Positions 1 to 64,000 of a DNA stretch of 64,000 nucleotides are shown one piece after another. The position numbers and the translations under genes are program-made. Where the stretch lies: assembly GCF_000373965.1 (NCBI RefSeq), contig NZ_KB892857.1:233576-297575 (forward strand), written 5' to 3'. The DNA is from Uliginosibacterium gangwonense DSM 18521. Lineage in GTDB: Bacteria > Pseudomonadota > Gammaproteobacteria > Burkholderiales > Rhodocyclaceae. Numbering within the stretch: the stretch's first letter is position 1; each line of letters starts with the position of its first letter. A model generated the notes under the pieces. That model did not search any database and was not told the origin of the DNA. It was given only the letters and a program-made list of their open reading frames with translations.

Positions 1-18
1 GTCCAATACTAGTATCGA

Positions 19-1356
19 TCAGGCTTTGCGCTCATCCCACACACGGCGGGCCTTGCCCTCGCTGCGCGGAATGCTGTGCGGCTCGACCAGACGCACCGCT
101 GCGCGGATGCCGGTAATGCGCTCGATGGAATGTGCCAGCCGCTTGTGCAGAGATTCCATCGCGCTGACCTGATCGCTGAACACTTCGGCCCCCACCTCGA
201 CCTCGACCCCCATCTGGTCCAGCCCGTGCTCGCGGGTGAGCACAATGCGGTAATGCGGCAGGGCACCTTCGACAGCCAGCAGGGCGGTTTCGATCTGCGA
301 GGGGAAGACGTTGACGCCCCGAATAATGAACATGTCATCCGAACGACGGGCCACGCGGGCAATGCGCCGCACGGTACGGCCACAACTGCACGGCTCAGTG
401 ATGATATGGGTGATGTCCCGCGTGCGATAACGGATCATAGGCATGGCCCGTTTGGATAGCGTGGTCAGCACCAGTTCGCCTTCCTCGCCATCCGGCAGTA
501 CCTTGCAGGTTTCCGGGTCAATGATCTCGGGATAGAAATGGTCCTCGAAAATATGCAATCCAGCTTGCTCGCAGCATTCTGCCCCTACGCCGGGGCCGAT
601 GATTTCAGACAGGCCATAAATGTCATAGGCTTTGATCCCGCCGCCTTTCTCGATGCATTCACGCATGCCTTCCGACCAGGGTTCGGCGCCAAACACCCCG
701 GCACGCAGGGGCAGCTCGCGCATATCCACACCCAGTTCGTTGGCACGCTCAATCATGTGCAAGAAGTAGCTTGGGGTACAGCACACCGCCGTCACGCCAA
801 AATCACGCATCAGCATGATCTGCCGGTCTGTGTTGCCCCCAGAGGTTGGCACCACGGTAGCGCCGATGGCTTCCAGCCCGTAGTGTGCGCCCAACCCCCC
901 GGTAAACAAGCCATAGCCATATGCATTCTGCACAATATCGCCACGGTGGATACCTGCCGAGGCGAAGGTCCGCAACATTACCGAGGCCCATACCTGCAGG
1001 TCTTCCTGCGTGTAGGCCACCACAATAGGCTTGCCGGTGGTGCCACTGGAAGCGTGCAGGCGCACGATCTCGGACATCGGGCTGGCGAACAGGCCAAATG
1101 GATAGGTATCGCGCAGATCGGTCTTGATGGTAAAGGGCAGTTGCGCCAGATCGGCAAGTGACCCGATGCAGGCGGGGGTGAGGCCGCGTTCCTGCATCCG
1201 CTCCCGAAACAGGGATACATGCTCGTAGGCACGATTGACCACAGCTTTCAGGCGCCGTAACTGCAAATCACGCAGTTGCGCTGCGGGCAAGTAGTCCGGC
1301 GCGCTGACCGGATGAAAGCCCTGCCCCTGGTCGTTCCAGTTCTCGCGCATCATCAT
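19..1356 (-). CDS. paaK: Phenylacetate-CoA ligase
   Basis: This 445-residue adenylating enzyme would convert phenylacetate (or a related aryl acetate) with ATP and CoA to the aryl-acetyl-CoA. The AMP-binding P-loop SSGTTGKP lies at about residues 103-110, YGLSE at 247-251, RYRTRD at 309-314 and the hinge region with RGVNVFP near 346-352. A CSCGR motif near 323 is typical of PaaK-type ligases. The length equals the family norm. The start is the first of three consecutive ATGs, preceded by GGAGGAG. It is the third gene of a run with iorA and iorB, 38 bp downstream of iorB. That context suggests it rescues free aryl acetates formed during arylpyruvate breakdown, rather than belonging to a full paa ring-cleavage cluster, none of which is visible here. 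Confidence 0.93.
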   Translation of the reverse strand: MMMRENWNDQGQGFHPVSAPDYLPAAQLRDLQLRRLKAVVNRAYEHVSLFRERMQERGLTPACIGSLADLAQLPFTIKTDLRDTYPFGLFASPMSEIVRLHASSGTTGKPIVVAYTQEDLQVWASVMLRTFASAGIHRGDIVQNAYGYGLFTGGLGAHYGLEAIGATVVPTSGGNTDRQIMLMRDFGVTAVCCTPSYFLHMIERANELGVDMRELPLRAGVFGAEPWSEGMRECIEKGGGIKAYDIYGLSEIIGPGVGAECCEQAGLHIFEDHFYPEIIDPETCKVLPDGEEGELVLTTLSKRAMPMIRYRTRDITHIITEPCSCGRTVRRIARVARRSDDMFIIRGVNVFPSQIETALLAVEGALPHYRIVLTREHGLDQMGVEVEVGAEVFSDQVSAMESLHKRLAHSIERITGIRAAVRLVEPHSIPRSEGKARRVWDERKA

Positions 1357-1394
1357 GTCTCCTCCCCCTCGGCCCTTCGGGCTCTATGACTTAT

Positions 1395-1877
1395 TCATGC
1401 AGTGGCCTGTCGGCCTTGGTGGAATGCTTCCAGATTCAAACGGTGGTGTTTTTCAGCCAGGTTGGCACAAATGGCCGCTTCCCAGGTTTCAAGCGGAATT
1501 TCCAGCACATTGCTCAACACGCCAAGCAGGGCGACATTCACCGATTTCGCCTGTATCTTGCCCGGCACGGTGGCCAGGGATTCCGGTGAAACCAATATGC
1601 CACTGGCTTTGAGCACATGCCGATTGACTTCTACCTGATCAGGGGCCACCACGATCAGGCAATCGGCCTGCCCGGCAGGAATCATCGGGCTATACACATG
1701 GGGGCCGAAACGCACATCGCTGGCGACCGATCCGCCGCGCTGGCTCATGCCGTGGATTTCGCTTTTCTTCACGTCCAGACCACAGCGGAAGGCTGCATCG
1801 GCCAGAATGTCCGAGGCCTTGACCACACCCTGCCCACCCAGCCCGGCAACGACTACATTGATGACTTTGCTTGCCAT
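1395..1877 (-). CDS. iorB: Indolepyruvate ferredoxin oxidoreductase, beta (gamma-domain) subunit
   Basis: This 160-residue subunit partners IorA in oxidative decarboxylation of indole-, phenyl- or hydroxyphenylpyruvate to the aryl-acetyl-CoA. It shows the pyruvate:ferredoxin oxidoreductase gamma-domain signature GLGGQGVVKAS close to the N-terminus and the MSQRGGSVASDVRFG block in the first third, both diagnostic for IorB. The ATG at 1877 was chosen because a perfect TAAGGAGGAT ribosome site lies just upstream, overlapping the iorA stop codon. A longer in-frame extension to 2150 runs through iorA and lacks family similarity. Only 10 bp separate it from iorA, so translation is probably coupled. 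Confidence 0.92.
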   Translation of the reverse strand: MASKVINVVVAGLGGQGVVKASDILADAAFRCGLDVKKSEIHGMSQRGGSVASDVRFGPHVYSPMIPAGQADCLIVVAPDQVEVNRHVLKASGILVSPESLATVPGKIQAKSVNVALLGVLSNVLEIPLETWEAAICANLAEKHHRLNLEAFHQGRQATA

Positions 1878-1887
1878 GTGATCCTCC

Positions 1888-3522
1888 TTACTGGGCTGCG
1901 CAGGCCGTCGCGCAGGTGTTTTTCTTTTCGGCAGCAGCCTTTTCGTACTGGCGGATCTTGGGAGCGGCCAATATGCAGGGGCGACGCGCCACAATGACCG
2001 CAAGCTGGCCGCTGGCCAGCGCGGCCTCAAGTGCCTGATCCAAGGCATTGTCATGCGCCAGTGGATCAATGCTGACCACATAATCGATGCCCATGGCCCG
2101 CACCACATCTTCAAACACGATCTTGCCGGTGGGCTGGTGCGCAAGATCACGGCCCGTGCCGGGGTGTTCCTGTTGGCCGGTCATCGCGGTGGTGCCGTTG
2201 TCCAGAATCAGCAGCACATGCCCACCGGGTGGCGGGTTGTAGACCATCTCGGCCAGACCGGTGAGCCCGCTGTGGACAAAGGTGGAATCCCCGATCACGC
2301 TGACCACGCGGCGGGCCTGCTCAGGCGGCAGCACATGGCGCAGACCGAGACCGACGCCCATGGAAGCGCCCATGCACACACAGGTATCCATAGCGGTAAA
2401 CGGCGGCAGCACCCCAAGGGTATAACAGCCGATGTCGCCTGCCACAATGCAATCCAGACGGCGCAGGGCTTCAAAGACCGGGCGATGCGAGCAGCCTTCG
2501 CATAATGCAGGCGGCTTGCCCGGTGCAACGACAGGTTCGGCCAGCTCTTCCCGCGCTATGATCTGGCGCACGCGTTCTACATTCAGTTCGCCAAAGCGGA
2601 AACGCTCGGGCTTGCCTTCTACAGCCAAGCCCTCGGCACGCAATTCAGTCACCAGGATAGGGTCGCCCTCCTCGATCACGATGCAGCGCTCGACCGAGGC
2701 GACAAAATCGCGGATTGCCTGCATCGGCAGCGGGTAGGACAGGCCCAACTGCAGGATGCTGGCTTCTGGCGCCACTTCCCGTGCATGCATCACCGCCACA
2801 CCGGAGGCAATGATGCCCAATGCAGCGTCCTTGCGCTCCACAATGGTCTGGGCGCAGGTTTCTGCATAGGTGGCGGCGCGGGCGAGTTTGTCGCGCATGT
2901 GCCGATGCGCCGGGCGGGCGTGCGCGGGGATCATCACCCGGCCAGGGATATCGCGCTTGAAGTCCGGCGCGGCGGCAGGCTGTGGCAAGGGGGCCACGGT
3001 AACAATGCTCTTGGAATGGCAGACGCGGGTCGTCATGCGCAGCATCACCGGCTGGGCGAATTGCTCGGAAATCGCAAAGGCTGCGCCGGTAAATTCGTAG
3101 GCCTGCTGGGAGTCGGCCGGTTCAAGCATGATGACCCCGGCGGCGCGGGCATACTGGCGGTTATCCTGCTCATTCTGACTGGAAGCCATGCCCGGGTCGT
3201 CGGCAGACACCAGTACCAGGCCGCCGCTCACACCGGTGTAGGCAGCGGTAAACAACACGTCTGCGGCTACATTGACGCCCACGTGCTTCATGGTAACCAA
3301 GGCACGGGCGCCACCAAAGGCAGCCCCCAACCCGACTTCGAGTGCCACCTTCTCGTTGGGCGCCCACTGGGCCTTGCCCCCCAGCACGGCAAACGCTTCG
3401 AGGATTTCGGTAGAAGGGGTGCCGGGATAGCCGGTACCCAATGCCACACCTGCATTCAAGGCAGCCAGGGCAACCGCTTCGTCCCCTGACAGGAGCATAC
3501 GCTCGGAAAGCTTAGCGACCAT
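1888..3522 (-). CDS. iorA: Indolepyruvate ferredoxin oxidoreductase, alpha subunit (no C-terminal ferredoxin domain)
   Basis: This TPP-dependent subunit of arylpyruvate oxidoreductase has 544 residues from the ATG at 3522. An in-frame TTG at 3546 would add eight residues; neither start has a clear ribosome site. The N-terminal half carries the 2-oxoacid oxidoreductase pyrimidine-binding region (GTGYPGTPSTEI near residue 30). The C-terminal half has CEGCSHRP near 341 and the TPP-binding GDST near 411 followed by LDNGTTAMTG. Archaeal-type IorA ends in a domain binding two [4Fe-4S] clusters. Here the protein stops about 20 residues after the catalytic domain with only two cysteines (near 537 and 541), so that domain is missing and electrons must leave by another route. 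First gene of iorA-iorB-paaK. Confidence 0.92.
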   Translation of the reverse strand: MVAKLSERMLLSGDEAVALAALNAGVALGTGYPGTPSTEILEAFAVLGGKAQWAPNEKVALEVGLGAAFGGARALVTMKHVGVNVAADVLFTAAYTGVSGGLVLVSADDPGMASSQNEQDNRQYARAAGVIMLEPADSQQAYEFTGAAFAISEQFAQPVMLRMTTRVCHSKSIVTVAPLPQPAAAPDFKRDIPGRVMIPAHARPAHRHMRDKLARAATYAETCAQTIVERKDAALGIIASGVAVMHAREVAPEASILQLGLSYPLPMQAIRDFVASVERCIVIEEGDPILVTELRAEGLAVEGKPERFRFGELNVERVRQIIAREELAEPVVAPGKPPALCEGCSHRPVFEALRRLDCIVAGDIGCYTLGVLPPFTAMDTCVCMGASMGVGLGLRHVLPPEQARRVVSVIGDSTFVHSGLTGLAEMVYNPPPGGHVLLILDNGTTAMTGQQEHPGTGRDLAHQPTGKIVFEDVVRAMGIDYVVSIDPLAHDNALDQALEAALASGQLAVIVARRPCILAAPKIRQYEKAAAEKKNTCATACAAQ

Positions 3523-3546
3523 TGTGGAACCCAAGGAGATGGACAA

Positions 3547-3834
3547 TGCCTTTGAATTCTAGGCGCCCCCCAGGAGGAACGCTTGTCGCACGTCAAGACC
3601 CGCTCGGCATGCGCACAGATTGTGCATGGTTGCGAAGCCTCACCTCTTACCCCGATAATGGATGTAAAGAATTGTTCAGGCGGCAGCCCGACTGAAAGGT
3701 TTCGTGGCGGCTGCTCGGGCTTACGGGCAAACCACCCTCCCTGCACAGCAAGCGCAGTTAGGCTCTTGAACCAAGCTTTCCAGCACTAGGCAGAAGCCCC
3801 TGTCATTGTTTTTTTATTCCTCGTGGAGATGCCT
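3547..3834. promoter_or_regulatory. Divergent intergenic region between iorA and the membrane/TPR gene
   Basis: This gap of about 288 bp separates two divergently transcribed genes, so it must hold the promoters of both. No convincing -35/-10 pair, operator palindrome or riboswitch could be recognised by eye. Short open frames here show no coding character. Confidence 0.4.
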
Positions 3835-5295
3835 GTGTCGGCCAACCCCCAGATCACCATTCACGAAGCACACGAAGTCCAGGCCTTCTGGCACCGGATT
3901 CCCCGCTTCTTTCTCTTCCCCCTGCAACCGGGAGCCTTGTTGCGGGTACTGGGGTTTGCCGCCCTGTGCGGCTTGGGGGCGTTTGCCAGCAGCCTACCCG
4001 CTATCATCGTCGCCACGGCGGGCATCTCGCTCATCGTGATGATTTTCTTCCTGCGCTTTGCCTGCCGGGTTTTGTCGGAGACTTCGCTGGGTCGCCTGTC
4101 CATGGCCGATTATTCGACCGAACCGGACGAAACCCTGACCTACCTGCCGTTCAAGATTTTCGGCCTGTTTCTGATTCCAGGGTTTTTCGTCGGCCTGATC
4201 ATGGGGCTGTTTGGCAGCACGGTGGGGGCCATTGCCAACATCCTGGTATCGCTGGCCACGCCTGCGGCCCTGATGGTGCTGGTGATCTCCCGCAGCCTGA
4301 GTTCGGGCTTGAACCCCAGTGCAGCGTGGTCGGTCATCACGGCCATGGGTAAGCCCTATCTGCTGCTGTGCATATGCCTATATTTTCTGATGACGGCGGA
4401 AACCATCCTGGTCACACAGGTGCTGGCACATATGATTATGCCTCTGATAAGCAAGTTCACAGCCCTGTCCATGGAGCTGCGTCAGCTCAATCCCGCCAAC
4501 GGTGAGGCGCGGGCAGTCGAGATCATGCAGGAGATCGCCCGCCTGCAGCATCAGATGCATTCGCGCGCATTTGGTGCAATCTTCCTGGTGCAGGCGGTGA
4601 TGATGTACTTCATGCTGATCTGCTTCAACATGCTGGGCTATGTGCTCTACCAGTTCCATCACGCGCTGGGGCTGGATATTGATGAAACCGTCACGAACCG
4701 GGGCAGTGAGAGCAGCCAGCCCAAGGACCCGCAGGCGGCGCAGATTGCCTCACTGCTGACCGAGGGCAAGATCACCGAAGCGCTGGATATTGCCTACGAA
4801 GCGCAACGCCTGGAGCCGGGCGACATTGCCGCGCAGGAGCGCTACAACAAGCTGCTGCATCTGGCGGGCAAGGATGATCGCCTGCTCAACCACACCCAGA
4901 AACTCATCCCGATGCTGCTGGCAAACGAACAGAAAAACGCTGCACTGGAAGCGTGGCGGCGTTGCCGTGAGCGCCACGCGACTTTTCTGCCAGAAAACGC
5001 GGATCAGATCGTGCAGCTTGCACAAATTGCGCGTTCAATCCGGGAACCCCGCGTGGCGCTGGATCTGCTCAACGGCTTTGACCGCAATTTCCGCAACCAT
5101 CCGCTGGTGCCGGACGTGTATTTTCTGTGCGGCTCCATCCTGTGTGACGATCTGCGCAAGGATGAGCTGGCCGACCGCTTTTTTGCCGCCCTGTGCGCAC
5201 GTTACCCCGAGCACCTCCTGGTGCCGGATGCCCAGCGCCTGCGTGATGTGATCGCCAAAATGCGGCGGATGGGCCAACCCAAGGCGCAAAACTGA
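3835..5295 (+). CDS. Multi-pass membrane protein with C-terminal TPR-like region
   Basis: No named family is recognised. The first 280 or so residues hold several strongly hydrophobic segments (two at about 30-80, then near 105-150, 175-200 and 250-275), consistent with an inner-membrane protein. The C-terminal 190 residues are soluble, helical and repeat-like (for example ITEALDIAYEAQRLEPGD), resembling TPR units. The GTG at 3835 is preferred because GGAG sits six bases upstream. A GTG at 3823 and an ATG at 3829 are also in frame but are too close to, or ahead of, that site. It is followed by a convergent rhomboid gene, another membrane protein with a C-terminal helical-repeat region, which may be coincidence. 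Confidence 0.75.
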   Translation: MSANPQITIHEAHEVQAFWHRIPRFFLFPLQPGALLRVLGFAALCGLGAFASSLPAIIVATAGISLIVMIFFLRFACRVLSETSLGRLSMADYSTEPDETLTYLPFKIFGLFLIPGFFVGLIMGLFGSTVGAIANILVSLATPAALMVLVISRSLSSGLNPSAAWSVITAMGKPYLLLCICLYFLMTAETILVTQVLAHMIMPLISKFTALSMELRQLNPANGEARAVEIMQEIARLQHQMHSRAFGAIFLVQAVMMYFMLICFNMLGYVLYQFHHALGLDIDETVTNRGSESSQPKDPQAAQIASLLTEGKITEALDIAYEAQRLEPGDIAAQERYNKLLHLAGKDDRLLNHTQKLIPMLLANEQKNAALEAWRRCRERHATFLPENADQIVQLAQIARSIREPRVALDLLNGFDRNFRNHPLVPDVYFLCGSILCDDLRKDELADRFFAALCARYPEHLLVPDAQRLRDVIAKMRRMGQPKAQN

Positions 5296-5302
5296 GCCAA
5301 AC

Positions 5303-6739
5303 TCAGGCACGCCCCGGCAGGCTGCTGCGCAAGGATTGTGCAGCCATCGGCTCTCCAGCCTCCGCCCAGGCCTGGGCGGTTTGCTCGGTCAGCCCCGGCA
5401 GGCTCGGGTGCGCGGGCGCCAGTTTGTACAGCAGGCGCAGCGCACGCTCGGCATCCGCGTGCGCACGCAGTTGCAGGAAGCGCGTTACCAGCTCAAGCAG
5501 CATATCAGCGCTCAGGCGTGGTACGGGCTTGGCCTGTTGCAGGTAATCCCGAAAGGTTTCCAGGGCAAAGCTGCCCTCGATCCGTCTGGTCATCAGGATA
5601 CGGCTGGCAACACGATGGTATTCCTCGCTGGCGGGAACGAGTTTGCAGACGTTCAGGCATTCCCGCAGCATCGGCTGATCGACACCCGACAGCATGGCGA
5701 GCCGCCCGTAGGCGCACCGGGCTTCGTCAAAACGCTGGGCCGTCATCAGGCGGCGTGCTTCTTTCAGCCCCGCCATGCGGGCGACAGACTGTTCATCCTG
5801 CGCAGCTTCCTGCGGAGCAGCGGGTTCAGCTTCCAGACGCGCCAGTGCGCGCCGCCGCAAGGGCCAGGCCAGCAAGGCGCCGGTAAGCAGACCACCAAAG
5901 TGCGCCCCATACGCCACATGACTCCCCCCCAGCCAGAAGAACTGGAGCAACTCATTGGCCAGCCACAAAGGCAAGGCCAGCAGTGCGGGGGCACGGATGA
6001 CATCGAAATATACGAAAATGAAGTAGAAGAAAGGTATCCGGCGCCGCCCCAGCAACACCGCAAACGCGCCCATGGCACCGGAAATGGCCCCAGAGGCCCC
6101 GACCAATCCCCCTGGCATCCCTTGGGTGAACAGCATGTGCGAACCTGCCGCAGCCATCCCGCATACGAGATAGAGCGCCAGGAAGCTGCCGGTGCCGATC
6201 AGCGCTTCGACCGCAGGGGCGATGAGCGCCAGCACCACCATGTTGCCAAAGATATGCCCGTTATCGCCATGCAGAAACTGGTGGCTCAGCGCAGTCAGCC
6301 AGCTCGGGTGACTGGTATCGAACTGGAAACGCTCGGTAAACAGCGTGTGACGCATCTCCTCATAGCGCTGGCGCATGCGGTGCCAATCGTCATACGCCGG
6401 ATTGTCTGGCGTAATCACCTGATTCTCATGCAGACGACGCATGAACGCCGCATCGTGCTCCATCTCGTTGAGCGCAACGAACCAATTCTCCTGCTCCAGG
6501 ATCGCATCAAAGCGCTTGGCGGCCTCCGTCTTGCCCTGGTCGCGCAGATAGCGGGCAAACGCGGGCAGCTCCGTCTTGGGCAAGACACTCTCAGCATAAT
6601 ATTCAGCCACACGCTGACCACGCGTGTGATCCATCGCCTGCGGTCCGAAAAAGACCAGGACATTGAGGATGACAAGCAGGATCACCCCGAACGGGAAGCT
6701 GCTGCGAGTCAGGCGCGAGACGTAGGGCATCATGAACAT
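5303..6739 (-). CDS. Rhomboid family intramembrane serine protease
   Basis: This is a 478-residue polytopic membrane protease. The catalytic serine is S216 within GASGAISG and the catalytic histidine is H280 within YGAHFGG. The loop-1 region has FLHGDNGHIFGNM around 155-167, as in active rhomboids. One N-terminal membrane helix (about 15-34) is followed by a roughly 100-residue helical insertion before the core. After the core, about 180 soluble residues look like helical repeats. Both catalytic residues are intact, so activity is expected; the substrate cannot be inferred. Three in-frame ATGs (6739, 6733, 6730) lie at the start and none has a strong ribosome site. Confidence 0.9.
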   Translation of the reverse strand: MFMMPYVSRLTRSSFPFGVILLVILNVLVFFGPQAMDHTRGQRVAEYYAESVLPKTELPAFARYLRDQGKTEAAKRFDAILEQENWFVALNEMEHDAAFMRRLHENQVITPDNPAYDDWHRMRQRYEEMRHTLFTERFQFDTSHPSWLTALSHQFLHGDNGHIFGNMVVLALIAPAVEALIGTGSFLALYLVCGMAAAGSHMLFTQGMPGGLVGASGAISGAMGAFAVLLGRRRIPFFYFIFVYFDVIRAPALLALPLWLANELLQFFWLGGSHVAYGAHFGGLLTGALLAWPLRRRALARLEAEPAAPQEAAQDEQSVARMAGLKEARRLMTAQRFDEARCAYGRLAMLSGVDQPMLRECLNVCKLVPASEEYHRVASRILMTRRIEGSFALETFRDYLQQAKPVPRLSADMLLELVTRFLQLRAHADAERALRLLYKLAPAHPSLPGLTEQTAQAWAEAGEPMAAQSLRSSLPGRA

Positions 6740-6875
6740 GGTGAGCCGATGCTACCAGAGCATGTCACAGCTGCCTATTACGCTGATTACCCACCAGTCT
6801 CTTGCGCAATATCAAGACGACTCCGGCTTATACTAGGGACTATCCTGCGGTTAACTATCTTCATCTGGAACTTAC

Positions 6876-8048
6876 ATGATTGCCCATTCCTTGCCCTCGC
6901 TTCTGATCCGTGGCAAAACCCTCCTGCCGGTTGTCCAGGGAGGCATGGGCGTGGGCATCTCCGCCCATAAACTGGCTGGCGCGGTGGCCGCTGAAGGCGG
7001 CGTTGGCACCATTGCCAGCGTTGACCTGCGCCGCCTGCACCAGGATTTGATGGAACGCACCCAGAATGCCACCCGCGAACTGATTGAACACGCCAACCTT
7101 GAGGCGCTGGACCGCGAAATCAAGGCGGCGCTGGAAACCGCCAAGGGCGCAGGCGTGGTGGCCGTCAATGTGATGCGCGCAGTCAGTCAGTATGCCGACC
7201 ATGTACGTCAGGCCTGCAAATCCGGCGCCCAGGCCATTGTGGTGGGCGCAGGGCTCCCGCTGGACCTGCCGGATCTGGTAGCGGAATTCAAGGATGTGGC
7301 GCTGATCCCGATCCTGTCGGATGCCCGTGGCGTATCACTGGTGGTCAAGCGCTGGATGCGCAAGAACCGCTTGCCGGACGCCATTGTGCTGGAACACCCG
7401 GGCTGGGCCGGTGGTCACCTGGGGGCGGCGAATATCACAGAATCCAGCAATCCGCGTTTTGACATGGAAACTGTGTTGCCCGAATGCGTGGAGGCCTTGG
7501 ACAAACTGGGGCTCAAGCGTGGCGAGATTCCCCTGATCCCCGCCGGTGGCATCAACACCATGGACCGGATCAAGGAGCTGATTGGCCTGGGCGCCTCTGG
7601 CGTGCAGATTGGTACCGCGTTTGCCGTGACGCAGGAAGGCGACGCGGACATGGCCTTCAAGCACGTGCTGGCTGACGCCAAGCCCGAAGACGTGATCGAA
7701 TTCATGAGTGCCGCCGGGCTGCCTGCCCGTGCCGTGCGCACCACCTGGCTGGAACGCTACCTGAGCCGTGAGGACAAGCTGCAAAAGGCCGCTGCCTGCG
7801 CCGCCGAAGGGCGCACCTGCTCGCAACGCTTTGACTGCCTGCTGCAATGCGGTCTGCGTGACAAACTCGCCAAGTTCGGCCAATTCTGCATCGACAAGCA
7901 ACTCGCCGCAGCCCACGCCGGAGACGTTGCCCAGGGGCTGTTCTTCCGTGGCAAGGGCATGCTGCCCTTTGGCAATGAAATCCGCCCTGTGCGCGAGCTG
8001 CTGGAAATGCTGCTGACCGGGCACGTCATCGGCAAAGCGAACACCTGA
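6876..8048 (+). CDS. Nitronate monooxygenase (2-nitropropane dioxygenase family)
   Basis: This 390-residue FMN-dependent TIM-barrel enzyme would oxidise alkyl nitronates such as propionate-3-nitronate. It has QGGMGVGIS near residues 21-29, the family active-site segment EHPGWAGGHLG (H181 as probable catalytic histidine), and the FMN-phosphate loops IPAGGI and GASGVQIGTAF. The C-terminal part contains a cysteine-rich stretch (CAAEGRTCSQRFDCLLQCG) that is often present in longer bacterial members. The ATG start has a GGAA upstream. A possible -10 element (TATACT, 6829-6834) precedes it without a well-placed -35. It stands alone between divergent and convergent neighbours. Confidence 0.9.
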   Translation: MIAHSLPSLLIRGKTLLPVVQGGMGVGISAHKLAGAVAAEGGVGTIASVDLRRLHQDLMERTQNATRELIEHANLEALDREIKAALETAKGAGVVAVNVMRAVSQYADHVRQACKSGAQAIVVGAGLPLDLPDLVAEFKDVALIPILSDARGVSLVVKRWMRKNRLPDAIVLEHPGWAGGHLGAANITESSNPRFDMETVLPECVEALDKLGLKRGEIPLIPAGGINTMDRIKELIGLGASGVQIGTAFAVTQEGDADMAFKHVLADAKPEDVIEFMSAAGLPARAVRTTWLERYLSREDKLQKAAACAAEGRTCSQRFDCLLQCGLRDKLAKFGQFCIDKQLAAAHAGDVAQGLFFRGKGMLPFGNEIRPVRELLEMLLTGHVIGKANT

Positions 8049-8060
8049 TCAGAAGCAAAA

Positions 8061-8097
8061 GGGCGTTAGCAGCGTGAAAACACTGCAACGCCCTCAA
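8061..8097 (-). terminator. Intrinsic terminator for the ceramidase operon
   Basis: GGGCGTT at 8061-8067 pairs with AACGCCC at 8087-8093, with a partly paired inner stem. Read on the minus strand, the stem is followed by TTTTGC, so it best fits the minus-strand operon ending at 8121. It lies between two convergent genes. Confidence 0.6.
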
Positions 8098-8120
8098 TTA
8101 CAGCACTCTGACACTTCTCC

Positions 8121-8825
8121 TCAGCGCCGCCGGTCCTGTTCCATCACGGTGTCTGAAGTCAGCAAGCCATGGTAGCGCCCTGAGCGCTCATGGCAGCCTG
8201 CAGCAAGCCCCCGCACACTCAGATACAGCACCGCAGCCGACAGCAGGTGCCAGCAGAAATGCGTGCCCGCAGGCCACACGGCACACAAGCCTCGGTCAAG
8301 ACTGCGCACGGCCAGGGCGACCGGGAACAGAGCGGCGGCGGCGAGCATCCACGGCGCACTGGCCGTGGATTTGCGCATCGCCCAGCGGGCCAGGAAAATC
8401 AGGCAGATGGCAGGCCCCAGGTAGAATTCCGAATCATTCAGCCCCAGTCCGCCAATGCGCCGGAGCGTCTCACCCACCAACAGCATGCCTGCTACGCACA
8501 GCATCAGGGTTCCGCTATGGGTGCGCACCACCTGACTGAGGTAGCGCTGCAAAAAAACCCCGATGAACAACACGATACAACCCATGTTGAACCAATGTGC
8601 CCACAGTTGCGCAGTCAGGTGAAACAGCAAGCTCCCCGTCCCCAACACTCCCAGCATGACGGCCATCCGCCGAGCCTCACGGCGGGCTTCGCTGGGGAGT
8701 TGCCGCAGCCACAGACGCCAGGCCACGGCGAAAAAGGCCAGGCTGGAGAGCACATTCAGCGGCTCCCCCCAGAAGGCCCCGTTGCTACGCTCGCAATAAA
8801 TACCAAGTACATCGAATAAGTTCAT
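8121..8825 (-). CDS. Ceramidase-like (CREST superfamily) membrane protein
   Basis: This is a 234-residue polytopic membrane protein. It carries the three CREST/alkaline-ceramidase landmarks: YCERSNGAFWGEPLN with a later LSSLAF near the N-terminus, a GTGSLLFH segment with a histidine in the second block, and HFCWHLLSA near the C-terminus. These supply the Ser/His/Asp residues that bind zinc in characterised members. The substrate in bacteria is generally unknown. The ATG at 8825 was chosen over a TTG at 8843 because AAGGA precedes it. Its ATG overlaps the stop of the upstream formyl-THF ligase gene (ATGA), so the two are probably translationally coupled. Confidence 0.75.
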   Translation of the reverse strand: MNLFDVLGIYCERSNGAFWGEPLNVLSSLAFFAVAWRLWLRQLPSEARREARRMAVMLGVLGTGSLLFHLTAQLWAHWFNMGCIVLFIGVFLQRYLSQVVRTHSGTLMLCVAGMLLVGETLRRIGGLGLNDSEFYLGPAICLIFLARWAMRKSTASAPWMLAAAALFPVALAVRSLDRGLCAVWPAGTHFCWHLLSAAVLYLSVRGLAAGCHERSGRYHGLLTSDTVMEQDRRR

Positions 8826-9418
8826 GTTTCCTTCCGCATCCAATACCCCGCTTCGGTCACCAACCAGTCCAAGGGACGGTCGTGCGCCTGCGGCTCGATG
8901 CTCTCCAGCCTCGACAGTTCAAACCCCACCCCAACCGTGACCGGCTGCGGGGTCAGACTTGCCAGGGTACGATCAAAATATCCCCCACCATAACCGATTC
9001 GGTAGCCTTTGGCGTCGAACCCGTTCACAGGAACGAGCAAAAGATCTGTGTCGAGTGTGACGTGTTCCACCGGTTGAGGGATGCCGAAGCGGTCTTGCTG
9101 CATGGCCGCCCCGGGTTGCCAGCGATAAAAGCGCAGCGGCCCCGGCTGCTCTGGCACAATGGGCAGCGCAGCCTGCCTGCCAGAATCTGCGGCAAGCCAG
9201 GTGGTCACGGCGGGCAGGATGTCGGCCTCGCCCCGATAGGGCCAGCAAAAGCCCAGGGTACGCGGCTGCAGGCGCGCCAGCAGCTCAAGCAGATGAGTAT
9301 TGAGGGTAACGGTCAACTGTAACCGCTCGTCTGCCGTTAACGCTTCACGGCGTGCAATCAATGCCTGGCGGAGTGCTTTGCGTTCAGGATTATTCGATAT
9401 CACGTGGTATGCTGCCAT
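8822..9418 (-). CDS. 5-formyltetrahydrofolate cyclo-ligase
   Basis: This 198-residue enzyme (MTHFS family, YgfA-like) converts 5-formyl-THF with ATP to 5,10-methenyl-THF, returning a storage folate to one-carbon metabolism. The substrate and nucleotide signature PVNGFDAKGYRIGYGGG followed by YFDRTL is intact in the second half, and the basic N-terminal helix RKALRQALIARREAL is typical. It is the first gene of a two-gene operon with the ceramidase-like protein. It starts 30 bp from the divergent transglycosylase gene. Confidence 0.93.
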   Translation of the reverse strand: MAAYHVISNNPERKALRQALIARREALTADERLQLTVTLNTHLLELLARLQPRTLGFCWPYRGEADILPAVTTWLAADSGRQAALPIVPEQPGPLRFYRWQPGAAMQQDRFGIPQPVEHVTLDTDLLLVPVNGFDAKGYRIGYGGGYFDRTLASLTPQPVTVGVGFELSRLESIEPQAHDRPLDWLVTEAGYWMRKET

Positions 9419-9447
9419 GCAGTAGGAATTTGAAGGGATGTTACGTC

Positions 9448-11394
9448 ATGAAGTTCAGGTTGTGCGCGGCACTGGCGGCGCTGTTGTGGCTGACGGGGCC
9501 GGTGCGGGCTGATTCCGGCGACGAGCGGATACTCGCTGCACGCGACGCGGCCAGCCGTGGAGACACCCAGCGCCTGAGCGCCTTGGCCAGCACGACCACC
9601 GATCACGCCCTGGAACCCTATCTTCAGTACTGGATACTCTCTGCCCGTGTGGCGCGCACCAGCGATGCGGTACCTGTCGACACCATCAACGACTTCCTGC
9701 AACGCAACAACAATTCCTGGCTGGCAGAGAAGTTACGCCAGGAATGGCTCAAACGCCTTGCCCGTGAGGGCAATTGGCCGCAGTTTGAAGCCGAGTACCT
9801 GATGCTTGCCCAGCCGGACCAGGATCTGCAATGCAATGCCATCATCGGTGGCGGTGCTGCTGCCATTGATGCCCAGCGTGCGCTGGAAGCGCAATGGCTG
9901 ACCCTGGTGGACACCCCCGATAGCTGCGCCCAGGTGTTCCGAACCCTGGTCAGCAACGGCCGGTTCAGCACTGAAGATGTGTGGCAACGTTTCCGTCGTC
10001 AGGTGGAAGCCAAGCGCCATACGGGTGCCCGCCAAACCTTGGGCTGGCTCCCCGATGAACAGGCACCTTCCACCGCTGCGCTCACCCTGGCGCTGGAAAA
10101 TCCGGTACGTTATCTCGCCACTGCCGCCGCCCAATCGCCTGCTGGCCGGCCCGGACGGGAACTCGGCATGGCCGCCGTCACCCGGTTGGCCCGTAATGAC
10201 GCACGTGATGCGCTGGCACGCTGGCGCAACATCGACTCGGCCTATCGTGACGAAGACCGCGCCTATGTCGCCGGGCAACTGGGCTGGATGGCGGCGGTAG
10301 CTCAGTTGGGCGAAGCGCTCCCGCTCTACACCCAGGCCAAGGGAGTTGCCATGAGTGACGAGCAACGGGCGTGGTATGCCCGTGCGGCATTGCGTGCCGG
10401 GGATTGGGCCGCTGTGCGGCTGGCCATCGAAGCCATGCCACAGGCCCTGCGCGAACAGCCGGAGTGGAGCTACTGGTTCGGGCGTGCGCTCAGCCAGTCA
10501 GGGCGCGCCCAGGATGCGCGTAATCTCTTCAGCCGCTATGCGGGGCAGCCCAATTTCTACGGCATCCTCTCTGCCGAGGCTTTGGGGCAGAATCTGCGCT
10601 GGCCTTCAACTGCTGCCCCCGCCAGCGCACAGGAACTGGCCCGCGTGCGCGCCAACGCCAGCATCCGCCGGGCAGAAGCCTTGTTGCGGCTGGACATGCG
10701 GACTGAAAGTGTGCGCGAATGGAACTGGGCCATGCGAGGGGCCGACGACCGCTTCCTGCTCGCCTCCGCCGAATATGCGCGCCGCATCGGCCTGTATGAC
10801 CGAGCCATCAACGCCGCCGATCGCACCCGCGACCAGCATGATTACGCCTTGCGCTACCTTGCGCCGTATTACGACACTTTTGCCCGGCAAGCGAATGAGC
10901 GTGACCTGAACCTGTCATGGGTATACGGTCTGGTCCGCCAGGAAAGCCGCTTCCTGCCCGTAGCCCGTTCCGGGCCCGGTGCGCAGGGGCTGATGCAGGT
11001 GATGCCCGCCACGGGGCGCTGGATCGCCAAGCGGGAAGGGTGGCGCGACTATGATAGTAGCTGGCTGACCCAAATCGAGACCAACGTGCAGCTGGGCTGC
11101 GCCTATCTGCGCCATGTGATGGATACGCTGGGCAACCAGATGGTGGTGGCTTCCGCTGCCTACAACGCCGGGCCAGGGCGCGCCAGACGCTGGCGCGACA
11201 GCCGCCCGATGGAAGGCGCCATCTATGCAGAAACCATCCCGATCCCGGAGACGCGTGACTACGTGAAGAAGGTGATGGCCAACTCCGTGCTCTACGAAAC
11301 CCTGCTCAGCGGGCGCTCCACCTCGCTCATCAAGCGTTTGGGCAAAGTGATAACCAGCAGCGGGGAAATCGCACTCAGCCCGGACGAACCCTGA
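9448..11394 (+). CDS. slt: Soluble lytic murein transglycosylase
   Basis: This 648-residue periplasmic enzyme cleaves the MurNAc-GlcNAc bond of peptidoglycan to give 1,6-anhydro products. A signal peptide (MKFRLCAALAALLWL, cleavage after VRA) precedes a long helical superhelix of about 430 residues and the C-terminal SLT lysozyme-like domain. The catalytic glutamate is E499 in RQESRF, followed by GAQGLMQVMP and, later, the AYNAGPGR motif. The layout is that of Slt70. The ATG at 9448 was chosen because it opens the signal peptide and GAAGGGAT lies eight bases upstream. Confidence 0.93.
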   Translation: MKFRLCAALAALLWLTGPVRADSGDERILAARDAASRGDTQRLSALASTTTDHALEPYLQYWILSARVARTSDAVPVDTINDFLQRNNNSWLAEKLRQEWLKRLAREGNWPQFEAEYLMLAQPDQDLQCNAIIGGGAAAIDAQRALEAQWLTLVDTPDSCAQVFRTLVSNGRFSTEDVWQRFRRQVEAKRHTGARQTLGWLPDEQAPSTAALTLALENPVRYLATAAAQSPAGRPGRELGMAAVTRLARNDARDALARWRNIDSAYRDEDRAYVAGQLGWMAAVAQLGEALPLYTQAKGVAMSDEQRAWYARAALRAGDWAAVRLAIEAMPQALREQPEWSYWFGRALSQSGRAQDARNLFSRYAGQPNFYGILSAEALGQNLRWPSTAAPASAQELARVRANASIRRAEALLRLDMRTESVREWNWAMRGADDRFLLASAEYARRIGLYDRAINAADRTRDQHDYALRYLAPYYDTFARQANERDLNLSWVYGLVRQESRFLPVARSGPGAQGLMQVMPATGRWIAKREGWRDYDSSWLTQIETNVQLGCAYLRHVMDTLGNQMVVASAAYNAGPGRARRWRDSRPMEGAIYAETIPIPETRDYVKKVMANSVLYETLLSGRSTSLIKRLGKVITSSGEIALSPDEP

Positions 11395-11528
11395 ATCGAA
11401 CCCGGCCCCCCGGGCGGGGAAGTGCCAAGACTCTTTCGCACCGGCCCCACAGTCAGGGATAATGCACGGCATCATCCCTTGAAAACAGGCGCCGTCTCTC
11501 TTTCAGACGCCTTCGGCTGGAGAAATGC

Positions 11529-12176
11529 ATGCAACTGGTCATCGGTACAAAGAACTACTCCTCCTGGTCTTTGCGCGGCTGGCTGGCCGTCAAGGCCAGC
11601 GGCCTGCCTTTTGAGGAAATCCTCATCCCCTTGTGCAAACCGGATACCCGGGAACGTATCCTGGCCCTCAGCCCCTCGGGCAAAGTACCTTGCCTGATTG
11701 AGCATGGCCTGGAAATCTGGGATTCCCTGGCGATTGCCGAATATCTGGCCGAAGTGGTGCCTACACTCTGGCCGCAAGACGCCGCAGCACGCGCACGCGC
11801 ACGCTCGGTGGCGGCCGAGATGCACAGCGGTTTCCAGGCGCTGCGTAACACTATGCCGATGAACATCCGGGGCCATTTCCCTGGCCAGGGCCAGACACCG
11901 GAAGTGCTGGCAGACATCAAGCGCATCGAAGCCATCTGGAATGACTGCCGAGCCCATTACAGTTCGGGCGGGCGTTACCTGTTCGGCCACTACAGCATTG
12001 CCGACATCATGTTTGCACCGATCTGTCTGCGGTTTGAAACCTATGGTGTCGAATTGAGCGGCTTGGCGCACGACTACGTGCAATCCATGCTCGCCCACCC
12101 CGATATGCTGGAGTGGAAGGCCGCCGCCTTGCTCGAAAACGACATCATCCCCGAATACGAATTCCGGAGTGCCTGA
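11529..12176 (+). CDS. Glutathione S-transferase family protein
   Basis: This 215-residue protein has an N-terminal thioredoxin-like domain (about 1-80) with YSSWSLRGWLAVKASG, the cis-proline region GKVPCL, and the ES-type glutathione contact written here as WDSLAIAEYL. An all-helical C-terminal domain follows. It would conjugate or reduce small electrophiles with glutathione; the substrate is unknown. GGAG lies eight bases before the ATG. It is the first gene of a tight run of four (GST, VOC protein, Hsp15, flavoprotein) with spacings of 1, -4 and 10 bp. Confidence 0.88.
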   Translation: MQLVIGTKNYSSWSLRGWLAVKASGLPFEEILIPLCKPDTRERILALSPSGKVPCLIEHGLEIWDSLAIAEYLAEVVPTLWPQDAAARARARSVAAEMHSGFQALRNTMPMNIRGHFPGQGQTPEVLADIKRIEAIWNDCRAHYSSGGRYLFGHYSIADIMFAPICLRFETYGVELSGLAHDYVQSMLAHPDMLEWKAAALLENDIIPEYEFRSA

Positions 12177-12177
12177 C

Positions 12178-12576
12178 ATGCAAGCACGCATCAGTCTCAT
12201 CACCCTGGGTGTGGCAGATCTGGAGCGCGCCCGTGATTTCTACAAGAAACTGGGCTTTCCGGTGATGCCGGAGAGTAATGACAAAGTAGTATTCATGGGA
12301 CTCAACGGCCTGTGGCTTTCGCTCTATCCACGCGAGGCCCTGGCCGAAGATGTCGGCTGCAGTGCTACAGGCAGCGGCTTTCGGGGCATCACCCTGGCGC
12401 ATAATGTGCGCAGCAAGGAAGAGGTCGGCCACGTGCTGGCTCAGGCCGAAGCAGCAGGTGGGCGCATCGTCAAACCCGCGCAGGACGTATTCTGGGGTGG
12501 CTTTTCAGGTTACTTTGCCGACCCGGATGATTTCCTCTGGGAAGTCGCCTGGAACCCACACTTCTGGATTGAATGA
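12178..12576 (+). CDS. VOC (glyoxalase/bleomycin-resistance) superfamily protein
   Basis: This 132-residue protein has a paired beta-alpha-beta-beta-beta fold. LGVADLERARDFYKKLGFPV marks the first module, and GYFADPDDFLWEVAWNP marks the second. The usual metal-binding glutamate is present near the end (WEVAWN). Many close relatives are annotated only as VOC family proteins, so no substrate is assigned. The ATG at 12178 starts one base after the GST stop and has GGAG eight bases upstream; an in-frame GTG at 12169 overlaps GST. Confidence 0.85.
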   Translation: MQARISLITLGVADLERARDFYKKLGFPVMPESNDKVVFMGLNGLWLSLYPREALAEDVGCSATGSGFRGITLAHNVRSKEEVGHVLAQAEAAGGRIVKPAQDVFWGGFSGYFADPDDFLWEVAWNPHFWIE

Positions 12577-12971
12577 TTGACATGCCAACAGTATTGAATG
12601 CAGTACGCATCGACAAATGGCTGTGGGCGGCACGTTTCTTCAAAACCCGCAGTCTGGCAACCGACGCCGTCGACGGTGGGCGGGTGCAGATCAACGGACT
12701 GCGCATCAAACCCGCCAAAGAGGTGAAGGTGGGAGACCGCGTCGAGCTGTCCATCGGCGATATACATTGGGAGTTACTCGTCGAGGGTTTGTCCGAAAAG
12801 CGCGGCCCCGCCCCCGAAGCACGCAAACTGTACGCGGAAACCGAAGCCAGTCAGGCGCGTCGCCAAAAAGCACAGGAAGAACGCCATCTGCGCGTAGAAC
12901 CTGCCTCCGATTTGCACGGCCGCCCCACCAAACGCGACCGCCGCAATATCGATCGCTGGCGCCAGGGTTAA
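12573..12971 (+). CDS. hslR: Ribosome-associated heat shock protein Hsp15
   Basis: This 132-residue S4-domain protein recycles stalled free 50S subunits carrying a nascent-chain tRNA. The S4 RNA-binding domain fills residues 9-75 (RIDKWLWAARFFKTRS, then GGRVQINGLRIKPAKEVKVGD). A strongly basic C-terminal tail follows (GRPTKRDRRNIDRW), as in E. coli Hsp15, and the length matches. Its ATG overlaps the stop of the VOC gene. A second in-frame ATG three codons downstream is also possible. Confidence 0.92.
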   Translation: MIDMPTVLNAVRIDKWLWAARFFKTRSLATDAVDGGRVQINGLRIKPAKEVKVGDRVELSIGDIHWELLVEGLSEKRGPAPEARKLYAETEASQARRQKAQEERHLRVEPASDLHGRPTKRDRRNIDRWRQG

Positions 12972-12981
12972 AGCGTACCTT

Positions 12982-14265
12982 ATGTCTTCAGCATCCCCCT
13001 CTTTGACGCCTCGCGTCGCCATCATCGGGGCAGGCCCTGCGGGACTCATGGCGGCCGAAGTCCTGAGCGGGCAGGGGCTGGGCGTTGACATCTATGACGC
13101 AATGCCCTCGCCGGGGCGCAAACTCCTGCTGGCGGGTAAAGGCGGATTGAACATTACCCACTCTGAACCGCTGGAATCCTTTCTGGATCGCTATGGCGCG
13201 CATCGGGCATTCCTCGAAGCCCACATCCGTAGCTTTGATCCGCAGGCGCTACGCGCCTGGGTTCATGCTTTGGGCATTGAAACTTTCGTGGGCACATCAG
13301 GACGAGTCTTTCCGGAAGGCATGAAAGCAGCCCCTTTGCTGCGCAACTGGCTGCACAGATTACGCAGCCAGCATGTAAAGATCTATGTGCGTCATCGCTG
13401 GCAGAGCCTGGAAGCCAGTACAACAGGTTGGCGCCTGCAACTGGCTGGCCCGGAAGGAATCAGACAGGCCGACCATGCCGCAGTCATTTTTGCGATGGGT
13501 GGTGCAAGCTGGGCCAGACTGGGTTCCGATGGCGCCTGGGTGATACCCCTGGAAGCACTGGGGCTTCCTGTCGCCCCACTATTACCCAGTAACTGTGGAT
13601 TCGAGACGCACTGGAGCGAGCATTTCCGCAGCCGTTTTGCGGGAGAGGCACTCAAGAATATTGCCGCCAGTGTCCGCACCGCAGGCGGCACAACGCCCTA
13701 TCGACGGGGTGAATGCCTAGTCTGCGAGAGTGGCCTGGAGGGCAGCCTTATCTATGCCTTGGGCGCCTCATTACGGCATGAGCTGCTGGAGGCTGGAGAG
13801 GCCGTTCTCCTGCTGGACCTGATGCCGGACCGCAGCCTGGAGTGGTTGCGCGAACAGATTGCTGCACCACGCGGGGCACGCTCGATGGCGTCTCACCTGC
13901 AAAGCAGGCTGGGTTTGAAAGGGGTCAAGGCCGGTATGCTTCGGGAATTTTGCGATACCGCCACCTATGCGGACCCGGCGGCACTGGCCCAGGCGATCAA
14001 GGCCCTAGCTGTACCACTGCATGCACAGCGCCCAATTGACGAAGCCATCAGCAGCGCAGGCGGCCTGCGTTTTGAGGCGCTGGACGCACAACTCATGCTG
14101 AATGAATTACCCGGCATTTTCTGCGCGGGGGAAATGCTTGATTGGGATGCCCCCACCGGCGGCTATCTACTGACGGCCTGCATGGCGACGGGGCGCGCTG
14201 CCGGGCTGGGCGCAGCCCGCTGGCTCAGGCAGTATCAGACCACCACCGAAATTGCCCCCGCCTGA
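12982..14265 (+). CDS. FAD-dependent flavoprotein of the HI0933-like / TIGR03862 type
   Basis: This 427-residue protein has the N-terminal dinucleotide fold VAIIGAGPAGLMAAEVL (about 12-28), then GRKLLLAGKGGLNITHSE, which is characteristic of the HI0933/YhiN-like flavoproteins. A C-terminal GEMLDWDAPTGGYLLTAC segment closes the FAD site. It also has WARLGSDGAW, which recalls the TIGR03862 subgroup. The function is not established; some relatives are involved in tRNA or cofactor reduction. It is the last gene of the GST run. Its last 31 bp overlap, tail to tail, with the convergent LacI-sensor gene. Confidence 0.85.
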   Translation: MSSASPSLTPRVAIIGAGPAGLMAAEVLSGQGLGVDIYDAMPSPGRKLLLAGKGGLNITHSEPLESFLDRYGAHRAFLEAHIRSFDPQALRAWVHALGIETFVGTSGRVFPEGMKAAPLLRNWLHRLRSQHVKIYVRHRWQSLEASTTGWRLQLAGPEGIRQADHAAVIFAMGGASWARLGSDGAWVIPLEALGLPVAPLLPSNCGFETHWSEHFRSRFAGEALKNIAASVRTAGGTTPYRRGECLVCESGLEGSLIYALGASLRHELLEAGEAVLLLDLMPDRSLEWLREQIAAPRGARSMASHLQSRLGLKGVKAGMLREFCDTATYADPAALAQAIKALAVPLHAQRPIDEAISSAGGLRFEALDAQLMLNELPGIFCAGEMLDWDAPTGGYLLTACMATGRAAGLGAARWLRQYQTTTEIAPA

Positions 14266-16442
14266 TTCAGCACGGATTCGATCATGGCGCTTTCGCGGCT
14301 CTCCACATTCCGGAAAGATAGCTGACAGCCCACCTGATAAGACTTGTCTGTCATCTGGTTCAGATGCGCAAAAGCCTGCGCCAGACGATTATGCAATTCG
14401 CTGGAGAAATTGGCATCCGTGTCCGAGCACAGCGCCACAAAGCGGTGGGGTTCGATGCGGCCAAGGATATCGGAAGCACGCAAGGCATTCATGAATACCC
14501 GTGCTGCTCCCTCAAAGGCGACATCGGCCTCCTTTTGCCCCAACTGGATCTGCTCTGGCTCGATATTCTTGACATCGACATAGACCATCATATGCTTGCT
14601 GGCCGTCTGGGCAACCAAGCGGGCATGGGCTGCGTGCAAAAAACCACTCAGGTTGAGCAGGCCAGATTGCAGGTCATACTGCCCCATCTGCTCAATGCTG
14701 GAACGGGTGCGGGTACGCCGCCACGACTCTTTGCTCAGATAATCGCGCACACGCCCCACCTCTTCTACCAGCAAGGCGCCAATCAAGGCGCTGGCAATGG
14801 CTTCGCGCACCGCTTCAAGACTCACACCCACAGGCAATTCGGGGCCGAAAACAATGTATCCATAATGCCCGACCTGCTGGAAGGCTGGCACCACCGTCAG
14901 CGGATGGGCGCCGGTCATCTCCCACACGGCTTCGGGCAACAGCGTCTGCGTATCAAATGAACGCCAGAGATGCTCACTGTAGGTCTTGCCCTCAAACACA
15001 CAGGCCACCAGGCGCGCCCGTTTGGGCAGAAGATAGTCGTTGGAGGTATTGAAATAGCCTTGCTCTTCATAGAAGGCAATCATGCAGGTTTTGATCCCGA
15101 ACTGCCCCAGCACATCCGGCAAAGCTTCCATCTGCTGATGGATTTCGAACGACAGCAATTGGCGCTTGACGTGGTTGACCGACCCTGAGGCCAAGCCCAG
15201 GCGTTCGCCCTGCGCTACCGTGTGCATGGCCTTGGCCTTGAGCAACACCATCTGGGCCTTGTTCAGCCGGATGCCATATTCCCAGAGCTGCTCGGCACTA
15301 CAGGTTTGCGGGTCCAGCATGAGGGTCTGGATACCCAACAACAAGGTCTGCAAAGCCACAATATCGGTGTTATGCGCCAGGCATTCCATCGCCATCGGCC
15401 AGAGTGCATCCTCCAGGGCATGGGGCTGCTCCGCTGCCAAGGCCGCCATGCAGCCTTGCAGATAGGTGAGAAACCGCACCTTTTCCTGATCAGACAGACA
15501 CAGGCTATCCAGCAGTTGTTGGCTGCGAGCGGAGAAGTCCCCCTCCCCAGGCACCCCACGATTCTGCTCAATGTTGCAACCGCAGCCGCAACTGCGTCGG
15601 CGTACAAAATGCGATGGCACGGTTTCATGGGGTGGGTCCTCATCCATGCCCTGTGCCTGGAGCAAGGCCAAGGAGCGGGCGACCTGCTCCTCGGTGGATT
15701 GATTCACCGAACTCAGCCCCATTTCAGTGACATGGGGATGCAAGTCATCCATCCCGACCACTGCAATATCTTCCGGCACCCGCAGCCCCCGTTCAGTGAC
15801 CACGGCAATCGCCGCCAGTGCCATCTCATCGTTGGCGGCAACGACAACGCGTACCGGCAGGCCGCTTGCGAGCATCTGCTCGGCCGCTTGGCGGGCACCA
15901 AAATAATAGAATTCGCCGCTTTGAATGAGGCGCGGATCAACATGAATGCCAGATTCGGCCATGACTGCACGAAAAGTCTTGAGCCGTTGCGCAGCATCGT
16001 GGCTACCCGAGGGACCACTCAAAAAGGCGAAATCCCGATAGCCATGGTCCTGGATCAGATGTTCGAGCATCTGCCGCAAGCCCGTCGTGTTGTCGAGCAG
16101 CACACAAGGAACGCCGGGGATCTCTGCCGTCAGGCTCACACAGGGCAGCCCTTTGAAGTGTTCAAGCAGCTTGTGCACAATCGGCTCTGAACCCACGCGC
16201 ATGAAGGTGGAGGTCACCAGCAACAAGCCCCCCAGATGCTGTGCATGCGCCAGGTGGTAGACCAGATTCATCTGCCGTTCAAACCAGGTCGGCGTACCGA
16301 TGATCGAACCCGAATAGAAGACGAGCCTGATCCCCAGCCGACCGGCCTGCTTGCACAATTCGGCGCACAGATGCTTCTGATACGTGCTTTCCACGTCATT
16401 GATCAGAACACCGATGGTGGGTGCTACACCAGCCTGTCTCAA
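14235..16442 (-). CDS. LacI-type ligand-sensing domain fused to a degenerate GGDEF domain
   Basis: This 735-residue protein has no HTH. It opens directly with a LacI/periplasmic-binding fold (PTIGVLINDVESTYQKHL to about residue 285, with VVGMDDLHPH as in LacI proteins). A short cysteine block RRRSCGCGC follows. The middle region (about 300-570) is helical with a possible GAF-like part. The last 150 residues align with a GGDEF domain: DLQSGLLNLSGF replaces the usual DxLTGLxNR and GRIEPHRF (661-668) replaces GRxGGDEF. The catalytic signature is therefore lost and cyclase activity is not expected. It may act as a ligand-gated signalling scaffold or GTP/c-di-GMP receptor. The start is a TTG at 16442 with only a weak ribosome site. 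No membrane segment is seen. Confidence 0.8.
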   Translation of the reverse strand: MRQAGVAPTIGVLINDVESTYQKHLCAELCKQAGRLGIRLVFYSGSIIGTPTWFERQMNLVYHLAHAQHLGGLLLVTSTFMRVGSEPIVHKLLEHFKGLPCVSLTAEIPGVPCVLLDNTTGLRQMLEHLIQDHGYRDFAFLSGPSGSHDAAQRLKTFRAVMAESGIHVDPRLIQSGEFYYFGARQAAEQMLASGLPVRVVVAANDEMALAAIAVVTERGLRVPEDIAVVGMDDLHPHVTEMGLSSVNQSTEEQVARSLALLQAQGMDEDPPHETVPSHFVRRRSCGCGCNIEQNRGVPGEGDFSARSQQLLDSLCLSDQEKVRFLTYLQGCMAALAAEQPHALEDALWPMAMECLAHNTDIVALQTLLLGIQTLMLDPQTCSAEQLWEYGIRLNKAQMVLLKAKAMHTVAQGERLGLASGSVNHVKRQLLSFEIHQQMEALPDVLGQFGIKTCMIAFYEEQGYFNTSNDYLLPKRARLVACVFEGKTYSEHLWRSFDTQTLLPEAVWEMTGAHPLTVVPAFQQVGHYGYIVFGPELPVGVSLEAVREAIASALIGALLVEEVGRVRDYLSKESWRRTRTRSSIEQMGQYDLQSGLLNLSGFLHAAHARLVAQTASKHMMVYVDVKNIEPEQIQLGQKEADVAFEGAARVFMNALRASDILGRIEPHRFVALCSDTDANFSSELHNRLAQAFAHLNQMTDKSYQVGCQLSFRNVESRESAMIESVLNQAGAISVVV

Positions 16443-16688
16443 AGGATCGCCTATCTGAACACCCGCCGTTTTCAGGACACCGGACGGAAAACCTTCACAC
16501 TACTGCGGACGCTATCATCCTGCTTTTTCAATAATCTCTCTACGACCATAGGGGTATATTGCAAACGTCGGGCAGGTGTGCTAAATCGTTTAATCTGAGA
16601 CACAAAATCATTCCCCAGTCTCGCCACCCCCTCGGGTAAAATACTTGGGCTGACCTTGATAGCCCCTCCGCTTCACACCTGCTGCCGC

Positions 16689-18680
16689 ATGCTCTCCCAC
16701 CTGAATCCCCCTCAACGCGAAGCCGTAAAGTATCTCGATGGCCCCTGTCTTGTACTGGCGGGCGCAGGGAGCGGCAAGACGCGTGTCATCACCCAAAAAA
16801 TCGCCTGGATGGTGCAACAATGTGGGTTGGAAGCACGCAACATTGCCGCCATCACCTTCACCAACAAGGCCGCGCGCGAGATGCACGAACGGGTGAGCAA
16901 GCTGCTCGACAGCAGCCAGGCCAACAAGCTCACCGTGTGCACCTTCCATGCCCTGGGGGTGCGCATCGTGCGTCAGGAAGCCAAGCTGGTGGGGTTGAAG
17001 CCGCAATTTTCGATTCTGGACACCAGCGATCTGCACCAGATTCTCGCCGAACTGGCAGGCAGCACCGACAAGGCCACACTCAAGGCCCTGCAATGGACCA
17101 TCTCCAGCTGGAAGAACGCGCTGATTCCCCCTTCGGAAGCCGAAAAGCTCATCACCGACGAGATCACCCAGGCCGCCGCCAAGCTCTACCCGGCCTATGA
17201 AAAAACCTTGCGCGCCTACCAGGGTGTTGATTTTGATGACCTGATTGGGCTGCCCGTCAAACTGTTTGACGAGCACCCGGAAGCGCAGGAACGCTGGCAA
17301 AACAAGCTGCGCTACCTGCTCATCGACGAATACCAGGATACCAACCGCGCCCAGTACCGCCTGCTGCGCCAACTCGCCGGGGTGCGCGGCGCCTTTACCG
17401 CCGTGGGTGACGACGATCAGGCCATTTACGCCTGGCGAGGTGCAGACGTGGAAAATCTGCATCTGCTGCAACGCGACTACCCCAAGCTCAAGGTCATCAA
17501 GCTGGAACAGAACTACCGTTCCTCCAACCGCATCCTCAATGCGGCCAACACCCTGATCGCCAACAACGAAAAGCTCTTCGACAAAAAACTCTGGTCCGAT
17601 CACGGCCTGGGTGAGCCGATTCACGTGGTGGCCGCCCGCGACCCCGATCAGGAAGCCGAAATGGTGGCTATGCGCATCTCCACCCACCGCTTCGAGAACC
17701 GCTGCCAATTTGGCGACTACGCCATTCTCTATCGGGGCAACCATCAGGCCCGGCTGATTGAGCAGCAACTGCGCAACCACAAGATCCCCTACATCATGTC
17801 CGGCGGGCAGAGCTTCTTTGACCGGGCCGAAATCCGCGACATCCTCAGCTACCTGCGCCTGATTGCCAATGGTGACGACGATCTGGCCTTCATCCGCGCC
17901 ATCACCACCCCACGCCGAGGCGTTGGCGCCGCCACACTGGAAGCACTGGGTAGCTACGCTGCCAGTCGCCACATCAGCCTGTTTGCGGCAACGTTTGAAG
18001 AAGGCGTCACCGAACACCTCTCTGCCCGCCAGCTTGAAACCGTGCAGGGCTTCGCCAACTTCATCAACAAGCTTGAATACCGCGCCACGCGCGAGCCTGC
18101 CGGGCGCCTACTTGAAGAACTGCTGGCCACCATCGGCTACGAAGCCTGGTTGCTGGAAAGCTGCGACGTGCGCGAAGCCGAAATGAAATCCAACAATGTG
18201 CGTGATTTCATCAGCTGGCTCTCCCGCAAAGGCGAGGAAGACAACAAGAACCTGCTGGAACTTACCCAGACCATCGCGCTGATCAACATGCTCGACAAAG
18301 GGGAAGACGAAGAAGTCGACGCCGTGCAGCTTGCGACCCTGCACGCCTCCAAGGGGCTGGAATTTCCCCATGTCTTCCTCGTCGGCGTGGAAGAGGGCAT
18401 GCTCCCCCATCAGAGCAGTATTGATGAAGACAAGATCGAAGAAGAGCGCCGCCTCATGTACGTAGGCGTCACCCGCGCACAGCGCAGCCTCACGATTACG
18501 TGGTGCGAACGGCGCAAGTCTGCTGGCGAAATGCTCACGATTGAGCCCTCACGCTTCATTGAGGAACTCGGTGACGGACTCCGCCGCAGCGGCAAGGATG
18601 CCCCGCCAGTCACCCAGGCAGAAGGCCGGGCGCGGCTCGCCAACCTTGCTGCAATGCTCTCTGCGCCAAAAAAACCGTAA
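16689..18680 (+). CDS. rep: ATP-dependent DNA helicase Rep
   Basis: This 663-residue superfamily 1A 3'-5' helicase helps replication forks pass bound proteins. The Walker A motif AGAGSGKT is at 24-31. Other motifs in order are TFTNKAAREM, IDEYQDTN (Walker B), VGDDDQAIYAWRGA, QNYRSS, LHASKGLEF and VGVTRAQRSL. The length and the N-terminal LNPPQREAV match Rep rather than UvrD, which is longer. The ATG at 16689 begins at the conserved LNPPQ block; an upstream in-frame TTG at 16656 adds an unconserved leader. It is followed within 60 bp by the two tRNA genes. Confidence 0.93.
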   Translation: MLSHLNPPQREAVKYLDGPCLVLAGAGSGKTRVITQKIAWMVQQCGLEARNIAAITFTNKAAREMHERVSKLLDSSQANKLTVCTFHALGVRIVRQEAKLVGLKPQFSILDTSDLHQILAELAGSTDKATLKALQWTISSWKNALIPPSEAEKLITDEITQAAAKLYPAYEKTLRAYQGVDFDDLIGLPVKLFDEHPEAQERWQNKLRYLLIDEYQDTNRAQYRLLRQLAGVRGAFTAVGDDDQAIYAWRGADVENLHLLQRDYPKLKVIKLEQNYRSSNRILNAANTLIANNEKLFDKKLWSDHGLGEPIHVVAARDPDQEAEMVAMRISTHRFENRCQFGDYAILYRGNHQARLIEQQLRNHKIPYIMSGGQSFFDRAEIRDILSYLRLIANGDDDLAFIRAITTPRRGVGAATLEALGSYAASRHISLFAATFEEGVTEHLSARQLETVQGFANFINKLEYRATREPAGRLLEELLATIGYEAWLLESCDVREAEMKSNNVRDFISWLSRKGEEDNKNLLELTQTIALINMLDKGEDEEVDAVQLATLHASKGLEFPHVFLVGVEEGMLPHQSSIDEDKIEEERRLMYVGVTRAQRSLTITWCERRKSAGEMLTIEPSRFIEELGDGLRRSGKDAPPVTQAEGRARLANLAAMLSAPKKP

Positions 18681-18735
18681 GCGCATACTTGACACCACAT
18701 AAATCGGAAGATATATTAAGCGACTCAGTTTCTGG

Positions 18736-18811
18736 GGGTCGTTAGCTCAGTTGGTAGAGCAGCGGACTTTTAATCCGTTGGTCGCAGGTTCGAATCCCGC
18801 ACGGCCTACCA
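18736..18811 (+). tRNA. tRNA-Lys (anticodon TTT)
   Basis: This 76-nt cloverleaf has an acceptor stem GGGTCGT pairing with ACGGCCT (with G-U pairs), D-arm TAGCTCAGTTGGTAGAGC, anticodon loop CTTTTAA with TTT at 18769-18771, T-arm GGTTCGAATCC and an encoded CCA end. It reads AAA/AAG lysine codons. Confidence 0.97.
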
Positions 18812-18835
18812 AATAACAGAAACAGACAGATTTCC

Positions 18836-18911
<76 letters not shown>

Positions 18912-18918
18912 GATAGTA

Positions 18919-18947
18919 GAAAGCCCAGTCGACTGACTGGGCTTTTT
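18919..18947 (+). terminator. Rho-independent terminator after the tRNA-Lys pair
   Basis: AGCCCAGTC (18922-18930) pairs perfectly with GACTGGGCT (18935-18943) across a 4-nt loop, followed by a run of T. It closes the tRNA transcript 8 bp after the second tRNA. Confidence 0.92.
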
Positions 18948-18995
18948 GCATTTCTGCGCAATGAAAACCGGGGTTTGAAGCACCCTCATCGCCTG

Positions 18996-20027
18996 CTACC
19001 CCCTATGCAGATGACCCCTGCGCAAACTACTGGTTGATGCGCGCACCACCAATTCAGGCTCCGGAGCTCGCACCAGGATTGGCTGGTGGCCGGGGTTTTC
19101 AATCAGATCCAACAGCAAATTGATGGAAATCTTGGCGATCTCCTGGATGTGCAGCGCCACCGTCGTCAATGCCGGACGCATTTGTTGGGCCAGTTGGATA
19201 TCAGTGATGCCGATCAGCGAGATATCCCCCGGAATGCGGATACCCCGGTCAGCCAAGGCCTGAGAGGCACCAAAAGCCAGCAAGTCATTCGTGGCGAAAA
19301 TGGCTGTCATATCCGGATGAGTGGAGAGCAGGCTGCTGGTGGCCTGATAGCCCCCAGGCACGGTATCCAGAACGCATTGCACGCAGCTTTCATCAAACGC
19401 CACACCCGCGTCCAGCAAAGCATGTTTGAAGCCTTCCAGACGCAGATGCTGCATACCTTCCAGCCCGCGCCCCACGATCACGCCAATCTTGCGGTGCCCC
19501 AGCTTGAGCAGGTGCTCCGCAGCCACCTGACCAGCGCGACGAAAATTGACAATGACATGCGGCAGGCCATCGGAAAAATCCTCAAACTCTTCGGAGGCGA
19601 GCACGATAGGCGCATGACGCCCGCGTAACTCCTCGATCACCTCGGTCGCCATCCCCATATGCAGTACCAGCACCCCATCGGCCAGTGTGCCTGCAATCTG
19701 GTTGAGGTAGGCGTGGCCAATTTCCGGGTCTTCGTCAGTATTGCAGACCATCAGAAAATACTTGCGCTGACGCGCCACCCGCTCGGCAACACGCACCAGC
19801 TCAGGATAAAACGGGTTGGTGATGCTGGGCAGCACCAAGGCGACCATACAGGATTTGCCCCGCGCCAAGGCACGCGCCATCAGGTTGGGGCGGTAGCCAA
19901 GCTGCGCAATCGCCGCCTCCACGCGTGCAACGGTGGCGGGCCTGACCTTGCCGGGATTGCGCAAGACGTTCGAGACGGTGGCGGTGGTCACGCCCGCAAG
20001 GCGTGCAACTTCGCTTAGGGTGGCCAT
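18996..20027 (-). CDS. LacI family transcriptional repressor
   Basis: This 343-residue regulator has an N-terminal HTH (LSEVARLAGVTTATVSNVLR) and hinge helix (RPNLMARALARGKS, with the usual leucine-wedge region). A sugar-binding core follows from about residue 60 (VALVLPSITNPFYPELV, later IFATNDLLAFGA and SLIGITD). It is divergent from the galactoside transport and hydrolase operon and two matching palindromes lie in the 404-bp gap between them. The simplest reading is that it represses that operon and itself until a galactoside-derived ligand binds. The ATG at 20027 opens directly on the HTH. Confidence 0.93.
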   Translation of the reverse strand: MATLSEVARLAGVTTATVSNVLRNPGKVRPATVARVEAAIAQLGYRPNLMARALARGKSCMVALVLPSITNPFYPELVRVAERVARQRKYFLMVCNTDEDPEIGHAYLNQIAGTLADGVLVLHMGMATEVIEELRGRHAPIVLASEEFEDFSDGLPHVIVNFRRAGQVAAEHLLKLGHRKIGVIVGRGLEGMQHLRLEGFKHALLDAGVAFDESCVQCVLDTVPGGYQATSSLLSTHPDMTAIFATNDLLAFGASQALADRGIRIPGDISLIGITDIQLAQQMRPALTTVALHIQEIAKISINLLLDLIENPGHQPILVRAPEPELVVRASTSSLRRGHLHRG

Positions 20028-20128
20028 ATGTAGTTTTCTATGAGGAATCCACCAGCATGGGGTGAAAAAGAAATTCTCAGCCAGGCTTGCAACTCGGATT
20101 TGCGGGAAGTATATTCCAAAAACACCAG

Positions 20129-20144
20129 ATTTAAACGCTTAAAT
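20129..20144. promoter_or_regulatory. LacI-family operator, site 1
   Basis: ATTTAA-ACGC-TTAAAT is a perfect 6-bp-arm palindrome with a CG-containing centre, as expected for LacI-type repressors. It lies about 100 bp upstream of the regulator start and shares both arms with site 2. Confidence 0.75.
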
Positions 20145-20229
20145 GCGGGCAAACACTGGGGTTTACCATAATCATCAAGTACATTTTCTCGCTTCAGCAG
20201 GAATCGCAACAGCGCTTAGACCGTCAAAA

Positions 20230-20245
20230 ATTTAACCGCTTAAAT
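20230..20245. promoter_or_regulatory. LacI-family operator, site 2
   Basis: ATTTAA-CCGC-TTAAAT has the same arms as site 1 and a similar centre. Its centre is 101 bp from that of site 1, a distance that would allow a DNA loop by a tetramer. It overlaps the tentative -10 of the transport operon. Confidence 0.75.
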
Positions 20246-20431
20246 TTTAACCACAGGGAGTCATCTGAACGATTTGGGCGGTCAAGCATGCAGTAGCCCG
20301 TAGCACCATAACAAGGCAGAGCCATCTTGCGCAGAGGGCCACCCCCGCACGGCAAGAGGCCCAGGAGACAACAGGCGGCCTGTACAGCATCAGTTGGCCA
20401 GCCGCTTGAGCCATTCACAGAAAGGAACATC

Positions 20432-21706
20432 ATGAACTTTGCAAAGCGCACCACTCTCAAGGCAATCGCTGGTCTTGCATTCGCTTCCACTGGTATGTTC
20501 TCGGCTGCTGCGGCTTCGGCCAAAGAAGTCACCGTCTGGGCATGGGACCCCAACTTCAACATCGCCATCATGAAGGAAGCGGGCGCGCGCTACACGGCCA
20601 AGCACCCGGATGTCACCTTCAAGATTGTCGATATGGCCAAGGCCGATCTCGAACAAAAGCTGCAGACCACACTGGCTTCCGGCGTGACGAAGACCCTGCC
20701 GGATATTGTGCTGATTGAGGATTACAACGCACCGAAGTATCTGCGCTCCTTCCCCGGCGCCTTTGCCCCGATGTCTGGCGTGGTGGATTACAAACAGTTC
20801 GCCAAATACAAAGTTGATCTGATGAGCATGGGCGGCAAGGTCTACGGGCTGCCTTTCGATGCGGGTGTCACCGGGATGTACTACCGGCGTGACATGATTG
20901 CCAAGGCGGGCTTCAGCGACAAGGACATGCAGAACATCACCTGGGATCGCTTCATCGAAATTGCCAAAAAGGTGGAAGCCGCCACCGGCAAGAAGATGAT
21001 GGCGATGGACCCGCAGGATATCGCGCTGATCCGCATCATGATGCAATCAACAGGGCGCTGGTATTTTGATGCCAATGGCAAGCTGGACATCAAGAACAAC
21101 CCGGCCCTGAAAGCTGCACTGGAAGTGGAAGCCAAACTGATCACCCAAAACGTATTCAAACCCACCGCAGGTTGGGGTGAATGGGTCGGCGCCTTCAACA
21201 AGGGCGATGTCGCCAGTGTGCTCAGTGGCGTGTGGATCACCGGTTCCATCAAGGCCGAAGCCAGCCAGTCCGGCAAATGGGGGGTAGCGCCGATTCCGGC
21301 CCTGAACATCAAGGGCAGCGTCAACGCCTCCAACCTCGGAGGCTCCAGCTGGTACGTGTTGGCCGGCGGCAAGGAGAAGAATACGGCAATCGATTTCCTG
21401 AATGCCATTTATGCCAAAGACGTGGATTTCTATCAAGTCATCCTGCAATCGCGTGGCGCGGTCGGCACCATGCTCGCCTCGCGTAACGGCAAGGCATACT
21501 CGGAAGCCGACCCCTTCTTTGGTGGCGCCAAGGTGTGGCAAAGCTTTAGCGACTGGCTCGTCAAGGTGCCCAGCGTGAACTACGGCATCTACACCGCCGA
21601 AGGCGATGCCGCCGTTGCCGCGCAATTGCCGAACCTTGCTCAAGGCATGCCGGTCGACAAGGTGCTGGATAACATCCAGCAGCAACTTGCCAGCCAGATG
21701 AAGTAA
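20432..21706 (+). CDS. ABC sugar transporter, extracellular solute-binding protein
   Basis: This 424-residue periplasmic protein of solute-binding family 1 has a signal peptide (MNFAKRTTLKAIAG, cleavage after ASA before KEVTVWAWD). The mature N-terminus VTVWAWDPNFNIAIMKEA and the pattern GLPFDAGVTGMYYRRD are typical of oligosaccharide binders. AAAGGAA lies just before the ATG at 20432, which replaces a longer unlikely start. It leads an operon of binding protein, two permeases, GH2 enzyme, ATPase and GH36 enzyme. Given the enzymes, the ligand is probably a galactose-containing oligosaccharide; this is inference. Confidence 0.92.
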   Translation: MNFAKRTTLKAIAGLAFASTGMFSAAAASAKEVTVWAWDPNFNIAIMKEAGARYTAKHPDVTFKIVDMAKADLEQKLQTTLASGVTKTLPDIVLIEDYNAPKYLRSFPGAFAPMSGVVDYKQFAKYKVDLMSMGGKVYGLPFDAGVTGMYYRRDMIAKAGFSDKDMQNITWDRFIEIAKKVEAATGKKMMAMDPQDIALIRIMMQSTGRWYFDANGKLDIKNNPALKAALEVEAKLITQNVFKPTAGWGEWVGAFNKGDVASVLSGVWITGSIKAEASQSGKWGVAPIPALNIKGSVNASNLGGSSWYVLAGGKEKNTAIDFLNAIYAKDVDFYQVILQSRGAVGTMLASRNGKAYSEADPFFGGAKVWQSFSDWLVKVPSVNYGIYTAEGDAAVAAQLPNLAQGMPVDKVLDNIQQQLASQMK

Positions 21707-21715
21707 TTCCACCTG

Positions 21716-21743
21716 TTGGCGTGGGCGCAAACGCCCACGCCAA
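21716..21743 (+). other. Strong stem-loop between binding-protein and permease genes
   Basis: TTGGCGTGGGCG (21716-21727) pairs perfectly with CGCCCACGCCAA (21732-21743) around a CAAA loop, with no T-run. It starts 9 bp after the stop codon. Such a stem in this position commonly protects the upstream mRNA from 3' decay or attenuates transcription, giving more binding protein than permease. Confidence 0.8.
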
Positions 21744-21816
21744 ACACAGCAGCACACCCTCCTTGCGCCAGGGCATTGGCATAGCCTTGCCCTCCATCAC
21801 CTTGGGAGACATTGTC

Positions 21817-22707
21817 ATGGGGCAAGCAGCTCGGCCCGCTTCACGTCGTTTCTACGACATCAACGGCTGGTGTTTCGTATCGGCCGCGCTGGCGTTGATC
21901 GCCGCATTCATGGTCTACCCCATCTGCCAGTCGCTCTGGATGTCACTGCATTCCGGGCAAGGCACCGTGACCGAATTCGTTGGTCTGGGCAATATCGGGC
22001 GCTTGACCAGTGATCCGATCTTCATCAAGGCGCTCTCCAATACCTTCGTCTTCCTGATTGTGCAGGTGCCCATCATGATCGTGCTGGCACTGGTGATGGC
22101 CTCCTGCCTGAACATGCCCAATCTCAAAGCCAAGGGGATCATCCGCACCATCATCTTTCTGCCTTGCGTCACCTCTCTTGTAGCGTACTCGGTGCTGTTC
22201 AAGAGCATGTTCTCCTATGACGGGGTAATCAACTCCACACTTGCATACCTGGGGCTGATCAGCGAACCCATCCCTTGGCTCTCAGACCCATTCTGGGCCA
22301 AGGTAGTCATCATCATCGCTGTCACTTGGCGGTGGACCGGCTACAACATGATCTTCTATCTGGCCGCCATGCAGAATATCGACAAGTCGATCTACGAAGC
22401 CGCCCGCATTGATGGCATCAGCGCATTCCGCCGCTTTATCTCGATCACCATCCCGATGCTCAAACCGGTGATCCTGTTTACCACGGTCACCTCCACCATC
22501 GGCACCTTGCAGTTGTTTGACGAGGCAATGAACATCACCAGCGGCGGGCCTTCGGACAGTACGCTCACGCTCTCACTGTATATCTACAACCTGTCATTCA
22601 AGTTTGTCCCGAACTTCGGCTACGCCGCCACGGTGTCTTACGTCATCGTCATTCTCGTGGCCATCCTCGCCTTCATCCAGTTCTATGCAGCACGGGAGCG
22701 TGAATGA
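21817..22707 (+). CDS. ABC sugar transporter permease (MalF/UgpA-like)
   Basis: This 296-residue inner-membrane protein has six predicted membrane helices. The first is AALALIAAFMVYPICQSLW. The EAA loop that contacts the ATPase reads YEAARIDGISAFRRFISITIP in the usual position about 90 residues from the end. The ATG at 21817 is preceded by GGGAGA; earlier in-frame starts run through the stem-loop region. Its stop overlaps the start of the second permease (ATGA). Confidence 0.92.
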   Translation: MGQAARPASRRFYDINGWCFVSAALALIAAFMVYPICQSLWMSLHSGQGTVTEFVGLGNIGRLTSDPIFIKALSNTFVFLIVQVPIMIVLALVMASCLNMPNLKAKGIIRTIIFLPCVTSLVAYSVLFKSMFSYDGVINSTLAYLGLISEPIPWLSDPFWAKVVIIIAVTWRWTGYNMIFYLAAMQNIDKSIYEAARIDGISAFRRFISITIPMLKPVILFTTVTSTIGTLQLFDEAMNITSGGPSDSTLTLSLYIYNLSFKFVPNFGYAATVSYVIVILVAILAFIQFYAARERE

Positions 22708-23525
22708 TGATCAACTGGGTTGAAAAAATCCGCAATGCGCTGACCTACACCTTCCTGGGGGTCATGGCGTTCCTGTCACTCTTCCCTTTTGGCTGGATGG
22801 TAATCAGCGCGACCAACACCAGCACCGATGTCACCAAGGGCAAACTCAGCTTTGGTTCGGCACTGTTCTCAAACATCGGGAAATTTGCCGAGCAATTCAA
22901 CATCGGATTGATTTTCTGGAACTCGGCCAAGGTCGCCATTCTCGGCACGCTCTTTACCTTACTAGTGTCTTCACTGGCCGGATATGGCTTTGAAGTGTTC
23001 CGCTCCAGGGCCCGCGAGCGCCTCTATCAAGGCTTGCTGCTCACGATGATGATTCCGTTTGCCGCCCTGATGATTCCACTTTTCATCCTGATGGCCTCCG
23101 CAGACATGCTCGACACCCACGCGGGGGTGATTCTGCCGCTGATCTCATCGGCCTATATCATTTTCTACTTCCGCCAGAGCACCAAGGCATTTCCTGGCGA
23201 ACTGCGCGATGCAGCCCGCGTGGACGGCCTCAAAGAATGGCAGATCTTCCTTTTCGTTTATGTTCCAGTCATGCGCTCCACTTACGCAGCGGCGTTCATC
23301 ATTGTTTTCATGATGTTCTGGAACAGTTTCCTGTGGCCACTGATCGTACTACAGTCGCCGGAAATGAAGACCATTACACTGGTGCTGTCCTCGATGGGGT
23401 CAGCCTACTTCCCTGACTTTGGCGTCATCATGGTTGCCACCGTCATGGCAACACTGCCCACCCTGGTGGTGTTCTTTGCCATGCAACGCCAGTTCGTCCA
23501 AGGGATGCTCGGATCAATCAAATAA
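22704..23525 (+). CDS. ABC sugar transporter permease (MalG/UgpE-like)
   Basis: This 273-residue membrane protein is the second half of the transport channel. It has a first helix near 15-35 (TFLGVMAFLSLFPFGWMVI) and the EAA loop written RDAARVDGLKEWQIFLFVYVP. The ATG overlaps the stop of the preceding permease, indicating coupled translation. Six helices and length match the family. Confidence 0.92.
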   Translation: MMINWVEKIRNALTYTFLGVMAFLSLFPFGWMVISATNTSTDVTKGKLSFGSALFSNIGKFAEQFNIGLIFWNSAKVAILGTLFTLLVSSLAGYGFEVFRSRARERLYQGLLLTMMIPFAALMIPLFILMASADMLDTHAGVILPLISSAYIIFYFRQSTKAFPGELRDAARVDGLKEWQIFLFVYVPVMRSTYAAAFIIVFMMFWNSFLWPLIVLQSPEMKTITLVLSSMGSAYFPDFGVIMVATVMATLPTLVVFFAMQRQFVQGMLGSIK

Positions 23526-23535
23526 GGAAATAGTG

Positions 23536-25782
23536 ATGCGAAAAATCACCAAACTCAACGCTGGCTGGACCTTTCACAACAACTTTTCAAGCGAGTTGGT
23601 CGCCCAAGCAAGCCCAGGGGAAACTGTGCGCCTGCCGCACAATGCGGTTGACCTGGAAATGAACTACTTCGATGAGCGCTGTTATCAGAAGGAGTTCGGC
23701 TATCAAAAAATCCTGCCCTGGAGCGAAGAATTTGCAGATCGTGAAATCTCGCTGGTCTTCGATGGCGCCATGGCCAACAGCATGGTCTGGCTCAATGGCC
23801 AGGAAGTTGCCCACCACAAAGATGGTTACACCCCTTTCGAGGCCCGCCTGACCGGGCTGCTCAAGCACGGGGACAACCTCATCACCGTCAAGATCGACGG
23901 CAGTGAGAATCCGGAAATCCCCCCCTTTGGCGGGCAGATTGATTACCTCACCTACGCGGGTATCTACCGCGATGTGTGGCTCAAACTCACCGACGCAGTA
24001 GCAATCCGTCATATCAAGATCGAAACAGCGCACGAACTGAGCGATGCCAAATCAGTCAGCATTGTCGGGGTGCTGGGCAATCCACAAGGCTTGCTCATGG
24101 CAGGGCAGGTGCAGGCTGATTTGTGCGACATGGGCGGTGCAGTGTTGCACAGCAAGGCCCAGGAGCTGACTGGCGAGCACTTCCGCATCGACTTTGATGC
24201 CTTGAGCGGCCTAGCCTTGTGGGAGCTTGAGCACCCGCAACTCTATCGCGTGGTCGTACGCATCCAGACGACACAGGGCCGTGACGAAATCTCCAGCCGT
24301 TTTGGCTTTCGCACCGCACAGTTCACGCCCGATGGTTTCCGGCTCAATGGCAAGGCACTCAAGATCCGTGGGCTCAACCGCCATCAGTCCTACCCCTATG
24401 TGGGCTATGCCATGGGCAAACGTGCGCAGGAAAAAGATGCAGATATCCTCAAGTACGAACTCAAGTGCAATCTGGCCCGCACCTCGCACTATCCGCAGTC
24501 GCCCTACTTTCTGGATCGCTGCGATGAAATCGGCCTGCTCGTGTTCGAAGAGATCCCCGGCTGGCAGCACATCGGCGGGCAAGCCTGGCAGGATGAATCG
24601 GTGGAAAACGTGCGGCGCATGATCGAGCGTGACTGGAACCATCCCTCCATTGTTCTATGGGGCGTGCGCATTAACGAGTCACAAGACAGTCACGATTTCT
24701 ACACCCGCACCAACGCCTTGGCTCATGCGCTGGACAGCACACGCCAGACGGGTGGGGTGCGCTTCCTGCAAAACAGCGAACTGCTCGAAGACGTCTACAC
24801 CATTAACGATTTTGCCAACGGCGCACCCACAGAGTTTTTTGAAGGGCAGCCGGTTGCCCCCTTGCGCGCACCACGCCACATTACGGGGCTGGATCGTGAT
24901 GTGCCTTACTTCGTCACAGAATGCAATGGGCATATGTATCCCACCAAGCGGATTGATGCCGAACACCGCCAATCCGAACATGTGACGCGTCACCTGCAAA
25001 TCCTGGATGCCGCGTATGCCAACCCGAATATTTCAGGCGTGCTCGGCTGGTGCATGAATGACTACAACACCCACAAGGATTTCGGCGCAGGCGACCGCAT
25101 CTGCCACCACGGTGTCATGGACATCCTCCGCGAACCCAAATTCGCGGCCTATGCCTATACCAGCCAGTGCGAACCGGATGAACAGATTGTGCTGGAACCC
25201 GTTACCTACTGGGCGCGCGGCGAAAAAGACCGCTGTGAGGTGCTGCCACTGATCGTGCTGACCAACTGCGATTACGTGGAACTGAAGTTCGGTGACTTCA
25301 TGGCCAAGCGTGCCGAACCGGATCGCACAGCCTATCCGCATCTACCGCATGCCCCAGTCATTATCGACAGTCGCCACGTCAATATCAACGATCTGGGCGC
25401 CTGGGGCATGCTCTGGCAGGATGGAGTGATCACCGGCTTCATCGATGGCAAACCGGTTGCGCAGGTACGTCTGAGCGGCAATCCTGTCCCCACCACGCTG
25501 GAAGTGAAAGCGGATGACCTGGAACTGATCGCTAACGATAAAGATGCCACCCGCATCATCATCCGCGCCCTGGATCAAGCCGGGAGGCTGTTGCCCTTCC
25601 TGGACGACGTCGTCAACATCAAGCTCACTGGCCAGGCACGGGTATTGGGGCCGGATGTCTTGTTGTTCAGGGGGGGGATTGCCGCCTGCTGGATTGAGAC
25701 CACTGGAGAAACAGGGCCAATCGACGTGCAGGTCACGACCCGACGACTCGGTGAAAAGCATTTGAAATTGGCCGCCCGATAA
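23536..25782 (+). CDS. Glycoside hydrolase family 2 enzyme (beta-galactosidase-like)
   Basis: This 748-residue enzyme has the GH2 order: N-terminal jelly-roll sugar-binding domain (about 10-175, with VWLNGQEVAHHKDGYTPF and AGIYRDVWL), an immunoglobulin-like domain, and a TIM-barrel (about 280-570). The acid/base is probably E381 in RINESQD and the nucleophile E462 in FVTECNGH. A C-terminal domain of about 180 residues follows. No signal peptide is seen, so it acts in the cytoplasm on imported oligosaccharide. It sits between the permease and ATPase genes. Beta-galactosidase is the most likely activity, but beta-glucuronidase or beta-mannosidase cannot be excluded. AAGGAAA precedes the ATG at 23536. 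Confidence 0.88.
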   Translation: MRKITKLNAGWTFHNNFSSELVAQASPGETVRLPHNAVDLEMNYFDERCYQKEFGYQKILPWSEEFADREISLVFDGAMANSMVWLNGQEVAHHKDGYTPFEARLTGLLKHGDNLITVKIDGSENPEIPPFGGQIDYLTYAGIYRDVWLKLTDAVAIRHIKIETAHELSDAKSVSIVGVLGNPQGLLMAGQVQADLCDMGGAVLHSKAQELTGEHFRIDFDALSGLALWELEHPQLYRVVVRIQTTQGRDEISSRFGFRTAQFTPDGFRLNGKALKIRGLNRHQSYPYVGYAMGKRAQEKDADILKYELKCNLARTSHYPQSPYFLDRCDEIGLLVFEEIPGWQHIGGQAWQDESVENVRRMIERDWNHPSIVLWGVRINESQDSHDFYTRTNALAHALDSTRQTGGVRFLQNSELLEDVYTINDFANGAPTEFFEGQPVAPLRAPRHITGLDRDVPYFVTECNGHMYPTKRIDAEHRQSEHVTRHLQILDAAYANPNISGVLGWCMNDYNTHKDFGAGDRICHHGVMDILREPKFAAYAYTSQCEPDEQIVLEPVTYWARGEKDRCEVLPLIVLTNCDYVELKFGDFMAKRAEPDRTAYPHLPHAPVIIDSRHVNINDLGAWGMLWQDGVITGFIDGKPVAQVRLSGNPVPTTLEVKADDLELIANDKDATRIIIRALDQAGRLLPFLDDVVNIKLTGQARVLGPDVLLFRGGIAACWIETTGETGPIDVQVTTRRLGEKHLKLAAR

Positions 25783-25833
25783 ACCCGGGACAGACAGTTT
25801 GCGCAAGGGCGGATGGCCCACGGAGAATTGACA

Positions 25834-26916
25834 ATGGCGGATGTAAAGCTGAACGATGTTCGTAAATCTTTTGGCAACGTAGATATCATCAAGGGCGTCA
25901 GTCTGGACATCCAGGATGGCGAATTCGTTGTATTCGTCGGCCCTTCCGGCTGTGGCAAATCGACGCTTTTACGGATGATCTCCGGGCTGGAAGATATCAC
26001 CAGCGGGCAGTTGCAGATTGGCGGGCAATTGATGAATGCGGTCGATCCATCCAAGCGCGGGGTGGCGATGGTGTTCCAGTCATACGCGCTTTACCCGCAT
26101 ATGACGGTGCGCGAAAATATGGGCTTTGCCCTGCGCTTCGCCGGAGTTGCCAAGGAGGTGGTGGCCGCCAAGGTCGACGCCGCCGCAAAAATCCTCGGCC
26201 TGGAAGCACTGATGGAGCGCAAGCCCAAAGCCTTGTCCGGCGGGCAGCGCCAACGGGTCGCCATTGGCCGCGCCATCGTGCGTGACCCCAAGGTGTTTTT
26301 GTTTGACGAGCCGCTCTCGAATCTTGATGCAGAATTACGTGTGCATATGCGTATCGAGATTGCCCGCCTGCACCGCGAATTGGGGACCACCACGATCTAT
26401 GTCACCCACGATCAGGTGGAAGCCATGACCCTGGCCGACAAGATCGTGGTGCTACGTGCAGGGCTGGTCGAGCAGGTGGGCGCGCCGCTGGAACTCTACG
26501 ACAACCCGGCAAATACCTTTGTGGCAGGCTTTATCGGCTCACCACGCATGAACTTCTTCAATGGCCGCGTCAAAGACAATGATGGCACGCATTGTCAGGT
26601 GGAGCTTGCTGACTTTGGCGGTGCCGCCGTCACGATCCCGCTCAAAGGCACCATGCCGGAAGAGGGCAAGGAGGTATCCCTTGGCATCCGCCCTGAACAC
26701 TTCCATGACGATGGGGATGGCCTTCTGAATCTCAAGCTGGATATGCTGGAACACTTGGGCGGGGAGACGTTTGCCTACGCACGCTCACAATCCGGCGCGA
26801 TGGTCGTGATCGAAACCAAGCACGGGCGAGACCTCGCAATCGGCCAGCAATATGAAGCACGTTTCCGCACCCAATGTGCGTTGCTCTTTGACAAAGCCGG
26901 GGCCCGTATCTATTGA
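25834..26916 (+). CDS. ABC sugar transporter ATP-binding protein (UgpC/MsmK/MalK family)
   Basis: This 360-residue ATPase has Walker A GPSGCGKS at 36-43, Q-loop [10 protein letters not shown], signature LSGGQRQR and Walker [17 protein letters not shown]. The D-loop and H-loop ([10 protein letters not shown]) are intact. A C-terminal TOBE-type regulatory domain follows from about 240. It powers the two permeases of this operon. The ATG at 25834 has GGAG eight bases upstream; an ATG at 25813 lies ahead of that site. Confidence 0.94.
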
Positions 26917-26918
26917 TC

Positions 26919-29093
26919 ATGTATACCCACGCACCCGAATCAGGTACAGACTATCTCATCCTGCACGGCTGCCATACGACGGTTGTGCTCGAGTATCGCC
27001 CGCATGAAGCCCCTTTGTGGCGTTATTGGGGGCCACGGCTGCCAGAAGGCTGCGCGCCCTTGGCACCTTTGCGCGATGGCAGGGCTTTTCCGCCTGCCAC
27101 CATGGATGTGGACCAGCCACTGAGCATTGCCCCCTGTTTTGGGGGTGCGTGGTTCGGGCAAAGTGCCCTGCTGGCGCACCGCGCGGGCCAGCAATTCGAA
27201 CAGGCTTTCGATCAATGCCGTATCGAATGGGCACAGCCCGGGCGTAGCCTGATTCTGCACCTGGAGGATACCGTGGCGCAGTTGGGGCTGGATATCCATC
27301 TGGCCCTGGATGAACACGACGTGCTGCGTCTCCACTCCAGCCTGCACAACAGGGGCGTGGATGTGCTGGATGTGCAGTGGCTGGCGGCAGGCACCCTGGT
27401 GTTACCCGGGCACGCTCAGCAGGTTCGCTCCTTCTTCGGGCAATGGGCCAACGAATTCCAGGTACAGCATGATCCGCTCTCGCATGACATATGGTTGCGC
27501 GAGAATCGTCGGGGGCGTACTTCTCACGATACGTTCCCCGGTGCGGTGGTCATGCTCCCCGGTGCAACAGAGCATGCAGGCACAGCATTTGGCGCCCATC
27601 TGGCATGGTCTGGGAACCATCGACAGTTGATTGAGCGCCTGCATGACGCCCTATTCCAATGGCAACTGGGTGAGTGGCTGGCGCCGGGCGAAGTACGCCT
27701 GGAACCGGGAGAAACACTGGATACCCCTGTGCTGGTGGCGTCCTGCTCTACAGCGGGATTGAACGGGCTGGCGGCAAATTTTCATGCAGCGGTGCGTGCT
27801 GCACTTCCTTGGCCCGGTGGCACCATGCGCCCCCGGCCCATCCATATCAACACTTGGGAGGCGATGTATTTCGATCATCGCCCAGATGAACTTCGGGCGC
27901 TTGCCGAAGCGGCGTCAGAGATTGGGGTAGAACGTTTCGTGCTGGATGACGGCTGGTTTCATGGGCGCCATCATGACCGTGCAGCCTTGGGTGACTGGTG
28001 GCCGGATGAGGGAAAGTATCCCGATGGCCTGCTTCCTTTGGCGCAGTACGTGCAAAGCCTGGGCATGGAATTCGGCTTGTGGCTGGAGCCGGAAATGGTT
28101 AATCCCGACAGTGAGCTGTTCCGCACCCACCCGGACTGGGCCTTGCAGATTGAAGGCCGCCCTCTGCACACCATGCGCAATCAGTTGGTGCTGGATGTTT
28201 CGCGCGGCGAAGTAGCGGACTATCTCTTTGAACGCATCGACGCACTGCTCAACGAAATTCCCATAGCATATATCAAGTGGGACATGAATCGTGATCTTGC
28301 TCACGCCGGTGATGCAAATGCCCGCCCGGCCTACCGGCGCTTTGTGCAGGCCGTCTACGCCTTGCTTGATCGTGTGCGCGCCAGCCATCCTGCAGTAGAG
28401 ATTGAGAGTTGTGCTTCAGGGGGTGGGCGTATCGACATGGGGATTCTTGCCCACACCCATCGCGTGTGGACCAGTGACTGCAATGATGCACTCTCGCGCG
28501 TAGGTATTCAGCGCGGCGCCCTGCAATTCATACCGCCAGAAATCATGGGCGCCCACATTGGCCCGGCGCCTGCGCATACCACCGGACGCAGCCAGAATCT
28601 GGACTTTCGCGCTGCGGTCGCCTTGCCAGGACATCTGGGTATCGAGATGGATGTGCGCCATCTTGATAGAACGCAGCGAAACGCTCTCAAGTGCTGGCTT
28701 GATCTTTACAAGTGCTGGCGTGAGAGGCTCCATCACGGTCAGGTCTGGCTTGGGGAGCTTGGCGACAATGTCGTATGGCAGGCGCATGGCGGCACGCGTG
28801 ACCTCATCGTGTTTGTCTATCGCACGGCACCAACCACTTGCCGCTATACGCCACCGCTACGCCTGCCCATGCTGGAGCATGACCTGGAATACCGCATACA
28901 GCGCCTGGACCCACCTGCGCCGGAATGGACCAGTTCGCCGCTCAACAATACCTTGCTTGCTGCAGGCAGGGGCGAAACACCTCCGCTCCAAGGGCACGGC
29001 GCATGGCTTGCAGAAGCAGGGTTACCACTGCCGCGCATGCTAGCGGAATCCTGTGCAATCTATCGCATTGAAGCGATGCATTCAGCGAGCTAA
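26919..29093 (+). CDS. Alpha-galactosidase, glycoside hydrolase family 36
   Basis: This 724-residue enzyme has an N-terminal beta-sandwich (about 1-300) followed by a TIM-barrel starting near WEAMYFDHRPDEL. The nucleophile is D455 in IKWDMNRD and the acid/base is D520 in WTSDCNDA. Other GH36 marks are LDDGWFHGRHHDRAALGDW, EPEMVNPDSEL and CASGGGRID. It removes terminal alpha-1,6-galactose from raffinose-type sugars or galactomannan fragments. There is no signal peptide, so hydrolysis follows uptake. A TTG at 26913 overlapping the ATPase stop is an alternative start. Its stop overlaps that of the convergent DUF4125 gene. Confidence 0.93.
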   Translation: MYTHAPESGTDYLILHGCHTTVVLEYRPHEAPLWRYWGPRLPEGCAPLAPLRDGRAFPPATMDVDQPLSIAPCFGGAWFGQSALLAHRAGQQFEQAFDQCRIEWAQPGRSLILHLEDTVAQLGLDIHLALDEHDVLRLHSSLHNRGVDVLDVQWLAAGTLVLPGHAQQVRSFFGQWANEFQVQHDPLSHDIWLRENRRGRTSHDTFPGAVVMLPGATEHAGTAFGAHLAWSGNHRQLIERLHDALFQWQLGEWLAPGEVRLEPGETLDTPVLVASCSTAGLNGLAANFHAAVRAALPWPGGTMRPRPIHINTWEAMYFDHRPDELRALAEAASEIGVERFVLDDGWFHGRHHDRAALGDWWPDEGKYPDGLLPLAQYVQSLGMEFGLWLEPEMVNPDSELFRTHPDWALQIEGRPLHTMRNQLVLDVSRGEVADYLFERIDALLNEIPIAYIKWDMNRDLAHAGDANARPAYRRFVQAVYALLDRVRASHPAVEIESCASGGGRIDMGILAHTHRVWTSDCNDALSRVGIQRGALQFIPPEIMGAHIGPAPAHTTGRSQNLDFRAAVALPGHLGIEMDVRHLDRTQRNALKCWLDLYKCWRERLHHGQVWLGELGDNVVWQAHGGTRDLIVFVYRTAPTTCRYTPPLRLPMLEHDLEYRIQRLDPPAPEWTSSPLNNTLLAAGRGETPPLQGHGAWLAEAGLPLPRMLAESCAIYRIEAMHSAS

Positions 29094-29701
29094 GATGTCT
29101 CCCGCAGCATGCGTTCTGCGGTATCCAGATCGGGGTAGCCATAGAGCTTCGCTGTCTGGTTCATCGTTTCTGTGGTGATATTCTTGCCCGCCTTGGCGTA
29201 GTCCAGAATCATATTCTGATAGGCCCTTAGGGTCTGTTCGGAATAGGTGCCCAATTCACCACGAAGGTAAGTCTCGAATGATGTTTCGTAGGGTGTGTCT
29301 TCCGCTGTATGGATCAGGCGGGCTTGGCTCGACATTTGCGGATGGCTCACCGCAAAGGCTTCCCGCCACATCAGTTGCTGGGTGATGACAGCTTCGATGG
29401 AGGCGAGCTGCCAGGGGCTTAATGCCGGCAGGGTATGAACGAATATGGCATATTGGCTAGGCGCGGTGGATGCCATCATGCGGGCATACTTTTCCTGGAT
29501 CAGATTCCGGCCAAGTTCTTTGGCATCGCGTAGGTCTGCGAGATAGCTTTCAGTCGTGGCGTCGTCCCAGCACAGGAATTGGCTTTTGCGCATGATCTGG
29601 AAGGTTTCAAAATCATCCTGGCAGTTTGCACGCCCGCCTTCGTTTTGCACCTTATCGAAAAAGCCCCATTCGAGCGCAATGATTTCATCAATACGGGTCA
29701 T
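29090..29701 (-). CDS. DUF4125 family protein
   Basis: This 203-residue protein resembles the DUF4125 family: an N-terminal IDEIIALEWGFFDKVQNEGG block, then RANCQDDFETFQIMRKSQF, and a compact C-terminal helical part. It has no membrane segment or signal peptide, and no catalytic motif is known to me. Its ATG overlaps the stop of the DUF4037 gene (ATGA), and it is third in a TPR-DUF4037-DUF4125 operon. The fixed pairing with a nucleotidyltransferase-fold protein suggests that it is a partner or target, but this is inference. Its stop codon overlaps that of the convergent alpha-galactosidase gene. Confidence 0.8.
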   Translation of the reverse strand: MTRIDEIIALEWGFFDKVQNEGGRANCQDDFETFQIMRKSQFLCWDDATTESYLADLRDAKELGRNLIQEKYARMMASTAPSQYAIFVHTLPALSPWQLASIEAVITQQLMWREAFAVSHPQMSSQARLIHTAEDTPYETSFETYLRGELGTYSEQTLRAYQNMILDYAKAGKNITTETMNQTAKLYGYPDLDTAERMLRETS

Positions 29702-30591
29702 GGTGTTACATCCTGTTTGTGGGCCAGGATCGCGTCCACGTGCGCCTCCAGGAACGCGTCCCCTGGTGTGGTGTAGCCCTGGGTGATCAACTCAATCAAT
29801 ACATCAGCACAGATATCTTCAATCATGTTCTGCACTGCTACGCAGGGGGTCTGTGCCAGCAAGCCGATTTTGGCATGCAGCCTGCCCAGCCGTGGTAAAT
29901 CCCGCATACCGCGATGCAGCCATTTGTAGAAGGGGGCATAGCGGTTGTTGAGCGCATAGACAAACTGACAGGCGTAAGTGATGAATTCAGCCTGCGCCAG
30001 AAGTGCTGCCGTCATATCCCCTCTGCGCACCGCACGCGGCAGGTTGTACTGGCCGCTTTGCGCCATTTTGGCCGCCGCAGTCGCCAGCTTCAGGCGTTTG
30101 ACCGAATCTGGGTAGTAGCTTTGCAGGGCGCTACGAATTTCTGTGAAAATGCCAAGCGGATCTTCAAAGACCTCGCCATTCACCGCTGTAGCAAGCAAGG
30201 GCTCGGGAATCTGCAGCCAATCGGCATCGCTGACGGGCAATTGCGGCGCGCCTAGGAATTGACTATAAAACCCGGAGATTGAGAACACCCCAACCCGCTT
30301 GCCACTACGCGCATTGCTGCTGCGGGCTGAAAAACCCGCGTATTCCTGGGGTAGTTTGTCGTAATCGGCCTGGAGGGCCTGCCCGATGGTGGCAAAATCC
30401 TGGTCGCTCAACCAGAGGCAGAAACCAGGGCCAAAGTCGTGATCACGCGAATATTCGTCATCAAACCCCAAACACTCTGATCCTGGCCCAACCAGACCAC
30501 AGGCGATCCGTTGACGATAGGCCCCGTAGGGTGTCAGCAGTTGTTCCTTGCTGGCAGCATAGTAGGCTCTGGCGAGTTCCAGCCCTTTCAT
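29698..30591 (-). CDS. DUF4037 protein with nucleotidyltransferase fold
   Basis: This 297-residue protein contains GPGSECLGFDDEYSRDHDFG at about residues 34-53. That fits the nucleotidyltransferase hallmark of GS followed by a D-h-D pair (DHD), so the metal-binding acidic residues appear intact. The remainder (about 150-297) is helical and resembles the DUF4037 C-terminal region. The reaction and substrate are unknown; relatives of the fold modify proteins, RNA or antibiotics by AMP transfer. It starts 6 bp after the TPR gene and overlaps DUF4125 by 4 bp. Confidence 0.8.
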   Translation of the reverse strand: MKGLELARAYYAASKEQLLTPYGAYRQRIACGLVGPGSECLGFDDEYSRDHDFGPGFCLWLSDQDFATIGQALQADYDKLPQEYAGFSARSSNARSGKRVGVFSISGFYSQFLGAPQLPVSDADWLQIPEPLLATAVNGEVFEDPLGIFTEIRSALQSYYPDSVKRLKLATAAAKMAQSGQYNLPRAVRRGDMTAALLAQAEFITYACQFVYALNNRYAPFYKWLHRGMRDLPRLGRLHAKIGLLAQTPCVAVQNMIEDICADVLIELITQGYTTPGDAFLEAHVDAILAHKQDVTP

Positions 30592-30597
30592 GGCGTT

Positions 30598-31449
30598 TTA
30601 CTGCAAAGCAGCCTGGATCTGGCGGGCTTCTTCTGCCAGCGCCTGGCTCTTGACCTGATCCACGTCTTCATACACCACGGCAAGGCTCCCCAGGGTGATA
30701 GCGTAGTAGAGATTTTTGCCATAGTGCGGCAGGAGTTCTGACAAAGCCCGCTCGTATCGGGTGATGGCTTCCTGCGTATTGCCTTCACGGTAGGCAATTT
30801 CGCCCAGCCCGGCCAAGGCTGCACCGTAATGGGAATTTAGGGGCGTATGCGCTTCAAATAAGCCTGCTGCTTGCAGCAGATCGGCTTTGGCTTCGGGCAG
30901 GCGGGCGCATTTTATTTTTGACAATGCCATATTGGTGTAGGTCACCGCCACTTCTACATCGCTATCGGGCAGGCTTTTGATTAGGGGAAGCGCCTGTTCC
31001 AGGAACTGAATGGCCTTGGCATGGTCATCCAGTTCCTGATAGGCCAGACTCAGGTTGTTGTACAGGCTGGCCATCAAATAGACATCGGTCTGGCGCTGGG
31101 AATTGTAGATGCGGATGACTTCTTCATACAATTCGATGGCTTTGCCAATCTGCCCGTCTGCCCGATAGGCCGTGGCTACGTTCAGTAGGGTAGTAGCGTA
31201 GGGAATCGTGCCTTTGTAGCCCATCTCTTCCAGCAGGGCGACCGCCTTATTGGCGATGGTAATGGATTCCTGGAAGCGGCTCATGCCACGGTAATAGCCC
31301 ATCAATTCGTTGAGCAACGTGAGGGCTGTTGCCTTGTCGTTCGCAGCCTGCGCTTTGTCGATGTTTTCAAGCAGGAAGGGCTCAATCCGGGTGTGTTCGT
31401 CCTGTTGGTAGTAGCGATCCAGTTGCTGGAGGATGGTCTGTACGTTCAT
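30598..31449 (-). CDS. Tetratricopeptide repeat protein
   Basis: This 283-residue soluble protein is built almost wholly of TPR helices from about residue 45 to the end, for example YATTLLNVATAYRADGQIGK, then LYNNLSLAYQELDDHAKAIQ, then ALAGLGEIAYREGNTQEAI. About five to six repeats can be counted. It is the first gene of the TPR-DUF4037-DUF4125 operon. TPR proteins are binding scaffolds, so it may assemble the two downstream proteins. It lies 110 bp downstream of the end of the ATP synthase operon, separated by a terminator. Confidence 0.88.
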   Translation of the reverse strand: MNVQTILQQLDRYYQQDEHTRIEPFLLENIDKAQAANDKATALTLLNELMGYYRGMSRFQESITIANKAVALLEEMGYKGTIPYATTLLNVATAYRADGQIGKAIELYEEVIRIYNSQRQTDVYLMASLYNNLSLAYQELDDHAKAIQFLEQALPLIKSLPDSDVEVAVTYTNMALSKIKCARLPEAKADLLQAAGLFEAHTPLNSHYGAALAGLGEIAYREGNTQEAITRYERALSELLPHYGKNLYYAITLGSLAVVYEDVDQVKSQALAEEARQIQAALQ

Positions 31450-31494
31450 GAGGCCCCCTTTTGATTTGTATGGGCATGATAACCGCTACCAAAG

Positions 31495-31531
31495 CAAAAC
31501 AGGGTACCCGTAGGCACCCTGTTTTATTTTG
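31495..31531. terminator. Bidirectional terminator downstream of the ATP synthase operon
   Basis: AACAGGGT (from 31498) pairs with ACCCTGTT (to 31524), with an inner CC/GG pairing, and is flanked by an A-rich side and a TTTT side. Read on the minus strand it ends the atp transcript beyond atpC. Confidence 0.8.
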
Positions 31532-31560
31532 ATCAACGCTGGACCTGATAGGTGCGCGTC

Positions 31561-31980
31561 TTAATGTCGCCGCAGGCGATCAATGGTATGCAGCTGGGCG
31601 ATAGCTTCCGCCAGTTCGACCTGCATCTTCGCGTAGTCCATATCGGCCTTGCGATTGGCCAGCGCTTCTTCGGCATGACGCTTGGCTTCCAACGCCTTGG
31701 CTTCGTCCAGATCGCGGCCACGGATGGCGGTATCCGCCAGCACGGTCACGAGGTTGGGCTGAACTTCGAGCAGGCCACCGGCAACAAACACGATTTCTTC
31801 TTCGGCCTGATTCGGAACCTTGATCCGCACCATGCCCGGACGAATGCGCGTAAGGAGCGGGGTGTGGCCGGGCAGCACGCCCAGCTCACCAGATTCACCC
31901 GGCAGGGAGACGAGTTCGGCCAAGCCGGAGAAGATCTGCTCTTCTGCGCTGACGACATCGACTTGTACGGTCATTGCCAT
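31561..31980 (-). CDS. atpC: F1Fo ATP synthase epsilon subunit
   Basis: This 139-residue central-stalk subunit has an N-terminal beta-sandwich ([20 protein letters not shown], then [14 protein letters not shown]) and a C-terminal helical hairpin from about 90, which can inhibit ATP hydrolysis. The ATG at 31980 has AAGGA upstream, and a second in-frame ATG lies two codons later. It is the last gene of atpIBEFHAGDC. Confidence 0.95.
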
Positions 31981-32064
31981 AGCAATTCCTTTTCTGATAC
32001 GCAATCAGCATGACGTTTCGCGGGTGGCAGGTGCAAGCCCGTCACCCACGCATACGCCGGTGCT

Positions 32065-33507
<1,443 letters not shown>

Positions 33508-33513
33508 CTAAAA

Positions 33514-34383
33514 TTAAACCGCCGCGGCACCGCTGACGATCTCGGTAATTTCTGTCGTGATCGCAGCTTGACGAGTCTTGTTGTAGACCAGTTGCAATTC
33601 CTTGATGACGTTGCCGGCATTGTCGGATGCAGATTTCATGGCCACCATCCGGGCACTCTGTTCGGAAGCCATATTCTCAGCCACCGCCTGGTACACCAGC
33701 GTTTCAACGTATCGCACCAACAAGTCGTCGATCACCTGCTGCGGGCCCGGCTCGTAGATATAGTCCCAGGCATGGCCTGGCGTCCCCAGCGCATCACCAC
33801 TCAGCGGCAGGAGCTGTTCCAGCGTTGCCTCTTGCTTCATGGTGTTGACGAACTGGTTGAAGGCTATATAAACCGTGTCGACTTCGCCTGCCAGATAGGC
33901 ATCGATCATGACTTTGACCGGGCCGATCAACTGCTCAAGGTGGGGCGTATCACCGAGCTGGACAGCGTGGGAAACAACCTTCCCGCCCATCCGGCTCATG
34001 AAGCCGAAACCTTTGTTGCCGATACAGGTGAAGACAGGATGGGCTAAGCCTTGGTCCTGCCAGCCACGCATGCGGTTGACCAGCACGCGCAACAGGTTGG
34101 TGTTCAAACCACCGCACAGGCCTTTGTCTGTGGAGATGAGGATGACACCGATCTTTTTCGGGTTATCCACCTTGGTCAGGAAAGGATGCCGGTAGTCGAC
34201 CACATTGGCTCGCGCCAGGTGGGCAGCCAAGCGTTGCAGCTTTTCGGCATATGGGCGGCCCGCATGCATGCGCTCTTGAGCGCGACGCATCTTCGAGGCC
34301 GCCACCATTTCCATGGCCTTGGTGATCTTGCGAGTGTTCTGCACACTCTTGATCTTGGTTCGGATTTCCTTACCGCCAGCCAT
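33514..34383 (-). CDS. atpG: F1Fo ATP synthase gamma subunit
   Basis: This 289-residue rotor shaft has the conserved N-terminal coil ([36 protein letters not shown]) summarised by its [13 protein letters not shown] core, the [11 protein letters not shown] segment near 85, and the C-terminal coil [22 protein letters not shown]. Length and ends match other bacterial gamma subunits. It lies between atpA and atpD as usual. Confidence 0.97.
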
Positions 34384-34401
34384 GTTCAGCCCCTCCGCCG
34401 C

Positions 34402-35940
34402 TTAGGCCCAGGTCTTCTTGAACTCTTCGATGGCGGCAGCGAGTTGCTTCTCGCCTTCGGCATCGAGGTCCTTGGAAGATTCGATCTTGTCGAGCAGGGC
34501 GGCGTACTTGCTGCCAACGTATTGGTGCAGGGCGGCTTCGAATTCCAGCGCACGCTTAACTTCAACGTCGTCGAAGTAGCCCTTGTTGACGCAGAACAGC
34601 GTCACGGCCATCTTCGGCACGGACAGCGGTGCGTACTGAGCCTGCTTCATCAGCTCGGTCACCATACGGCCACGTTCCAACTGCTTGCGGGTAGCTTCGT
34701 CCAAGTCGGAGGCAAACTGCGCAAACGCAGCCAGCTCACGGTACTGGGCCAGGGCCAGACGCACACCGCCGCCGAGCTTCTTGATCACCTTGGTCTGTGC
34801 TGCACCACCGACGCGGGACACCGAGATACCGGCGTTGATCGCGGGGCGGATACCGGCGTTGAACAAGTCGGTTTCCAGGAAGATCTGGCCGTCGGTAATC
34901 GAGATCACGTTGGTCGGCACGAAGGCAGACACGTCACCGGCCTGGGTTTCAATCACCGGCAGCGCGGTCAGCGAACCGGTCTTGCCCTTGACTTCACCCT
35001 TGGTGAACTTCTCGACGTACTCTTCGTTGACGCGGGCAGCGCGCTCGAGCAGACGGGAGTGCAGGTAGAACACGTCACCCGGATAGGCTTCACGGCCCGG
35101 CGGACGGCGCAGCAGCAGGGAGATCTGACGATAGGCCCAGGCTTGCTTGGTCAAATCGTCATAGATCACCAGGGCGTCTTGGCCACGGTCACGGAAGTAT
35201 TCGCCCATCGTGCAACCGGCATACGGTGCAATGAATTGCATTGCAGCGGATTCGGAGGCGGTGGCGGCCACGACGATGGTGTATTCCATGGCGCCGTGTT
35301 CGGTCAGCTTGCGTACCACGTTGGCAACCGTCGAAGCCTTTTGGCCGACTGCCACGTAGATACAGATCATGTTCTGACCCTTTTGGTTGATGATCGCATC
35401 AACCGCAACGGCAGTCTTACCGGTCTGACGGTCACCAATGATCAGCTCGCGCTGGCCACGGCCAATCGGCACCATGGAGTCGATGGACTTCAGACCCGTC
35501 TGCACCGGCTGCGAAACGGAACGACGGGCGATCACCCCCGGCGCCACCTTTTCGATCTTGTCAGTCAGCTTGGCATTGATCGGGCCTTTGCCGTCAATGG
35601 GCTGGCCCAGGGAGTTGACCACGCGGCCCACCAGTTCAGGGCCAACCGGCACTTCCAGAATGCGGCCAGTGGTCTTGACGGTGTCGCCTTCGGTGATGTG
35701 TTCGTATTCACCCAGCACCACCGCGCCCACGGAGTCACGCTCCAGGTTCAGCGCGAGGCCGAAGGTGTTGTCGGGGAATTCCAGCATTTCACCCTGCATG
35801 ACGTCGGTCAGGCCGTGCACGCGGCAGATGCCGTCGGTCACCGAAACAACGGTGCCTTCGTTACGCGCCGTCGCCGCCAGTTGCAGGTTCTGAATGCGAC
35901 TCTTGATGAGATCGCTGATTTCAGAGGGATTCAGTTGCAT
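34402..35940 (-). CDS. atpA: F1Fo ATP synthase alpha subunit
   Basis: This 512-residue non-catalytic nucleotide-binding subunit has the N-terminal membrane-proximal helix [16 protein letters not shown] that binds the delta subunit, Walker A GDRQTGKT at 169-176, and [17 protein letters not shown] with the conserved arginine finger region. The signature and length are canonical. Confidence 0.97.
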
Positions 35941-35951
35941 ATTGGATGCTC

Positions 35952-36485
35952 CTAGTTCTTCAGGGCAGCGGCCATCGTGGCAAGCTTGCCACGCACCGAG
36001 GCGTCAATCACTTCGTCGCCGACAGCAACACGAATGCCACCGATCAACTCGGGGTCGATCTGCACAGTGACACGCAGGCGGCCAAACCGGGCTTCGAGAT
36101 CTGCGGTCAGTTGCTTTTGCAGGCTCTCTTCAATGGCAAAGGCAGAGGTCACCAATGCGTCCTTGACTCCCTCGGTCTCGTTTTTACGCAAGACGAAAAG
36201 GGAGTGGATCTCTGGCAAGAGTGCTGCACGGCCATTTTCAACCAAGAGCTGGACAAAGCCTTGTTGTTCGGCACTCAAAGGAATGCCGGCAGACTCGATG
36301 AGCAGCTTGGCGATCTGGTCATTTTGCAGGCGTGGATTTTCCATGCAGTCACGCACAGAATCATCCGCAGCCACAAGTGCGAGACGCGACAGTACCTCAG
36401 CCCACGCCGTCAGGCTTGCGCCCTCTTGCGCGAGCGCAAAGACGGCCTCGGCATAGGGGCGCGCAAGGGTGAGATTCTCGGCCAT
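35952..36485 (-). CDS. atpH: F1Fo ATP synthase delta subunit
   Basis: This 177-residue peripheral-stalk subunit (OSCP type) has the N-terminal six-helix region [16 protein letters not shown] and the C-terminal signature [21 protein letters not shown]. It joins F1 to the b subunits. It starts 3 bp after atpF. Confidence 0.96.
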
Positions 36486-36488
36486 GGC

Positions 36489-36962
36489 TTACTTGAGTTC
36501 CTGTTTCAGGTTGGCCAGCAAATCGGCATGGACTTGGGCATTGATCTCACGACGCAGGATGCGTTCGGCACCAGCAACCGCCAGTGCAGCCACCTGGTCC
36601 CGCAGCGCCTCTTTGGCGTGCTGGGCAGCAGAACCGGCTTCCTGTTCGGCAGCTTCACGTGCCAGCGCCACGATACGGACGGCTTCAGCACGGGCTTCGT
36701 CGATGATCTGGGCAGACTGCCGATCGGCACCGCTGCGCAGTTCTGCAGCCGATTCACGCGCTTGGCGCAGCAACTCGGTTGCCTTCTTCTCAGCCAGTGC
36801 CTGATCAGTCTTCGCCTTGTCTGCTGCCGCAAGCCCGTCGGAAATCTTGGTCGCGCGCTCGTCAAGTGCCTTCACAATCGGTGGCCACACGAATTTCATC
36901 GTGAAGACGACCAGTGCGAAGAACACAACGAGCTGGGCTATGAGCGTTGCATTCAGATTCAC
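36489..36962 (-). CDS. atpF: F1Fo ATP synthase b subunit
   Basis: This 157-residue subunit has a single N-terminal membrane helix ([23 protein letters not shown]) followed by a long charged coiled coil rich in Ala, Glu, Arg and Lys, forming the stator stalk. The length is normal. Confidence 0.96.
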
Positions 36963-37010
36963 GGCAATTACCTTTCTTGATGATGGGATGCGTTGTCGCT
37001 CAAGAAAGAC

Positions 37011-37265
<255 letters not shown>

Positions 37266-37349
37266 TTACAAAATGATAAGTAAATAAAACAGCAAACCTG
37301 CTGGGTTGGATAAAACGGGTACAGCAAAAACCAGACAAACCCTATGCGC

Positions 37350-38249
37350 TTAGTGCCCTTCGTGCGCCTGCCCCACATACACCAGGGTCAGCATCATGAA
37401 GATGAAGGCCTGCAGCACAACCACCAGGATGTGGAACACGGCCCAGGCAAAGCCTGCAACAAAATGCCCGGCAAACAGCAGGATGCTGGAGACATTCCAG
37501 CCGGTCCAGGCAGCGCCCATCAGGGCGATCAGCATGAAAATCAGTTCGCCGGCGAACATGTTGCCGAACAACCGCATGCCATGCGAGAGGGTTTTGGAGA
37601 CGAACTCGATGATCTGCATGGCGAAGTTGATGACGCCCAACACCAGGGCAAATACGGGGTTCTTGCTGGTGCCAAACGGTGCGCTCACCAGTTCATGCGC
37701 CCAGCCACCAATGCCCTTGATCTTGATGTTGTAGTACAGGCAGATCAACAGCACCGTGATCGACATACCCAGAGCGGCATTGATGTCGGCAGTGGGCACC
37801 ACGCGCATGAAGGCTTGGTGGGCATCGTGCCCCATGCCACCATAGACGCCGCGCCACAGATCGGGCAGCACGTCGAGCGGCAGGAAGTCCATGGCGTTCA
37901 TGAGGAACACCCAGACAAAGACCGTCAGCGCCAGCGGGGCGACAAACTTGCGGGATTCTGCGCTGTGGATCAGCCCCTTGGCCTGATCGGCCACCAGTTC
38001 GACCAGCAGCTCGACTGCGGCCTGGAAACGCCCCGGCACCCCGGAGGTGGCACGCCGCGCAGCCAGCCACAAAACCAGACAGGTCAGCACGCCAAGTGCG
38101 GTGGAGTAGAACAGGGTGTCGTAGTTCAGGACAGACCAGTCAATGAGGGCTTGCTGCTTGGCACCCGTGCCATTGAAAAAGGTCAGGTGGTGGCTAATGT
38201 ATTCGCCCGCTGTCACACCTTGTTGCGCGGTTTCGTGTTCTGCTGACAT
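37350..38249 (-). CDS. atpB: F1Fo ATP synthase a subunit
   Basis: This 299-residue membrane stator subunit forms the proton half-channels. The essential arginine lies in LSHGMRLFGNMFAGEL in the C-terminal half, and AVELLVELVADQAKG and the hydrophobic spans fit the family. The length is slightly above E. coli, as usual in betaproteobacteria. It is separated by 96 bp from atpE. Confidence 0.96.
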   Translation of the reverse strand: MSAEHETAQQGVTAGEYISHHLTFFNGTGAKQQALIDWSVLNYDTLFYSTALGVLTCLVLWLAARRATSGVPGRFQAAVELLVELVADQAKGLIHSAESRKFVAPLALTVFVWVFLMNAMDFLPLDVLPDLWRGVYGGMGHDAHQAFMRVVPTADINAALGMSITVLLICLYYNIKIKGIGGWAHELVSAPFGTSKNPVFALVLGVINFAMQIIEFVSKTLSHGMRLFGNMFAGELIFMLIALMGAAWTGWNVSSILLFAGHFVAGFAWAVFHILVVVLQAFIFMMLTLVYVGQAHEGH

Positions 38250-38250
38250 C

Positions 38251-38616
38251 TCAGGGTTTCACCAAAAAAGCCAAAAAATTCGCTTGCAGCGTGATGATCA
38301 ACCCCATCACCACTGCCCCCCATAGCACGCCGGGATATACCCAGGCGATTCCCACCAGGACGAGTACCACCAAGAGTATCTTGATGAACTCACCCAGCAG
38401 AAGCGTGATCCCATATACCGCATTCATCTGCCTTGCCAGGGCTTGCAGCCCCCAGGCAAACAATGCGCTGGGCAGCACATAGGCCAAACCGGCCAGACCG
38501 GCAGAGATTGCGCCTGCCAAACCATACATTGCAGCGCCGCACGCAACCCCCAGTGATGCACACAAAAGCTGCAATACAACGGCTTTATACATCTGGCCAA
38601 TACGCACAGGCACCAC
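38251..38616 (-). CDS. atpI: ATP synthase protein I
   Basis: This 121-residue protein has four membrane helices (for example VVLQLLCASLGVACGAAMYG and IKILLVVLVLVGIAWVYPG). It is thought to help assemble the c ring. It is first in the atp operon and one base from atpB. Adjacent GTG codons at 38616 and 38613 follow GAGGGAG; the second has better spacing. Confidence 0.85.
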   Translation of the reverse strand: MVPVRIGQMYKAVVLQLLCASLGVACGAAMYGLAGAISAGLAGLAYVLPSALFAWGLQALARQMNAVYGITLLLGEFIKILLVVLVLVGIAWVYPGVLWGAVVMGLIITLQANFLAFLVKP

Positions 38617-38975
38617 GGCTCCCTCAATAACCGCCCAATGGTAGGAGCGGTTTTAGATCAAGTCAATCGTTGCTGCAACGCACCAAACCAGCCCCAAACA
38701 TGTCGCACCAAAGCGAGGCAAGACTGGCACAGGCTTGGTGCGCAATTCACACGCGCGTAGCATAGAAGATTTTTCTATAATTTGATGCTTCGCAAAAGCA
38801 TAACGATCTCACATTTAAGGAAAATCAAGCAACCAAGGGAAAACACCTACTCTCAACCTGGACTTTATCTTTGGTTTATGCACAAAGGGCTGTTCATGCC
38901 ATTTGTAACGTTACGCCTTGTTACAAAGCATGAAGGGGCTTTTGCCCCTTCGTATTTATATTTCCTTAAGCTTGT
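38617..38975. other. Intergenic region upstream of the atp operon
   Basis: These 359 bp separate atpI from the 3' end of the pectinesterase-like gene, both on the minus strand, so the atp promoter should lie here. On the plus strand there is a consensus TATAAT at 38776-38781 without a good -35. An inverted repeat TTTGTAAC/GTTACAAA spans 38902-38927, and a terminator-like hairpin follows at 38932-38951. A small RNA reading rightward is possible but unproven. An 88-codon open frame here runs into the neighbouring gene antisense and has no coding character. Confidence 0.5.
38932..38965. terminator. Hairpin terminator at the 3' end of the pectinesterase-like gene
   Basis: GAAGGGGC (38932-38939) pairs with GCCCCTTC (38944-38951) across TTTT. 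It is followed on the plus strand by GTATTTATATTT, a T-rich tail. On the minus strand the tail is less T-rich, so direction is uncertain. Confidence 0.6.
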
Positions 38976-40232
38976 TCAGTCGCGGGGCTTGGCTGCCCCT
39001 GGGCCGATGTTACGGTATTCAGCCAGATATTGCTCAGGCGGGTTGTGAGGGTCCGCCCCAGGTGCGTAGTAATTCGAGGAGTCGTAGAGCACCAGCGTCT
39101 TGCTGCTGCACGCCTCGCCTTGTGCACTACAGGCCGGGCTGGTACGCGTCCCCCACGGTGCCCAGGGAGCCTCACGCTGGATATGGCCCCCCAGTTCAGA
39201 GTCCCGCACAATCATCTTGCCAACATTGGTGGGGATATTCCCTTCAAACCATTGGCGCAACAGGAATACGCTCTGCGCGGGCGTCTTGGCGTCTGCGGTA
39301 AAACGGCTGTGCTGGAAGAGGAAACCATAGGGATTTTCCAGGTAGGTGCTGGGCGCGCCGATAAACGACTCCTTCGCGCTACGCCCACCGAGGAAGCGTA
39401 CTTCGCAGCCTTCAAACACCGCCGTGGCGCGGCCGAAGATGAAATCCACATCGCCTTCCACATAGCTGTTCTTGAAGTACACCCGCTGCACGACATCCGG
39501 GGCTGCCGTCTTGGGGTACAGGGTGTCCTGATGCCCAAGGAAACGCACATTCTCAAAGATCAGGCGGTCTGCCATGGTCATCAGGGCCACAGCGGACTGG
39601 TTGCCACTGAGATAGGTGCCCGGCACGTAGTCATTCCCGATACTCAGGTTCTTGGCCTGGAAATCGTCGGAATACACTGCAAAGCTCGCGCTCCCGCTGG
39701 TGCCAAAACTCAGGTTGCCCTTGGCACTGCCCATATTCGGATTGCAGGAGTTGGCACTCTGGTCGCCCGCCTTGGGTGTGGGGTTGGCATTGTTGAATAC
39801 AATCAGGGTCTTGGAGGCATCGGCCTCTGTGCTGTAGAGCGTGATGGGGGGCGCACCCTTGGTGCACACCAGCTCACGATAGGTACCAGGTTTGACCTCA
39901 ATGTAGTAACGCGGCTTGGCTACGCCCGCCTTGGTAGCGGCATCAATGGCGGCCTGCACGCTGCGGTAGCCGCTACTACCATCCGGGCTCACCACGTAAT
40001 CTGCCTTGAAGCTCGCTACATCGCCAATGGGCGCCTTTTCCGGGTTCCAGTTGTCCGTCACCAGATTCTTGATGCTGCCCGCCTTGGCGAAATACGTCGC
40101 CATGGTGAAGTTCTCGGCTTGGGCCGCCGTCAGTTGTGGCCGACTCGGTGTCGAGGCAACCGGGGGGTTGCTGCTACATGCCGCCAACACCAGGGCCAGC
40201 CCGGCGGTAGTCAGAGTAATTCTTTTTTTCAT
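38976..40232 (-). CDS. Pectinesterase-family lipoprotein (YbhC-like)
   Basis: This 418-residue protein has a lipoprotein signal peptide (MKKRITLTTAGLALVLAAC, lipobox LAAC with C19) and a carbohydrate esterase family 8 beta-helix. Catalytic-type motifs are GHQDTLYPK and GDVDFIFGRA; the position of the usual LGRPW arginine motif reads LLRQWFE. Size and lipid anchor resemble E. coli YbhC more than secreted pectin esterases, so activity on pectin is uncertain. The ATG at 40232 opens the signal peptide and is preceded by AAGGAG. It is divergent from an ArsR-type regulator whose operator-like repeats lie in the shared gap. Confidence 0.87.
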   Translation of the reverse strand: MKKRITLTTAGLALVLAACSSNPPVASTPSRPQLTAAQAENFTMATYFAKAGSIKNLVTDNWNPEKAPIGDVASFKADYVVSPDGSSGYRSVQAAIDAATKAGVAKPRYYIEVKPGTYRELVCTKGAPPITLYSTEADASKTLIVFNNANPTPKAGDQSANSCNPNMGSAKGNLSFGTSGSASFAVYSDDFQAKNLSIGNDYVPGTYLSGNQSAVALMTMADRLIFENVRFLGHQDTLYPKTAAPDVVQRVYFKNSYVEGDVDFIFGRATAVFEGCEVRFLGGRSAKESFIGAPSTYLENPYGFLFQHSRFTADAKTPAQSVFLLRQWFEGNIPTNVGKMIVRDSELGGHIQREAPWAPWGTRTSPACSAQGEACSSKTLVLYDSSNYYAPGADPHNPPEQYLAEYRNIGPGAAKPRD

Positions 40233-40342
40233 GCGTCTGTCTCCTTCCTTTGTGGCATGCCAATGCACGCTTGGGGGAAGATTCTACGCCAGCAGACCAA
40301 AATTGGTCAGACCACATTTTGTGCTTGACTCAGCTTTGCAAC

Positions 40343-40362
40343 ATATCGATAATCATCGACAT
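40343..40362. promoter_or_regulatory. Probable operator of the ArsR-type regulator (inverted repeat)
   Basis: ATATCGAT-AATC-ATCGACAT is an inverted repeat with one mismatch whose right arm runs into the ATG of the regulator gene at 40361. The same ATATCGACAT half-site recurs twice ahead of the next gene, which supports a shared regulator. Confidence 0.6.
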
Positions 40363-40672
40363 GAACAAGGATTACTCACGCACCATTCCTGCCGCCTGGG
40401 TCAGCATGGCCAAGGTTTTTGAGGCGCTGGGCGACGAACACCGCCAGCGCATCATGCTGACCTTTGAGCCTGCCGAGCGGCTGAACGTGGGGCAGATTGC
40501 CGAGGTTTCCACCCTGGCGCGTTCCACGGTCTCCCACCACCTCAAGGTGTTGCGTGAAGCAAAAGTGTTATGCAGCGAAAAAATTGGTAAGGAAGTCTAC
40601 TTCTGGGTCAATAAGTCGTTTCTGCACGAAGTGTTTGGCAACGTCAGCGACTATCTGAAGCTCTATATGTAG
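40361..40672 (+). CDS. ArsR family winged-helix transcriptional regulator
   Basis: This 103-residue regulator has the recognition helix in LNVGQIAEVSTLARSTVSHHLKVLREA and a wing KIGKEVYFWVN. The ELCVCDL-type metal motif of ArsR/SmtB is absent, and only one cysteine (VLCSEK) is present, so it probably senses something other than a metal through cysteines. The start at 40361 fits the family length; an upstream in-frame extension to 40250 lies in the promoter region of the divergent gene. It precedes the YiiX-like gene by 75 bp, and shared ATATCGACAT sites suggest it controls itself and both neighbours. Confidence 0.88.
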   Translation: MNKDYSRTIPAAWVSMAKVFEALGDEHRQRIMLTFEPAERLNVGQIAEVSTLARSTVSHHLKVLREAKVLCSEKIGKEVYFWVNKSFLHEVFGNVSDYLKLYM

Positions 40673-40706
40673 GCCATTCCAATTTTTGTGTGTTTTTTTA
40701 CCCAAT

Positions 40707-40734
40707 ATATCGACATGCGTAGTTATATCGACAT
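40707..40734 (+). promoter_or_regulatory. Two direct ATATCGACAT repeats ahead of the YiiX-like gene
   Basis: Exact 10-bp copies lie at 40707-40716 and 40725-40734, 18 bp apart, just before the AAAGGAG ribosome site. They match the right arm of the site at 40343-40362, so they are likely binding sites of the adjacent ArsR-type regulator. Confidence 0.6.
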
Positions 40735-40747
40735 AAAGGAGCCGCCC

Positions 40748-41485
40748 ATGTCTCGATTCATCCGCCGTAGTAAAGGGCTTGGCCTTAGCCTATTAGCCAC
40801 CCTGTTGTTGGGGGTCGCCACACTGGTTATCCCCGGCACCGTAGGTGTTGCCCAAAGCATCCCGGTGGAGGCCACCACCCTGGAGCGCCTGGCGCCACAA
40901 CTGCAAGTGGGCGATGTGGTCTTCATCCGCATCCCCTATCTGCTGACCCGCAAGATTGCGGAGGCAGAGGAAATCTGGACCAATCACGTTGGCGTCGTCA
41001 TCGACACCTCTGGCCCGGAGCCAACGATTGCCGAGAGCCGCATCCCGTTGTCCGGTGCGAGCACCCTGTCGCAGTTTGTGGCGCGCTCCGAAAATGGTCG
41101 CGTGGCGGTGCGCCGCCTGCCGCGCCCATTGAGCACCGAGGAAGCGGAAAAACTCGCCATCGCGGCACAAGAGCGTTTTGGCCGCCTGTACGACCTGGGC
41201 TTCAATCTGCATTCTTCGCGTGAATTCTGTTCCAAATACGTGCGCGAAGTCATGCTCCAGGCCACAGGCGAACCCATCGGTGAAGTCGAGACTTTTGCTA
41301 CATTACTGGCCAGGCATCCACGTGCCGACCAAAGCTTTTGGAAGTGGTGGTATTTTGGTGCCATTCCCTGGCAACGGCAGACGGTCACACCAGGCAGCCA
41401 ACTGACCAGCCCACGTCTGAGCACCTTATTCGATGGCCGGGTGGTGACGAAACCTGAACACAGCGGTAACAATAGAGGCGCTTGA
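40748..41485 (+). CDS. YiiX/YebB-like NlpC/P60-type cysteine hydrolase
   Basis: This 245-residue protein has an N-terminal hydrophobic segment (LGLSLLATLLLGVATLVIPG), probably a signal peptide or anchor. A permuted papain-like domain follows with GDVVFIR, the catalytic histidine H80 in TNHVGVV and the catalytic cysteine C161 in REFCSKYV. Relatives (PF05708, YiiX type) are thought to cleave amide bonds in cell envelope or lipid substrates, but the exact substrate is unknown. AAAGGAG precedes the ATG at 40748. Confidence 0.85.
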   Translation: MSRFIRRSKGLGLSLLATLLLGVATLVIPGTVGVAQSIPVEATTLERLAPQLQVGDVVFIRIPYLLTRKIAEAEEIWTNHVGVVIDTSGPEPTIAESRIPLSGASTLSQFVARSENGRVAVRRLPRPLSTEEAEKLAIAAQERFGRLYDLGFNLHSSREFCSKYVREVMLQATGEPIGEVETFATLLARHPRADQSFWKWWYFGAIPWQRQTVTPGSQLTSPRLSTLFDGRVVTKPEHSGNNRGA

Positions 41486-41585
41486 ACGCGCACGAAGAAA
41501 CAAGGCAGCACAGCAGTCATTCAATGTAACCGGGGGGGCTTGGCGCGAAGGCGCAAACATCCCTATTTTGAAGGCATCCATATCC

Positions 41586-43730
41586 ATGAAGCAGCTGATC
41601 AAGCATATCTTTCGCATCCTGGCCCGCGTGTTCTTCCGGGTTCGTGTCACAGGACAGGTGGAAGGGCTGGACCAACACAAGCGCCTGCTGGTGATTGCCA
41701 ACCATGAATCCTTTCTGGACGGGGCGCTGCTGGGCCTGTTCCTGCCGCTGGACCCGGTATTCGTTGTGCATACATCGATCACCCACCGCCCGATCCTGCG
41801 CCAATACCTCAAGCTGGTCGACTACCTCGCCGTGGACCCGACCAGCCCGATGGCCATGAAAAGCGTCATCCGCCTGATCGAATCCGGCCGCCCGGTGGTG
41901 GTCTTTCCAGAAGGACGGATCACCCTGACCGGCAGCCTGATGAAAGTGTACGACGGCCCGGCCTTCGTGGCTGCCAAAACCGGCGCCACCTTGCTGCCGG
42001 TGCGCCTGGATGGCGCGGCACGCAGCTACTTCTCGCGTCTATCGGGCAACCACCCGCGCCGCATGCTGCCGGAAATCACCCTGTCGATCCAGCCGCTGAC
42101 CCAACTGCCCATGCCCGAGGGGGAAACCGCCCACGAGCGCCGCCGCAAGGCAGGTGACGGTATGCGCCGACTGATGCAGGAAATGATCTTCGCCTCCAGC
42201 CCCCGCCAGACTCTGTTTGAAGCCCTGTGTGATGCCGCCAGCATCAACGGCAAACACCGCAAGCTCGTCGAGGATGTCAAGCAGATCGAATACTCCTATC
42301 AGGACATCCTCAAGATGGCACTGCTGCTGGGCCGTCTGGCCGCCCGCCACAGCCAGCCGCATGAGCGCATCGGGGTGCTGCTGCCCAATCTGGCGCCCAC
42401 CCTATCCTTGATTTTCGGCATGAATGCCAACGCCCGTGTGCCTGCCATGCTCAACTACACGGCCGGGCTGGAGGCGATGCAAGCCTCCTGCACCGCTGCA
42501 CAGATCCGCACCATCATCAGTTCCAAGGCATTCATCACCCAGGCCCACCTTGAAGACAAGGTTGCTGCTTTGCAAGGCGTGCGCATCCTCTACCTGGAAG
42601 ACCTGCGCGAGCAGGCTACGCTGGCCGACAAACTCTGGCTGATGCTGTGGGCATTGCGCTTCCCGCGCTGGGCCATGCACCGCACCGGCCCGGAAGATGC
42701 CGCCGTGGTGCTGTTTACCTCTGGCTCCGAAGGCGTGCCCAAAGGCGTGGTGCTCTCCAACCGGGCGCTGCTGGCCAACGTGGCGCAAGTGCGCGCAATT
42801 GTGGATTTCTCGGTGTATGACAAAATCCTCAACGCCCTGCCGCTGTTTCACTCCTTTGGCCTCATGGCAGGTGGGTTGTTACCCCTGATCAGTGGCGCCA
42901 GCGTCTTTCTCTACCCCTCGCCACTACATTACCGTGTCATTCCCGAGTTGGCCTATGACCGCAACTGTACCGTGTTGCTGGGCACCAGCACCTTCCTGGG
43001 CAACTACGCCAAAAATGCCCACCCGTATGACTTCTACCGTCTGCGCTATGTGATTGCAGGCGCCGAAAAACTCTCTGAAGCCGTGCGCAATACCTGGTTC
43101 GAGAAGTTCGGTCTGCGGATCTTCGAAGGCTACGGTGCAACCGAGACGGCGCCGGTGATTGCCGTCAATACACCCATGGCATATAAATCGGGCACGGTCG
43201 GCCAGCTGCTGCCGGGGCTGCGCGGCAAGCTCTTCCCGGTGCCGGGCATCGACCGGGGCGGCGTGCTGCACGTCAGCGGCCCGAATGTGATGAGTGGTTA
43301 CCTGCGCGTTGAAAAACCCGGTGTCATCCAACCGCCGGAATCCGAAGCCGGGGAAGGGTGGTACAACACCGGGGATGTGGTCGATATCGATGCGGATGGT
43401 TTCGTGCGCATCATGGCCCGCGTGAAGCGCTTCGCCAAGATCGCCGGGGAGATGATCTCGCTGGAATCGGTGGAAAAGCTCGTCACCCACGCTTCCCCCG
43501 CAGCCCAACACGCTGCCAGCACCCAGGTCGACGAAGCACGCGGCGAGAACATCGTGCTCTTCACCACCGATACCGCACTCACCCGTGAGGCGCTGCAAAC
43601 GGCGGCCCGTGCTGGCAGCTGGTCCGAGATTGCTGTGCCGCGCAAGATCAAGGTGGTGGAGGAACTCCCGCTGCTGGGCACAGGGAAAATCGACTATGTC
43701 ACCCTCAAAAAATGGGCGGAATCCGTATGA
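41586..43730 (+). CDS. aas: Bifunctional 2-acylglycerophosphoethanolamine acyltransferase / acyl-ACP synthetase
   Basis: This 714-residue inner-membrane enzyme reacylates lysophosphatidylethanolamine. The N-terminal PlsC-type domain has NHESFLD (39-45) and FPEGR (107-111). The larger C-terminal part is an AMP-forming acyl-ACP synthetase with LFTSGSEGVPKGVV, EGYGATETAP and GWYNTGDVV. Domain order and length match E. coli Aas (719). The ATG at 41586 was preferred to an in-frame TTG at 41568. The next gene encodes its LplT partner and overlaps by 4 bp. Confidence 0.93.
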   Translation: MKQLIKHIFRILARVFFRVRVTGQVEGLDQHKRLLVIANHESFLDGALLGLFLPLDPVFVVHTSITHRPILRQYLKLVDYLAVDPTSPMAMKSVIRLIESGRPVVVFPEGRITLTGSLMKVYDGPAFVAAKTGATLLPVRLDGAARSYFSRLSGNHPRRMLPEITLSIQPLTQLPMPEGETAHERRRKAGDGMRRLMQEMIFASSPRQTLFEALCDAASINGKHRKLVEDVKQIEYSYQDILKMALLLGRLAARHSQPHERIGVLLPNLAPTLSLIFGMNANARVPAMLNYTAGLEAMQASCTAAQIRTIISSKAFITQAHLEDKVAALQGVRILYLEDLREQATLADKLWLMLWALRFPRWAMHRTGPEDAAVVLFTSGSEGVPKGVVLSNRALLANVAQVRAIVDFSVYDKILNALPLFHSFGLMAGGLLPLISGASVFLYPSPLHYRVIPELAYDRNCTVLLGTSTFLGNYAKNAHPYDFYRLRYVIAGAEKLSEAVRNTWFEKFGLRIFEGYGATETAPVIAVNTPMAYKSGTVGQLLPGLRGKLFPVPGIDRGGVLHVSGPNVMSGYLRVEKPGVIQPPESEAGEGWYNTGDVVDIDADGFVRIMARVKRFAKIAGEMISLESVEKLVTHASPAAQHAASTQVDEARGENIVLFTTDTALTREALQTAARAGSWSEIAVPRKIKVVEELPLLGTGKIDYVTLKKWAESV

Positions 43731-45607
43731 GCAACCAATTCGGCCTTCTCAAACAGCGCCGTTTCCTGCCTTTCTTCGGTACCCAGTTCCTGGGTGCATT
43801 CAATGACAATGTCTTCAAGACAGCATTGATCACGATGGTCAGTTTTCACGCCGTGTCCCTGGCTGGGTTCAACGGCAAGCAACTAGCCACGATTCTGCCA
43901 GGCTTGTTCATCCTGCCGTATTTCCTGTTTTCTGCCACGGCGGGGCAACTGGCCGACAAATATGATAAAGGCAAGATGATCCGCGCCATCAAGGTGCTGG
44001 AGATTCTCATCATGGGTGTGGCGGCCTGGGGCTTCATGGCAGACATCCTGTGGCTGCTGGTCTTCGTGCTCTTCATGATGGGGGTGCATTCCACCCTGTT
44101 CGGTCCGGTCAAATACTCCTACCTGCCGCAACACCTGGGCGAGCATGAACTGGTGGGGGGCAATGGCGTGGTGGAAATGGGGACTTTTGTCGCCATTTTG
44201 CTGGGCGAAGTGGTGGGGGCCGCCATCATGGCGGGCAACAGTGCCACCCACCCGGCCGCGCTCCTGGTGCTGGCGCTGGCCGTGATGGGCTGGCTGACCA
44301 GTTGGGGCATTCCGCTCTCGCCGGCGCCCGAACCCAAACTCAAGGTAGGCTGGAACCCGATTACGGAAACTTTCCGCAATATCGGCTTTGCCCACCGCAA
44401 CCATGCCGTATGGTTATCCTTGCTGGGCATCTCCTGGTTCTGGTTCTATGGGGCCACACTGCTGTCACAGTTCCCCAACCTTGCGGTCGAAGTGCTGGCC
44501 AGCAGTGAGAACGTCTTCATTCTGCTACTCGCCGTATTTTCCATAGGCATCGGTTTTGGATCACTGTTGTGCGAAAAGCTCTCGCGTGGGCACGTGGAAA
44601 TCGGCCTCGTACCCTTTGCAGCCATTGGCCTGACGGCGTTTGGCGTTGACCTGTATTACGCCATCCCCGTGGTGCCACTAGCCCCCCACGCCCACATCAA
44701 AGAATTTCTTTCGCATATCGCGCATTGGCGCATGCTGCTCGATATCGCCTTTATCGGCATTTCCGGCGGCCTGTATATCGTGCCCCTGTATTCAATGGTG
44801 CAGACGCGCGCCGAAAAGAGCCATCAGGCGCGTATCATGGCGGCCAACAACATCCTGAATTCAGCATTCATGGTGGCCTCTGCGGGGATGAGTCTGGTGA
44901 TGTTCCATTTCAATTTGAACATCCCCCAGATCTTCCTGGCCACGGCCCTCATCAATGCGCTGGTCGCACTCTATATCTACACTTTGCTGCCTGAATTCCT
45001 GATGCGCTTTCTGGTGTGGATCGCGGTGAGCATCATGTACCGTGTGCAACGCACCGGCATCCAGCACTTGCCCAAGGATGGTGCAGCGCTCCTGGTCAGC
45101 AACCACGTCAGCTATATTGATGCATTGGTCATTCTGGCCTGCAGCCCGCGCCCGGTGCGTTTTGTGCTCGATACACACAGCTTCCGCATACCACTGCTGA
45201 GCTTCATCTTCCGCCACAACCAAGCCATTGTCATTCCCCTGGCAGATCGCAAAAATCCGGAGATGATGGCCAAAGCCCGCCGTGAGATCAACATCGCTTT
45301 GGCCGAAGGGGATCTGGTGGCGCTCTTCCCGGAAGTGCGCATCACCACCGATGGCGAACTGGAGCCTTTCCGTGACTCGATCATGGAGATTCTCGCCCAC
45401 GCCCATGTACCGGTCATCCCAATGGCATTGAGCGGCCTATGGGGAAGCTTCTTCTCGCGCAAGGATGGGCGAACCCTGCGCGATCCCTTGCGGCGCGGTT
45501 TTGCCAACGCGGTGGAATTGGCGGTGGATGCCGCCATCCCGGCTGAAGACATCACCAGGGAAGCGCTCACCGAGCGCTTGCGCACCCTGCGCGGGGATCG
45601 CAAGTAG
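43727..45607 (+). CDS. LplT-like lysophospholipid transporter fused to a PlsC acyltransferase domain
   Basis: Residues 1-430 are an MFS transporter with the LplT start FLPFFGTQFLGAFNDNVFK, which flips lysophospholipids inward for Aas. Residues 440-626 form a glycerolipid acyltransferase domain with NHVSYID (459-465). The third motif reads FPEVRITTDG, with Val in place of the usual Gly of FPEG. The product is thus a two-domain protein of 626 residues, compared with about 400 for stand-alone LplT. Its ATG overlaps the aas stop (ATGA). Together the pair carries two acyltransferase domains. Confidence 0.9.
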   Translation: MSNQFGLLKQRRFLPFFGTQFLGAFNDNVFKTALITMVSFHAVSLAGFNGKQLATILPGLFILPYFLFSATAGQLADKYDKGKMIRAIKVLEILIMGVAAWGFMADILWLLVFVLFMMGVHSTLFGPVKYSYLPQHLGEHELVGGNGVVEMGTFVAILLGEVVGAAIMAGNSATHPAALLVLALAVMGWLTSWGIPLSPAPEPKLKVGWNPITETFRNIGFAHRNHAVWLSLLGISWFWFYGATLLSQFPNLAVEVLASSENVFILLLAVFSIGIGFGSLLCEKLSRGHVEIGLVPFAAIGLTAFGVDLYYAIPVVPLAPHAHIKEFLSHIAHWRMLLDIAFIGISGGLYIVPLYSMVQTRAEKSHQARIMAANNILNSAFMVASAGMSLVMFHFNLNIPQIFLATALINALVALYIYTLLPEFLMRFLVWIAVSIMYRVQRTGIQHLPKDGAALLVSNHVSYIDALVILACSPRPVRFVLDTHSFRIPLLSFIFRHNQAIVIPLADRKNPEMMAKARREINIALAEGDLVALFPEVRITTDGELEPFRDSIMEILAHAHVPVIPMALSGLWGSFFSRKDGRTLRDPLRRGFANAVELAVDAAIPAEDITREALTERLRTLRGDRK

Positions 45608-45608
45608 A

Positions 45609-46415
45609 TCAGCGCATCTGCGGCGGGCCATTGCTCGTGATGGCGCGGACCACCAGCACCACGCCTGCCAACATAAAGGGCAGGCTCAGGTATTGGCCCA
45701 CCGAAATCGCCAAGCCTTCGTCATAACTGGCTTGGGCGGTCTTGAAGAATTCGAGGAAAAAGCGCGCGCCAAACACCATGACCATATACCAGCCGACCAG
45801 CATGCCCTGCGGCGTCTGGCGGCGTTTGCGCCAGTAGGTCGCCCCCAGGATGGCGAAAATGATGAGGTAGGCAAGCGCCTCGTACAACTGCACCGGATGG
45901 CGTGGCAGGGCATCGACCGCGTCGAACACCACCCCCCAATTGCCTGCGGTGGGCACCCCGATGATTTCGGAATTGAGAAAATTGGCTACGCGGATAAACA
46001 CGCCTCCGAGCGTAGCAGGGATGGCAACCCGGTCCAACAGCCAGAGAAACGAGAGACGCGGTTGAGCGTGCCGGGCATACCACCACAACACCAGCAGCAT
46101 ACCGACTGCGCCACCGTGGCTGGCCAAGCCACCCTTCCAGACCTCGATGATTTCCAACGGATGTGCCAGATAATAGGCGGGATCATAGGCAAAACAATGC
46201 GTCAGCCTCGCCCCTACAATCGTCCCGATCAGAACGTTGAACAGCAGGGTATCCAGCTCGGCGACCGGCAAGCCTTCTTCCCTGAAAATGCGGGCCATGA
46301 TGAATTGCCCGAAAAAGAAAGCGCCTACGAAAAGCAGGCCGTACCAGCGGATGGCCAGCGGCCCCAGGTGCACCAGCACGGGATCAAATGACCAGTGAAA
46401 CAACATTCCATCCAT
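45609..46415 (-). CDS. lgt: Prolipoprotein diacylglyceryl transferase
   Basis: This 268-residue inner-membrane enzyme transfers diacylglycerol from phosphatidylglycerol to the lipobox cysteine of prolipoproteins. Seven hydrophobic spans are visible. Family marks are RWYGLLFV near the N-terminus, WKGGLASHGG with the catalytic-region histidine, FIRVANFLNSEIIG (the Lgt signature), and HPVQLYEAL. The ATG at 46415 fits family length. It is convergent with the LplT fusion gene, one base apart. Confidence 0.95.
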   Translation of the reverse strand: MDGMLFHWSFDPVLVHLGPLAIRWYGLLFVGAFFFGQFIMARIFREEGLPVAELDTLLFNVLIGTIVGARLTHCFAYDPAYYLAHPLEIIEVWKGGLASHGGAVGMLLVLWWYARHAQPRLSFLWLLDRVAIPATLGGVFIRVANFLNSEIIGVPTAGNWGVVFDAVDALPRHPVQLYEALAYLIIFAILGATYWRKRRQTPQGMLVGWYMVMVFGARFFLEFFKTAQASYDEGLAISVGQYLSLPFMLAGVVLVVRAITSNGPPQMR

Positions 46416-46445
46416 ATTCTGAGCTTTGAGTGATGCACGCAATGT

Positions 46446-46470
46446 GTGGCGCTACCCCATGTAGCGCCAC
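46446..46470. other. Perfect 10-bp stem-loop between TRAP binding protein and lgt
   Basis: GTGGCGCTAC (46446-46455) pairs with GTAGCGCCAC (46461-46470) across CCCAT. Neither side has a T-run, so it may be a factor-assisted terminator or mRNA-stabilising stem downstream of the binding-protein gene. Confidence 0.65.
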
Positions 46471-46567
46471 CTTCGTCAGCATTTACCAGACGCTGGCTGT
46501 ATTCCATTTCCCAATCAATACGATCACGAAGACAAGGCACAGAGCGGATTGGTTGGGCGTCATGGAA

Positions 46568-47557
46568 TTACTTCGTCCGCATGATAGACAAGACAGTATT
46601 CAAATCGTTCGCATCCGTGATGTACTTGGAGTAGAGGCGTACCGCAAATTCCTCAATCCCAGTCATGTTGATCTGGCGCTTGTCCACGATGGTCACGCCT
46701 TCCTTCTTGGCTGTGGCTAGCGCCTGCGCCTCGTAGTCGACCCATTGCTTCTTCATGTACTCGGCAGAATCATTGGCCGCTGCAAGAATCGCCTTGCGCT
46801 GTTCGGCAGAAAGCGTGTTCCAGGTCTTCTTGGACATCAGCAGCACTTCGGGGACGGAGGAGTGCTCATCAAGGTTGAAGTAACGGGCGTATTTATAGTG
46901 CTCGCTCGATACGTAGGAGGGCAGATTGTTCTCGGCAGCGTCAATCTCGCCTTTCTTGAAGGCATCCACCACCTTGTCATAACCGATGACCACTGGCGTG
47001 CCGCCCAACTCGGTAATCAGATCCTTATAGACGGGGGAGTCCTGAATCCGGATACGCATGCCGCTAAAATCGGAACGGTTGCGGATCGGCTTTTTGCTTG
47101 TGTAAAAGGATCGTGTGCCGCTGTCATAGTAGGCCAGCACAACCGCCCCGGCCTTGTCGATATCCGCAGCAGTGCGCTTGCCAAAGTCCCCTCCCAGCAC
47201 CCGCCACATATGGTCACGGGAGCGGAACAGGTAGGGCAGGCTCATGTACTTGGCGGCCAGCACATCGTTGACCAGCACGCCCATGTTGACGCGGACGATG
47301 TCGATTGAGCCGTCGCGCACCTTGCTCCAATACTGCGTTTCATTCCCGAGCTGGCCGCCGCTCTTCAGATCGATCTTCAGCTCGCCATGCGTAGCTGCGG
47401 CCAAGCGGTTGCCAAACAATTCCTCGGATTTGACGATGACATGCCCTGCCGGGTGCACCTCGGCCAATACAAGATCTTTGGCCACAGCAAGATTCACCCA
47501 AAAACCCAGGGTAAAGCCCCCCACCATGACCCCAAAACGGATCAAACCAGACTTCAT
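46568..47557 (-). CDS. TRAP transporter solute-binding protein (DctP family)
   Basis: This 329-residue periplasmic protein has a signal peptide ending near LAVAKD. DctP features include GQLGNETQYWSKVRDGSIDI, SLPYLFRSRDHMWRV, the ligand arginine region GMRIRIQDSPVYKD, and DAAENNLPSYVSSEHYKY, which is typical of organic-acid binders. AAGGAGAG precedes the ATG at 47557. No DctQ or DctM membrane genes lie nearby, so it is an orphan binding protein, working with a remote TRAP permease or with a sensor. The upstream neighbour is a FIST-MCP receptor gene in the same direction, 153 bp away. Confidence 0.9.
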   Translation of the reverse strand: MKSGLIRFGVMVGGFTLGFWVNLAVAKDLVLAEVHPAGHVIVKSEELFGNRLAAATHGELKIDLKSGGQLGNETQYWSKVRDGSIDIVRVNMGVLVNDVLAAKYMSLPYLFRSRDHMWRVLGGDFGKRTAADIDKAGAVVLAYYDSGTRSFYTSKKPIRNRSDFSGMRIRIQDSPVYKDLITELGGTPVVIGYDKVVDAFKKGEIDAAENNLPSYVSSEHYKYARYFNLDEHSSVPEVLLMSKKTWNTLSAEQRKAILAAANDSAEYMKKQWVDYEAQALATAKKEGVTIVDKRQINMTGIEEFAVRLYSKYITDANDLNTVLSIMRTK

Positions 47558-47710
47558 ACTTCTCTCCTTGAATACCACCAACGGATTTGGCACTACTTTA
47601 AAAAACCCCCGATAAAACTGGGGAAACGAAAAACTTTATGCTCCTGCCAACAGCTTGTTATAAGAATGACAACCATTCCGTAGTGGTTTCATGCTTCACG
47701 GAGGTCCATA

Positions 47711-49732
47711 TCAAACGTCAGTGAGTTGTTTCAGCGAGTCAGCCACCGTCTTGGTACGGTGCGCTGTCTCTGAAGTCTGCTTGGTCAAGCCCTGAATATC
47801 ATCCAGCATATGCGTAATGGCTTTCACGTCCCCAGACTGCTTTTCGATTTCTGCGGCCACCTGACTAATGCTCGCAGCCAGTGCGGCAATATCGGCGCCG
47901 ATTTCACCTGCGCTCTTGCGGGATTTTTCCGCCAGTTTGCGCACCTCATCGGCCACCACGGCAAACCCACGCCCCATGTCGCCCGCCCGTGCCGCCTCAA
48001 TGGCAGCATTCAGGGCCAGCAGATTGGTCTGGTCGGAAATCTGCTGGATGACTTCCACCACGCTGCGGATGCGGTCGCTGGCATCGGCCAGGCTACGCGC
48101 ATTCGTGGCGACCTGTTCGGCGTCCGAAGTCAGGGCACCTGCCGTCTCACTGGCGCCCTGCACCAGTTCTTCCTGCTTGACGACATACCCCGCCAGGCCA
48201 TCCATCGACTCGTAGAGATCCTGCGCGCACACCTCAATCTGCTGCGAAGTCTGTGCCTGTGAGGTGTGCACCTGCTCAAGCGTTGTGCCCAGCGCATTCA
48301 ACCCGTTGGCGACAAAGGCCATGCTTTCGTCAAAATCACTCGCATCAAGCTTGGCCGAGTAGTCCTCACGCTTGTAGTCGTCAATCACCCGCCCCATCAG
48401 GCGCGACAGGCCAGAGAGCTTGCCAATCTGGCGGCGCAGGAAGAAGGCTTTGAATTCACCGTAATGGGCGACGAAATGATCCACGTATTCGTCATGGAAG
48501 CTTTGGCCCTTGCCCACACGGAAAAAGAAGATCGCGGTGAGCGTCTGGTTGAGATTCAGCCCGAGGATTTCGCCAAAAGTGGAAAAGCCTGCCAACTGGG
48601 CGCAATCGAAAACCTTGCCGACACCCGACAATTCGCGCTCATTATACAGGCGGCGCAGAATGCAGTCGTTGAGTATCCCGGCAACGGGGGCACTGGGTTT
48701 GCCCCGCATGAACTCGCGGAAATCCCGCTCGGTATTGGCGACCAGCCCGGTACGCTTGACCAGCAGCAATTCTTCGCCCGGTGCGATATCGCAGTAGAAG
48801 TAAATCCGGTTGGCATCCAGGTCGATCTTGCTGATGGAGCGCACAAACAATTCTTTCCCCACCCGAATGGCAAACGAATACTCCGCCAGCTTGCCCTCAA
48901 GCTCCCCCCCCTTGCATTTGAACATTTCGCACAGGGATTCAACCAGGGTGATCAGGCGCCCGTCATGGGTGATGACGTGGCTAACATAGCGCAACTCGGT
49001 GGAGGCGTGGATGATGTGGAAACTGCTGCCGGTTGCCTCAAAATTCTGGCTCTTGAATACACCAAAACGCGTATCCCGGGCCATCTTCACAAAGGCGATC
49101 AGGGCATGGTTTTCATATTTGCGGCGCCCGTCATGCAGCCATGTGTTCTTGAAATCAAACTTGCCGCCCGCCGATCCACCTACAAACAAGCAGGGGAAAC
49201 GCCCTGCCTCGTACAGTGCTTCCATGAAGAAGGACTCAGAGGCGGAAATCCCATCAAAAAGAATATAGGCAAACGTGTCATTATGATCAATGGGCATATT
49301 GACGCGAATGTTTTCAATCGAGCGGGTGAGCTGTGCAACCCGTTCATGTGAATTGAGTTTGGCCTGCCCAACCCGAAGGTCTTCGCTCCCTAGTGGCACA
49401 GCCACCATCTCCACCGACTCGATCAGGCTGCTGTCAAAACACTGCAGCACCACCCGGTCCCAACGCTCGCCGGTCTTGCAGTAGAGATTGCCACCTTCAT
49501 GGGGGCACAACTCACCGGCTGTTGAACACAGCATCATAGGCACACCTGGAAAGCGCTTGCCCAGGGTGCGCGCCACACCATCAATATCTACGTGAGGAGA
49601 AACATAACCCGTCACCAGCACAGGCTTGCACACTACGCCCGCCAGCAAGGATTCCAGTTCGCCTGAAGAACCACTCAGCGTAAAAACGCCTGCCGCAGCG
49701 GACTCACGCATTCTGCCGAACAATTTCATCAT
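47711..49732 (-). CDS. Soluble FIST-domain methyl-accepting chemotaxis protein
   Basis: This 673-residue protein has a FIST N domain (about 35-240, with [10 protein letters not shown] and [13 protein letters not shown]) and FIST C domain (about 245-400, with [14 protein letters not shown] just after). It ends in a short MCP signalling domain whose tip reads [20 protein letters not shown] then [18 protein letters not shown]. No membrane helix or signal peptide is seen, so it is a cytoplasmic receptor. FIST domains are thought to sense small ligands such as amino acids. The coiled coil is short and lacks a C-terminal methyltransferase-tether pentapeptide. GGAGGAG precedes two adjacent ATGs (49732, 49729). 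Confidence 0.92.
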
Positions 49733-50001
49733 TTTTCTCCTCCTCTTCGCCAGAACCGAACTGACATCCGCTTATTGATAGTTCTCACTTCAGGGGCGGG
49801 TCAATCCACACTTGCACATCTTTTTATTCATGCATCAGGCTGGCGCTACAAGCCACACCTGTAATGATACGACGATCAGGCATTTTATTTGCATTGCAAC
49901 ATGACAAGTGTTGCGATAGCACCGCAGGCATGAGACAACGGCAAGCACGATGGCCCGCCTCGCACCAAGGAACCGATGCCGCTTTTACAGGTCGTAAGTT
50001 C

Positions 50002-51954
50002 ATGAGCAAACAACGCCTTGATTCCCTCCGTGAGCTGCAGGCATTGGCGGACCACCTGCGCCCCAACCACCCCGAGGCCATTGCCGACGCCGCCCGGTAC
50101 ATTCGGGCAGAGGCCGCCCGGCTGCGCGCCAACCGCGCCGAAGCAGCACGCCTGGCCCATGCCCTGGACAGCAGCCTTGCGCTGCCACGGCAAACCGCCT
50201 TCTATGCCGAAACGGGGGTGCGCTCCGCCCTGGGCTTCTGGCTGGAACTCAACCAACGGCTCAGTCACCGTATTCTGCCCCCGGCAGATACGAATGAGGA
50301 GCTGGGCCAGCTCCTGGAAACAATCTTCCATGATCCAGACGACCATCTCTGGGTGAATGCGGTTGATGATGAGGTATGGGCGGAGCTTTTTCTGGCGATC
50401 GGCCTGGGGCAACGTGGCCCTGGCGGGAATGCCAACACACTGGGCAATCTTCTGGATGCGGCGCGGGTTGTCTCCTATCGGCTGGCGGGTGCGGCGCTCG
50501 ACCAGGAACTGCTGCATGCCGACCCCGCGCTGGAAGAGCATGAATCCCCCTTCCTGGCCCAGAACGCACAGGCTATCCCCATGCTGGATCGTGCCCGTGA
50601 AGGGGGTGCCTATCCCAGCCTGGATGAAATCCGTGATGTCGAGGTGCTGCTCGACCAATGCGCCAAGGCAGTGGACCGCGTGCGGCGACGAGCGCGCGAG
50701 AACGGCATCAGCATCCGCCTGACTTATCAACTGGCGCGCATGCGCCAGTTGATTGGCCGCCTGCGCGAATTGCTTGATCTCCTCGCCCCCGATGACCGCC
50801 TGTTGCGGGCCATCCGCCTGATGAAGACCCTGCTAACGGCAGTCCAGACCCGCCATCGCGTGCTGCCCTTCATTGGGGAGAACATCGCGCTGCTGGCGCG
50901 CAATGTCACCGATTGCGCCAGCCGCCACGGCGAGCATTACATTGCCGCCGACCGGCAGGCCTGGTGGGGCATGCTACGCAGTGCCGCCGGGGGTGGGGTG
51001 ATCATCGCCATCATGGCTTTACTCAAGATTCGCATTTCCCTGCTGCATCTACCACCGCTGACCGAGGCCATTGCCTTCAGCCTGAACTATGGGCTGGGCT
51101 TTGTACTTATCCACATGCTGGGCCTGACCGTGGCCACCAAGCAGCCCGCCATGACGGCCGCATCGATTGCCGCCACCGTGGAAGAAGCCCACCCGCGTGA
51201 GCTGGACCGGCTCTGTGCGCTGGTGCAGAGCGTTACCCGCACCCAGTTCATCGCCGTCATCGGCAATGTTTTGCTGGCTGTGCCCATTGCCTGCCTGCTG
51301 GCGTTTTTATGGTATTACCTGACTGGCGTGCCCCTGGCACCCAGCGAAAAAGCCATGCATCTGCTTGCCGATGTACATCCCTGGCAGAGCGGCGCCCTGC
51401 TGTATGCGGCGGTGGCAGGGCTGGGGCTATTCCTCTCTGGGCTGGTGTCCGGCTTTTTTGACAACAAGGCACGCTACCACTCGCTGGCCCTGCGCATCCG
51501 CCATGCCCCCTTGTTGCGCAGGCTGTCAGCAACACGGGCCACGCGGATCGGCCATTATGTTGACGAACACCTGGGTGCCATCCTGGGGAATCTGTTTTTT
51601 GGCTTTTACCTGGGCATGACCGGGGCATTGAGCGTTCTCACCGGCCTGCCTGTGGATATCCGCCACGTGGCCTTTTCCAGCGCCAATCTGGGGACGGCAC
51701 TGACCACACAGGGCTGGGCTGCCACGCACACCCTGCTGCCCTGGGCGATTGCGGGTGTCATCGGGGTCGCCCTGGTCAACCTCCTGGTCAGCTTCTCCCT
51801 GGCCTTGTACGTGGCCATGAAGTCCCGCCAGTTGGGGGCAGAGCATATGCTGAGCCTGGGGCAGATCGTGCTGCGGCGCTTTTTGCGCCACCCCTTGAGT
51901 TTCGTCCTGCCACCTCCGCCAGCCAAGGTGGAAGCACTCCCTCCACCGGCCTAG
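50002..51954 (+). CDS. Gcr-type 'site-specific recombinase' membrane protein
   Basis: This 650-residue protein has a helical N-terminal half (about 1-330, with DNPDDHLWVNAVDDEVW-like text at about 110-125) and a C-terminal half with several strong membrane spans, for example AMLRSAAGGGVIIAIMALL, FSLNYGLGFVLIHMLG and FIAVIGNVLLAVPIACLLA. It resembles the Pfam SpecificRecomb/Gcr family of Neisseria and related betaproteobacteria. That family name comes from a genetic association with gene conversion; the membrane topology makes a direct recombinase doubtful. The ATG at 50002 was chosen by family-like start; an AGGT lies upstream. Confidence 0.8.
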   Translation: MSKQRLDSLRELQALADHLRPNHPEAIADAARYIRAEAARLRANRAEAARLAHALDSSLALPRQTAFYAETGVRSALGFWLELNQRLSHRILPPADTNEELGQLLETIFHDPDDHLWVNAVDDEVWAELFLAIGLGQRGPGGNANTLGNLLDAARVVSYRLAGAALDQELLHADPALEEHESPFLAQNAQAIPMLDRAREGGAYPSLDEIRDVEVLLDQCAKAVDRVRRRARENGISIRLTYQLARMRQLIGRLRELLDLLAPDDRLLRAIRLMKTLLTAVQTRHRVLPFIGENIALLARNVTDCASRHGEHYIAADRQAWWGMLRSAAGGGVIIAIMALLKIRISLLHLPPLTEAIAFSLNYGLGFVLIHMLGLTVATKQPAMTAASIAATVEEAHPRELDRLCALVQSVTRTQFIAVIGNVLLAVPIACLLAFLWYYLTGVPLAPSEKAMHLLADVHPWQSGALLYAAVAGLGLFLSGLVSGFFDNKARYHSLALRIRHAPLLRRLSATRATRIGHYVDEHLGAILGNLFFGFYLGMTGALSVLTGLPVDIRHVAFSSANLGTALTTQGWAATHTLLPWAIAGVIGVALVNLLVSFSLALYVAMKSRQLGAEHMLSLGQIVLRRFLRHPLSFVLPPPPAKVEALPPPA

Positions 51955-52075
51955 CTTAAGAAGCCATAACAAAATGGTTCTGGCGTTGTTGCGCCGCCTT
52001 GCCGTACTCCTTGTACTGTCTGCGTCAGCACGCCTAGCCAGAACCGTTGCACTCCATTTTGTTACGGCTTCTAAG
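51955..52075. repeat. 121-bp imperfect palindromic element
   Basis: The left end CTTAAGAAGCC-A-TAACAAAATGG and right end CCATTTTGTTA-C-GGCTTCTAAG are near-perfect inverted repeats. An inner GGTTCTGGC/GCCAGAACC pairing is offset by an 8-nt insertion, and a GTAC-TCCTT-GTAC motif sits at the centre. It begins on the base after the stop codon of the Gcr gene and has no coding capacity. It looks like a non-autonomous, REP- or MITE-like element. No second copy was seen in this window. Confidence 0.6.
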
Positions 52076-52244
52076 GCTCGCCAGGGCCCCTCGCACCCTT
52101 TGTCGGCATGGTCGTGCTGCGCCCCCCAGCCGGGCGGCCATATCCTGTATGATTTCCGGCGATCCGGGCTGGATGCTGGGGATGTCTGATCCGGCACAGG
52201 CCCGCATGTTTTCACGCATGACCCAATTTCAACGGAGAATCTGC

Positions 52245-55200
52245 ATGACGGCGACGCGTGCCATCCGGGAGCGACAACTCTACCGCCCCGGCCGCCCTGC
52301 TCAGAGTATCTGGCTGCAAGTCTTCCGGCTTGATGCCACGACAGCCAGCCTGCATATCCGCTCGCGCACGGGCACAGCGGAGTGGGATACGGCAGTGCAG
52401 CGGCAATTCTCCGCACCTGATGATGCGGCCATTGATGCCCGCCTGCTGCAAGAAGAATCCCGCTGGCTGGCCGAAGGCTATCAGGCTGAGGGTCTGGCGC
52501 TGCCTGTCTGCAGGAGCACCGCACAAGCTGCGCCCGCCGCCATCGCCCGCCTGAGTGCACTGCTTGACCCCAACCAGTGGCGCCTGCTCTCCCCCAGCCG
52601 ACGCGCCCGCGTGGCTTGGCGCCTGGGTGAATTGCGGGCACGTGAAGCGGCCCCCGCCCTGGCAGAACTGCTGGGCAGCGGCGACAATCTGCTCGACTAC
52701 TGTCTGGTATGGGCGCTGGGGCGTTGTGGCACGCAGGCTCAGGCTGACGCGCTCATCAAACTTGCCCAGCAGGATGCCCAGCGCAAGGGCGAACGTGGCG
52801 AAGCACTGACCCGTCTGCTGCGGCTGGCGTGGCTGGAACTGGCCTCGGAATCCTCCCGCCAGCAGTACCTCGACAGTCTGGTTGAAGACTGGCCCGCCGC
52901 CTTGCGCAAGGCCTGGCAGGAAGGTGATGACGCCAACATCACCGCCGCCGTGGCCGACCCGGCAAGTTTCCAGCGCCTGGGTTTTGGCGAATGGCTGGAG
53001 CATGTGGACCAGATCGCCCGTTTTGATCCGCTGGCCCGCAAGCGTCTGCACACCATCCTGGCTGGCGTGAAGGTGGAAGCAGGCGTCTTCCGCGCGCTGC
53101 GCCACCTCTACAAAGCGGCGGAGATGCGCGGGGATGGAGCCACCTGGGCTTTGCTGGCGCTGCGCTTTGAGCAGACCCCCGGCACGTTTGGCGACCGCAA
53201 CAGCTATCGCTACATCCGCCGCAAGTGGCAGTCCGTGCGGGATGAACTCACCCGTGCTGATTCCTCGCTGGCGTGGTCACGGGCTACGCGCGGCTACTTC
53301 CTGCGCCGGAGTTGGCGCAGCCTGCGGCGCCTGGGGATTGCCAACAGCCCGGAATTCATTGACATGGCTTTTGCCACCCTGATGCGTTTCGACGAAGCCA
53401 CCACGCAGGCCCCCAGCATCCAACAACTGAGCCATTACGATTATCAGGCGCGGATGTGGCGGCAAAGCCAACGCCATCACCCGGCATTTGGCCGCTCCAT
53501 GCTGTTCAACCGCCTGCTACATCGCCCTGGTGGCGCCTTGCGCAGCAACACAAACGGCACCTGCTGGTGGAGTGAAGCACCGCTGGCCGCCCGCCAGACG
53601 CGGGAGGAAGCCTTCCCGGCACTCTGGAACGAACGCCCCGACCTGCTCGTGCGCCTGCTGCTCGAAGCGCGGGCCGAGACCATTCATGCTTTCGCAGCGC
53701 TAGCCCTGCAAGATTGCCAGCCCTACCTTGCCCAGCTCGACGAGGCGGTCTGGCTGCGCCTGCTCAACAGTGCCTACGCCTGCACGGCAGAATTCGCCCT
53801 GGCGCAGATCCGCAGCCGCATCGAAGCCATCACCGACACCTCTGCTCGCACGCCCTGGCTGGTGCTGCTGGTGGGCAGCCGCCATCAGGCTGTGTGGCAG
53901 GCTGCGCTCGACTGGATCAGTGAAGACCCCGCCCGCTACGCTACCGACGCCCGGCTGGTGGTGGCCATGCTCACTGCCCATCACAAGGCAGTACGCCAGC
54001 AGGCCCGCCTGCTGTGCCAGGCCTCACTGGCCCATACAGAGGTGGCTGAAGCAACGGTCGCCCAGTTGCTCAACTGGCTGGAAGCGCTGGATGACCTGAG
54101 CGATGCAGCCACGGCCCCTGCTGCCGACGTACGCTGGGCCATTGCCAACCCGCTACGGCCCTATGCCTCGGTGGTGAAGCATGCACGCCTGCTGGCGCTG
54201 CTGGCGGGCCCATGTGCAGCGGCCCAGGTGACGGCGGTGGAGTGGTTGCTGCTGCATCAGGCGCCGGTTTCCGACATCCCGGTCAGCGCCTACAAGACTT
54301 TGCTGGATTCGCCTGATGAAGCTGTGCAGGGCGCGGGGGTGCGTCTCTTCGGTGCCTTGCCCGACAGCATCCTGCTGACCCAAGGCGCATTGGTGGCCCG
54401 CTTTTGCACCAGCAGTGTCGCCGCCGTGCGGGAAGCCGCCATCCCTGCGCTGACGCGCCTTGCCGCAGCCGACCCGGCCTTTGCCCGGGAACTGGCCGCA
54501 GCACTGGCAGACAGCCTGTTCCGTGCGGAAGAGGCCGATGGCCTGCACGCGCACATCACCAAGCTGCTTACACAAACCCTGGCTGAAGCCGCCCGCACGC
54601 TGGATACGGCACTGTGCCTGCGTCTGCTGATTGCGCGCAGCCGGGCTGCACAAGTGTTTGGCGCGTGGCTGCTGGCGGGCTTACCCGACGATGCCCTTGG
54701 AGCACGGGACTGGAGCCGCCTGGGTCGCGTCGACAGCCTGGAAGTTCGCCAGCGTGCGCTGCGCGTATTGGCGGACATGCTGGATCGTGACGCCAGCCTG
54801 CTGGACGAGGTGCTGGGCGTACTGGATACACGCTGGGATGAGACGCGCGAAGGGGCCACCGCCCTGCTGCGCCAAAAGATTGCCGCCAGCCAATGGACGC
54901 CTGCCCAGCTCATCGCCCTGTGCGATCACCTGAACCCTGCGGTGCAGGCCTTTGGGCGCGAGCTGATCCTGCCACGCCTGCAAGGCGAAGCGGCTCTGGA
55001 TTATCTGCTCCCACTGGCCGAGCACCCGGCGCCCCGCATGCAGCAATTTGTTGCCGAGTGGCTGGGGGCTGCGCTGCCTGCCGACCCGGCGCTGCTGGGG
55101 CAGCTGCGCCTGTATTTTGTCACCGTGCTCTCCCAGGTCAATCGTGGCCGGGTGGCCAAGTCCAGCACCCAGGCGCTGTTGCGCCAGCTTGCCGCGCAAT

Positions 55201-55373
55201 CCGAAGCCTGCGCCCGCGAGGTAGTCGCAATCTTTGAACGGCTCGCGGTAACCGTGGCGATTGCCGACCGCGCCCAGTACATTGCCGGTCTGTATGAGAT
55301 CCGCGCCTGTTATCCGGAGCTGGGTGGCACATTGAATATTGTGGCGCCCGAGTTGCGCAAAGGAGCCGCGTGA
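52245..55373 (+). CDS. HEAT/ARM-repeat protein of the retron locus (N-terminal WGR-like domain)
   Basis: This 1042-residue soluble protein has an N-terminal region of about 80 residues (QSIWLQVFRLDATTASLHIR then EESRWLAEGYQ) that resembles a WGR domain, though weakly. The rest is almost entirely short helical pairs of HEAT/ARM type, for example APALAELLGSGDNLLDYCLVW and AVQGAGVRLFGALPDS, rich in Ala, Leu and Arg. No enzymatic motif is seen. GGAG lies seven bases before the ATG at 52245. It is first of a co-oriented group: SWIM protein (4-bp overlap), non-coding RNA region and reverse transcriptase. This partner type is what I recall from type XIII retrons, where it would be part of the effector or a recognition scaffold. 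Confidence 0.82.
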   Translation: MTATRAIRERQLYRPGRPAQSIWLQVFRLDATTASLHIRSRTGTAEWDTAVQRQFSAPDDAAIDARLLQEESRWLAEGYQAEGLALPVCRSTAQAAPAAIARLSALLDPNQWRLLSPSRRARVAWRLGELRAREAAPALAELLGSGDNLLDYCLVWALGRCGTQAQADALIKLAQQDAQRKGERGEALTRLLRLAWLELASESSRQQYLDSLVEDWPAALRKAWQEGDDANITAAVADPASFQRLGFGEWLEHVDQIARFDPLARKRLHTILAGVKVEAGVFRALRHLYKAAEMRGDGATWALLALRFEQTPGTFGDRNSYRYIRRKWQSVRDELTRADSSLAWSRATRGYFLRRSWRSLRRLGIANSPEFIDMAFATLMRFDEATTQAPSIQQLSHYDYQARMWRQSQRHHPAFGRSMLFNRLLHRPGGALRSNTNGTCWWSEAPLAARQTREEAFPALWNERPDLLVRLLLEARAETIHAFAALALQDCQPYLAQLDEAVWLRLLNSAYACTAEFALAQIRSRIEAITDTSARTPWLVLLVGSRHQAVWQAALDWISEDPARYATDARLVVAMLTAHHKAVRQQARLLCQASLAHTEVAEATVAQLLNWLEALDDLSDAATAPAADVRWAIANPLRPYASVVKHARLLALLAGPCAAAQVTAVEWLLLHQAPVSDIPVSAYKTLLDSPDEAVQGAGVRLFGALPDSILLTQGALVARFCTSSVAAVREAAIPALTRLAAADPAFARELAAALADSLFRAEEADGLHAHITKLLTQTLAEAARTLDTALCLRLLIARSRAAQVFGAWLLAGLPDDALGARDWSRLGRVDSLEVRQRALRVLADMLDRDASLLDEVLGVLDTRWDETREGATALLRQKIAASQWTPAQLIALCDHLNPAVQAFGRELILPRLQGEAALDYLLPLAEHPAPRMQQFVAEWLGAALPADPALLGQLRLYFVTVLSQVNRGRVAKSSTQALLRQLAAQSEACAREVVAIFERLAVTVAIADRAQYIAGLYEIRACYPELGGTLNIVAPELRKGAA

Positions 55374-57067
55374 TGGAATTCCAGCACCGCTATTTCGGCC
55401 AGAGTCAGGCCACCCACACGCCTGAAGGCTCGGCACTGAGCTTCGCGCCGGATACCCTGCGGCCGCCGGTGTATTTCTCGGGCCAGTTGGCGCAGCATCT
55501 GCCGTTCCGCGAGGCCATCTCCGCGATGCATGACGTGGTGGTATCCGATCTGCGTACCCTGCCGCGTGAGCGACCGGAGTATTTCGCCTGGCTCAAGGAT
55601 GCCGAGGCACAGATGCTGGCGGAATTCATGCAAGGCGCAGCACAGGCCAAGACCCGCATGGCGGCCATCGACACGGAACTCGCCGCGCTGCGCAGCCGCA
55701 AGAGCGCCTTGTTGGGGCCCTTCTACAGTGCGCGCAAGAAGTATTTCGATCATCTCTACAAGACGGATTTCTCACGCTGGGTGGTGCTGGACCCGGTGAT
55801 CACCGTGCACCCGGATCGCATCTTCTTCGAGTGCTTCAGCAAGGATGAATCCACCTATTCGGTATTGAGCTGCAGCCACAACGTTTTCAGCGCGCAAGGC
55901 GAATTCGCCTGTGGCACCACCAATATCGATTATTCCGCTGGCCTGTACGACGAATTCCAGAAGATTCGCGGCTATCGCAAGACGCATCTGGCCATTGAGC
56001 CCACGGGTTTTACCGTGCAGAACGAAAACGACCCCAGCTTTGTCGAGCAGAAGATCGACGTGCCCGACAGCTGGGTGCGGGGCTTCCTGCAAGTCAGCTC
56101 GGCCATGACCCAACCCGCCCAGCGCGTGCATCTGCACCCGATGGACCTGTACAACATCTGCCAGACCCTGCGCCGCCGCAAGGAACGCGGCGGGCCACGC
56201 TCGCTGCGCTTCGAGCTGCAACCGGGCGCGCCCGTGCGCATCGTGTTCGAGCCCTGGAATCTGGTGCTGGAATGCCCGCGTTCCACGCACGAGGCCAGCG
56301 AGGCGCAAACCATCCGTATCTGGGGGCGACGGCGCCTGCTGGTGCTCGAACGCATGATTCCGGTGGCAGACCGGCTGACCGTGCACCTCCTGGGCACCGG
56401 GCTGCCGAGCTTCTGGGTGGTCGACATGGGAGAACTGCAATTCACCCTGGGCCTCTCCGGCTGGACGGCCAATGACTGGTCACGCAACGGGCAGTTTGAC
56501 CTGATGGGTTCCCGCGAGCATACCGATACCGACAGCCGCAACCGCGTCTATGACCAGCTCTGCCAACACTGGCAGATGGAGTCCGGCGCACTGGCCCGTG
56601 CCTGCAATCTGGAGCCTGCGTTTGCCACGGCCTGCCTGCAGCTCTTCACCCAGTCTGGCCGCGTAATGTACGACTTGGCCAATGGCGTCTATCGCCTGCG
56701 CGAGCTGACCCGCGAGCCGCTGCCGATGAACAAGCTGCGCTTTGCCAACGAGCGCGAGGAAGAGGCCGCCAAGCTGGTCGCAGATGGCTGCGTGGAAGGC
56801 TTCCGCCGTGAGGGCGACGACCAGAAACGCAGCTTGAGCGGCAAGGTAAGGGACGCTGGCAAACAGCACGATGCGAAGCTGACCGTTGATGCTAATGAGC
56901 GCATTGCCTCAGCCGAATGTAGTTGTGATTTCCACTTCCGCAACCGCCTGCGGCGCGGCCCCTGTGCCCACCTGCTGGCCTTGCGGCTGATTGATGGACA
57001 GCGCCGCCTGCAAGACCGAGCCGCCCGTGCTGCCGATCGTCGCCAAAACGATACGACCGCCCCATGA
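55370..57067 (+). CDS. SWIM zinc-finger protein of the retron locus
   Basis: This 565-residue protein has a C-terminal SWIM motif C517-x-C519-x12-C532-x-H534 (ECSCDFHF then GPCAHLLAL), a zinc site found in proteins that bind DNA or other proteins. The middle part contains a probable winged-helix-like region near 395-445 (RNRVYDQLCQHWQMESGALA, later GRVMYDLANGVYRLREL). The N-terminal 390 residues are of unknown fold with long charged helices (AQAKTRMAAIDTELAALRSR). It overlaps the HEAT gene by ATGA and ends 50 bp before the inverted repeat of the predicted retron RNA. No nuclease or other catalytic motif was found, so the effector mechanism is open. Confidence 0.85.
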   Translation: MMEFQHRYFGQSQATHTPEGSALSFAPDTLRPPVYFSGQLAQHLPFREAISAMHDVVVSDLRTLPRERPEYFAWLKDAEAQMLAEFMQGAAQAKTRMAAIDTELAALRSRKSALLGPFYSARKKYFDHLYKTDFSRWVVLDPVITVHPDRIFFECFSKDESTYSVLSCSHNVFSAQGEFACGTTNIDYSAGLYDEFQKIRGYRKTHLAIEPTGFTVQNENDPSFVEQKIDVPDSWVRGFLQVSSAMTQPAQRVHLHPMDLYNICQTLRRRKERGGPRSLRFELQPGAPVRIVFEPWNLVLECPRSTHEASEAQTIRIWGRRRLLVLERMIPVADRLTVHLLGTGLPSFWVVDMGELQFTLGLSGWTANDWSRNGQFDLMGSREHTDTDSRNRVYDQLCQHWQMESGALARACNLEPAFATACLQLFTQSGRVMYDLANGVYRLRELTREPLPMNKLRFANEREEEAAKLVADGCVEGFRREGDDQKRSLSGKVRDAGKQHDAKLTVDANERIASAECSCDFHFRNRLRRGPCAHLLALRLIDGQRRLQDRAARAADRRQNDTTAP

Positions 57068-57117
57068 CAACCCGATTTTTGTTCAAGGAGACGCATCGCC
57101 TCTGATACACTGGCTAC

Positions 57118-57339
57118 GCGCAGCAGCGGGGTGGCTCTTGCAACCCGGGTGGTGGATCGCCGCCCTTGTTTTCAGCCCTCCCACGCGTCACTGGCCCGCT
57201 CTTCACTGTGCGGGACAGCACTACCTGTCGCAATGGCGGTTGGGCTTGCTACAAGCCCATTAGCGACAGGTAGTGCGTCCCGCGTCGAGTGGAGCGCTCC
57301 AGTTTGACAGGCTCTTCGATGAGAACCCTGCTGCTGCGC
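57118..57339 (+). ncRNA. Predicted retron msr-msd non-coding RNA
   Basis: This structured region lies between the SWIM gene and the reverse transcriptase. A long hairpin occupies 57204-57291: CACT/AGTG at its base, GCGGGAC (57210) with GTCCCGC (57277), GCACTACCTGTCGC (57218) with GCGACAGGTAGTGC (57263), and TGGGCTTG (57241) with CAAGCCCA (57252) around a CTA loop. These 29 core base pairs fit an msd stem. GCGCAGCAGC at 57118-57127 is exactly complementary to GCTGCTGCGC at 57330-57339, placing an a1/a2 pair around the whole unit. A smaller stem (57147-57165, with G-U pairs) lies between a1 and the hairpin, as in an msr. The branching guanosine could not be fixed. Confidence 0.82.
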
Positions 57340-57377
57340 CCCTGCCTCTGTGTTCATCCGGCTGTGCCCAGCACACC

Positions 57378-59285
57378 ATGAGCTATCAAGAAACGCCCGA
57401 ACTCCAAGCCCTGCGTGAGCGCATCCGTGCCAGCACAAAGGATGCCGTCGTCCTTGAAGAGATGCGTCGCCTGGGCTATTGGCCCAAGGACGAGGCGATC
57501 CCCGACAGCCGCGATGCGGCCAGCGAAATCGGCCAAATCATCCAGCGCGAAGGCGAACTGGTTGGCGAACTGCACAAGATGGCGCAGGATCTGCACCGCC
57601 TGAGCGACCCGCAACAAGCCCTGCAAGAGATGCGCAAGCAGCGCATGGCCGCAGCCCGTGCCAAGCGTGAGGAAACGCGCCGCCGCCACGCCGAGGAACG
57701 CCACCAGCGCGCAGCCGCCTGGCATGCCCAGCGGCAAAAGAGCATTGCCTGGCTGGGTGAGGAAGTCTCTACTGGCCTGGCTGATGTACGCACCGATGCA
57801 GCACGCCTGCACGCCAAGAGCCTGCCGGTGATCGAATCGATTGGTGAGCTTGCCCGCCTGATGGGGGTGCCACTGGCGGAGCTGCGTTTCCTGGGGTATC
57901 AGCGCAGCGTCTCACGCATCAATCACTATCATCGCTTTGGCATCGCCAAAAAAACTGGCGGTGTACGCGTCATCTCCGCCCCTATGCCACGCATGAAGCG
58001 GGCACAATATTGGGTGCTCGACAAGCTGCTGGTGAGCCAGCCCGTGTCAGCCTCGGCCCACGGTTTTGTGCCCGGTAAATCGATCGTCGACAACGCCCGC
58101 GTCCACGCAGGCCATGATGTGGTCATCAACTTCGACCTCAAGGATTTTTTCCCCTCGATCCACTATCCACGGGTCAAGGGGCTGTTCAGTTCATTCGGAT
58201 ATTCCGATAGCGTAGCAACACTACTGGCCCTGCTGTGCACGGAAGCGCCGACCGAAACCGTGGAGATGGACGGCCAGCGCTACCATGTGCAAACCGGCCC
58301 GCGCTGCCTGCCACAAGGTGCGCCCACCAGCCCGGCGATCACCAATCTGCTCTGCCGCAAGCTGGACCGCCGCCTGGAAGGCAGTGCAAAGAAGCTCGGC
58401 TTCAGCTACACCCGCTATGCCGACGACATGACCTTCTCTGCCCCGGCAGAAGCCCGCAGCAAACTGGGGCAGATGCTGTGGTGCGCCAAGCAGATCATTG
58501 CCGATGAAGGCTTCATCCTGCACCCGGACAAGCAGCGCGTGATGCATGCCGGGCGCCGCCAGGAGGTGACCGGACTGGTCGTCAATGAACGCCCTGCCGT
58601 GCCGCGTGAAACGCTGCGCCGCTTCCGCGCCACCTTGTTCCAGGTGGAAAAGGATGGGCCGGAAGGCAAATCCTGGAATGGCAACGGCAATGTGATTGCT
58701 GCACTGGATGGCTATGCCCGCTTCATCTACATGGTGGACGCAGACAAGGGCGCACCGCTGCTGGCCCGCATTGCCCAACTCAAGGAGCGCTGGAGCGGCG
58801 CCCCGGTGCGCAAGGCACCCGGCCTACTGTCCGGCCCGGCTTTCCGGCGTGCTGCCGGGGAGGGCAAGGCACCCCGCGAAAACTGGTGGACGCCTGCCGA
58901 GCAGGCCGCACCCGTAGTCGAAAAGACCGATCAGCAACGTGCTGAAGACCGGGCCGCCGCCAAAGCCGCCATCCGCCTGCAAAAGGCTGAAGCCCAAGCC
59001 ACCGCCGCACCCGCCTCCTCAGAGCAGGCAGAGACTGCGCCACCGCCTGCCAGCCTCGCCCCCGAGGAAGCCGCCAAGGCACGTGCGCTGAGCGCCTCGG
59101 ACTCCATCCAGATTCTGATCCAGAGCATCGTCATGGTGCTGGCCGGGCTGGTCACCCACAACTATCTGGTCCTGTTGGGAGCCGTGGTCTGGTTCTTCCT
59201 CTCGATGAGCAAGCGGAAACGCTACAACTGGCTGATCTGGGCTGTCGTCTATATCGCCTGCCGCATCTTGGGCGGCGTGCATTAA
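57378..59285 (+). CDS. Retron reverse transcriptase with coiled-coil N-terminus and hydrophobic C-terminus
   Basis: This 635-residue RNA-directed DNA polymerase would make branched or linked msDNA from the adjacent RNA. Polymerase motifs are NFDLKDFFPSI (catalytic D253), LPQGAPTSP (311-319) and YADD (347-350, both metal-binding Asp present). The retron-specific NAxxH (NARVH, 239-243) and VTG (397-399) motifs are intact. About 165 residues precede the polymerase, including a long charged helix (about 80-125) likely to form a coiled coil. A disordered Ala/Pro/Glu-rich linker (about 505-570) leads to two or three hydrophobic segments (about 577-611 and 616-634), so the enzyme may be membrane-tethered. 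The ATG at 57378 has no good ribosome site; an upstream in-frame GTG would lie inside the hairpin. Confidence 0.9.
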   Translation: MSYQETPELQALRERIRASTKDAVVLEEMRRLGYWPKDEAIPDSRDAASEIGQIIQREGELVGELHKMAQDLHRLSDPQQALQEMRKQRMAAARAKREETRRRHAEERHQRAAAWHAQRQKSIAWLGEEVSTGLADVRTDAARLHAKSLPVIESIGELARLMGVPLAELRFLGYQRSVSRINHYHRFGIAKKTGGVRVISAPMPRMKRAQYWVLDKLLVSQPVSASAHGFVPGKSIVDNARVHAGHDVVINFDLKDFFPSIHYPRVKGLFSSFGYSDSVATLLALLCTEAPTETVEMDGQRYHVQTGPRCLPQGAPTSPAITNLLCRKLDRRLEGSAKKLGFSYTRYADDMTFSAPAEARSKLGQMLWCAKQIIADEGFILHPDKQRVMHAGRRQEVTGLVVNERPAVPRETLRRFRATLFQVEKDGPEGKSWNGNGNVIAALDGYARFIYMVDADKGAPLLARIAQLKERWSGAPVRKAPGLLSGPAFRRAAGEGKAPRENWWTPAEQAAPVVEKTDQQRAEDRAAAKAAIRLQKAEAQATAAPASSEQAETAPPPASLAPEEAAKARALSASDSIQILIQSIVMVLAGLVTHNYLVLLGAVVWFFLSMSKRKRYNWLIWAVVYIACRILGGVH

Positions 59286-59297
59286 TCCATCACAGGG

Positions 59298-59317
59298 GGA
59301 GGGCGCATGCGCCCTCC
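59298..59317. terminator. Palindromic hairpin between the retron and the convergent DUF4197 gene
   Basis: GGAGGGCGCATGCGCCCTCC is a perfect 20-bp palindrome 12 bp after the reverse transcriptase stop. It has no T-run on either side, but its position between convergent genes suggests a termination or transcript-end role. Confidence 0.55.
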
Positions 59318-59325
59318 TGCGCACC

Positions 59326-60009
59326 TCACATCGCCCCGAACACCTTGCGGGCAATGCTGCCAATCGCCTCGGCGGGGTGGGCGCGAATCTGGCGCTCCTC
59401 TTCTCCGATGCGGATATAGAGCGCATCCAGGGCGTGGCGGGTGACGAAATCCTCGATCCGGGCATCCTCGCTACGTACCAGCCCCAACGCAGCCCCCTGG
59501 CTGGCAATGCGGTTATAGCGCTCGGCGAGCTTCACCTTCTGGGTGGCGCTGCTCACAATGGGCAGGAACTTCTGGGTCAGGGGCTCAATGGTCTTGCTGC
59601 GGAAATACTGGGTCACCGAATCATCCCCACCCGTGAGAATGTTCTTGGCATCCTGTACCGTCATCTGGCGCACGGCATTGATGAGCAAGGGCTTGGCTTC
59701 GGCCACCGCCACTTCGGCAGCCCGGTTCATGGCCTGATGCAGATCATCCACCGCCTTGCCCTGGCCCATCATGCGCAGCGCGGGCTCCAGCTTCTTGATG
59801 GTATCCGGCAGGGGGATGCGGAACTCAGGGTTACCCTGGAAGCCACCCTCCACCCCCAGATTTGCCACCGCCGCCCCAGCCCCTTGCTCCAGTGCCTGAC
59901 GCAAGCCCTTGCTCGCATCCTGGGTGCTGATGGCATCAAGCAGCCCGGCATGGGCAAACAACGGCAGACAAAACAGGCAACAGGCCAGCAGATGGCGACG
60001 TGAAATCAT
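59326..60009 (-). CDS. DUF4197 family exported protein
   Basis: This 227-residue protein has a signal peptide (MISRRHLLACCLFCLPLFAHA) followed by GLLDAISTQDASKGLRQALEQGA, typical of DUF4197. Further marks are NPEFRIPLPD, DAKNILTGGDDSVTQYFR and the C-terminal DALYIRIGEEERQIR. Family members are periplasmic and of unknown function. The paired cysteines in the signal region could suggest a lipoprotein, but the spacing is not a clean lipobox. It is convergent with the retron reverse transcriptase. Confidence 0.85.
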   Translation of the reverse strand: MISRRHLLACCLFCLPLFAHAGLLDAISTQDASKGLRQALEQGAGAAVANLGVEGGFQGNPEFRIPLPDTIKKLEPALRMMGQGKAVDDLHQAMNRAAEVAVAEAKPLLINAVRQMTVQDAKNILTGGDDSVTQYFRSKTIEPLTQKFLPIVSSATQKVKLAERYNRIASQGAALGLVRSEDARIEDFVTRHALDALYIRIGEEERQIRAHPAEAIGSIARKVFGAM

Positions 60010-60455
60010 GGCAAAACCTCATCAAAAATAAACGCTGCCGCAGCATACCGCCTGCGCTGGCATTTGGGTAATCGGCACGCTGGCTGGTGCGCGTGGCCTC
60101 CTTGATACTTTAGGCCGCTTTATGCGTCTTCGCACAGTGTGCTATACAGCGCCGCATTGGCCTGACAAGATTTGCTAATGAAATGAGCTGCATTTTTCCA
60201 TGCTCAACATGACAAGCAAATTTTACCTACCCATTGCACATGCAAGCCAAGCAACCACATTCTCGGCATGGATTCCGGCCTCCATTGCGACAGCGTCTTG
60301 CTCCAGGTTTCAGGATTCCCGTCGCCCCCCGGCCCCGAAACGACTACAATAGAGTACCTGTCTGCGATTTACCCACCACAAGGATAAAGCGCCTGCCAAC
60401 CAGCGGTGGCGAGCATTCTTCGCTTGCACAATACCCCTTGCCAGAGGGTGCCATC
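60010..60455. promoter_or_regulatory. Divergent intergenic region between DUF4197 and DUF4124 genes
   Basis: These 446 bp hold no supported gene. A -10-like TACAAT lies at 60345-60350, about 105 bp before the DUF4124 start, without a recognisable -35. No repeat or riboswitch was identified. Confidence 0.4.
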
Positions 60456-60938
60456 ATGTTGAAACGCCTGATCCTCTTGCTCTGCGTCTTGCCCCTGCCC
60501 GCGATGGCGATCAACAAGTGCATCGACCGGGCGGGCAAGGTCAGTTACACCGATGAGAAGTGCCCGGCAGGTGCCCGACTGGCCGATCAGATTCCGGACG
60601 CAGCCCAACCAAGCCCGGAAGACGTGCAGAGAGCACTGGATGACGCGGCCCGGCTACAGAGCGAACAGGCTCGCGCCGAAGCCAGACGCGCCGCCGAGGA
60701 GGAAAAGCGTGTGCAGGCCGCACGTGAGGCGGAGCGTGATCGTCGGCAGCAGGAATTGCTTGAGCTGGAACGTCGCAAGGTTGAAGCGCTGGAGGCACAA
60801 ACCCACACAGCACCGGTATACGTTGTGCCCCGCCAAAATTATTCACCACACCGGCCCATCCCGCACAAGCCAGTCAATGACAAAAAGAAGCGTGAGGACG
60901 ATGAGCCTCCCGTAAATTTGAAAGTCCCTTTCCGCTAA
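60456..60938 (+). CDS. DUF4124 domain-containing exported protein
   Basis: This 160-residue protein has a signal peptide (MLKRLILLLCVLPLPAMA) and a short N-terminal DUF4124 domain (INKCIDRAGKVSYTDEKCPAGA with two cysteines likely to form a disulfide). A long charged helix follows (about 60-110, EARRAAEEEKRVQAAREAER) with coiled-coil character, then a Pro/Lys-rich tail. Function is unknown. AGAGGGTG precedes the ATG at 60456; an upstream extension to 60234 lies within the intergenic region. Confidence 0.82.
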   Translation: MLKRLILLLCVLPLPAMAINKCIDRAGKVSYTDEKCPAGARLADQIPDAAQPSPEDVQRALDDAARLQSEQARAEARRAAEEEKRVQAAREAERDRRQQELLELERRKVEALEAQTHTAPVYVVPRQNYSPHRPIPHKPVNDKKKREDDEPPVNLKVPFR

Positions 60939-60956
60939 CCCCTCCTTCCAATCTGA

Positions 60957-62156
60957 ATGAAAACATCCTACCTCGGGCTGGCCATCATCCTGGCCTTGCT
61001 CAATGCCATTGGCCCATTTGCCATTGATACCTACCTGCCAGCCTTTCCGGCCATTGAACGGAGTCTGGACACGACCCCCGTGGCGATGCAACAGTCGCTC
61101 ACGGCCTACATGCTGCCTTTTTCTTTCATGATGCTCTGGCATGGCGCCATCTCGGATGCGCTGGGGCGGCGGCGGGTGATCCTGGTCGGCCTGGTGGTAT
61201 TCCTGCTCGCCTCGCTGCTATGTCTCGTTGCCCCCTCAATCCACATGCTCTGGCTGGGGCGGGTGTTGCAGGGCCTCTCCGCCGGAGTAGGGGTGATCGT
61301 GGGCCGGGCCATTGTGCGTGATGTGCTCAGTGGCGCCCAGGCGCAGCGCCTGATGTCACATGTGGCCATGGTGTTCTCGCTGGCCCCGGCGCTGGCCCCG
61401 ATTCTGGGGGGGCTACTGGCCGACACCTTGGGCTGGCGCTCCATTTTTGCGCTGCTGGTCATCCTGCCTGCGATCCAGATTTTTGTGGTGTGGCGCTTCC
61501 TGCCTGAAACCTTGCCACCAGAAAAGCGCCAATCCCTGCACCCGGCCTATCTGTTCAAGGCCTACACGGGCATCCTGAGCAACAAGGGTTTCTGGGCGAT
61601 TTCCTTGGCAATGTCCTTCTTCTTTGGCGCGTTCTTCCAGTATGTGATGTCGGCCCCCGCCTTTCTGATCGGTCATCTGCATCTGCAGCCGACTGAATTC
61701 GGCTGGCTGTTCATCCCGGTGGTGTGCGGCATGCTGTGCGGCTCCGGGCTGTCGAGCAAGCTGGCGGGCAAGGTGGCACCACACCGCACGGTTCTGCTAG
61801 CCTTTATGGTGGCCGGGCTGGCCTGTGTATGGAACCTGCTGGCCAATTTCCTGGGCGCAGATGTCATCGTCACCCGCATTCCGCAAATTGCCCTGTATAC
61901 CTTTGCCATGAATCTGGCCTTCCCCAGCCTGATGCTGATGGCCTTGGACATGTACCCCGAGCAGCGCGGCACGGCAGCCAGCTGCCAGGGCTTTATCCAC
62001 ACGCTGATCATGGCCGTCGGGGCGGGGCTGATTGCCCCGCTGCTGTGGCACAGCACCCTGGCAATGGCCTGGGGCATGGCCGTCATGCTGGCGCTGGCCG
62101 GGGGGCTGTATTACGTTCATAATCGCCTGCATCAGCAGGCCAGTGTATCGGTCTAG
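60957..62156 (+). CDS. Bcr/CflA-type multidrug efflux transporter (MFS)
   Basis: This 399-residue protein has 12 predicted membrane helices. The Bcr/CflA start is AIGPFAIDTYLPAFPAI, and the MFS loop 2-3 motif is GAISDALGRRRVILVGL. VLQGLSAGVGVIVGRAIVRD is the DHA1 motif C/RD region typical of Bcr. It exports drugs such as bicyclomycin-like compounds or sulfonamides, or possibly small peptides; the real substrate is unknown. It begins 18 bp after the DUF4124 gene. Confidence 0.92.
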   Translation: MKTSYLGLAIILALLNAIGPFAIDTYLPAFPAIERSLDTTPVAMQQSLTAYMLPFSFMMLWHGAISDALGRRRVILVGLVVFLLASLLCLVAPSIHMLWLGRVLQGLSAGVGVIVGRAIVRDVLSGAQAQRLMSHVAMVFSLAPALAPILGGLLADTLGWRSIFALLVILPAIQIFVVWRFLPETLPPEKRQSLHPAYLFKAYTGILSNKGFWAISLAMSFFFGAFFQYVMSAPAFLIGHLHLQPTEFGWLFIPVVCGMLCGSGLSSKLAGKVAPHRTVLLAFMVAGLACVWNLLANFLGADVIVTRIPQIALYTFAMNLAFPSLMLMALDMYPEQRGTAASCQGFIHTLIMAVGAGLIAPLLWHSTLAMAWGMAVMLALAGGLYYVHNRLHQQASVSV

Positions 62157-62177
62157 CACACATGGGAGTCAAATACT

Positions 62178-62452
62178 ATGGAATATCGCAGACTGGGCCG
62201 TAGCGGCCTGAAGGTCAGCGCGCTGTCTTTCGGTTCCTGGGTCACCTATGCCAATCAGCTCGATACCCGCATGGCACGTGAATCATGGCCGCAGCACGCG
62301 ACCATGGGGTGAATTTTTTCGACAATGCAGAAACCTATGCCGCCGGGAATTCCGAAACCATCATGGGGCAGGTACTCGCCGAAGTGGCGGACAAACTGGA
62401 TGCCGAGTTCTGCCAGAAGATTGAAGAAGCCTGTGCACGCTGTGCAGCATAA
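62178..62452 (+). pseudogene. Aldo/keto reductase remnant
   Basis: The reading [20 protein letters not shown] is the normal start of a YghZ/Kv-beta-like aldo/keto reductase. The frame is lost near 62282 and stops at 62315. A second frame continues with [16 protein letters not shown] then [15 protein letters not shown]. It then jumps directly to a C-terminal-like tail [20 protein letters not shown] and a stop at 62450-62452. A full enzyme has about 330 residues, so roughly 230 internal residues are missing in addition to the frameshift. The catalytic lysine and histidine regions are gone. Confidence 0.8.
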
Positions 62453-62486
62453 AGCGGGCTTCATCCTCTATGCATAAGGATGAAAT

Positions 62487-63086
62487 ATGAAAGAGATGAA
62501 AAAACTCGTCATGGCCTCAAACAATGTGGGCAAGCTGCGCGAATTCCAGGCGCTGCTCGCTCCATTGGGCTGGGAGGTGATTCCGCAATCCGAGCTGGGC
62601 GTGGGCGAAGCCGAAGAACCCCATTGCACCTTTGTGGAAAACGCGCTGGCCAAGGCCCGCCATGCCGCACAGGCCACCGGACTCCCCGCCCTGGCCGATG
62701 ACTCCGGCATCTGCATCCACGCCCTGGGGGGTGCCCCCGGCGTGCAGTCTGCCCGCTTTGCCGGGGAACCCAAATCGGACGAGAACAACAACGCCCTGTT
62801 GCTGGAAAAACTCCAGGACGCCACAGACCGCAGCGCCCATTATGTGTGTGTGCTGGTGATGGTGCACAGTGCCGACGACCCGCAACCCCTGATTGCAGAA
62901 GGCGAGTGGCATGGCGAGATTCTGCGTGAGCCACGCGGCAGCGGCGGCTTTGGCTACGATCCGTTGTTCTGGCTGGCCGATCTGGGGCAAAGCGCAGCGG
63001 AAATCCCTGCCCAGCTCAAAAACACCCTGAGTCATCGCGGCGCTGCCTGCCGACACCTGTTGGAACGACTGAAAGCCCAGGCCTGA
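62487..63086 (+). CDS. rdgB: Non-canonical purine NTP pyrophosphatase (RdgB/HAM1 family)
   Basis: This 199-residue enzyme hydrolyses ITP, dITP and XTP to monophosphates, keeping deaminated purines out of nucleic acids. It has the N-terminal substrate loop ASNNVGKLREF, LADDSGICIHALGGAPGVQSARFAG with the catalytic Asp pair, GSGGFGYDPLF, and the terminal SHRGAAC. AAGGAT precedes the ATG at 62487. It stands just downstream of the aldo/keto reductase remnant and ends at a strong terminator. Confidence 0.95.
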   Translation: MKEMKKLVMASNNVGKLREFQALLAPLGWEVIPQSELGVGEAEEPHCTFVENALAKARHAAQATGLPALADDSGICIHALGGAPGVQSARFAGEPKSDENNNALLLEKLQDATDRSAHYVCVLVMVHSADDPQPLIAEGEWHGEILREPRGSGGFGYDPLFWLADLGQSAAEIPAQLKNTLSHRGAACRHLLERLKAQA

Positions 63087-63100
63087 CGCACATTGGCATA

Positions 63101-63132
63101 AAAAAAACCGGCCTTTACAGGCCGGTTTTTTC
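63101..63132. terminator. Bidirectional rho-independent terminator
   Basis: AAAAAACCGGCC pairs with GGCCGGTTTTTT across TTTACA (63114-63119), with A-run and T-run on opposite sides. It serves rdgB from the left and the MFS gene from the right. Confidence 0.93.
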
Positions 63133-63149
63133 TGCATGCTACAGGACAA

Positions 63150-64000
63150 TCAACGCAGTGCAAGTCCGCTTGCCGCGCAGCGCCCGGTTTCGGCGAGGTT
63201 ACGCAGATACAGGGCGACCACCATGGCAATGGTCAGCAGCGCCAGCGCCAGTTCCACCACGGCCGCCCAGCCGCCATGTTGCCAGAACCAGCCACCGCTG
63301 GAGCCGACGAAGCTGGAGCCAAGGTAGTACGCCAGCAGGTAGAGGGAGGTTGCGTGCCCCTTGTTGGATTCGGCCATGCGCCCCACCCAACTGCTTGCCA
63401 CGGCATGGGTGCCGAAGAAGCCGCCGGTAAGGATCACGATGCCGCAGATCACGCCGGGCAAGGATTGCATCAGCGTCAAACCCACCCCGAGTGCGATGGT
63501 GGCCGTGCCCCCCACCAGCACAGGCGCCTGCCCGAAGCGGTCGACCAGATTGCCAGCCAGCGAGGAGGCCGCCGAACCAAACAGATAAGCGGTGAAGATC
63601 AGGCCGATCTGCGAAGGGGTCAGCCCAAACTGCGGAGTCATCAGGCGGAAGCCCACGTAGTTGAAGATCGTGACGAATACGCCCATGGTGAGAAAACCCA
63701 TCATGAACAGGAAGGGCAGGCCGGGGTGGGTCAGATGCGCGCGCCATGTGCGCACGTGATGGGCCAGTTCAAAGCCTTTGCGGCGGACAAAGTTGCGCGA
63801 GGTGGGCAGGAGCAGCACAAAACCGGTGGCGGCAAGCAGATTGACCACACTCAGGCTCACCAGGGCAGCACGCCAGGAGAAGTAATCAGCAATGAAGCTG
63901 GTGCCGATCCGCCCGACCATGCCGCCAATGGCGGTGCCACCCACATACAGGCCAATGGCGGAGCCCAGGCCGCGTGGGTGGATTTCTTCGGCCAGATAGG
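63150..64000 (-). CDS. MFS transporter (YnfM-like), 5' end beyond the window
   Basis: The last 283 or so residues are present; the start lies past 64000. The reading enters with YLAEEIHPRGLGSAIGLYVGG and GGMVGRIGTSFIADYFSWRAAL, followed by a charged central loop (RRKGFELAHHVRTW) and six further membrane helices, with GNLVDRFGQAPVLVGG as the repeated MFS loop motif. The AEEIHPRGLG segment resembles YnfM-type drug:proton antiporters. Substrate unknown. Confidence 0.88.
   Translation of the reverse strand, partial: YLAEEIHPRGLGSAIGLYVGGTAIGGMVGRIGTSFIADYFSWRAALVSLSVVNLLAATGFVLLLPTSRNFVRRKGFELAHHVRTWRAHLTHPGLPFLFMMGFLTMGVFVTIFNYVGFRLMTPQFGLTPSQIGLIFTAYLFGSAASSLAGNLVDRFGQAPVLVGGTATIALGVGLTLMQSLPGVICGIVILTGGFFGTHAVASSWVGRMAESNKGHATSLYLLAYYLGSSFVGSSGGWFWQHGGWAAVVELALALLTIAMVVALYLRNLAETGRCAASGLALR

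Follow-up and report, generated by a model that had tools for sequence, protein, structure and literature searches.

A type XIII retron of Uliginosibacterium gangwonense with a predicted sliding-clamp fold in its SWIM protein

The window analyzed here (64,000 nucleotides of Uliginosibacterium gangwonense DSM 18521, contig NZ_KB892857.1, positions 233,576 to 297,575) contains at 52245–59285 a complete type XIII retron, a known type that has been little studied experimentally. Its reverse transcriptase (RT), msr-msd RNA, WGR-derived HEAT protein, and SWIM protein are shown by comparative sequence analysis to form a single conserved system, in which the SWIM protein is predicted to be a clamp-fold DNA-binding protein composed of a two-domain clamp, a winged helix, and a SWIM finger. 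The predicted clamp fold, the descent of the HEAT protein from a WGR-HEAT protein, the different types of RT tail, the dispersal of the parts in some genomes, and the RT-less pairs of SWIM and DUF6493 proteins are new here; in the open-licence literature searched, no description of the type XIII mode of action was found, nor any of a clamp fold, RT tail types, or far-apart gene sets for this type. The clamp fold offers a concrete idea of that action, namely interference with replication clamps instead of an enzyme.

Locus Organization and Type XIII Identity

The open reading frames place a HEAT protein gene (52245–55373), a SWIM protein gene (55373–57067), a non-coding gap (57068–57377), and an RT gene (57378–59285) in this order on the forward strand, the four co-oriented elements that the initial annotation had described. 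The overlap of 4 bp that it reported between the first two genes is present but amounts to one base (TGATG), with the SWIM protein starting at a conserved ATG at 55373; a 4-base overlap needs a GTG at 55370 as the start, whereas the ATG is nearly invariant in the alignment of relatives. A promoter and terminator scan gave about the same number of candidates in the real sequence as in shuffles.

The PADLOC type XIII models match all three proteins strongly, with 897 bits for WGR_XIII (E = 3.9e-270), 745 bits for SWIM_XIII (E = 1.2e-224), and 615 bits for RT_XIII (E = 1.8e-185). Among 80 loci chosen by similarity of the SWIM protein, the HEAT gene is found in 76, the RT in 69, and both in 68 (within the fetched stretches), so that the HEAT and SWIM genes do co-occur with RTs elsewhere. 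The partners expected of the type are likewise present: a HEAT/ARM-repeat protein (profile matches and a solenoid model), a winged-helix/SWIM protein (profile match, winged-helix-like elements in the model, and invariant cysteines and histidine), and an msr-msd RNA with a1/a2 repeats adjoining the RT. The assignment to type XIII made from the letters alone is thus borne out by the model matches and by the same gene set at other loci, and we regard it as secure.

It is very improbable that the locus is a housekeeping or decaying element rather than a working defence retron. Its rarity could suggest as much (2 of 121 relatives and 4 of 398 genomes in its phylum, the own genome counted in both), as could the degenerate WGR domain in the window; however, defence systems are usually patchy in their distribution, the three frames, the RT motifs, and the RNA are all intact in the window, and the cassette is conserved across phyla.

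The Reverse Transcriptase and Its Tail

The RT (57378–59285, forward strand) has 635 amino acids, with an N-terminal extension of about 145 residues and a match to RVT_1, and carries the motifs noticed initially, NARVH at residue 239, YADD at residue 347, and VTG at residue 397. Its PADLOC score for RT_XIII (615.5 bits) is followed by 321.7 bits for the next model among the best 25 of 53 matches, and three NCBIfam retron models give it 202–225 bits. NCBIfam scores for group II intron RTs (58.6 bits), Drt2 (36.0 bits), and Drt3a (24.8 bits) are far lower, which argues against the closer kinship to such families that would have spoken against a retron.

A hydrophobic C-terminal tail, missed in the earlier reading of the locus, spans residues 576–635 (59103–59282, forward strand) and contains probable membrane segments by hydropathy (maximum 19-residue Kyte-Doolittle mean 1.91), and the RT of the window is predicted to be membrane-tied through it. 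Tails were compared in 59 of 70 RTs, the 11 left out being mostly near-copies. The Kyte-Doolittle value exceeds 1.6 in 22/59, 28/59 have a linker with a short aromatic, W-rich end, as in Bacteroidota, and 7/59, comprising all seven cyanobacterial rows, have no tail; in most Pseudomonadota rows, membrane-like segments take the place of the W-rich end. Tethering is therefore not universal. These counts bear on a quite improbable alternative in which the membrane-tied RT is itself the executor, infection freeing or reorganizing it and its tail or the complex then disturbing the membrane, with the HEAT and SWIM proteins sensing phage DNA. The hydrophobic tails of 22 RTs, with four changes on a quick RT tree (two of them forced by well-supported branches), would suit such a role, but the 7 tail-less RTs and the 28 with only a linker and W-rich end rule out the tail as a general effector.

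The msr-msd RNA

The structured character noted for the non-coding region stood up to folding, as 57065–57400 reaches −158.8 kcal/mol against −122.9 ± 5.1 kcal/mol in 100 shuffles (z = −7.05). The msr-msd RNA, from a1 to a2, occupies 57118–57339 on the forward strand; covariation was assessed in 46 sequences, and model R1, which includes the sequence of this RNA, scores it at 87.3 bits. At the gathering threshold, Rfam found only two tRNAs in the window and no match for this RNA.

The ends of the RNA are closed by an inverted repeat of 14 nucleotides with one G-U pair, formed by the a1 arm (57118–57131) and the a2 arm (57326–57339). In a flank duplex test, from which locus L083 was left out for its short flank, the a1/a2 duplex of the window (−54.5 kcal/mol) is stronger than all 44 swapped flanks; the own duplex beats all 44 swaps in 23/45 loci, the window included, and in the other 22/45 at least one swapped flank pairs as well or better. 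Within these arms lie a conserved msr hairpin GGGTGGTG-GAT-CGCCGCCC preceded by CTTGCAA (57147–57165; 98.9% of cells paired in the 46 sequences), an outer stem around the msd hairpin formed by an ACTGG..CTCTTCACT side and an AGTGGAG..CCAGT side (57190–57303; 94.1% of cells paired, both-side changes in 7/10 pairs), and a long msd hairpin (57210–57283; 57210–57231 with 57263–57283) with a conserved apical CGGT motif, an invariant C at 57237, and an inner hairpin. Helices 3–5 of the msd hairpin have both-side changes in 18/18 pairs, helix 4 being paired in 74.6% of cells. Across phyla, compensatory changes occur in 28/36 pairs against 24.6 in shuffles, a modest excess, and the covariation of 0.636 (0.228 shuffled) was reached by 0/500 shuffles, whereas further pair types show no excess (74 against 78.2).

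The HEAT Protein

The HEAT-repeat protein (52245–55373, forward strand; 1042 amino acids) matches Pfam HEAT_2 and also the PADLOC model HEAT-ARM_XIII (94 bits). Its AF2 model is a largely helical solenoid (mean pLDDT 89.4), for which the fold search returned generic solenoids only, with TM scores of 0.27 or less among the 50 matches listed. On sequence grounds, the protein descends from a WGR-HEAT protein, an ancestry that the earlier reading had overlooked. With an E-value limit of 0.01, Pfam WGR matches 31 of 35 N-termini hand-picked from 70, a choice that leaves out rows with uncertain starts and numerous members of the degenerate branch (Variovorax, Massilia, Parachitinimonas, and L013). 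At the same threshold no WGR match is found in the window's protein, where the N-terminal ~85 residues form a degenerate WGR domain, and the domain is degenerate in the branch that includes the window.

The absence of catalytic motifs from the HEAT and SWIM proteins, remarked on initially, agrees with a family scan and with Pfam, NCBIfam, and PDB sequence searches, in which no catalytic family was found. This result weighs against a further reading, possible though rather doubtful, in which the two proteins are a sensor or adaptor that recruits a host enzyme, or have undetected catalysis, and the clamp-like fold is a DNA-docking scaffold; the resemblance of the HEAT solenoid to generic adaptors would fit it, as would the strong conservation of the SWIM protein with its numerous invariant polar residues.

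The SWIM Protein and Its Predicted Clamp Fold

The SWIM protein (55373–57067, forward strand; 564 amino acids) likely holds a two-domain sliding-clamp fold, as predicted from its AF2 model, which had not been seen in the earlier reading. The predicted clamp covers residues ~34–361, with a coiled-coil insert at 68–131, and is followed by a winged-helix-like part (~386–442) and a SWIM finger (~474–538). At an E-value limit of 1, Pfam SWIM matches 65/67 family members, and C516, C518, C531, and H533 are invariant in the alignment; mean column identity is 63%, a value inflated by the choice of loci by SWIM similarity.

Over residues 141–360 the model has block mean pLDDT values of 76–96. All 50 matches listed in a Foldseek search against the PDB are PCNA-type clamps (best E = 3.4e-10; TM by target 0.61–0.69; rmsd 3.7–9.1 Å), and in a viral structure library 28 of the 50 matches listed are named PCNA, DnaN, or Pol III beta clamps, the remainder being unnamed, uncharacterized, or otherwise named. 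Across 67 sequences, a net positive charge is carried by the two domain-2 helices in 99% and 100% of cases and by the strand part in 0/67 (mean charge −8.6). DNA-encircling clamps show a similar charge pattern, so that these features count for the clamp fold; the domain-1 helices are not basic (mean charge −0.75 for aA1 and +0.30 for aB1). At the sequence level no clamp was found among PDB sequences up to E = 10, the best 25 of 69 Pfam matches, or the PHROGs matches listed. Relatives of the SWIM protein were neither confirmed in viral contigs by scan nor found in phage records at E = 1e-5.

Dispersed Loci

Several cyanobacteria have the parts at distant chromosomal sites, with all of them retained and the RNA mostly beside the SWIM gene. 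That the parts are kept although separated indicates that function holds them together; presumably they act in trans, and a retron RT may be able to serve a distant RNA and in some genomes perhaps two RNAs. Exceptions to this arrangement are a gammaproteobacterial genome with the RT apart (L066), where the RNA is beside the RT (L108) and not the SWIM gene, and ESFC-1, where the RNA is ~45 kb from the SWIM gene. In a Bacteroides locus (L085/L109), the RT and a weak RNA match are upstream of the HEAT gene, whose matches are split over two overlapping frames.

The position of the RNA beside the SWIM gene in most cyanobacterial loci with the RT apart could also point to an unlikely alternative, in which the retron's own RT uses the clamp-fold protein as a processivity or assembly factor, placed round the growing msDNA hairpin and RT, and the HEAT protein by itself acts as the effector scaffold, recruiting or titrating a host target. 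Polymerases are the classical partners of sliding clamps, and the W-rich end of 28/59 RTs could dock on a clamp. However, other retron RTs synthesize msDNA without the help of a clamp, cyanobacterial RTs lack the W-rich end and most Pseudomonadota rows have membrane-like segments in its place, and SWIM homologues adjoin DUF6493 proteins at loci where neither an RT nor the RNA was found nearby.

Proposed Mode of Action

In the general retron model, a complex of RT, non-coding RNA, and RT-DNA sequesters a toxic effector until infection (PMC12548924). We infer that in the type XIII retron the RT-msDNA complex restrains a clamp-like effector, and the clamp fold of a partner suggests how a retron could stop an infecting virus. 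Using the msd as template, the RT would produce a long hairpin DNA and keep it bound, and this complex would keep the HEAT and clamp-fold proteins inactive. A phage product that alters or removes the msDNA would activate the clamp-fold protein, for which the HEAT protein might serve as scaffold or loader, and which would bind or encircle replicating DNA and block the replication machinery. Phage growth would be halted and the cell lost, and enzyme activity would not be required. The reading as a whole, up to the block of replication, is tentative.

A more specific version, which we consider unlikely, makes the SWIM protein a counterfeit sliding clamp: a PCNA-fold decoy released on infection that would take the clamp's place and stall phage and host replication. 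The RT-msDNA, membrane-tied in most Pseudomonadota, would keep this protein off DNA, and the WGR-HEAT protein would recognize DNA ends and help place the clamp on replicating DNA, the toxin being a non-enzymatic decoy of a replication part. If this is true, the RT-less pairs of SWIM and DUF6493 proteins would be a retron-free form of the same module.

Comparison with Known Systems

The retron classification of Mestre et al. 2020 reportedly includes type XIII, and like other members of this type, the window combines an RT, a HEAT/ARM protein, and a winged-helix/SWIM protein. Unlike type XIII retrons generally, the window's branch has a degenerate WGR domain; the definition of type XIII is not known to require a recognizable WGR domain. 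A type XIII retron called by PADLOC appears in print for Variovorax (PMC11953036).

The AF2 model of the SWIM protein resembles PCNA-type sliding clamps in its two-domain strand-helix order and overall fold. Unlike them, the protein has a 64-residue coiled-coil insert in domain 1, basic helices in domain 2 only, and no sequence similarity that could be found, and it adds a winged helix and a SWIM finger.

The yehF-yehI-yehQ region of Escherichia coli, which encodes WGR-family, DUF4132, and SWIM proteins, also brings together a WGR-family protein (YehF, PF05406) and a SWIM protein (YehQ). Kinship of the HEAT and SWIM proteins to YehI and YehQ was rejected, the YehQ profile matching the SWIM finger only and YehI giving nothing.

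RT-less pairs of SWIM and DUF6493-type proteins are found in Diaphorobacter, Asticcacaulis, and Streptomyces plasmids. Unlike the window, these pairs have no RT annotated or found near them and no msr match. The DUF6493 proteins were rejected as homologues of the type XIII HEAT protein, having no match to the HEAT profile; one partner matches HEAT_2 weakly, under Pfam's cut-off. Their SWIM proteins are homologous to the type XIII ones over most of their length (hhalign 99.9%, E = 2.8e-34, 433 columns), and the pairs suggest an unexplored system that may be related.

Identity and organization of the locus

The locus is almost certainly a type XIII retron, which the initial annotation had proposed as probable: the PADLOC type XIII models score 897 bits for the HEAT-repeat protein (WGR_XIII), 745 bits for the SWIM protein (SWIM_XIII) and 615 bits for the reverse transcriptase (RT; RT_XIII), and for the RT the scores of group II intron and DRT models fall far below those of the retron models. 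Four co-oriented elements follow one another on the + strand at 52245-59285 in the order originally described, namely the HEAT gene (52245-55373), the SWIM gene (55373-57067), a non-coding gap between the SWIM and RT genes (57068-57377), and the RT gene (57378-59285), whose product carries the expected NARVH (NAxxH), YADD, and VTG motifs. The HEAT and SWIM genes do overlap. The SWIM start is ATG 55373, which at least 90% of 67 relatives retain, and this leaves a single shared base (TGATG) and not the four bases first proposed, which need an alternative GTG start.

The retron is flanked by a SpecificRecomb-family gene (PF10136; 49864-51954) and a DUF4197 gene (59326-60009). A MITE- or REP-like element of ~120 bases with inverted-repeat ends lies just upstream of the HEAT gene (51953-52085). 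A search for it in the genome returned 24 matches; 16 of these, itself included, span at least ~90 bases with identities of 80-100%. The same genome encodes a second retron-like RT (C34:188560-189561, seen in loci L002 and L014) with a 462-aa open frame, for which the best PADLOC model is RT_other (445 bits).

The msr-msd RNA

The gap had been described as structured, and its folding z-score is -7.05 against shuffles. Sixty-two loci, including the window and leaving out L007 and L011, supplied gaps of 230-520 nt, which were thinned to 46 sequences mutually <90% alike. From these RNAalifold derived 36 pairs, 28 of which show changes at both partners in one sequence or more (24.6 in shuffles). 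Paired cells amounted to 92.2% vs. 70.1 when shuffled, and the covariation score was 0.636 vs. 0.228 when shuffled (reached by 0 of 500), and no slid version exceeded 0.191, the structure having been derived from the same alignment, which favours it over slid versions. Further pair types in this alignment gave no excess over shuffles (74 vs. 78.2). At the level of sequence comparison, the RNA structure of the type XIII locus is demonstrated, as are its gene set and the joint retention of its parts. On the + strand, a1/a2 repeats (57118-57131 and 57326-57339) enclose a CTTGCAA-plus-hairpin element (57137-57165) and an outer stem (57190-57303) with a long msd hairpin (57210-57283). The stem of this hairpin is variable; its tip retains a CGGT-like motif, in which one C is invariant, and a small inner hairpin. 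The window's own a1/a2 flank duplex is better than all 44 swaps, as is the case in 23 of 45 loci.

Distribution and dispersal of the parts

A profile search of genome contigs with the SWIM alignment gave 509 relatives, of which the best 80 were kept (L015-L094). Among these, the fetched stretch contains HEAT in 76, RT in 69, and both in 68 of the 80 loci, so the HEAT and SWIM genes co-occur with RTs in other genomes. Across the phylum, SWIM_XIII was found in 4 of 398 genomes (E 1e-20), and among relatives in 2 of 121 (E 1e-100); both counts include the genome of the window. Eleven loci have no RT in the fetched stretch (L039, L057, L067, and L089, which are short or cut contigs, L072, and six more); RT_XIII lies elsewhere in the genome for all six RT-lacking loci searched (L031, L034, L056, L066, L077, and L087), as does WGR_XIII for all four loci with no local HEAT (L031, L043, L056, and L087). 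In Moorena bouillonii (L087, G403), RT at ~1.86 Mb, HEAT at ~2.65 Mb, and SWIM with the RNA at ~7.555 Mb share one contig; Calothrix parasitica (L034, G399) has HEAT, SWIM, and RNA at ~1.86 Mb and RT at 3.05 Mb, and ESFC-1 (L031, G398) has RT at 2.30 Mb, RNA at 3.41 Mb, SWIM at 3.456 Mb, and HEAT at ~3.516 Mb.

An msr model (R1), built from 39 of the 46 RNA sequences and searched over 35 sources, placed the RNA immediately 3' of SWIM in four cyanobacterial loci with RT elsewhere (L034, L056, L077, and L087) and in L072, and gave no RNA match around the distant RTs (L104-L107, of which L107 ends soon after its RT). Exceptions are L066/G401, where the RNA stays beside the RT, and G398, where it stands alone. 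SWIM and RT are similarly spaced, at 2.2-2.8 kb, in L030, L052, L062, and L063; R1 puts the RNA next to SWIM in L030, L052, and L063, and 2.6 kb after SWIM, near the RT, in L062; L086, a close relative, contributed to R1. The parts, dispersed yet retained, therefore function as a single system, presumably in trans. Two RNA matches each occur in L034, L039, L053, and L056, with weak ones in L049, so in some genomes a single RT may serve a pair of RNAs; the doubled match in L039, a short contig, is possibly an assembly repeat.

The Calothrix locus (L034, 947-10930) holds two HEAT-type genes, with one RNA match after the first HEAT and one after SWIM. Between RNA and RT, the related cyanobacterial loci L030, L052, and L063 carry an RNase III-like gene with a dsRNA-binding motif and an NYN-like gene (assigned by Pfam on the L052 copies and by eye in L030 and L063), and the RNase III-like product could process the RNA. 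In a Chitinophagales locus (L043, 10997-11758), a scramblase-domain protein (PF03803) is encoded between SWIM and RT.

Predicted features of the proteins

Mean column identity is 63% for SWIM (67 sequences, many phyla), 42% for RT (59 rows), and 32% for HEAT (70 rows), a ranking biased by the choice of loci by SWIM similarity. The AlphaFold2 (AF2) model of SWIM (66-row alignment; mean pLDDT 78.5, pTM 0.72) begins with strand 34-39, helix 45-57, a long helical insert 68-131, strands 142-185, helix 189-196, and strands 204-227; a linker helix leads to strand 250-254, helix 256-268, strands 277-317, helix 319-331, and strands 334-361, and winged-helix-like elements (386-442) precede the SWIM finger. 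This predicted strand-helix order matches the known topology of a two-domain PCNA subunit. All 50 Foldseek matches listed from the PDB belong to clamps of the PCNA type (TM by target 0.61-0.69; best match at E 3.4e-10 with probability 1.00), and 28 of the 50 listed among predicted viral proteins are named PCNA, DnaN, or Pol III beta clamps, with the remainder unnamed, uncharacterized, or otherwise named. Sequence searches returned no clamp among the matches listed. Across 67 sequences, the two helices of domain 2 are basic in 99% and 100% of cases, those of domain 1 are not basic, and none has a net positive strand part. The SWIM protein probably has a sliding-clamp fold, judging from the model; membership of the PCNA family is not claimed.

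The HEAT model (AF2, mean pLDDT 89.4) has a low-confidence N-terminal domain followed by a mostly helical solenoid. WGR domains, known from the PARP family, bind DNA ends. Pfam WGR was found in 31 of 35 HEAT N-termini chosen from 70, with no match in that of the window. A YGRRG-like core is present in most of the full N-terminus listing, altered in Massilia rows, and absent from the window, Variovorax, Parachitinimonas, and L013 rows.

C-terminal tails of 59 RTs (of 70) are membrane-like in 22, short W-rich ends (WWKFW, WWNVV, and similar) in 28, absent in 7, which make up the whole cyanobacterial set, and of other kinds in 2. Among rows with a named phylum, the membrane type occurs in 17 of 19 Pseudomonadota and the W type in 21 of 21 Bacteroidota; a quick tree of the RT cores requires four changes for the membrane type, with at least two forced by well-supported branches. 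Two kinds of membrane tether that replaced each other are a plausible reading; alternatively, the W-rich end would be a docking peptide for the clamp instead of a tether. The predicted attachment of the RT to the membrane by its tail stands at about even odds. A conserved N-terminal extension of ~145 aa (window 57378-57815) precedes the core in type XIII RTs, with the consensus L-E-E-M-x-R-L-G-F-W, in which the window has Y for F.

Proposed mechanism

In the proposed mechanism, an RT-msDNA complex would restrain a clamp-fold, DNA-binding effector, the release of which would block replication. The restraint step is adopted from the general retron model (PMC12548924). The mechanism as a whole is tentative, and its decoy-clamp version is rather unlikely.

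Comparison with known systems

On Diaphorobacter, Asticcacaulis, and Streptomyces plasmids (L008-L010 and L110, in one case with an integrase and a VapC pair alongside), SWIM proteins adjoin DUF6493-type proteins. By sequence profile, these SWIM proteins share homology with SWIM_XIII along 433 columns (hhalign 99.9%, three sequences), and their PADLOC scores are 135-176 bits. Neither an RT nor an RT annotation turned up near the pairs, R1 gave no match on their loci, and the DUF6493-type partners showed no match with the HEAT profile of type XIII, one having a weak HEAT match below the Pfam cut-off. A SWIM_XIII match alone is thus no proof of a retron, since homologues with no RT or msr found nearby also match it. 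The pairs possibly form an unstudied two-gene system, which differs from the type XIII retron in that no RT, msr, or type XIII HEAT match was found with them and shares with it a homologous SWIM protein. The window locus itself adds one more member to a known type, for which the predicted clamp fold, the RT tail types, and the systems with parts far apart are new as far as the open-licence literature searched by word match shows.
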